This document shows, piece by piece, positions 1-32,262 of a stretch of DNA of 32,262 nt. The position numbers and the translations under genes were made by a program. The stretch spans positions 1 to 32,262 of the forward strand of contig JAIOSM010000502.1 in NCBI GenBank assembly GCA_021107575.1. The letters are read 5' to 3'. The notes under the pieces were generated by a model that saw nothing but the letters and a program-made list of their open reading frames with translations, was not told where the DNA came from and did not search any database. The DNA comes from Desulfobacteraceae bacterium. Its GTDB lineage: Bacteria > Desulfobacterota > Desulfobacteria > Desulfobacterales > Desulfobacteraceae. The stretch's first letter is position 1; the number at the start of each line of letters is the position of its first letter.

Positions 1-825
1 ACCCTGTGCACGTTCTTCTGGTAACATCTTTTTTTCAGGGCTGCCCAGACAATAATCCGCATCATTCATCATCTGAATAAAAATTTTGAATTCATCAGGC
101 TCCATGGCAAAAAAATGATCTGGGCCATTTGAATTCCGGTCAAGAGTAATATGCTTTTCAATCACACATGCCCCACGTCCTACAGCTGCAACCGCTGCAG
201 CCATTCCACGGGTATGATCTGAAAAGCCGACAGGACAACCAAAAAGTGATTCGAATGTATCCATAACTCGAAGGTTTACATGCTCAACAGGAATCGGATA
301 CATAGCACCACATTGTAATAATGCTATTTGAGTATTCCCAGCATGTTTACAACACTCAACTGCGTCATAGACATCAACTAAATCACACATACCAGTAGAA
401 ATAAACATCGGCTTCTTAAACAGAGCTATGTGTGACAACAACCCTGGTTTGGTAATTTCTGAGGAGGCCACTTTATAAGCATTAACACCAATATCTTCTA
501 AAAAAGATGCAGACTCTGCATCAAAAGGTGAAGCCATAAATTGTACTCCGGCTTCCCGACAATGTTTTACCAATTTTGATAACCAATCTGTATCCAATTC
601 GATGGATTTAAAAATATCATACATCTTTGTACCAACGGGATACATCTTATCAGCTTTAAAAAGTTGAAATTTTACAGCATCTGCCCCAGCAACGGCTGCC
701 ATATCTATCATTCTGAAAGCTTTATCAATAGACTGGTCATGATTTGAGCCAATTTCGGCTATGATATAAGGTTTTCCTGCAACAGCGATTCTAACTCCGC
801 CTATAAAAAAAGCGTCCTGAAGCAT
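1..825 (-). CDS. NeuB-family nonulosonic acid (sialic acid-type) synthase, C-terminus truncated by window edge
   Basis: Open minus-strand frame from ATG at 825 to the window edge, not in the supplied ORF track. Reads MLQDAFFIGGVRIAVAGKPYIIAEIGSNHDQSIDKAFRMIDMAAVAGADAVKFQLFKADKMYP...; NeuB motifs AEIGSNH, KFQ, STGM, GFSDHT, EKHITLDR. Confidence 0.9.
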   Translation of the reverse strand, partial: MLQDAFFIGGVRIAVAGKPYIIAEIGSNHDQSIDKAFRMIDMAAVAGADAVKFQLFKADKMYPVGTKMYDIFKSIELDTDWLSKLVKHCREAGVQFMASPFDAESASFLEDIGVNAYKVASSEITKPGLLSHIALFKKPMFISTGMCDLVDVYDAVECCKHAGNTQIALLQCGAMYPIPVEHVNLRVMDTFESLFGCPVGFSDHTRGMAAAVAAVGRGACVIEKHITLDRNSNGPDHFFAMEPDEFKIFIQMMNDADYCLGSPEKKMLPEERAQG

Positions 826-925
826 AATCTCTCCTAATTATTTTATATTAACAATGATGGGTTAATAAACATATCTTACTGAATTAACAACCATAGAAGA
901 ATTAAAATATTCATGGCGTATCACA

Positions 926-1828
926 TCACCACAAAGATGGATTTAAAATTTGTTCATCTACTTTCGAGAACCTATCATGAATTAGATTCACCACTGATTC
1001 TGAACACTCCTTCTTCCATACTTCTATATTATTTTTTACTTGTTCTACAGTTTCAGCACCAAATAAAATTTTAGCATTAGGATACACACTTTTCACATAT
1101 CCCATGGCCAATTCGTGTCGAGTTAATTTTACTTCTTCGGATAATTTACAAAACTCCTTTAAAACAGGCTTAGCAAATTCCATAGATACCGGGAGCTTAT
1201 CACTATCCATCAATAACAGACCCTGTAAAAAAATACTACGCACATACAATGTTTTCCCGAGTTCATCAGCAAGCTCAATCACTCCTGCATTTTTAAAACG
1301 ATGGTCAATAATATTTGCTGGAATCTGCACCATTGAAATCTCTTTTAGGTTTAGTGCCTGAATAGCTTTATCAGGTGAATACACAGAGACACCAACGTGT
1401 TTAATAATCCCCTGCTTAACAAATGTATCAAGCAATTTGCCAAGTCCCTTATCCCATATCCCCAACAGAGACTCTCTATGCAGCATTAAACCGTATAAAG
1501 ATGTACATTTTAAATTATTTAGTGAACACATTATTGAATTGTGCAAAGCATTTTCATCAAGATGATCTATAGCTGTATCAATTTTGGATATAACCTTTAC
1601 ATCAAAATTTATTCCAAGGCTTTTAAATATATGACCAAGGCTTTTTTCACTATCTCCATATCCCTGTGCCGTATCAAATTCATGAATACCATCCATCCAA
1701 GCACTTTGGACAACCTTTGCAGCGTCGGCAAAATCAGGTTTTCCTGTTACGTTTGCAACGCCATAATCCATACCGAGTTGAACGGTACCTAATACAAGGC
1801 GAGATAAAGTACTACTTAAAATAGTCAT
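926..1828 (-). CDS. aldo/keto reductase family protein
   Basis: LVLGTVQLGMDYG...FDTAQGYGDSEKSLG...LHRES...GVSVYSPDKA pattern of AKR-fold proteins found in surface-polysaccharide clusters. Confidence 0.8.
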   Translation of the reverse strand: MTILSSTLSRLVLGTVQLGMDYGVANVTGKPDFADAAKVVQSAWMDGIHEFDTAQGYGDSEKSLGHIFKSLGINFDVKVISKIDTAIDHLDENALHNSIMCSLNNLKCTSLYGLMLHRESLLGIWDKGLGKLLDTFVKQGIIKHVGVSVYSPDKAIQALNLKEISMVQIPANIIDHRFKNAGVIELADELGKTLYVRSIFLQGLLLMDSDKLPVSMEFAKPVLKEFCKLSEEVKLTRHELAMGYVKSVYPNAKILFGAETVEQVKNNIEVWKKECSESVVNLIHDRFSKVDEQILNPSLW

Positions 1829-1866
1829 TAGTTATATCCATCAAAATATGAGTGCTCACAAATATC

Positions 1867-3702
1867 TTACTTTATATTCATTTTTTGTTTATATTCCTTG
1901 AGCACATCACTTGTTTTCCCCAGCAGCATTATTTTCCCCTTATCTATCCATATTATTCTATCACAATCTTCAACAGTACTAAGCCTATGAGCCACTATTA
2001 TCAGGGTTTGTTTACCTTTAAAAGAATAGATAGTATCCTGAATCAATTTTTCACTTTTTGAATCAAGAGAGCTTGTGGCTTCATCAAAGACCATGATTTC
2101 CGGTTTGTTATAAAGAGCCCTAGCTATAGCTACACGCTGTTGCTGCCCGCCCGAAAGTTTCACACCACGTTCACCAATAAAGGAGTCTATATTGTCAGGC
2201 AGATTATACAGAAAATCATCCATAGCCGCCATAGTACAACATCTCCTAACCATTTTCCTGTCAATACTATCAGATCCCATTTCAAATGCGACATTTTCAG
2301 CAACAGTGCCATCATAAATATAAGGCGACTGGGAAACATATCCGATGATCTTTAACCATTGAGGCATTAGTTCAGAGGTCAAAGTATGATCATCAATAGT
2401 AATTTCCCCTTTAACCGGCTTCAAAAGGCCAATTAATAAATCAACCAGTGTGCTTTTCCCTGAACCAGACGTTCCAATCACACCAATTGTTTCACCTTTG
2501 TTTATTTTGAACTTTAAATCTTGAATAACTATTTGTTTGCTATCTTCATAAGAAAAACTGATATTATTGAATCTAATACTTTTTGAATAATCTAAAATAT
2601 TTAGAGCATTCTCTTTATTATGTAAGATAATATCTTTATCAGTTTCAATAAACGCAAGGTATTCTATTACATTTGCTATATATGGTAATGCTCCTCTCAT
2701 TGCAGTTGCACTACCTAACACTTTTGATACAGCTGGGAACATCCTCCAGGCAGTAACTGCTAAAAGAGCCATACTTCCAGTAACATACGCTGTTGTAGCA
2801 TGAAATTTCAGAAGCATTACACATATTGATAGATACAGCATGCCAAAGCCTACCGTTTCTAAAATAAATACTGGACAATCACCGTAAAATCTCCTTGCTG
2901 CAGAAACTTTTGATAGAGGCAGAGCACTCTCATCAAATTTCAAAACAGAAGCATCCTCTTTTTGAGATATTTTAACATCCTTAATTCCATGAATAAACAT
3001 AGTAACTTCTTTATTTATTGTAAGCTCATAATTTGTAGCAATTGTAGCTGTTTTATCTATTAAGCGTCTAATAACAGTATAAATAAAATATGCTGACCCT
3101 CCAAGCACAACAACGATAATAAGCAAATTAACTGGCTGCACAATTAAAAGTAATGTCAACATGATTGAAATCATTAAAATATCATTCAAAATAGTTAAAA
3201 ATGGTTGAAAGAAATTTCTTCCTAAAAAAACACGCCACTGAACAGCATTAACAAGATCTGCAGTATTACGAGATAGATGCCATTGATACGGTAATTTTAA
3301 AAACCCATTTAGAAGAATTTTTCCAAAATAAGCTTCCATAATAATTGCAAAACGTGTCAATCCATAGTTAACAATAGCTTTAATACTATTTTTCAAAGCA
3401 ATAAGAAAAACCATTAATAATCCAGCAGCCATTATGAGCCCGTTTGCTGAATTTAAAAAATCTATATCAATGGTTTGCTTAATAAAATAGATATACTTAT
3501 ATGATAAAACAGTTACAGGATCAGTAATTGCTGATACAAAAAATGCAATTGATCCGAGAGTGACAGTTTCAAGAATTGCGACACATAGCATACCTGCAAG
3601 AAGAATCCAGAACTGCTTCTTTCTAAACTTTTGAAGGCGGGTATAAATCCATCTAAATATATATATATAACTATAGTTTTTTTGTATATTAGGTTTTTGC
3701 AT
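1867..3702 (-). CDS. ABC transporter, fused permease/ATP-binding (PglK/MsbA-like glycan flippase)
   Basis: Multiple TM segments at N-terminus; Walker A GTSGSGKST, signature LSGGQQQRVAIARAL, Walker B IMVFDEATSSLD. Confidence 0.9.
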   Translation of the reverse strand: MQKPNIQKNYSYIYIFRWIYTRLQKFRKKQFWILLAGMLCVAILETVTLGSIAFFVSAITDPVTVLSYKYIYFIKQTIDIDFLNSANGLIMAAGLLMVFLIALKNSIKAIVNYGLTRFAIIMEAYFGKILLNGFLKLPYQWHLSRNTADLVNAVQWRVFLGRNFFQPFLTILNDILMISIMLTLLLIVQPVNLLIIVVVLGGSAYFIYTVIRRLIDKTATIATNYELTINKEVTMFIHGIKDVKISQKEDASVLKFDESALPLSKVSAARRFYGDCPVFILETVGFGMLYLSICVMLLKFHATTAYVTGSMALLAVTAWRMFPAVSKVLGSATAMRGALPYIANVIEYLAFIETDKDIILHNKENALNILDYSKSIRFNNISFSYEDSKQIVIQDLKFKINKGETIGVIGTSGSGKSTLVDLLIGLLKPVKGEITIDDHTLTSELMPQWLKIIGYVSQSPYIYDGTVAENVAFEMGSDSIDRKMVRRCCTMAAMDDFLYNLPDNIDSFIGERGVKLSGGQQQRVAIARALYNKPEIMVFDEATSSLDSKSEKLIQDTIYSFKGKQTLIIVAHRLSTVEDCDRIIWIDKGKIMLLGKTSDVLKEYKQKMNIK

Positions 3703-3712
3703 ATTTAATGTT

Positions 3713-4759
3713 TTATGAATTAATCAACTTCCATTGAAGTGCTGTTCCTTTTTTTACATCTTGCTTGATCTTCTTCCCCAAAATCAAATCCAGATACTTA
3801 GGTTGCAGTCCATAGCCTGGTCTAATGGAACGTACATTATCGCCAGAAAAAATATCTCCAGCGTTCATATTTTTAGTTATATATAACGACCGTCGAAACT
3901 TCAAAGAAGCTTTTTCTCTTTCAGTTGGCCCATAACTAATCTGCCCTAATGCCTGCCAGGAACGTTTAGCCTCATCCACTAAATTTTTCATCTCCTCTGG
4001 CTCAAGAGAAAAAACAGCATCTACACCACCATCACTACGGTTAAGCGTGAGGTGTTTTTCAATTACAGTAGCACTCAAGGCAATACTGGCAACAGCCGCA
4101 CCTATTCCAATGGTATGGTCCGAAAGTCCTACTTCACATTTAAAAAGGTCACGCATATGTGGGATTGTAAGAATATTGGCATTTTCAGAGGTAGCAGGGT
4201 AAGTACTAGTACATTTAAGTAATATAATATCATTACAACCATTTTTTTGTGCGGTCCTCACTGTCTCGTCCAGCTCAGCAATCGTAGCCATTCCAGTAGA
4301 TATGATCATGGGTTTACCTGTTGAGGCCACTTTCCGGATCAATGGAATATCAGCGTTTTCGAATGATGCGATTTTATAACATGGCACATTAAGGCTTTCT
4401 AAAAAATCAACTGCTGAATTGTCAAAAGGGGTACTAAACGCTATAAGTCCAAGCTCCATTGCGCGATCAAAAATAGGTTTATGCCATTCCCATGGGGTAT
4501 GTGCTTTTTTATACAAATCATATAGGGAATGCCCTTCCCAAAGGTTGACCTCATCAGAGATATAAAACTCGTCTCCCTCCAAATCAAGTGTCATAGTGTC
4601 TGGAGTATAGGTTTGAAGTTTTATAGCATGTACTCCTGCATTAGCAGCAGATTCTACGATCTTGAGTGCTCGGTCAAGAGATTGGTTATGATTCCCTGAC
4701 ATATCGGCAACAATGAAAGGTTCATTTTGCCGGGATATCTGCTTTCCAGCTATGATCAT
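3713..4759 (-). CDS. pseI: pseudaminic acid synthase
   Basis: NeuB-family ADMSGNHNQSLDRALKIVESAANAGVHAIKLQTYTPDTMTLD..., GLSDHTIGIGAAVASIALSATVIEKHLTLNRSDGGVDAVFSLEP, C-terminal SAF-like region; PseI-type residues. Confidence 0.92.
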   Translation of the reverse strand: MIIAGKQISRQNEPFIVADMSGNHNQSLDRALKIVESAANAGVHAIKLQTYTPDTMTLDLEGDEFYISDEVNLWEGHSLYDLYKKAHTPWEWHKPIFDRAMELGLIAFSTPFDNSAVDFLESLNVPCYKIASFENADIPLIRKVASTGKPMIISTGMATIAELDETVRTAQKNGCNDIILLKCTSTYPATSENANILTIPHMRDLFKCEVGLSDHTIGIGAAVASIALSATVIEKHLTLNRSDGGVDAVFSLEPEEMKNLVDEAKRSWQALGQISYGPTEREKASLKFRRSLYITKNMNAGDIFSGDNVRSIRPGYGLQPKYLDLILGKKIKQDVKKGTALQWKLINS

Positions 4760-4777
4760 GGATAGACCTTTGACTAA

Positions 4778-5980
4778 TTATTTTTTCCTTATAAGAGAAG
4801 CTATGGCTCTAATAACCATTTCAACATCTTCTTGATCCATGGCAGGGTAAAGTGGAATTGAGAGACACTTTTCATAATAAGCCTCTGCATTCGGGTAATC
4901 GCCCCAATCTGTTTTAAAATTTTTCCGATAATAGTGCTGCAAATGAACTGGGATATAATGCACCTGTGTATTAAAGCCCTTTTCTCTGAGTGAAAGCATT
5001 AATTGTGCTCTATCCATGCCCATGGCTGCAAAGTCAAATAAGAGGACGTATAAATGAAAGTTACTATTACAATTTAAATCTTCAAATGGAACCTGAAGAA
5101 ATTCTAAATCTTTAAAAACAGTATTATATTGATTAACAATTTCTCTTCTACGTTTACAGAACATAGATAGTTTTTTTAACTGTGACAAACCCAAGGCAGC
5201 TTGGATGTTTGTAATTCGATAATTATATCCTAAAACTTGTTGCTCATAGTACCAAGGATTAGGCGAATTTGAAGAAGCAGAAGCGAGGTCTTTGGAAAAT
5301 ACTTCTTCAGGCTCACTGGTAATTCCGTGAGAACGAAGCATCTTAAGTTTTTTGTTTAGTTCATAGCTGTTTGTGAGAACAACACCACCCTCTCCAGTTG
5401 TAATATGTTTCACAGGATGAAAACTCATTACTGTCATATCTGAAAAAACACATGATCCTACCTCACTCGCCTTATATTGCGATCCCAGTGCGTGACAAGC
5501 ATCTTCAATGATATATATTTTATGTCCATATTTTTTTTCAGCCTTTTTAACGATCTGTTGTATTGTCTCCATATCGCAGCTTTGACCAGCAAAATGAACT
5601 GGAATAATAGCTTTAGTTTTTTTGTTGATCCGCTTTTCAATTTCTTCTGGTAAAATATTATATGTTTCAGGATCAATATCTGCAAAAATCGGTTTCCCAC
5701 CACAATACACCACGCAATTAGCAGAAGCTACAAAAGTTATAGGAGAAGTAATTACTTCATCTCCCTCTCCAACACCAGCTGCCATGCACGCAATATGAAG
5801 CGCAGATGTACCTGAATTTACTGCTACAGCAAATCTGGTATCTGTAGAATTACATAATGCTGATTCGAATTCAGCTGTTTTAGGACCCTGAGTAATCAGG
5901 TCTGACTGAAGGACTTCAATTACAGCCTGAATATCTTTCTTATCAATAAACTGTCGCCCATATGGAATAAATTTTTTCAT
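4778..5980 (-). CDS. pseC: UDP-4-amino-4,6-dideoxy-N-acetyl-beta-L-altrosamine transaminase
   Basis: DegT/DnrJ/EryC1 aminotransferase: MKKFIPYGRQFIDKKDIQAVIEVLQSDLITQGP, VNSGTSALHIACMAAGVGEGDEVITSPITFVASANCVVYCGGKP, FHPVKHITTGEGGVV. Confidence 0.92.
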   Translation of the reverse strand: MKKFIPYGRQFIDKKDIQAVIEVLQSDLITQGPKTAEFESALCNSTDTRFAVAVNSGTSALHIACMAAGVGEGDEVITSPITFVASANCVVYCGGKPIFADIDPETYNILPEEIEKRINKKTKAIIPVHFAGQSCDMETIQQIVKKAEKKYGHKIYIIEDACHALGSQYKASEVGSCVFSDMTVMSFHPVKHITTGEGGVVLTNSYELNKKLKMLRSHGITSEPEEVFSKDLASASSNSPNPWYYEQQVLGYNYRITNIQAALGLSQLKKLSMFCKRRREIVNQYNTVFKDLEFLQVPFEDLNCNSNFHLYVLLFDFAAMGMDRAQLMLSLREKGFNTQVHYIPVHLQHYYRKNFKTDWGDYPNAEAYYEKCLSIPLYPAMDQEDVEMVIRAIASLIRKK

Positions 5981-6098
5981 AATTATTTACAATCAGTCTT
6001 CCACTTGTGTAATAAAAAATTCTTTTTTGTTTGAATTGTGTACATCTCTTAAATTATTAATCATGTTTTATTCAAAAAAAATAACTTATAAAAACATA

Positions 6099-7688
6099 TC
6101 ATAATACGATATTGGAATTTACTTCCTTTGTGTAACCGTAGACTAAACAACTTTCGTGTTCAAGCCAGATTGGATAGTGCTCACCATTCACCTCCGAGAA
6201 TCCAACTTTCTCAAATATCCTTTGAGAAACTATATTCTCTATTCTAACTTTACCTTGAAAAGTGATTAGTTGTTTTATGAAATCAACTAATTTTTGAATT
6301 CCGATTCTAAGAATAGTCTCTCCGAATCCTAATCCCCGGTAATCACGTTGTACTGAATAACTAATATTTGCAATAAAATTACTTACTTCAAATCTGATTT
6401 GACCTAAGGGTGTCCTTTTTTCATCTTCAGCAATAAAAATATAACTCTCAAAGTCTTGAAGTTTGGCTTCGAACCATTCCACATGTTCTTCCCAAGATAT
6501 TATACAAGAATTAAAAGATGATTCCCTCACTTTGGGATCATTTACCCAATGCCACAGAAGTTCGCAATCTGCTTTTTCTGCTTCTCTGAGCTTTATCTCC
6601 CCAATCTGCATCGCTTGGGTTACTCTTGAGGTTCCCTCTCCGTCAACAAGATCAGACGAAGTCTTAGAATAGCCAAGAAGCTCTGTTGTAGAAATCATCA
6701 AGTTGTGTATTTCTTTTGAAAGAAATTCTGGAGTAATATCTTGAGCCACACCACAATTGCGACCAGCATTTGTTTTCTCTATGCCTTCGGCAATAGCTGT
6801 TTGATTCTCTGCCAAAATCTCTATTAAACTTGGCAGACCCAGGCAGCAGCGTTCCCAGGTAGTTGTCCCTCCTGCACCAATTGCCAGATCAGCTTTAACC
6901 ATAAATTGAGCCATATTTTCCACATGCTCATGACATAATACATTGGGCAAAGCCTGACCCTGCTCTAAAATTTTTGATTTATTTGGATTTGATGAACCAA
7001 TAACCACATCTACCTCTATACCTGAACTATCCAACATCTCTATGGCCTTCAGTGCTTTGCCTGTTTCATTGCCTGGATCTGCTCCACCAAAAAAAACAAG
7101 GATACGTTGTACGATATGATCCCGTTGTGGTAAATTTTGCCGCTCTTTTAAAAACTCTGGGCGTAAAATAGCGTATTTAGGCCCCAAAAACGTACGACAG
7201 GTAAAAGGAACAAGTCCGGTATAACGAGCATAAGAATTTGAGTGGTAATTTTGATCCAGAAGCATATCACAATCATGTTTTCGATCTGCGAGATCATCAA
7301 TAACCATAATTTTTTTTACATGCTGACGAAGCGAACGTTCCCATCTATAATCCAATGCATAACTATCTACAAATAGCCAATCGATCTGACCAGCAATATC
7401 TCGCATGATTCTGGAAGTTTGTTTAGAATCCTGCTGCCATTTGACCTCAAGCCACTTAGCATGTATTAAATCATCAGGCTGAGATACAAATTTTCCTTTG
7501 GGTGCTGGCAATAAATGAAGATTATGCCCATGTTCCACAACAAATCGATTTATGTTTCCTTTCAGATCACGGCAGACAAAATGAACATTATGTCCTATTT
7601 CCTTTAATGCATTCGCCAAAGTCAAACAACGCATCAAATGGCCTGTACCAGTTGTGATAGAAGAATCAACACGCACAAGGATATTCAT
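6099..7688 (-). CDS. pseG: PseG (UDP-2,4-diacetamido-2,4,6-trideoxy-beta-L-altropyranose hydrolase) fused to a C-terminal GNAT acetyltransferase (PseH-like)
   Basis: N-terminal MNILVRVDSSITTGTGHLMRCLTLANAL and GAGGTTTWERCCLGLPSL typical of PseG; C-terminal ~170 aa IKLREAEKADCELLWHWVNDPKVRESSFN...YSVQRDYRGLGFGETIL is GNAT. Confidence 0.9.
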   Translation of the reverse strand: MNILVRVDSSITTGTGHLMRCLTLANALKEIGHNVHFVCRDLKGNINRFVVEHGHNLHLLPAPKGKFVSQPDDLIHAKWLEVKWQQDSKQTSRIMRDIAGQIDWLFVDSYALDYRWERSLRQHVKKIMVIDDLADRKHDCDMLLDQNYHSNSYARYTGLVPFTCRTFLGPKYAILRPEFLKERQNLPQRDHIVQRILVFFGGADPGNETGKALKAIEMLDSSGIEVDVVIGSSNPNKSKILEQGQALPNVLCHEHVENMAQFMVKADLAIGAGGTTTWERCCLGLPSLIEILAENQTAIAEGIEKTNAGRNCGVAQDITPEFLSKEIHNLMISTTELLGYSKTSSDLVDGEGTSRVTQAMQIGEIKLREAEKADCELLWHWVNDPKVRESSFNSCIISWEEHVEWFEAKLQDFESYIFIAEDEKRTPLGQIRFEVSNFIANISYSVQRDYRGLGFGETILRIGIQKLVDFIKQLITFQGKVRIENIVSQRIFEKVGFSEVNGEHYPIWLEHESCLVYGYTKEVNSNIVL

Positions 7689-7757
7689 TTTTATATTTTC
7701 TCTTTAACGGTTTTTTGAAATCATATACCGGCTTCACTAAAGAGTATAAAGCAATAT

Positions 7758-7814
7758 TTATACCGAGATATCATGGTTGACACATAATATCTCAACTCGA
7801 ATAAGAATGTTCAT
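7758..7814 (-). other. candidate decayed copy of the pseG 5' end (18-aa mini-ORF MNILIRVEILCVNHDISV)
   Basis: ATGAACATTCTTATTCGAGTTGAG resembles pseG start ATGAATATCCTTGTGCGTGTTGAT (MNILIRVE vs MNILVRVD). The upstream stretches also align by eye (cctgttataaagaaaatttaaacc vs aaaccgttaaagagaaaatataaaa). Confidence 0.45.
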
Positions 7815-7962
7815 GGTTTAAATTTTCTTTATAACAGGTTTTAAAAAATCACCAAGGTCATTGATATCATTTTGTGAAATATCATATGCTCTTTTGAAAT
7901 CAAGTTTACCATTTTATCTTAAATCATTTCTTTTTTTTTGAGGGGGTGTGCTAAGGTCTTTC

Positions 7963-8008
7963 ATTATATAGCTCCGCCTTGTCGGTTATGTCGAGATCCA
8001 GACATAAC
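7963..8008 (-). promoter_or_regulatory. candidate promoter/operator of the pse operon
   Basis: Minus-strand TATAAT at 7968..7963, with a perfect 8-bp inverted repeat GTTATGTC-N8-GACATAAC (7985-8008) covering the expected -35 position. Confidence 0.35.
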
Positions 8009-8046
8009 TTATTGGAACCATTAGGTTTTATTCAGCATACAACAAA

Positions 8047-8436
8047 CTAAGTCAGTATTTTTTTCAATACCTCTTTTAATGCAGGATCATTGCAAAACTC
8101 AGAATCAATTTTGTTAATTTCTTTTGAAAGATACTCTATTTCTGCTTTTATTTCATCATATTGATGTACCTGGTACTTTAAAAATTGTATGGTTAATTTT
8201 GCAATTTCTTCTATCCCTGTGGGGGTTAAGCGGTATAAATAAGCAGACTTTTTCTGGTGTTTCTGGAATCTTTCAACCTTGATCATGCCTTTTTTGGCAA
8301 GTTCTGTAAGACAGTAGTTGACTTTACCCAGACTGACACCCATCTTCTGATTCATTTCACGTTGAGTTAGATTATGGTCTTGTTCTAAAAGTTTGAGGAG
8401 TTTCAGCCTCACCTCTTTGTCATATACAGTGTTCAT
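8047..8436 (-). CDS. MarR-family EPS-associated transcriptional regulator
   Basis: Winged-helix protein: RLKLLKLLEQDHNLTQREMNQKMGVSLGKVNYCLTELAKKGMIKVERFQ...YRLTPTGIEEIAKLTIQFLKYQ. Confidence 0.85.
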   Translation of the reverse strand: MNTVYDKEVRLKLLKLLEQDHNLTQREMNQKMGVSLGKVNYCLTELAKKGMIKVERFQKHQKKSAYLYRLTPTGIEEIAKLTIQFLKYQVHQYDEIKAEIEYLSKEINKIDSEFCNDPALKEVLKKILT

Positions 8437-8445
8437 ATCATGAAC
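8431..8445. promoter_or_regulatory. perfect inverted repeat GTTCAT-ATC-ATGAAC overlapping the MarR start codon
   Basis: Read directly; the start codon is at 8434-8436. Possible autoregulatory operator. Confidence 0.35.
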
Positions 8446-8504
8446 TATGTAAGTTAAAACATATTAAAAGTCAAGGATAATTTTTATTTAAAGGCGGGGC
8501 AATG

Positions 8505-8540
8505 AGCTGAATCCACCAATGCTTATCGACGGATTCAGCT
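8505..8540. repeat. 10-bp perfect inverted repeat (hairpin) AGCTGAATCC-N16-GGATTCAGCT
   Basis: Arms 8505-8514 and 8531-8540, just past the restored end of the OmpA-like gene; no adjacent U-tract. Confidence 0.6.
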
Positions 8541-8554
8541 AAAAGGTTTATAGA

Positions 8555-9715
8555 TTAACCAACAAAAACGACTGTTACTTCAGCGCGTCTTTCAAGAGCT
8601 TTTTGCAGTGGCTCTCCATTGGCTGAGAATCTGTATTACCCGGAAGAATTGATTTTAAATATAGACGGCTTTAACCCATTTTTTATAAGTTCATGGACAA
8701 CATTAGCTGCTCTTATTGCTCCAAGCTCAAAATTAGATGGGTATTTTTTAGTGTTAATGGAATCAATATCTGCATAGCCATTAACCAGAATTTGTACATC
8801 ATATGCTTTTAATAAATTTGCAAACCTCATAAAAAAAGGTTTGTATTCTTTAGCAATTTCTGCACTTCCAACAGGGAAAAGAATGGGAAGAGTTGTTTTA
8901 AGTTTTAGACATTCTCCGGTATCTGAAATATCTACCCAGTCACTAAGGCCTGCTTTTTTGATTTCAATAAATAGTTTGCTTTTATCAATACCATTCTTTT
9001 CAGCATAATTCTTAGCAATCGGTTTGAAAACGGATTTCTCTTCTATAATCTCTACAGCCTGAACTTTTTCAGATTTTGTAATAAGTTTTGGCTCTATTGT
9101 TTCTGCTGTTACTTTTTTCCCATCCTCAATCAAACCGGCATAGCGATCCAAAAGGCTTTCAAGTCTCTGGGTTTCGCTCGATAACTTTTCAAAGTATGCA
9201 TTCTTTTGTATGTCATTTTCAGATTGATTTAATTCAGAAGGAGTCTTGTTTTCTAAAACCTCTTTTTTTTGTCCATGAATTGTTTCTTCCTGAATTATTC
9301 CCTTCTCAGCCCTGCTCTCTTGAATACTGTATTTCTCTTTTTTTAATATCCGATTATTTATTTCATCAAGAAAAGATTCAACAAGTGCATAATACCTGCT
9401 TCTCTCTTTTTGTAAGCGTCTGATATTATATTTTTTCTCTTTTATTGATCTGAAAAAACTATATGGGACTTTCCTTTCTGAATCCTTTATCCGCTCCATG
9501 TTAAGGTAAAGCCAATCCATCTCATCCATAATACTTTTTATTTGTTCATTTATATTTTCTATCTTGCTCTCATACTGTTTAACTCTTTCGTATAAATCTG
9601 TAGACTTATGCAGGTTACTGTTAAGTATCGCATTGGAATATTCCGTAGACCATGCAGATGAAGCAAGGACTAAAAGGAATGAGAACAATATAACAAAAAT
9701 CTTTAATATTTTCAT
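8555..9715 (-). CDS. OmpA/MotB-C-like envelope protein with signal peptide and coiled coil, interrupted by in-frame TAA at 8636-8638
   Basis: SD GGAGG then ATG at 9715 (MKILKIFVILFSFLLVLASSAWS). OmpA-like LPILFPVGSAEI...ILVNGYADID...ELGAIRAANVVHELIKNG. After TAA the same frame continues YRFSANGEPLQKALERRAEVTVVFVG* to 8555. Confidence 0.8.
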
Positions 9716-9735
9716 GACTACCTCCAAAATGATTT

Positions 9736-10242
9736 TTATGAAGGTGCTAAAACTGGTTCAACATCATCACCAATACCAGCAGGCCACCAAATCATACCTT
9801 TTCTTGAAAAATTAACCCTAAGGCGCATACGTACCTGAGTTATGCCATACCTGCCATCTGTTATTTCAACAATCTCTGTGCCTCTAAGCCATGACTGTGT
9901 ATGAGTACGAACAAGGTCATGATCAACAGTACCTCGACCTGCTCTCATAAATGCGTCGATATATACACCACGAAGTTTTTCAGCAAGCTGCCTGTACCCG
10001 TCTGCCACAGCAGCTCTTTCCGCCATCAGCACAGCTTCTCCTTTTGTCAGGGCATCTTCAGGTTCTATACCTTTCCCAATCACAAAAAATGTTACAACTC
10101 TATGTCTGTTAGCTGCTCCGTCTGGAGGTCCTAGAACCTTGCCCGGCGCGCTTCCAATATTCTTGGAAGATGATGACTGACAACCAGTCAAAACAAACAT
10201 TGCTGCCAAAAAAATAAATAATAAAGCAATGATTTTTTTCAT
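9736..10242 (-). CDS. LPP20-family-like lipoprotein
   Basis: Preferred start 10242 (MKKIIALLFIFLAAMFVLTGCQSS; lipobox LTGC; upstream GGGGAAAG SD). ALTKGEAVLMAERAAVADGYRQLAEKLRGV resembles the LPP20 domain. Confidence 0.75.
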   Translation of the reverse strand: MKKIIALLFIFLAAMFVLTGCQSSSSKNIGSAPGKVLGPPDGAANRHRVVTFFVIGKGIEPEDALTKGEAVLMAERAAVADGYRQLAEKLRGVYIDAFMRAGRGTVDHDLVRTHTQSWLRGTEIVEITDGRYGITQVRMRLRVNFSRKGMIWWPAGIGDDVEPVLAPS

Positions 10243-10360
10243 TTTTCTTTCCCCGCTGTTAATTATTAAATAATTTAATTTTCTTTTCATCAATGGCATA
10301 GTTTCGCTTGATGTGGTAATAATAGCTTAATCCGATTATTAACAGGTACATACAAAAATT

Positions 10361-10909
10361 ATGCCTAAATTTTTAAAAAAGCCAATTATTCCTTTCTTAA
10401 CAAGCATTGTTTTACAATTAATCATTATTTTTGCGCCGTCTTTGACCTGTGCTGATAAAGGGATTGAACTGTATTATATAAGATATGATGTCAAAACTTC
10501 AAAACATCAAATTGTTAATACAAACCTTATTATGATACCTGGCGAAAATGAATTCAGGGCGGAAAAATTTTCTATTATTGACACCTATGGAGCAATATAT
10601 GCAACATCTAATGAATCGGAAAATACCTTAACGCAATTCGCAAAAGAGAATGCGATTATTGAATTATTAAGAAAAAATGGACTGCGCTCTGTAAAAAGCA
10701 AAGACTACGACACTGTAGTAAGCTATGAAGGCGCCATCAAAACTCCTGTAATTATTATTGATAAAGGTTTTGTCAAGAAGAACAATACATACTTTGTCAA
10801 AGCCCAGGTCACTTTTAGCCCGGTCGCTTTTCCTGATAAATGGAAAAATTTAAAAACCAAAAGCAGAATAAAAAAATTCTTCTCAAATTTTATTTCTTTT
10901 TTCAAATAA
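10361..10909 (+). CDS. secreted hypothetical protein, weakly LPP20/flagellar-assembly-T-like
   Basis: N-terminal signal-like segment FLTSIVLQLIIIFAPSLTCA; AKENAIIELLRKNGLRSV...GFVKKNNTYFVKAQVTFSP vaguely LPP20-like. Confidence 0.55.
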   Translation: MPKFLKKPIIPFLTSIVLQLIIIFAPSLTCADKGIELYYIRYDVKTSKHQIVNTNLIMIPGENEFRAEKFSIIDTYGAIYATSNESENTLTQFAKENAIIELLRKNGLRSVKSKDYDTVVSYEGAIKTPVIIIDKGFVKKNNTYFVKAQVTFSPVAFPDKWKNLKTKSRIKKFFSNFISFFK

Positions 10910-11006
10910 GGCAACATATCTATATTTACTTTATTACTAATTTATTCTAATATTTGGAATATTATAAGCACAGGGCAATTGACCCAATTAAACTTAAGAG
11001 GGGAAA

Positions 11007-12434
11007 ATGAATAAAAAAGAAATTGAAAAGCTTGAAAAAAATATTTTAAAAAAAGATAAAAGTGCCTTTGATTATTTAAATAAAAAAGAAACATCTTTTG
11101 CCTTTTCCTTTGCAGAAAAATATAAAACTTTCCTTGATAATGCAAAAACAGAACGGGAAGCTGTGAATGAAATTATAAAAAGGGCAGAAGCAAAAGGGTT
11201 TATTAATATTAATAATGCATTAAAGAAAAAATCTTTAAAGAGTAAAAAATTCTATAAGATTTTTAAGGGCAAAACCGTGGGACTTGCAGTTTTAGGAAAA
11301 AAACCTGTTGAAAATGGACTGAACATTATAGCTTCCCATATAGATTCACCAAGACTTGACCTCAAACAGAACCCTTTATATGAAGATCTTGATTTAGTGC
11401 TCATGAAAACCCATTATTATGGGGGTATAAGAAAATATCAATGGCTTAACGTACCACTGGCACTACATGGAACAATTATTAAAGCTGACGGGGGGAAACT
11501 TGATATCAATATTGGAGAAGATATAGAAGACCCAATTTTTGCTGTTTCAGATCTCTTACCTCATCTTGCAGGTAAACTTCAACAAAATAAAAAAGTCTCT
11601 GATGTCTTTGAAGGTGAAAAGTTGAATATCCTTTGTGGAAGTGTGCCTTTGGGAGATGATAAAATAAAAAACAGATTCAAACTTGGTGTATTAAAACTTC
11701 TTTATGACAAATATGGAATAAGAGAAGAAGATTTTGTCAGTGCTGAAATAGAGGCTGTCCCGGCAGCAAAGGCAAGGGATATCGGATTTGACCGATCAAT
11801 GATAGGAGCCTATGGACAAGATGACCGCATTTGTGCTTTTACAGCGCTTGAGGCTCTATTCGCTCTAAAAAGCCCCTCTAAATCGGCCATGGCTCTCTTT
11901 TTTGACAAAGAGGAAATTGGAAGTGAAGGAAACACCGGCGCAAAGTCAGGCTTTGCTGAAGATTTTGTTTTAGAACTTCTTATAGTAAACAGAGAAAAAC
12001 CTGATTATAGAACCATGAGAAATAGCATATTAAACTCTCAATGCATCTCTGCAGACGTCAATGCTGCAATGGACCCTGATTTTAAAGAAGTCCATGACAA
12101 AATGAATGCAGCAAAACTTGGAGCAGGTATCTGTATTACAAAATATACAGGCGCCCGCGGCAAATCAGGCGCCAGTGATGCCAGTGCTGAACTTATAGGA
12201 AAAATAATAAAACTCCTTAACAAAAACAAAGTAGTATGGCAGACAGGTGAGCTTGGAAAAGTGGACGAAGGTGGTGGAGGTACTCTTGGGAAATTTCTCG
12301 CAGAATCAGGTATGGACGTCCTGGACTGCGGCCCTTCACTCCTTTCAATGCACTCTCCTCTTGAGATATCAAGTAAAGCTGATCTCTATATGACTTATAA
12401 AGGATATAAAAGCTTTTTTGCACCTAATAAATAA
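11007..12434 (+). CDS. M18 family aminopeptidase (aspartyl aminopeptidase-like)
   Basis: IIASHIDSPRLDLKQNPLYED, GAYGQDDRICAFTALEAL, FDKEEIGSEGNTGAKS, DCGPSLLSMHSPLEISSKADLY. Confidence 0.92.
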   Translation: MNKKEIEKLEKNILKKDKSAFDYLNKKETSFAFSFAEKYKTFLDNAKTEREAVNEIIKRAEAKGFININNALKKKSLKSKKFYKIFKGKTVGLAVLGKKPVENGLNIIASHIDSPRLDLKQNPLYEDLDLVLMKTHYYGGIRKYQWLNVPLALHGTIIKADGGKLDINIGEDIEDPIFAVSDLLPHLAGKLQQNKKVSDVFEGEKLNILCGSVPLGDDKIKNRFKLGVLKLLYDKYGIREEDFVSAEIEAVPAAKARDIGFDRSMIGAYGQDDRICAFTALEALFALKSPSKSAMALFFDKEEIGSEGNTGAKSGFAEDFVLELLIVNREKPDYRTMRNSILNSQCISADVNAAMDPDFKEVHDKMNAAKLGAGICITKYTGARGKSGASDASAELIGKIIKLLNKNKVVWQTGELGKVDEGGGGTLGKFLAESGMDVLDCGPSLLSMHSPLEISSKADLYMTYKGYKSFFAPNK

Positions 12435-12439
12435 TCAGA

Positions 12440-13657
12440 ATGAATAATAATAAGACCTTAGTATTTTTCTTTCTTCTACTTTTTTCAATGTTCTCAGTTT
12501 GTGCTTTGTTCTCTCCTGTATGGGCTGGAAATTCTAATATTGGTTTTCTCCTTACTGATAAAACCGGGAAAGCATTGCTTTCTGAAAACCCAAATAAACC
12601 TTTGATCCCTGCATCAATACTAAAAATAGTCACCTCAGTTGCTGCAATCTCTTATCTTGGCGAAGAGTATAGATATCAAACGCATTTTTATTATGATTAC
12701 CAAAGTTCAAATCTTTTTATAAAAGGGTTTGGAGATCCTTTATTTATATCTGAAAAAATAAAAAAAGCATGCAAACTCCTGGCATTAAAACTAAAAAAAG
12801 AAAGAATAGAAGCTATAAACAATATTATTCTTGACCATTCTTTTTTTGAAGGCCAGATCACTATTCCCGGGAGAAACGATACGCTAAACCCCTATGACGC
12901 CTTTCAAGGCGCGTTGTGTGCAAATTTTAACACTATTTTTTTTAAAACAGATAATACTTGCAATAAATTTGTAAGTGCTGAAGATCAGACTCCTTTGCTG
13001 GAAGTATTTAAAGACAAAATAATTGCAACCAACCTTAAACAAGGCAGGATTACCCTTTCAAAAAAAGAGAGCCGAATCTACTCTGGACTTCTCATTAAAT
13101 ACTTTCTTGAAAAAGAGGGGATCATGGTTTCCGGTGGAGTTCAATCGAGTGAAGTTCTATCAGGTGAGATTGATACAAAAAAACAGCTTTTTTTGATTTA
13201 CTCTTCAGATATAGATTTAAAAAAAATAATTCGAAATCTTTTAGAATATTCAAATAATTTCATTGCCAACCAGGTTTTATTAACTTTGGGAGCTCATGTT
13301 TCAGGCCCACCTTCTAATCTTAAAAACTCGACCTCTGCTGTCAACTCTTTTTTATCTTCTTCTTTTCAAAACATCAGTATTAAATATGTTGAAGGTTCCG
13401 GAATATCACATAAGAACAGGCTTTCGTGTAAGGATATGATCACAATTTTGATAAGATTCAAACCCTGGCACAATTTATTGAAAAAAGATAATCATGGATT
13501 CTATAAGACAGGCACACTTTCAGGGATAAGAACAAGAGCAGGTTATATCATAGGAAAGGACAACTCTTTGTATCCATATGTAATTATGATAAATCAGAGG
13601 AATAAAGGATATAAGAATATTTTAAAAAAAATGGAGGGAATAGTTGCAGACCTCTAA
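12440..13657 (+). CDS. dacB: D-alanyl-D-alanine carboxypeptidase/endopeptidase, PBP4-type (S13)
   Basis: Signal peptide; SxxK motif PASILKIV, SxN motif EYSNNFIANQ, KTG motif YKTGTLSGIRTRAGYI. Confidence 0.85.
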   Translation: MNNNKTLVFFFLLLFSMFSVCALFSPVWAGNSNIGFLLTDKTGKALLSENPNKPLIPASILKIVTSVAAISYLGEEYRYQTHFYYDYQSSNLFIKGFGDPLFISEKIKKACKLLALKLKKERIEAINNIILDHSFFEGQITIPGRNDTLNPYDAFQGALCANFNTIFFKTDNTCNKFVSAEDQTPLLEVFKDKIIATNLKQGRITLSKKESRIYSGLLIKYFLEKEGIMVSGGVQSSEVLSGEIDTKKQLFLIYSSDIDLKKIIRNLLEYSNNFIANQVLLTLGAHVSGPPSNLKNSTSAVNSFLSSSFQNISIKYVEGSGISHKNRLSCKDMITILIRFKPWHNLLKKDNHGFYKTGTLSGIRTRAGYIIGKDNSLYPYVIMINQRNKGYKNILKKMEGIVADL

Positions 13658-13662
13658 GCTTT

Positions 13663-14454
13663 CTAAATCTCACCTTTTTCAATATAAGCGTAGGCGCTGT
13701 GATTATGAATGGATTCAAAATTTTCAGCACTTACTGCAAACCATGTAATATTATTATCAGCTATCAACTCAGATGCAACTTCCCTTACAAGATCTTCCAC
13801 AAACATGGGTTTATCATAAGCATGCTCTGTCACATATTTTTCATCTTCTCTTTTAAGTACAGAATAAAGCTCACATGATGCTGATTTTTCAACAATATCA
13901 ACAATATCCTCTATCCAGATAAACTTTTTAAATCTTGCGCTTACAAGCACCTGACCACGTTGATTATGAGCACCATAATCGCTTATTTCTTTTGAACATG
14001 GACAAACTGATGTTACAGGGACTGCAACCTTTAAAATAAGATCCCTGTTTTTTTCTCTACCTGATGAACTTATGCCTGAAGAACCTATGATTGTGCAATA
14101 ATAATCCATAAGTCCGGATGTGCCTGATTTAGGAGCTGTTTTACTGATAAAATAAGGAAAAGCAATCTCAATATGAGAAGATTTTGCCCCTAATGTTTCT
14201 TTCATATCTTCTAGAATACTTGTTAAAGATTCTAAGGAGACTTGTTGCCTGAAAACATGGAGCATTTCAACAAACCTGCTCATGTGAGTGCCTTTTAACT
14301 GGTGAGGCAGATCAACAAACATGCTGATTTTCGCAACAGTAGATTGAAACCCTTTTGATTTATCACGCACCTTAATAGGATACAATAATTCTTTGATACC
14401 AACCTTATCAATTGGAATATTCCTGAAATCAGGCTGGTTTTGCATATCAATCAT
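13663..14454 (-). CDS. folE2: GTP cyclohydrolase I type 2 (FolE2)
   Basis: GIKELLYPIKVRDK...TVAKISMFVDLPHQLKGTHMSRF...VTSVCPCSKEISDYGAHNQRGQV. Confidence 0.95.
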   Translation of the reverse strand: MIDMQNQPDFRNIPIDKVGIKELLYPIKVRDKSKGFQSTVAKISMFVDLPHQLKGTHMSRFVEMLHVFRQQVSLESLTSILEDMKETLGAKSSHIEIAFPYFISKTAPKSGTSGLMDYYCTIIGSSGISSSGREKNRDLILKVAVPVTSVCPCSKEISDYGAHNQRGQVLVSARFKKFIWIEDIVDIVEKSASCELYSVLKREDEKYVTEHAYDKPMFVEDLVREVASELIADNNITWFAVSAENFESIHNHSAYAYIEKGEI

Positions 14455-15154
14455 CTATAACTTGTCCCATTGCCTTAAAAACATTACCTTTTATATGACT
14501 GTTTTCCTGATATAAATTATTAAGCATCTCCCTTACAGCTTTTCTTTTTGATGTAGAATTGCTGGGGCATGTATTAATAAACTCAGGAATATCTGATTTT
14601 GAACAAAATTCTATAATCTTATCCTTTTCAATATAACTCATAGGTCTTATTATTTGAAATTTATCATTAAAAAAAGATTGTCCAGGCTTCATAGTCCCTA
14701 ACTTACCCGCATAAAACATATTAATAAAAAAGGTCTCAATAATATCATCTTTATTATGCCCCAATGCAATTTTTTTGCACCCTAGTTCCTGCGCTATTTC
14801 AAAAAGTCGTTTCCTCCTCAATCTGGAACATAAAAAGCATGGGTTCTCTTTATTCTTTTCAGAATGTGCATATACTCCATAATCAGTATATTCCATCCTG
14901 ATAGCACCATAATGTTTGTTTATATACGCCTCAAGCTCTTTAGCAAATGAATGCTCAAATCCTAAATCGATATAAACAGGAAAAACAGTAAACTCAACAG
15001 GGGCTTTTTTTTGGAAAGAAAATAAAATATTTAAAAGAGCCAGGCTATCCTTCCCACCGGAAACACCAACTAAGATATTATCTTTATCCAAAATCATACT
15101 GTAATCATAAATTGCTTTGCCCACAGCATGATTAATTTTTTTTTTAAGGCTCAA
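14447..15154 (-). CDS. ttcA: TtcA-like PP-loop ATPase (tRNA 2-thiocytidine biosynthesis family)
   Basis: PP-loop VGVSGGKDSLALL, CFLCSRLRRKRLFEIAQELGCKKIALGHNKDD; 8-nt overlap with folE2. Confidence 0.8.
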   Translation of the reverse strand: MSLKKKINHAVGKAIYDYSMILDKDNILVGVSGGKDSLALLNILFSFQKKAPVEFTVFPVYIDLGFEHSFAKELEAYINKHYGAIRMEYTDYGVYAHSEKNKENPCFLCSRLRRKRLFEIAQELGCKKIALGHNKDDIIETFFINMFYAGKLGTMKPGQSFFNDKFQIIRPMSYIEKDKIIEFCSKSDIPEFINTCPSNSTSKRKAVREMLNNLYQENSHIKGNVFKAMGQVIDD

Positions 15155-15162
15155 TAAGGTTA

Positions 15163-15366
15163 CTATTCCGGGCTATCCTCATTTTTTTTAACTGTAACTC
15201 TGTTGGCAGCTATCTCACGCAAAACAGTAACAACATCTTTATTCTTGGATTTTATTAAAAAATCCGCTCCCTCTCTAACCTGTCTTACTCGTTTAGCCGC
15301 CAGGTGAACAAGTTGAAACCTGTTCTCAACATTTTGCAAACAATCTTCAATTGTAACTCTTGCCAA
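15163..15366 (-). CDS. rpoZ: DNA-directed RNA polymerase omega subunit
   Basis: [34 protein letters not shown]. Confidence 0.95.
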
Positions 15367-15382
15367 AGGTAAACCTCCTTAT

Positions 15383-15850
15383 TTATAAAATATCAATGAC
15401 TTCATAAAGCCTTTTCCCACCAGGCGCCTGAAGAACTACTTCATCACCTGGTTTTTTACCAAGCAGTGCTCTCCCAAGTGGTGAAGCAACTGATATTTTT
15501 CCTTTTTGGATATCTGCTTCATCCTCTCCCACAATCTGATATTCAACTTCTTCTTCTGAATCAATATTTTCAACCAGTACTTTACAAGAGAACCTCACAG
15601 CGTCTCTGTTTATACTGCTTGGATCAATGACTTCAGCATTAGCTAATTTATATCCGATTTCACCAATCCTACCCTGAATAAACGACTGTTTCTCTTTTGC
15701 AGCATCAAATTCTGCATTTTCTGAAAGATCGCCATGGGACCTTGCAATTGCAATTGCCTTAATATTCTCCGGTCGATCAACACTTTTTAATTTTTTAAGC
15801 TCTGCCTGTAAAGCTTCATATCCTTGCTTAGTTATTGGTATTCTATCCAA
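15383..15850 (-). CDS. greA: transcription elongation factor GreA
   Basis: PITKQGYEALQAELKKLKSVDRPENIKAIAIARSHGDLSENAEFDAAKEKQSFIQGRI. Confidence 0.97.
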   Translation of the reverse strand: MDRIPITKQGYEALQAELKKLKSVDRPENIKAIAIARSHGDLSENAEFDAAKEKQSFIQGRIGEIGYKLANAEVIDPSSINRDAVRFSCKVLVENIDSEEEVEYQIVGEDEADIQKGKISVASPLGRALLGKKPGDEVVLQAPGGKRLYEVIDIL

Positions 15851-15867
15851 ACTTTACTCTCCGTAAT

Positions 15868-16890
15868 TTACAAATATTTTTCTGCTAAAAGCCTGCCTAT
15901 CTGGACAGTGTTAGTTGCAGCACCTTTTCTAATATTATCAGAAACGATCCAAATATCGATTCCATTCTCAATACTTAAATCCTGCCTTATTCTCCCAACA
16001 AATGTCAAATCGTTACCATGGGCATCTAAAGCAAGAGGATAAACATTATTTTGGGGATCATCAAGCACCTTTACACCAGGTGCGGTATTAAGGACACCTC
16101 GTATCTGTTCACAAGTTGCATGTTCTTTAGTCTCAATATTCACAGACTCAGAATGAGAATTAAAGACAGGAACTCTCACAGCAGTAGCTGTTATCATTAT
16201 AGTTTCATCATTAAGAATCTTTCTTGTCTCATTAACCATTTTCATCTCTTCTTTTGAATATCCGGAATCAAGAAAAGAATCTATATGTGGGAGCGCATTA
16301 AAGGCTATTGGATGTGGATAAACTTTTGCTACAGGAGATTTACCCTCCATAACAGCTCTTACCTGCTCTCTCAGCTCATTTACAGCTTTCACACCAGAGC
16401 CTGAAACAGCTTGATAAGTCGAAATAACAAGCCTTTTAATACCAAAATTTCTATAAATCGGATTTAAAGCAACAACCATCTGTATGGTTGAACAATTTGG
16501 ATTAGCAATAATGCCTTTATTTTTATATTGGGCAACAGCATCAGGATTAACTTCCGGGACAACAAGGGGAATATCAGTATCCATACGCCAGGCACTGGAA
16601 TTATCCACTACCACGCACCCGGCTTCTGCTGAGGCTGGTGCGAACTCCAAACTTGTAGAACCTCCGGCTGAAAAAAGTGCAATATCATATCCTTTAAATG
16701 AATTCTTTGTCATCTCCTCTACAACAAAAGTTTCATCTCTAAATTTTATTTTTTTACCGGCAGAACGGCTTGATGCAAGAAGTTTAAAATTATTAATAGG
16801 AAAACTCTGTTCTTCAAGGCAGGTCAGCATTTGAGCACCTACTGCTCCGGTCGCCCCTGCAACAATAACATTTAATTTTTTCTCAACCAT
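15868..16890 (-). CDS. asd: aspartate-semialdehyde dehydrogenase
   Basis: VAGATGAVGAQML...DNSSAWRMDTDIPLVVPEVNPDA...ANPNCSTIQMVVAL. Confidence 0.96.
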   Translation of the reverse strand: MVEKKLNVIVAGATGAVGAQMLTCLEEQSFPINNFKLLASSRSAGKKIKFRDETFVVEEMTKNSFKGYDIALFSAGGSTSLEFAPASAEAGCVVVDNSSAWRMDTDIPLVVPEVNPDAVAQYKNKGIIANPNCSTIQMVVALNPIYRNFGIKRLVISTYQAVSGSGVKAVNELREQVRAVMEGKSPVAKVYPHPIAFNALPHIDSFLDSGYSKEEMKMVNETRKILNDETIMITATAVRVPVFNSHSESVNIETKEHATCEQIRGVLNTAPGVKVLDDPQNNVYPLALDAHGNDLTFVGRIRQDLSIENGIDIWIVSDNIRKGAATNTVQIGRLLAEKYL

Positions 16891-16945
16891 TTAAGAGAAC
16901 TCCTCCAAATTAATGCACCAATGGATCAATTAAATTCTTAATTTT

Positions 16946-17692
16946 CTATTCTTTTCTTTTATTTTTTTGCCATGGAAGTATGAAATAATTAGAATAAAAA
17001 AAAGATAAAGGGCCTGAAATAACATAGGCAGAAAAAGCAGCAAATAAAACTATCCAAGGCTCATATACAACAGTTGCCAGGATTAAAACCAACCCTACAA
17101 GCCAATTAAATTTCATTCTCTTAAAAAGAGATATCTTTTTAAAACTCTGATATTTAATTGAGCTTACCATACAAAAAGATAAAGAATACAACATTACTAA
17201 AAAAATCACTTTGTACGGATCAGGTGCAATATTAAGTCGTGAGAATAATAATACAGTAATAGCAGTCATAGCAGCTGCTGCAGGTATGGGAAGTCCCTCA
17301 AAATGATTAGAACTTTCAGGAGAATCGGCTGATGTATTAAATCTTGCAAGGCGGAGTGCCCCACATATCATAAAAAGAAAACCTGCAACCCAGCCCAGTC
17401 TTCCCATGGGTTTAAGTACCCAGAGTATCATCATCAGAGATGGTGCCATACCAAAGGTAACAAGGTCTGCCAGAGAATCATATTCTATCCCGAATCTGCT
17501 TGTGGTATTTGTTGCTCTTGCAATTTTACCGTCAAGAAGGTCAAATATACCCCCGATCAAAATAGCAATTGATGCATCTGTAAACCGTGCATCAATGGAG
17601 GCAATAATAGCATAAAACCCACAGAATACATTCATGGATGTGAAAAAATTAGGAAGTATATAAATCCCTCTTTTAAACTTTTCCCTTTCCAT
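16946..17692 (-). CDS. pssA: CDP-diacylglycerol--serine O-phosphatidyltransferase
   Basis: CDP-alcohol phosphatidyltransferase motif FDLLDGKIARATNTTSRFGIEYDSLADLVTFGMAP. Confidence 0.95.
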   Translation of the reverse strand: MEREKFKRGIYILPNFFTSMNVFCGFYAIIASIDARFTDASIAILIGGIFDLLDGKIARATNTTSRFGIEYDSLADLVTFGMAPSLMMILWVLKPMGRLGWVAGFLFMICGALRLARFNTSADSPESSNHFEGLPIPAAAAMTAITVLLFSRLNIAPDPYKVIFLVMLYSLSFCMVSSIKYQSFKKISLFKRMKFNWLVGLVLILATVVYEPWIVLFAAFSAYVISGPLSFFYSNYFILPWQKNKRKE

Positions 17693-18389
17693 TCTCAGTC
17701 TCCTTCTCCTTAAAATACCCTAATATAGACGACCCGGCTTTAACTTTCTGGCCAACCTCCACTATAACTCTTGTATCACATGGTAAATAAAGATCAAGTC
17801 TTGACCCAAAACGAATCATCCCATAACGATCTCCACGTCGGATAAAAGATTTTTCCTTTACTGTCCAGACAATCCTTCGAGCTATTAATCCTGCAATCTG
17901 AACAACTTTAAAAGTATGCCCGGCATCTGTTTTGATTGTCAAAGCATTTCTTTCATTATGAACTGATGCCTTATCAAAAGATGCATTAAAAAATTTACCA
18001 GGTGTATATTTAATTTCCTCAATAATTCCATCAAACGGAACTCTGTTAACATGAACATTAAAAACATTCATAAAAATACTTATTTTAAGAGCTTCAGTAT
18101 CAACATATTCATTGCCGCCCTCGCCACCAGTAACCTGCTCAACAACAATCACTTTACCGTCAGCAGGAGAAACCAGTGCTCCACTCTCTTTTGTAATAAA
18201 TCTTTCCGGATCCCGAAAAAACCAGCACACAAAACAAGTCAAAAAAAGAGCTGCCCAAGCGGGGATCGCCCATTCAAAATAAAAAAACAAGCCGGTAATT
18301 ACACCACTTGCAAAAATAAATACCAAACCAGGCACTGCAACTGGCAGGTAAGGTTTGGACAGTTCTATTTCTTTATTCATATCACTCAC
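17673..18389 (-). CDS. psd: phosphatidylserine decarboxylase proenzyme
   Basis: LVSPADGKVIVVEQV, FMNVFNVHVNRVPFDG, autoprocessing region RFGSRLDLYLP; 20-nt overlap with pssA. Confidence 0.95.
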   Translation of the reverse strand: MSDMNKEIELSKPYLPVAVPGLVFIFASGVITGLFFYFEWAIPAWAALFLTCFVCWFFRDPERFITKESGALVSPADGKVIVVEQVTGGEGGNEYVDTEALKISIFMNVFNVHVNRVPFDGIIEEIKYTPGKFFNASFDKASVHNERNALTIKTDAGHTFKVVQIAGLIARRIVWTVKEKSFIRRGDRYGMIRFGSRLDLYLPCDTRVIVEVGQKVKAGSSILGYFKEKETENGKGKV

Positions 18390-18434
18390 TTACAATTAAA
18401 AATTTTAGAGTCTACCCTATATTTCATGCTTTTG

Positions 18435-19136
18435 TCAATCTATACTTGATTTATTAATTTCAGCATCTGATTTTCTAAGATATTCCGGAACAAGAGAATC
18501 ATTTTTATCATTAAGAATAGAAGGATTTTGGAATAATACTTCAGCAAGGGCAGAAGCTCTTATTTTATTTAAAAACAATGGAGCAAACTTTGCAGCTTGA
18601 TTAAATGCTGACTTTTCAAATTCTCTTTTGATAATTTCCTGATAGGCAACAGCGCCTGATCCTGCAAAAAGGGTATTCTCGTTTAGCGATTCAAGCACTT
18701 CTATTGGCTTTAAAACTCTTTCTGGACTTTTTTTTAAAAGTTTACCATCTCTAAAATTATAGGTCGCCTGATAGACCTCTCCTCTTTGAGCATCCATCAT
18801 CACACATACTGGCAGAGAGGAAAAAGAAAATTGCCAGGCAATGCCATCAAGGCTTGAAATGCCGGCACAAGGTTTTCCTGAAGCATAGGCAAGCCCTTTT
18901 ACAGTGCTGATACCTATTCTCAATCCTGTAAAACTTCCAGGCCCCTTAGCTGCAATAAATCCATCAAGTTCATTAACTGAAACACCGACCTTATCCATGA
19001 TTCTTGCAACCATATCCATAATGCGTTTGGAATGGGTTTGCTTAGTTGCCCATAACTCTTCACAAACAGGGCTCTTATCTTCAATTAAAGCTATGCTGCA
19101 TTCTTTTTCAGCACTGCTTATTGCAAGTATTTTCAA
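18435..19136 (-). CDS. tsaB: tRNA threonylcarbamoyladenosine biosynthesis protein TsaB
   Basis: MKILAISSAEKECSIALIED...LDGFIAAKGPGSFTGLRIGISTVKGLAYA. Confidence 0.92.
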   Translation of the reverse strand: MKILAISSAEKECSIALIEDKSPVCEELWATKQTHSKRIMDMVARIMDKVGVSVNELDGFIAAKGPGSFTGLRIGISTVKGLAYASGKPCAGISSLDGIAWQFSFSSLPVCVMMDAQRGEVYQATYNFRDGKLLKKSPERVLKPIEVLESLNENTLFAGSGAVAYQEIIKREFEKSAFNQAAKFAPLFLNKIRASALAEVLFQNPSILNDKNDSLVPEYLRKSDAEINKSSID

Positions 19137-19150
19137 ATTAGCGGCCTTTA

Positions 19151-21529
19151 TTAACTGGTCTTTATCAAGGCTATTTCAATAACTTGATCTAACTCTTTTA
19201 CCGGAATGAATTCAATCTTCCTTTTTACGGTTTTAGGTACATCAAAAAGATCATTTTTATTTTTTTCCGGAATAATAACCTTCTTTACTCCTGCCCTGAC
19301 AGCTCCCAGGGCCTTTTCTTTTAATCCACCGATGGGCAGCACTCTGCCGCGCAACGTTATCTCACCTGTCATGGCAACTTGGCAATCAACCAATCTGCCT
19401 GTGAATGCAGATATTATTGCTATTGCTATCCCGACACCGGCTGAAGGCCCGTCTTTTGGTATAGCACCTGCCGGCACGTGGATATGAATATCATTACTTT
19501 CCAGAGCCTTAGCGGAAATACCTAATTTTTTCATGTTACTTTTTACATATGTAAGAGCAGCTTTTGCAGATTCCTGCATTACTTCACCAATCTGACCGGT
19601 AATAACAAGCTCGCCTTTCCCGGCTACGAGTGATGCTTCAATATAAAGATGCTCGCCGCCAGCCTCAGTCCATGCAAGCCCTGTAACAAGACCTGCCTGG
19701 CTCTCTTCCTGATCAAGTTCCGGAAAATATTTTGGCTGCCCAAGATATTTTGAAAGATTCTGCTTTGTTATTGAAAACTTTCCCTTTTTACCTCCGGTAA
19801 TCTTCCTTGCAATTTTTCTGCATATTGCATCAAGGTTTCTTTCCAGATTTCTTAACCCTGCTTCCTGGGTATATTCAAACAATATTGATTGCATTGCACC
19901 AGGGCTTATATTAATAGATCTTTTTAAAAGACCATTCTCTTTTTTCTTTCTAGGAAATAAATGCTTTTCCGCTATAACCTTTTTCTCCTCTACTGTGTAA
20001 CCTGAAAGTCTGATTACCTCCATCCTGTCAAATAATGCTGAGGGGATTGTATCAGAGACATTGGCAGTAAGAATAAAAAGCACATTGGAAAGGTCAAAGG
20101 GCATATTAAGATAGTGATCTGAAAACTCAAAATTCTGTTCCGGGTCAAGTGCCTCAAGAAGAGCAGAAGAAGGATCTCCTCTATAATCATTCCCAAGTTT
20201 ATCAATTTCATCAAGCATAAACACAGGATTATTTGTCCCACATTGCTTTAAGCCTTGAAGGATTCTTCCCGGCATCGCTCCTATATATGTACGCCTATGC
20301 CCTCTTATTTCAGCTTCATCACGGATACCCCCCAAAGAAAATCTAAAAAATTTCCGCTTCATTGCCTTGGCAATTGCCTGACCAAGAGAAGTCTTTCCAA
20401 CACCCGGAGGCCCGACAAAACAGAGTATTTGCCCTTTTTTCTTTGGGTTGAGCTGACGGACACTCAAGTATTCCAGGATTCTCTCCTTTACCTTGGCAAG
20501 TCCATAATGGTTTTCATCAAGTAATTGTGCAGATTTTTCAATATCTAAAAAATCTTTAGATGATTTTGCCCAGGGTAATTCAATAATACAGTCTAAATAA
20601 CTTCTAATTATAGACGCCTCTGATGAATCAGAGTGCATTTGCTCAAGTCTTTTTAACTGTTTTAATGCCTCTTTCTCATTCTTTACTGGTATTTTTGCTT
20701 TTTTAATCTTTTTCCGATATTCTTCTATTTCAACAAACCTGTCATCAGTCTCTCCAAGTTCCTTATGAATAGCTTTAATTTGCTCTCTTAAATAATAATC
20801 TCTTTGATTCCTTGATATCTCATCTTTAACCTCGGTCTGAATTTTCGCCTGAACAGCAGAAAGATCAACTTCACGCGCTAAAAAATCATTAACCTTTTTC
20901 AAACGCTCCATTGAATCGTTTATTTCAATTAACGCCTGGGAATCTGCAACCTTAAGGTTTAAATTAGATGCCACAAGATCAGCAAGTTTACCCGGGGAAT
21001 CAATATAATTTAAAAGATCAACTGCATCCTGAGAAAATTCCCCTTTTAAAGCCAAAAGTTTTCCACTATTTTCTTTAACATTTCTCATTAAAGCTTCATG
21101 TTCGATATTCAGCTCTTCAATCTCTTTATCTTCTATAATTTCTATTTTTACCTCAAAAAAAGCTCGTCTTGTTGTGTATTTTAGTATTTTTGCCTTTGTA
21201 ATCCCCTGGACAAGCGCCTTTACTTTTCCATCAGGCAATTTTAACATTTTCTGGACTCTGCCTACTGTACCTATTCTATATACATCTGCAGCTTTTGGAT
21301 TTTCCACTGACGAATCCTTTTGAGCTGAAAGAAAAACATACCTGTCTTTCTTCATAGATTCTTCAATTGCTTTAATAGATTTTTCCCGACCTACAAACAA
21401 AGGTAAAAGCATGTCTGTAAACACTACAACATCCCTTACAGGCATCATGGAAATAGTAAGAGGAATATTATCAAAATCCCCTTCTTTTTCTATTACATCA
21501 ATAAGATCATCCATATCAGTTTCAGCCAT
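19151..21529 (-). CDS. lon: ATP-dependent protease Lon
   Basis: CFVGPPGVGKTSLGQAIAKAMKRKFFRFSLGGIRDEAEIRGHRRTYIGAMPGRI; catalytic Ser motif PKDGPSAGVGIA. Confidence 0.98.
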   Translation of the reverse strand: MAETDMDDLIDVIEKEGDFDNIPLTISMMPVRDVVVFTDMLLPLFVGREKSIKAIEESMKKDRYVFLSAQKDSSVENPKAADVYRIGTVGRVQKMLKLPDGKVKALVQGITKAKILKYTTRRAFFEVKIEIIEDKEIEELNIEHEALMRNVKENSGKLLALKGEFSQDAVDLLNYIDSPGKLADLVASNLNLKVADSQALIEINDSMERLKKVNDFLAREVDLSAVQAKIQTEVKDEISRNQRDYYLREQIKAIHKELGETDDRFVEIEEYRKKIKKAKIPVKNEKEALKQLKRLEQMHSDSSEASIIRSYLDCIIELPWAKSSKDFLDIEKSAQLLDENHYGLAKVKERILEYLSVRQLNPKKKGQILCFVGPPGVGKTSLGQAIAKAMKRKFFRFSLGGIRDEAEIRGHRRTYIGAMPGRILQGLKQCGTNNPVFMLDEIDKLGNDYRGDPSSALLEALDPEQNFEFSDHYLNMPFDLSNVLFILTANVSDTIPSALFDRMEVIRLSGYTVEEKKVIAEKHLFPRKKKENGLLKRSINISPGAMQSILFEYTQEAGLRNLERNLDAICRKIARKITGGKKGKFSITKQNLSKYLGQPKYFPELDQEESQAGLVTGLAWTEAGGEHLYIEASLVAGKGELVITGQIGEVMQESAKAALTYVKSNMKKLGISAKALESNDIHIHVPAGAIPKDGPSAGVGIAIAIISAFTGRLVDCQVAMTGEITLRGRVLPIGGLKEKALGAVRAGVKKVIIPEKNKNDLFDVPKTVKRKIEFIPVKELDQVIEIALIKTS

Positions 21530-21600
21530 TTATATTTAATACCCCTTTCTAATCCTGTTGACAGCTATCATTTATTAAAACATCATATAATGAATATTTA

Positions 21601-21620
21601 TTATTGTACTTCTACAATAA
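21601..21620. promoter_or_regulatory. perfect hairpin/palindrome TTATTGTA-CTTC-TACAATAA upstream of lon
   Basis: 8-bp perfect arms, 4-nt spacer, 72-91 bp upstream of the lon start. Confidence 0.35.
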
Positions 21621-21787
21621 AACATTTTTCACCTTTTACAATGTCTCTTTTCTTTTTTTCCCAATGATTAGAATATTATTTAAAATACAGCCTGCTTAAA
21701 TTGCCTGCCTAAAACATTGACATATAAAACACTTTTGTTTATTTTGAGCCATCAAGAAATAATTTTTAATAAGGAGCTTGAGGTTTA

Positions 21788-22573
21788 ATGGAAATGTATT
21801 TAGAGCAATTACTATTATTCCTGATTTTTGCATTTGGAGCATCTTTAGGCAGCTTTTACAATGTATGTATTTATAGGATCCCTAAAAAAATATCAATTGT
21901 CACACCGGGCTCGTCTTGTCCTTTTTGTAAAAAGAAAATCCCTTTCTATTTAAATATCCCGGTTTTCAGCTATTTTGTTCTGCAAGGAAAATGCAAATAC
22001 TGTAAGCACCCTTTTTCTCCAAGATATCCAATTGTTGAAGCATTAACAGGATTAATCTTACTCGCCCTGTATATAAAATTTGGTTATTCCATAACAACAA
22101 TTTTCTGGTTTGTTTTTATTTCAGTATTAATTATCATTTCTTTTATTGATATTGACTATCAAATCATACCTGATATCTTTTCCTTACCCGGGATTTTTAT
22201 TTTTGCCACAGCTCCTTTATTTGTACCGGAAATAAGTTTTATGGATTCTGTTTTTGGGATTATGCTCGGAGGCGGAAGTCTGTACCTTATCGCCTTGACA
22301 TATTACATGCTGAAAAAAACGGAGGGCATGGGAGGCTGCGACATTAAACTTCTTGCAATGATCGGTGCAGCAATCGGATGGAAAGGTGTAATTGTTACGA
22401 TTTTCATTGGCTCTCTCGCAGGAACAATCGCTGGGATTATAATAATGATCTCTTCAAAAATTATAGATATAAAACTAAAAATTCCATTTGGTCCATACCT
22501 CTCTATTGGAGCCGTCATTTATATATTCTTTGGCCAAGCTCTTATTAGGTGGTATTTTGCGACAGCGCTTTAA
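21788..22573 (+). CDS. pilD: prepilin peptidase (type IV leader peptidase/N-methyltransferase)
   Basis: GASLGSFYNVCIYRIPKK, CPFC/CKYC motifs, FIDIDYQIIPD and GMGGCDIKLLAMIGAAIGWKG. Confidence 0.95.
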   Translation: MEMYLEQLLLFLIFAFGASLGSFYNVCIYRIPKKISIVTPGSSCPFCKKKIPFYLNIPVFSYFVLQGKCKYCKHPFSPRYPIVEALTGLILLALYIKFGYSITTIFWFVFISVLIIISFIDIDYQIIPDIFSLPGIFIFATAPLFVPEISFMDSVFGIMLGGGSLYLIALTYYMLKKTEGMGGCDIKLLAMIGAAIGWKGVIVTIFIGSLAGTIAGIIIMISSKIIDIKLKIPFGPYLSIGAVIYIFFGQALIRWYFATAL

Positions 22574-22576
22574 TCT

Positions 22577-23044
22577 TTACGATTCCTTAACAGCCATTTC
22601 TATTAAAAACCGGCCTTTTGTTGTTTCAAAAGGTATTGCCAGGACATATTCTGCACCGTCAATATGATCAATCACATGATCCTTACCTGATATCACCTCA
22701 GAAAGTTTAATTTTCACCTTCTTACCAAGCTCAGTTATTTTTGTAGTCGCATGGCCTGCGATCATATTGCTTATTTCTCCGACAGCATCGTCAATTTCTT
22801 CATTCATTTCTGTCATTTCTTCTCCAAACATTGCAGAAACAACTCCAAGAATACTTTTTCTATAAAAAATAATAGCAACGGAAGCTGAGATGTCACCATC
22901 CATAATAAGCATGCCTGATATGTCTCCTGAAGAGATTGTGTTTTTTTTTATAAATATTGGCTCTGGTTTCACCTTAACTGCAGCTGTAGTATCAAGAATG
23001 TATAAAGCCCCTTCAATAAAGGGGTTCACCAATGACGCATCCAT
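22577..23044 (-). CDS. cheX: chemotaxis protein CheX (CheC-like phosphatase)
   Basis: VNPFIEGALYILDT...SGDISGMLIMDGD...EEIDDAVGEISNMIAGHATTKI. Confidence 0.9.
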   Translation of the reverse strand: MDASLVNPFIEGALYILDTTAAVKVKPEPIFIKKNTISSGDISGMLIMDGDISASVAIIFYRKSILGVVSAMFGEEMTEMNEEIDDAVGEISNMIAGHATTKITELGKKVKIKLSEVISGKDHVIDHIDGAEYVLAIPFETTKGRFLIEMAVKES

Positions 23045-23127
23045 AACCTTCTCCTTTCTTTTCTTTCCATTTTAAGGGTTTGGCAAGGTTTTAGCAACTT
23101 TTTTACAAAAAAAATTGGGATAAACAC

Positions 23128-23156
23128 TTGACACGCGCTCCACAACCGCGTAACGT
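23128..23156 (+). promoter_or_regulatory. candidate sigma70-type promoter of the HU gene
   Basis: TTGACA (23128-23133), 17-nt spacer, TAACGT (23151-23156). Confidence 0.4.
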
Positions 23157-23241
23157 ACGTTTAATGCTTGTAAGGAGAACTAATTGGTAAGTTGAATTCA
23201 ACATGAGTTTAACATGCAAACCGTAAAAAAGGAGTGATAAG

Positions 23242-23510
23242 ATGAACAAAGGCGATCTAATTAACAAGGTTTCTGAGGTACTTAACAGCAAAAAAGAAGC
23301 TCATGCAGCAGTAGATTGCATGATTGCAGCAATTACAGAAGCTCTTTCCAACAACGATTCTGTAACTCTAGTTGGGTTTGGTACATTTAAGACTGCTGAC
23401 AGAAAAGCAAGAAAGGGAAGAACCCACAGACTGGTAAAGAAATTGACATTCCTGCCAGAACCGTCCCCAAATTTGTTCCAGGAAAAGCCTTAAAAGATGC
23501 AGTAAAATAA
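23242..23510 (+). CDS. HU-family DNA-binding protein, apparent -1 frameshift near 23412-23421
   Basis: Frame 0 encodes [59 protein letters not shown]. The -1 frame then encodes [30 protein letters not shown], the canonical HU C-terminus, ending at 23510. Confidence 0.92.
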
Positions 23511-23528
23511 TCATTTTTCAATATTAAG

Positions 23529-23574
23529 CAGGCAATATACTGGATTGTAACAATAGATTGCCTGATTGTTTTTA
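23529..23574 (+). terminator. intrinsic terminator after HU
   Basis: Perfect stem CAGGCAAT (23529-23536) / ATTGCCTG (23557-23564), followed by ATTGTTTTT. Confidence 0.65.
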
Positions 23575-23580
23575 TGGTCT

Positions 23581-24342
23581 ATGGAACTAAAAAAAATATT
23601 TATTCCTTCCGCTGGAGTTGATTTAGTATTTAATCTAAACTCACTCTCTCCTTATGCCAAATCATCAATTATTTACGACATTGATCATGATGAACAAACC
23701 GTCATAGTGGCCCAGCCTTTAAATCCCCTTACAAAAAATTTAGAATACGATGAAATGCATTTAACAACTATTATCAGAGGAGAGAAAGGCAAAATCAGAG
23801 TCGGCATCAAATGTGAACCTGTCAAAATTATAAAGAAATATAAACTTGCAGGCACTAACAGCGTAGATGTCATACAGCTCAGATATTTTCCACCTTTAAT
23901 AGAAACAACTAATATACGCTCTGCATATCGATTGGCCTTAGGCAGTCATTTTTCAATAAATGGTAAAATTATTTATTTAGATCATGAATATATTACTAAA
24001 AAAGATTTTATTTTTTATGATGTTTCGTTTGCAGGCGCCGGACTTATAGCCCCTAAGAGGATCAGCTTAAAAACTAACCCGCTGATCAGAATAAAAAAAC
24101 ACGAAATAATTAAAATAGGGATGATTCTTCAAAAAGAAGGAAAAGATGAGCCATCAAAAATGGAGGCTGTAGCAATTATCCCAGCCAATGCTGAAATACA
24201 TAGAATAAACACTGATTATTCAAAAACACATGTTTTTATAGGCATTAAATTTTTTAATATTTCCTCAGAAAAAGAGGATGCTTTAAATGCATTTATCCAT
24301 GAGGCTCAAGTAGACGGACTTCAGAGATTATCTAATTTTTAG
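23581..24342 (+). CDS. PilZ-domain protein (YcgR-like, putative c-di-GMP effector)
   Basis: RSAYRLALGSHF and DVSFAGAGLIA match PilZ RxxxR and [D/N]xSxxG motifs; ATG at 23581 preferred over the listed TTG at 23566. Confidence 0.75.
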   Translation: MELKKIFIPSAGVDLVFNLNSLSPYAKSSIIYDIDHDEQTVIVAQPLNPLTKNLEYDEMHLTTIIRGEKGKIRVGIKCEPVKIIKKYKLAGTNSVDVIQLRYFPPLIETTNIRSAYRLALGSHFSINGKIIYLDHEYITKKDFIFYDVSFAGAGLIAPKRISLKTNPLIRIKKHEIIKIGMILQKEGKDEPSKMEAVAIIPANAEIHRINTDYSKTHVFIGIKFFNISSEKEDALNAFIHEAQVDGLQRLSNF

Positions 24343-24348
24343 CTTTAT

Positions 24349-25764
24349 CTATATATTTTTAATATAGGCTTGCAGCCAATTACAAATTTCTTGCTGCTCC
24401 TGGTCAAGCTCAAGTTTTAGAACCTCTTCAAGCTCTTTTGAAGCATCTTTACAATTTAACTTTGTATCGCTTTTATACCCCATCACAGCATCTTCAGTCC
24501 CAGGCGATCTAATCTTATTCATCATTCTATCAAATTCAAAATTTGAAGCCTGCAAGGAATTTAAAGGATGATTTCTTTGAATGATTCTCCGGGCAAGGGT
24601 TTTAATCCTCTCAGTACTCATTTGTTCTGCGATTTTAATCTTGCCATCTGGTGCAGCATTATGAAAATCTGTCATGTCTTTTTTTTCATGTTTATTAAAA
24701 AATCCTGTCTGGTAGAGAGCTGCATCAGGGTCAAGGTCCGGGATATACGGATATTTGAATTCTTTATGAAAAGTAACAATTTTAAAAAAATCATCACTTT
24801 TATTTGCAATCGCCTTTAGATTAGCTTCAGCTTTCTCTCTATTCTCATTTTTAATTTTCTCATAAAACCTATCTAAGGCTGGAAGGACTATTGGAAGATC
24901 ACCATATCTTTTTCTTACGATCAATGGCATTGATTCTTCAGGATTTGAGACAAAACTAAGTACATTATCATTGTCAAGATTTAACCATAAATTCTGATTT
25001 GAATACTGTGTAGATTTACCAATATTAATCACTGGTGACATATATTGATTATCAAAGCCTAATTGATGAGATACCATAATCCCAAGTTTAAATGTGTGCC
25101 CTTTTATATTAATCGATTTCTCAAATTTATTAATTCTTGTCTTATCTTTTTGTTTATTGAAAAACTCCACAGAATAATTAAAAATTTCACGCTCCCTTGC
25201 AAAAATCCGGGCAAGGTTGTAAGTGGCCTCAACATCAGTCATTGCTTCATGGGCTCTTCCTGATGTTACAAGAGAATTTTGCTCACTTATCTTTTCAAGC
25301 TTAAAGCTTGGCTTCCCATTATTTTGAGGCCAGTCAATTATCTTATGGCAAAAAATATAATACAGTGTTGCAAAGGGGAATATATCCATGCGGGAACACC
25401 CTTTACTGTATTGATGAGTGTAAGGGTCAAGAAGGTTCCGATAAAATGAAAATCTTAAAAAATCATCATCAAATCTTAAAGTATTGTATCCAAGGCTGAC
25501 AGTTCCGGGCTTATTGACTATTTGATGTATTCTTTTAACAGCTTCGTATTCTGGTAAGCCTTCTTTTAAATCTTCATACGTGAGCCTGTGGATAATAAAA
25601 GCTTGCGGGGAGGGGACAATATCAGGTCTTAACTGAATTTTGACTGAGTTTCGTTCAATCTCGTTAAGTTGTTTATCAGTTCTGATAGAGGCAAAAGTAA
25701 GAATCTGATCAAAAGCGGGGTTTAATCCACTTGTCTCAACATCATAAAACAAGTATGTATTCAT
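24349..25764 (-). CDS. sbcB: exodeoxyribonuclease I
   Basis: TYLFYDVETSGLNPAFDQILTFASIRTD...SLGYNTLRFDDDFLRFSFYRNLLDPY...GRAHEAMTDVEATYNLARI. Confidence 0.92.
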   Translation of the reverse strand: MNTYLFYDVETSGLNPAFDQILTFASIRTDKQLNEIERNSVKIQLRPDIVPSPQAFIIHRLTYEDLKEGLPEYEAVKRIHQIVNKPGTVSLGYNTLRFDDDFLRFSFYRNLLDPYTHQYSKGCSRMDIFPFATLYYIFCHKIIDWPQNNGKPSFKLEKISEQNSLVTSGRAHEAMTDVEATYNLARIFAREREIFNYSVEFFNKQKDKTRINKFEKSINIKGHTFKLGIMVSHQLGFDNQYMSPVINIGKSTQYSNQNLWLNLDNDNVLSFVSNPEESMPLIVRKRYGDLPIVLPALDRFYEKIKNENREKAEANLKAIANKSDDFFKIVTFHKEFKYPYIPDLDPDAALYQTGFFNKHEKKDMTDFHNAAPDGKIKIAEQMSTERIKTLARRIIQRNHPLNSLQASNFEFDRMMNKIRSPGTEDAVMGYKSDTKLNCKDASKELEEVLKLELDQEQQEICNWLQAYIKNI

Positions 25765-25836
25765 TATTAAAAACAGAAAAAGGCAAGTATTTTATGATAC
25801 TCACCTTTTACACAACAAAATATTTTAAAAAACAAA

Positions 25837-26232
25837 TTATCTTTTTGAAAATTGATAACTTGCCCTAGCTCCTTTTTTGCCATACTTTTTACGCTCTTTC
25901 ATTCTTGAATCCCGGGTAAGATACCCATAGTCTTTTAAAATACCACGGAGATCCGAATCAACAAGAAGAAGCGCTCTTGCCAGACCAAGTACAATGGCGC
26001 CGGCTTGTCCTGATATCCCTCCGCCAAGCACAGTGATTTTAACATCAAAAGCATTAGTTTTTTCAACTAATGCAAGGGGAGATGCGAGCATACTCCGTAC
26101 AGTATCCTGCACAAAATATTCATCCATATTTTTATTGTTAACAATAAATTTACCATTACCAGGTCTTAGCCATACTTTAGCAATAGAACTTTTTCTTTTA
26201 CCTGTTGCATAAAATATATTTGTATTTTCCAT
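25837..26232 (-). CDS. rpsI: 30S ribosomal protein S9
   Basis: FYATGKRKSSIAKVWLRPGNG...LTRDSRMKERKKYGKKGARASYQFSKR. Confidence 0.98.
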   Translation of the reverse strand: MENTNIFYATGKRKSSIAKVWLRPGNGKFIVNNKNMDEYFVQDTVRSMLASPLALVEKTNAFDVKITVLGGGISGQAGAIVLGLARALLLVDSDLRGILKDYGYLTRDSRMKERKKYGKKGARASYQFSKR

Positions 26233-26270
26233 AAATACTTTTTAGTCCCTTAAATTATCTGTAAAATTTT

Positions 26271-26705
26271 CTATAGATCAATGGTTTCAGGCTTCTGAGC
26301 AGCGTGAGGGTGCTGATCACTTGCATAAACAAACAATTTATTATTGAGTTGTCTTCCAAGTTTATTTTTAGGAAGCATTCCTTTAACAGCCTTTTTTACA
26401 AGCTCAGTAGGTTTGCGTTCATGGAGCTCACTAGCTGTCTCTGATTTAATACTGCCAATATAACCTGAGTGTCTATAGTATTGTTTCTTATCCCATTTTT
26501 TTCCAGTGAGGCGTATTTTATCAGCATTAATAACAATCACCCAGTCTCCAGTATCAACATGGGGAGTGAATAAAGGATTATGTTTGCCCCTAATTCTTCG
26601 GGCAACTTCTGAAGCAAGTCTACCTAGGACTTTATCCTCAGCATCAATAACGCACCATTTCTCTTTGTTGTCCGATCTCTTTGCACTATATGTAAATTTG
26701 TTCAA
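26271..26705 (-). CDS. rplM: 50S ribosomal protein L13 (probable TTG start at 26705)
   Basis: TYSAKRSDNKEKWCVIDAEDKVLGRLASEVARRIRGKHNPLFTPHVDTGDWVIVINADKI; AGGAG SD 10 nt upstream of TTG 26705. Confidence 0.95.
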   Translation of the reverse strand: MNKFTYSAKRSDNKEKWCVIDAEDKVLGRLASEVARRIRGKHNPLFTPHVDTGDWVIVINADKIRLTGKKWDKKQYYRHSGYIGSIKSETASELHERKPTELVKKAVKGMLPKNKLGRQLNNKLFVYASDQHPHAAQKPETIDL

Positions 26706-26783
26706 TTTTCTAACGCTCCTGTTCAAATCAAAAAAAATAATTCGATATTATTATTATATTTTCTCCAGTATGTCAAGAAAATT

Positions 26784-27191
26784 CTACAATTCAATCTTTT
26801 TACTCTCTTTCATTTCTTTTTTTGCAAGTCTAATTTTTTCTTTTTCTTTTCCTCTGTCCACCTGACTTGAAGTAGTACATGATACTTCTGCATTCAACAC
26901 ACCGCCATTTTCAACAATCAAATCTTTACATTCTACTTTACCGGAACAACTTCCTGTGGATAGTATTATCAATTCTTTAGAAGCAATTACATCACCATTA
27001 AATTTTCCACCAACAGTCATGCTTGATACAATGGCTGAACTGGAGTCCACTTCTCCATCCTCTGCAATTACAATGACATCTCCTTTAATTTCCCCATTTA
27101 CCTTACCCTTTATTATTAATTTCCCAGTACTGGAAATAGAACCTTCGATTGTAAGCTCTTTATCAATTATTGAAAGGTTTGTCTTATTCAT
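26784..27191 (-). CDS. bactofilin (polymer-forming cytoskeletal protein)
   Basis: TIEGSISSTGKLIIKGKVNGEIKGDVIVIAEDGEVDSSSAIVSSMTVGGKFNGDVIASKELIILSTGSCSGKVECKDLIVENGGVLNAEV, a right-handed beta-helix repeat. Confidence 0.95.
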   Translation of the reverse strand: MNKTNLSIIDKELTIEGSISSTGKLIIKGKVNGEIKGDVIVIAEDGEVDSSSAIVSSMTVGGKFNGDVIASKELIILSTGSCSGKVECKDLIVENGGVLNAEVSCTTSSQVDRGKEKEKIRLAKKEMKESKKIEL

Positions 27192-27233
27192 CTTTATCTC
27201 TCCCCTTGCTTTACAGTCTCTTAAAAAATCAAA

Positions 27234-28721
27234 TTAAAAATCTATGAATAACTTACCAACTTCTTTATCATTTAAGCTTGTAACAATATAATAATGCTTA
27301 TTCTGTTTATTAATTGAATATTTCCTCATTAAAACATTCTTAGCCGTATCAACAAGATAACCTCTATCCTCACCAGTGTTATTCCTACGGTTACCAACAA
27401 AGCCTTTAAAGTTCACAACATACTCAGAGGGGTCAATATTACCGGAAATTAGATCTAGGATAACTAACTTGTCTCCTCTTTTAAGTTTAACATGACTGTA
27501 ATTGTCTACAATACGTATACGCCCGTTAACCTTAAGTTTATACTTAAGCTCTGCTGTTTTTTTAGAATCTGAAACCGACAGCTTGCTTGTTTCTACAACA
27601 TCTTTGGGATGGAAATCAAGAAAAATACTACCGCATGCATAGCAATCTTTCTTTGCAATAATTCTTGTCTCTTCATTAATCACAAATTTCTTTTTCATGT
27701 CGTTATAATCGCTGCCAACTCCTATGATATCAACACTTAATCCTCTTTTATAATTTGCCACAATATCCAGAACCTCGACTATATCACCCCTATTGATCTT
27801 TAAACGCTGCATTGTACCCACCACCACTGGTACAGAATCATTTACTGAAATTATTATATATTGAAGTTCAGGTTTTTTTAAATCAATCCCAGGGGTTTCA
27901 GGAATCACGCCCATCAAATTCATAAATCCGTTAATGGCATAAATATGTTGTTTCACTTTTTGTTCTAAAGGAAGAGTTTTGGCTGATTCAACACCAAAAG
28001 CGGGTATTTTGCATTGATATAAAGCATAATATGTGGCAGACCCTCTTTGTTCTTTATGTTTTGTATCAGATTGAGCTGTCCCATGATTATTAAAATGAAA
28101 AAAATACTCGCTGTTAGTGATATGTTTATTCACTTCTTTAATTACATTGTTGGCCATTGCTTCAAGATCTATTTTTATGCCAAGTTTTTTATCTTCGAAA
28201 AAAGCAGTATCAGCAATTATAGACTGACCAAATCTTTTGGGATTACGCATTGGTCCTTCCCATTTTTCAGAGAAAATGCCTGATCCTTCATGTAAGTTTA
28301 ATAAACAATCACTTTCCTGAATAAGTTTTTTTAGGACTTTCACAACCTTTGTTTCATAATTTCCAGCATCAGCACCTGAGAACTTTCTGTTCATATCCTC
28401 ATTAATTTTTCTTTCGCGTTTTAGAATTGAAGGAAAATTAGCTCTGGGTACGACAATAAGATTCCCTTTTTTTAAAGAAATATCAGCATATCGATCTGCG
28501 GCAAGAAACCCGGCTACCTCGTCTCCTTGTATTCCACCTATGATCATAAGCGTCTTCCCGGGGTCTGTACCATTTACTTTATATACATAAAGTTCATTGT
28601 CCTCACCTTCAAAAAAAACAGTAAAACTCCGTTTTTGAGCAAAGGCACAAAGGCTTGCAATGGACACAAGGTAGAATACACAAAGACAAATAAATATCTT
28701 ATACCTTACTTTTTTTTTCAT
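27234..28721 (-). CDS. M99-family (Csd4/Pgp1-like) peptidoglycan D,L-carboxypeptidase, secreted
   Basis: Signal peptide; Zn-site region GGIQGDEVAG (Gln replacing the canonical His, as in Csd4) and LLNLHEGSG; C-terminal beta-rich domains. Confidence 0.8.
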   Translation of the reverse strand: MKKKVRYKIFICLCVFYLVSIASLCAFAQKRSFTVFFEGEDNELYVYKVNGTDPGKTLMIIGGIQGDEVAGFLAADRYADISLKKGNLIVVPRANFPSILKRERKINEDMNRKFSGADAGNYETKVVKVLKKLIQESDCLLNLHEGSGIFSEKWEGPMRNPKRFGQSIIADTAFFEDKKLGIKIDLEAMANNVIKEVNKHITNSEYFFHFNNHGTAQSDTKHKEQRGSATYYALYQCKIPAFGVESAKTLPLEQKVKQHIYAINGFMNLMGVIPETPGIDLKKPELQYIIISVNDSVPVVVGTMQRLKINRGDIVEVLDIVANYKRGLSVDIIGVGSDYNDMKKKFVINEETRIIAKKDCYACGSIFLDFHPKDVVETSKLSVSDSKKTAELKYKLKVNGRIRIVDNYSHVKLKRGDKLVILDLISGNIDPSEYVVNFKGFVGNRRNNTGEDRGYLVDTAKNVLMRKYSINKQNKHYYIVTSLNDKEVGKLFIDF

Positions 28722-28728
28722 AATTAAG

Positions 28729-29658
28729 TCATTTGTTTATAGATATATTTATTTCTTCATTTAAAATCAATGTATTCTCCTTTCCAAACACCAGAACCAC
28801 TGCTTTAGTATATAATTCAGGATTAGGAATGTTTCTAATTCTAAACTTCACGGGTTTAAAATGAGCTATGGAAAAATACTGTCCTCTGCGCGGTACAGTA
28901 GGGATATTGTTTTCCAACGGAACTGTCGGTACAACCCATTGATTTATCCCAGACCCTTCCTCATAAGATAAAACAACAAATACACGGCCTGAAATATCCC
29001 CTAGTTCGCTTGTAACATTTAATACTCTGAACCCTACAAGAAGATCTTTGCTTAACTCATCTTTTACTATCACAAACCTTTCAATTCCAACTTTCTTAAC
29101 ATTATCAGGTTGAGATTCAGCGGCCGGAGCAATTAATTCAGTAGAGCTCGCCTCCGGGAGCTCCGGAGCAACTGGCTTTGAAAATTTTTGAGGTATTGCT
29201 GCGAGGGCTCGTTTGGGAACCGATTTTGGTCGCTTTTTCGCAATTTTAGCAACCTTACTTTCAATTGTTTTTTTTACATCAGTTTTTACGCCTCCCTCCT
29301 GGTCAATCTTAGATTTTGACTCAGTAAGTGTATCCTCTGATATTACAAGTTTAGCCATGAGATATTCTTTTTCATTGACCAAATCTTTTGTTTTCTTTTC
29401 AGCTATGTTTAAACCCTCGCGCAGACTAAGACTTTCGGCTTTATAATTGGAATATAAGTTATAAAAAGGAATTGTTGTAGCTAACAAAACCAAACTTAAA
29501 ATAAATAAAAATAAAACAAACTTTTTAATCCAGTCTGCAGATTTCATTTTTCCAAAATCATCAACTACTATCAATCTTGTTCCACTTTTTCGTTTAATAC
29601 GGACCGGGTTTGAATATGATTCTATTTCTTTTTCCAGCTCTCGCGATATATCTTCCAT
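28729..29658 (-). CDS. single-pass membrane protein: cytoplasmic N-terminus, TM, coiled coil, Pro/Ala-rich linker, periplasmic beta domain
   Basis: MEDISRELEKEIESYSNPVRIKRKSGTRLIVVDDFGKMKSADWIKK / FVLFLFILSLVLLATTIPFYNLY / coiled coil / VPKRALAAIPQKFSKPVAPELPEASS / FVIVKDELSKDLLVGFRVLN... Confidence 0.75.
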   Translation of the reverse strand: MEDISRELEKEIESYSNPVRIKRKSGTRLIVVDDFGKMKSADWIKKFVLFLFILSLVLLATTIPFYNLYSNYKAESLSLREGLNIAEKKTKDLVNEKEYLMAKLVISEDTLTESKSKIDQEGGVKTDVKKTIESKVAKIAKKRPKSVPKRALAAIPQKFSKPVAPELPEASSTELIAPAAESQPDNVKKVGIERFVIVKDELSKDLLVGFRVLNVTSELGDISGRVFVVLSYEEGSGINQWVVPTVPLENNIPTVPRRGQYFSIAHFKPVKFRIRNIPNPELYTKAVVLVFGKENTLILNEEINISINK

Positions 29659-30935
29659 TCCTTATCCTTATTATTCTCACTAATAAATATTAATGTTTTT
29701 ATGCCTGTTGCGCTAAATCCACTGGATTGATAATCCTGTAAAAAACTAACTACTATATTATTTTTATTATTTTTCACTTTAAAGTTACTTGCAGTAACTT
29801 TTATATAATCATATCTTTTTGCAAGGTCTCTTTTTCTTTGTACCCACTCTTTTTTATCCAATCCGTCTGAAAAAAAATCCTTTGCATAATATAAAGCATA
29901 CTTATCCATATCTTTACTGTTCCAGGCTTTGAGCCAGTCTTTTGTGATATCTCTAATATCTGGCCCTTGTTCTACTCCCTGAACAAGACTATTTGCAGCA
30001 ACTACCAAGGGTGAATAGCTTTTATTTAACTTTTTATCATAATATTGATATGCATCTCCTATTATCTTATAGCTGTTATTCTTTTTTGCTACAAATAACT
30101 TTCTTACGCCAAAATCAATATTCTGCTTTAGAAGTTGAAGCCCCATATTAAAAATAATTACATATATCTCTTTGTGCTTATATATTCCTTCATTCTTTAT
30201 AGTAATAGTAAAAGCCTCTATATCTTTTGCAGTTTTACTCCGAATGCCAAACCACTCTTTCCACCATAATATTTCAGGGAGATAAGAACTATCGTATAGA
30301 TGCAAGTAGTCATGATAGCTGCCCTTATTTATGGCGTTACCCCAGTTTTCAAACCATTTACGTATCATTGTACTCTCTAAAGAGAGTTGGTCTCTAACAG
30401 TCGTGGCCAGAGTATCAACAATTATAACAGGAGTCTTATTTATGGCAATGTATTCAGACAACTTCATTATATTATCATTTTCCATTGCTACGCATCCATT
30501 GGAATCCATGGCCTTTAATACTTTGTTGGTGCCATGGAGCCAAATATTGCTGCCATTTCTGCTGGCAACTCTGTCCATAAAGTTAGGATAATCAGTTGTA
30601 AATGCGTTTTTTCCATAAATAGGGGAAAGATCCTTGTCCTCATATTTGCCTTTAATAAAATAGACTCCTTCCGGAGTCTTCTTATCACCGGATTTCATCT
30701 TAATACCGGGAGCTTCGCCTGTGGAGCAAGAGAACTGAAACCTTTTTATAATTGTATCGCCCACAGAAGAATAAAGAAAAACCTGCTGGCTGCTCTTTTC
30801 AACCAAAACAGCATTACTATTTTCAGGTAAAAGAATTAAAGAATCGGGGATTTTTTCTATAGTATTTGCAAACGTTTTAATATTAAGACAAAAAAAAATA
30901 ATTAATATTAAAATAATTTTGTATTTATGCTGCAC
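29622..30935 (-). CDS. L,D-transpeptidase-fold protein with C-terminal NTF2-like region (Csd6/Pgp2-like)
   Basis: VEKSSQQVFLYSSVG...FSCSTGEAPGIKMKSGDKKTPEGVYFI...IWLHGTNKVLKAMDSNGCVAMEN (HxnSxGC). The tail has NTF2/SnoaL-like segments. Confidence 0.85.
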   Translation of the reverse strand: MQHKYKIILILIIFFCLNIKTFANTIEKIPDSLILLPENSNAVLVEKSSQQVFLYSSVGDTIIKRFQFSCSTGEAPGIKMKSGDKKTPEGVYFIKGKYEDKDLSPIYGKNAFTTDYPNFMDRVASRNGSNIWLHGTNKVLKAMDSNGCVAMENDNIMKLSEYIAINKTPVIIVDTLATTVRDQLSLESTMIRKWFENWGNAINKGSYHDYLHLYDSSYLPEILWWKEWFGIRSKTAKDIEAFTITIKNEGIYKHKEIYVIIFNMGLQLLKQNIDFGVRKLFVAKKNNSYKIIGDAYQYYDKKLNKSYSPLVVAANSLVQGVEQGPDIRDITKDWLKAWNSKDMDKYALYYAKDFFSDGLDKKEWVQRKRDLAKRYDYIKVTASNFKVKNNKNNIVVSFLQDYQSSGFSATGIKTLIFISENNKDKEWKIYRESWKKK

Positions 30936-30986
30936 TTAACATCCTTTCCTCAGTTTTATAGTAACTTACACTGTTTTATTGAAAAT

Positions 30987-32021
30987 TTAACTCTCAAGAG
31001 TTTTCAAATGTTCATATGTTTTTACAGGAACTTTTCTTCCGCTTGAAGTTCGAATTACCATCCCAATTTTTAACAAATATGGCTCAACAACATCCACTAA
31101 TGTATCAGTCTCTTCCTGAAGCGTTGCCGAAATAGCTTCAATCCCGACAGGGCCGCCTTTATAAAATTCAATAATAGTTCTTAAATAATTTCTATCCAGC
31201 ACAGTAAGACCTGCCCTGTCAATGCCTTCAAGGGCAAGAGCAGCATCAACAATAGCTTGTGTAATTTTACCATCAAATTTTACCTGGGAATAATCCCTCA
31301 CACGTTTTAAAAGTCTGTTTGCAATCCTTGGTGTACCCCGGGATCTTTTTGCAAGTTCTTTTGCTCCTTTATCATCAATTTCAACCTTGAGAATCAATGC
31401 AGATCGTTTAACAATGATAATAAGCTCTTGTACAGAATAAAAATCCAGCGTTCTAAAAATACCAAATCTATCCCGCAGCGGAGATGAAAGCAATCCAACT
31501 CTGGTTGTAGCGCCTATCAGGACAAACTGTTTCAGCTTATATCTGTAACTTCTGGCATGAATACCCTTATCAAAAACAAAATCCACTGCATAATCTTCCA
31601 TTGCTGAATATAGAAATTCTTCAACAATTTTGGGCATTCTGTGGATTTCATCAATAAAAAAAATATCTCCATCTCCTAAACTTGTAAGCATTCCAATAAG
31701 GTCTCCGCCTTTTTCCAAAGCAGGCCCGGAAGTGATTGTTAATCCTTTGTCTATCTCGTTGGCAATAATATGTGAGATTGTGGTTTTCCCAAGCCCTGGA
31801 GGGCCGTGCAATAAGATATGCTCTAACGGCTCATTTCTCATATTTGCAGCTTTAATGGCAATTGTTAAAGTTTCAACGGTATCTTTTTGCCCGACATATT
31901 CTTTAAAACTTTCCGGGCGCAAAGATACAATTTCTGACTCTCTGTCCTGGGGTAGTTGTTTTGCAGAAGATATATTATTGTTATTCTGATCAGAAGAAAA
32001 TGAAATAATACCATCATCCAT
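30987..32021 (-). CDS. ruvB: Holliday junction branch migration DNA helicase RuvB
   Basis: [19 protein letters not shown]...[24 protein letters not shown]...[23 protein letters not shown]. Confidence 0.98.
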
Positions 32022-32262
32022 GGTTTAAACCTCTTTTGAAAACATCATCAAAAAGCTGCTCTGCAGTTGATATTCTGTCGTTCTTCTTTAAAGCTTCCGC
32101 TATCAATATTTTTGCATCTCTGTCAGAATATCCCAACTGTTTAACTAAAACATTTATAACCTGATCTTCAACATTCTTTAATAAATTATTGGATTGCTTA
32201 TCAGAATTGCCTTCCACAGCCATTATGTCTGATGAAATAAATCTCCCAACTTTTCCATTAAG
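32014..32262 (-). CDS. ruvA: Holliday junction DNA helicase RuvA, C-terminal part (N-terminus beyond window)
   Basis: Frame is open to the window edge ([18 protein letters not shown]...) and ends ...[40 protein letters not shown]; 8-nt overlap with ruvB. Confidence 0.85.

Follow-up and report, generated by a model that had tools for sequence, protein, structure and literature searches.

A probable bactofilin-scaffolded gene cassette for peptidoglycan stem-peptide trimming in Desulfobacterota

Four tightly packed genes on the minus strand of a Desulfobacteraceae contig encode a YkuD-type enzyme with tandem NTF2-like domains (LDT), a bitopic membrane protein (TM), an M99-type metallocarboxypeptidase and a bactofilin, and probably constitute a bactofilin-scaffolded module that localizes the trimming of peptidoglycan stem peptides. 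The LDT–TM–M99–bactofilin order recurs in dozens of genomes, which is far beyond chance. The parts of this cassette are known individually, but searches of open-licence papers turned up neither a bactofilin/Csd6/Csd4 cluster for this group nor the cassette's likely linker. The helical shape of Helicobacter depends on the bactofilin CcmA as well as on stem-peptide trimming by Csd4 and Csd6. What directs the trimming to one side of the cell is an open question in that genus, and the Bd1075 study knows of no mechanism that would send a protein to just one side wall (PMC8938487). A compact cassette offers a concrete, testable answer to this question of placement, consisting of filament, hairpin, adaptor and enzymes.

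The four open reading frames occupy positions 26784–30935 of the window (the whole 32 262-nucleotide stretch analysed), with the close spacing described in the earlier note. The LDT gene (29622–30935, minus strand, 437 residues, GTG start) overlaps the TM gene (28729–29658, minus strand, 309 residues) by 37 nt (29622–29658, minus strand); gaps of 7 and 42 nt then separate the TM gene from the M99 gene (27234–28721, minus strand, 495 residues) and the latter from the bactofilin gene (26784–27191, minus strand, 135 residues). Among the loci tested, 22 share exactly this 37-nt LDT/TM overlap and nine more have one of 43 nt, and this conserved length suggests translational coupling. Upstream, 51 nt separate the end of ruvB (30987–32021, minus strand) from the LDT gene, and downstream rplM (26271–26726, minus strand) follows the bactofilin gene after 57 nt, so the transcript may be longer than the four genes. 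The adjoining ruvB and ribosomal genes leave the bounds of the transcription unit uncertain, and scans for promoters and terminators showed no decisive boundary. The domain assignments of the earlier note hold: the Bactofilin, Peptidase_M99, YkuD and Cds6_C matches all lie above the Pfam cut-offs, with no family above cut-off for the TM protein. The note's view that the host is not an epsilonproteobacterium is likewise supported.

The YkuD protein begins with a hydrophobic, signal-peptide-like segment, followed by the catalytic domain (residues 41–172; 30420–30815, minus strand), as delimited by alignment to Bd1075, and two NTF2-like domains. The first of these (approximately residues 181–297; 30045–30395, minus strand) was assigned from the AF2 model and from tandem Cds6_C matches, which occur within one reading frame in many homologues; the second (residues 325–435; 29631–29963, minus strand) was assigned from a Cds6_C match and the same model (mean pLDDT of 88). 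Pfam scores are 70 bits for YkuD and 56.5 bits for Cds6_C. Against PDB sequences, the best match is Bd1075 (7o21; E = 4.5e-41), followed by Pgp2 (E = 2e-16) and Csd6 (E = 3.6e-16), and the same three proteins are the top Foldseek matches (Bd1075, E = 1.9e-24). His134 and Cys148, which are invariant in 35 homologues, align with the catalytic His141 and Cys156 of Bd1075, the roles of which have been described (PMC8938487). A YkuD domain with these residues and a C-terminal NTF2-like domain is the arrangement of Csd6, Pgp2 and Bd1075, and sequence and model together make the assignment to this enzyme class well supported. The protein was previously regarded as Csd6/Pgp2-like; the family stands, although Bd1075 is nearer and the model contains two NTF2-like domains rather than the one that is the layout, not necessarily the defining feature, of the three solved members. 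The protein is predicted to be a periplasmic LD-carboxypeptidase. Bd1075, its closest solved relative, is the LD-carboxypeptidase that makes the curvature of Bdellovibrio (PMC8938487); besides the second NTF2-like domain, the cassette enzyme differs from it in having a conserved bactofilin/M99/adaptor neighbourhood, no operon being mentioned for Bd1075 in that study.

The M99 protein also starts with a hydrophobic, signal-peptide-like segment. It scores 142.7 bits against the Peptidase_M99 family (PF17033; cut-off 27) and has Csd4 (4q6m) as its best solved-structure match, aligning over residues 49–284 only (124 bits). Within the catalytic domain (27906–28583, minus strand; delimited by alignment to Csd4), Gln65, Glu68, His144, Glu245, Arg104 and Arg112 correspond to Gln46, Glu49, His128, Glu222, Arg86 and Arg94 of Csd4; by this match, Gln65, Glu68 and His144 of the QxxE...H motif would bind the metal and Glu245 would be the general base (PMC4220969). 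The catalytic residues are invariant in 40 homologues. The C-terminal part of the protein contains two diverged tandem repeats (27237–27887, minus strand), three being present in most relatives (hhalign of 98% for repeats 1 and 3, 96% for 2 and 3, and only 47% for 1 and 2), which do not align with the C-terminal domains of Csd4. In contrast, a stand-alone Csd4-like protein of the same phylum matches Csd4 along its length (346 bits). Cassette and stand-alone proteins fall into separate clades with a support of 0.999, in a tree that does not include Csd4 itself, and the two types coexist in three genomes (G008, G014 and G303). Thus, of the proposed Csd4/Pgp1 likeness, the fold family and catalytic residues are retained; judged by sequence, the cassette M99 protein is a distinct subfamily and not an orthologue. 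A Trp148-to-Tyr/Phe change separates most members of the two types; a His126-to-Asn change was discarded as a marker, as the stand-alone proteins share the Asn. Because the best solved-structure matches of the two enzymes are Csd4 and Bd1075/Pgp2/Csd6, neither lies outside the fold families originally suggested for it.

The bactofilin matches PF04519 over residues 7–103 (69.2 bits; cut-off 27.9) and is the only bactofilin detected in its genome (G000), the assembly of which is 90.85% complete. The TM protein runs from a predicted cytoplasmic β-hairpin (approximately residues 24–45; 29524–29589, minus strand) directly into the membrane helix, and then through a coil to a periplasmic Ig-like β-sandwich (approximately residues 190–304; 28747–29091, minus strand). 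In the AF2 model the hairpin strands comprise residues 30–32 and 38–40, with modest confidence there, while pLDDT is mostly >90 in the Ig-like region, which carries the conserved motif [K/R]xGQxFSIA[R/H]FK. The N-terminus resembles that of LmdC-type proteins in profile comparisons (hhalign of 82–87%), and the hairpin alone scores 12.1 against LmdC, a value reached by none of 200 column shuffles (maximum of 9.1). A sequence-profile search of the PDB with the TM protein returned only coiled-coil noise. The fold search returned only generic β-sandwiches with low TM-scores, so no function can be read from the fold. DUF3810 was rejected as a family for the protein (17.8 bits; cut-off 28), the match being to the membrane and coil regions. 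Short hairpins preceding a membrane helix could also arise by convergence.

LmdC binds the bactofilin BacA through its cytoplasmic hairpin (PMC10945521), and the similar hairpin lends specific support to the earlier suggestion that the membrane protein might link bactofilin and enzymes. We therefore propose, from sequence and model, that the TM protein is a bactofilin adaptor; similarity and gene order support such tethering. The BacA–LmdC operons of Hyphomonas and Rhodospirillum (PMC10945521) resemble the cassette in that a bactofilin gene adjoins one for a bitopic coiled-coil protein with a cytoplasmic β-hairpin before the membrane helix, in a putative shape module organized as an operon. 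However, LmdC ends in an M23 endopeptidase, whereas the TM protein ends in the β-sandwich, with no M23 match in Pfam or in the AF2 model, and the cassette enzymes are separate secreted carboxypeptidases. The bactofilin–hydrolase partnership would thereby extend beyond M23 endopeptidases. Csd5 of Helicobacter pylori, a bitopic CcmA-binding protein (PMC9448923), is alike in layout: it crosses the membrane once, contacts CcmA through a short N-terminal stretch in the cytoplasm and has a periplasmic domain. It ends, however, in a peptidoglycan-binding SH3 domain instead of a β-sandwich without a recognized family. Tentatively, the TM protein could represent a new class of dedicated bactofilin adaptor, combining an LmdC-type hairpin with an Ig-like domain that recruits two stem-peptide carboxypeptidases. 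If so, a cytoplasmic filament would directly pattern wall trimming beyond the membrane.

The four genes are co-conserved. A bactofilin gene follows M99 in all 41 named Desulfobacterales/Syntrophales-type loci in which the contig continues; where at least 2.2 kb is available upstream (40 loci), the TM gene is present in 39 and the YkuD gene in 35. The TM gene is missing in L051/L167. Five genomes with a cassette that lacks the YkuD gene encode Cds6_C proteins of comparable length (445–482 residues) elsewhere. In a sample of 247 genomes of the phylum, Cds6_C proteins occur in 37 of 37 genomes with a cassette-type M99 (a set delimited by scores) versus 25 of 210 without (Fisher test, 1e-27), and a bactofilin in 34 of 37 versus 127 of 210 (7e-5); these tests ignore genome relatedness.

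In the mechanism that we favor, the bactofilin would polymerize on the cytoplasmic face of the inner membrane, and the TM protein would dock onto it through the N-terminal β-hairpin, its coil and Ig-like domain reaching into the periplasm to position the two secreted carboxypeptidases. We infer that the YkuD–NTF2 enzyme would convert tetrapeptides to tripeptides and the M99 enzyme tripeptides to dipeptides. With fewer stem peptides available locally for cross-linking, wall growth might be biased on part of the cell, which would then be bent or twisted; a curvature phenotype is purely a prediction.

The same enzymes might instead serve general wall maintenance, limiting cross-linking or feeding recycling cell-wide, with the bactofilin coupling them to elongation or division and no bending. 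The location of the cassette between the housekeeping genes ruvB and rplM–rpsI would suit such a role, as would tsaD–ksgA directly after M99 in other lineages. M99 was detected in 49 of the 247 sampled genomes, and its absence from most of the sample indicates an accessory function, which need not be curvature. We nevertheless consider this explanation rather unlikely, as the studied relatives Csd4, Pgp1, Csd6, Pgp2 and Bd1075 are all shape determinants (PMC3310797, PMC3310789, PMC4599014, PMC8938487). It is improbable that the YkuD enzyme is a genuine L,D-transpeptidase or a DpaA-like amidase that releases outer-membrane proteins: DpaA appears in the Foldseek list (E = 2.6e-7) and LdtF_DpaA_YafK matches weakly (34 bits; cut-off 365), but sequence and fold scores are far better for Bd1075, Pgp2 and Csd6, to which the NTF2-like domains belong. 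Still less probable is that the bactofilin organizes another polar or surface structure (motility, pili or polarity) for which the wall enzymes merely clear space. In other bacteria, bactofilins also serve functions besides shape (PMC12448750), and the window contains genes for a prepilin peptidase and a CheX-like protein (21788–23044); these, however, are ∼4–5 kb from the cassette, not contiguous with it, and did not emerge as conserved partners in the neighbourhoods examined, whereas the wall enzymes did.

The LDT–TM–M99 core is more widely spread in the phylum than the four-gene set. Where the bactofilin gene adjoins the core, its position varies: it may follow M99, precede the YkuD gene or come behind an inserted M23 gene. 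Several lineages have the core without an adjoining bactofilin, the bactofilin gene being located elsewhere in the genome in parts of the phylum, and none was detected in G132, G183 and G229; bactofilin may thus not be obligatory for the cassette. The neighbourhoods of bactofilins located away from the cassette show no constant partner; several adjoin ATP-synthase or parA/parB-like genes, as judged by eye from the open reading frames. Nearly all of the cassette carriers found are uncultured.

The cassette comprises four minus-strand open reading frames, in the order YkuD protein (29622–30935), bitopic membrane protein (TM; 28729–29658), M99 protein (27234–28721) and bactofilin (26784–27191; the only bactofilin found in this genome). 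Their tight packing, described in an earlier note, was borne out, with a 37-nt overlap followed by gaps of 7 and 42 nt. The transcript may extend beyond these four genes, since ruvB (30987–32021) and rplM–rpsI (26726–25837) flank the cassette on the same strand, 51 nt from the YkuD gene and 57 nt from the bactofilin gene, respectively; pattern scans for transcript boundaries were not decisive. The YkuD/TM overlap (29622–29658) is 37 nt long in 22 loci and 43 nt in nine others, and the constant 37-nt length, unusual for an effect of packing alone, is suggestive of translational coupling. Nearby (21788–24342) are genes for a prepilin peptidase, a CheX-like protein and a protein that matches PilZ weakly, as well as a short HU-like ORF.

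Conservation of the neighbourhood, proposed in the same note as a check, was assessed in 47 named loci of Desulfobacterales, Syntrophales and unclassified relatives: bactofilin directly follows M99 in all 41 loci whose sequence continues, and, where upstream sequence suffices (40 loci), M99 is preceded by TM in 39 and by YkuD in 35. At L041, L046, L049, L069 and L161 the cassette has lost the YkuD gene beside ruvB, and these five genomes encode size-matched proteins (445–482 residues) with the Csd6 C-terminal NTF2-like domain (Cds6_C) at other sites. At L051 and L167 (G058) TM is missing and YkuD, M99 and bactofilin directly adjoin. Across the phylum sample (247 genomes) the YkuD–TM–M99 core persists, with bactofilin after M99, ahead of YkuD (L138, L141–L143) or, in some genomes, away from the core. 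Co-occurrence at the genome level is strong: with relatedness ignored, a Cds6_C protein is present in 37/37 genomes with cassette-type M99 versus 25/210 others, and bactofilin in 34/37 versus 127/210.

The YkuD protein matches the Pfam families YkuD and Cds6_C. Its closest solved structure is Bd1075 of Bdellovibrio (E = 4.5e-41), also the best relative by Foldseek, with Pgp2 and Csd6 far behind. His134 and Cys148, without variation among 35 homologues, align with the Bd1075 catalytic residues His141 and Cys156 (PMC8938487). The predicted model displays two NTF2-like domains, and many homologues in the phylum contain two Cds6_C matches in a single frame. In Bd1075, localization to the convex side of the cell depends on targeting by the NTF2 domain (PMC8938487); the corresponding domain of Pgp2 is reported to bind peptidoglycan (PMC8038945).

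The catalytic domain of the M99 protein (residues 49–284) aligns with Csd4 (124 bits). Gln65, Glu68 and His144 correspond to the Csd4 metal ligands Gln46, Glu49 and His128, Glu245 to the general base Glu222, and Arg104 and Arg112 to the substrate-positioning Arg86 and Arg94 (PMC4220969); all six are invariant in 40 homologues. The C-terminal half is built from two tandem repeats that have diverged, where most relatives have three (repeat alignments: 98% for 1–3, 96% for 2–3, only 47% for 1–2). The suggested Csd4/Pgp1-like identity thus stands for the catalytic domain and its residues and fails for orthology: judged by sequence, the protein is not a Csd4 orthologue, because full-length Csd4-like proteins of the phylum (e.g. 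L086, 346 bits across the entire length) form a separate clade (support 0.999, in a tree from which Csd4 itself is absent), are stand-alone genes in 16/16 neighbourhoods and coexist with the cassette type in G008, G014 and G303.

TM gave no match in family profile searches. Its model contains a short hairpin (strands 30–32 and 38–40), a long membrane-crossing helix (42–120), a disordered stretch and a confidently predicted C-terminal β-sandwich (190–304). The hairpin consensus is WTLLxVGDxGKxxSxxxxK, the window member being divergent here. A similar element precedes the membrane helix in LmdC-type M23 proteins of the phylum, many of which adjoin bactofilin, and the two N-termini align in register (profile probability 87%). 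For the hairpin-only profile the score was 12.1, whereas none of 200 column shuffles exceeded 9.1; when the shuffles left the membrane helix unchanged, 1/200 reached the real score. In Rhodospirillum and Hyphomonas, LmdC binds or is recruited to the bactofilin BacA through this cytoplasmic segment, and hairpin mutations in the Rhodospirillum protein abolish or disturb recruitment (PMC10945521). Csd5 of H. pylori, which is bitopic and binds the bactofilin CcmA, has a similar layout (PMC9448923). From the LmdC-like hairpin, LmdC–BacA binding and this layout, we infer that TM may be a bactofilin adaptor.

The enzyme classes of the YkuD and M99 proteins are well supported and very probably correct. 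The most likely reading of the cassette, which we favor with some reserve, is a filament-scaffolded trimming module that the TM hairpin would tether, as similarity and gene order suggest. By analogy to experimentally studied relatives, its outcome could be cell curvature. Csd4 homologues of >50% similarity are reported solely in curved and helical organisms (PMC3310797), a statement that covers the Csd4 group and so does not reach the cassette M99. The parts are already known; their combination and the adaptor appear to be undescribed in the open-licence papers searched.

Related arrangements were also observed. An M23 peptidase of the same genome (G000:C386:5141–5425, L080) has an N-terminus resembling the LmdC hairpin, with no bactofilin detected in the 3.3 kb examined. 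Small ORFs of ∼100 residues upstream of bactofilin genes (L178, 3154–3459; L181, 2276–2578) resemble a docking hairpin and membrane helix without a peptidase and are possible minimal bactofilin partners. At L134 (G150:C93:29500–41500), an LmdC-like M23 endopeptidase is inserted between M99 and bactofilin in a YkuD–TM–M99 cassette, merging both module types.
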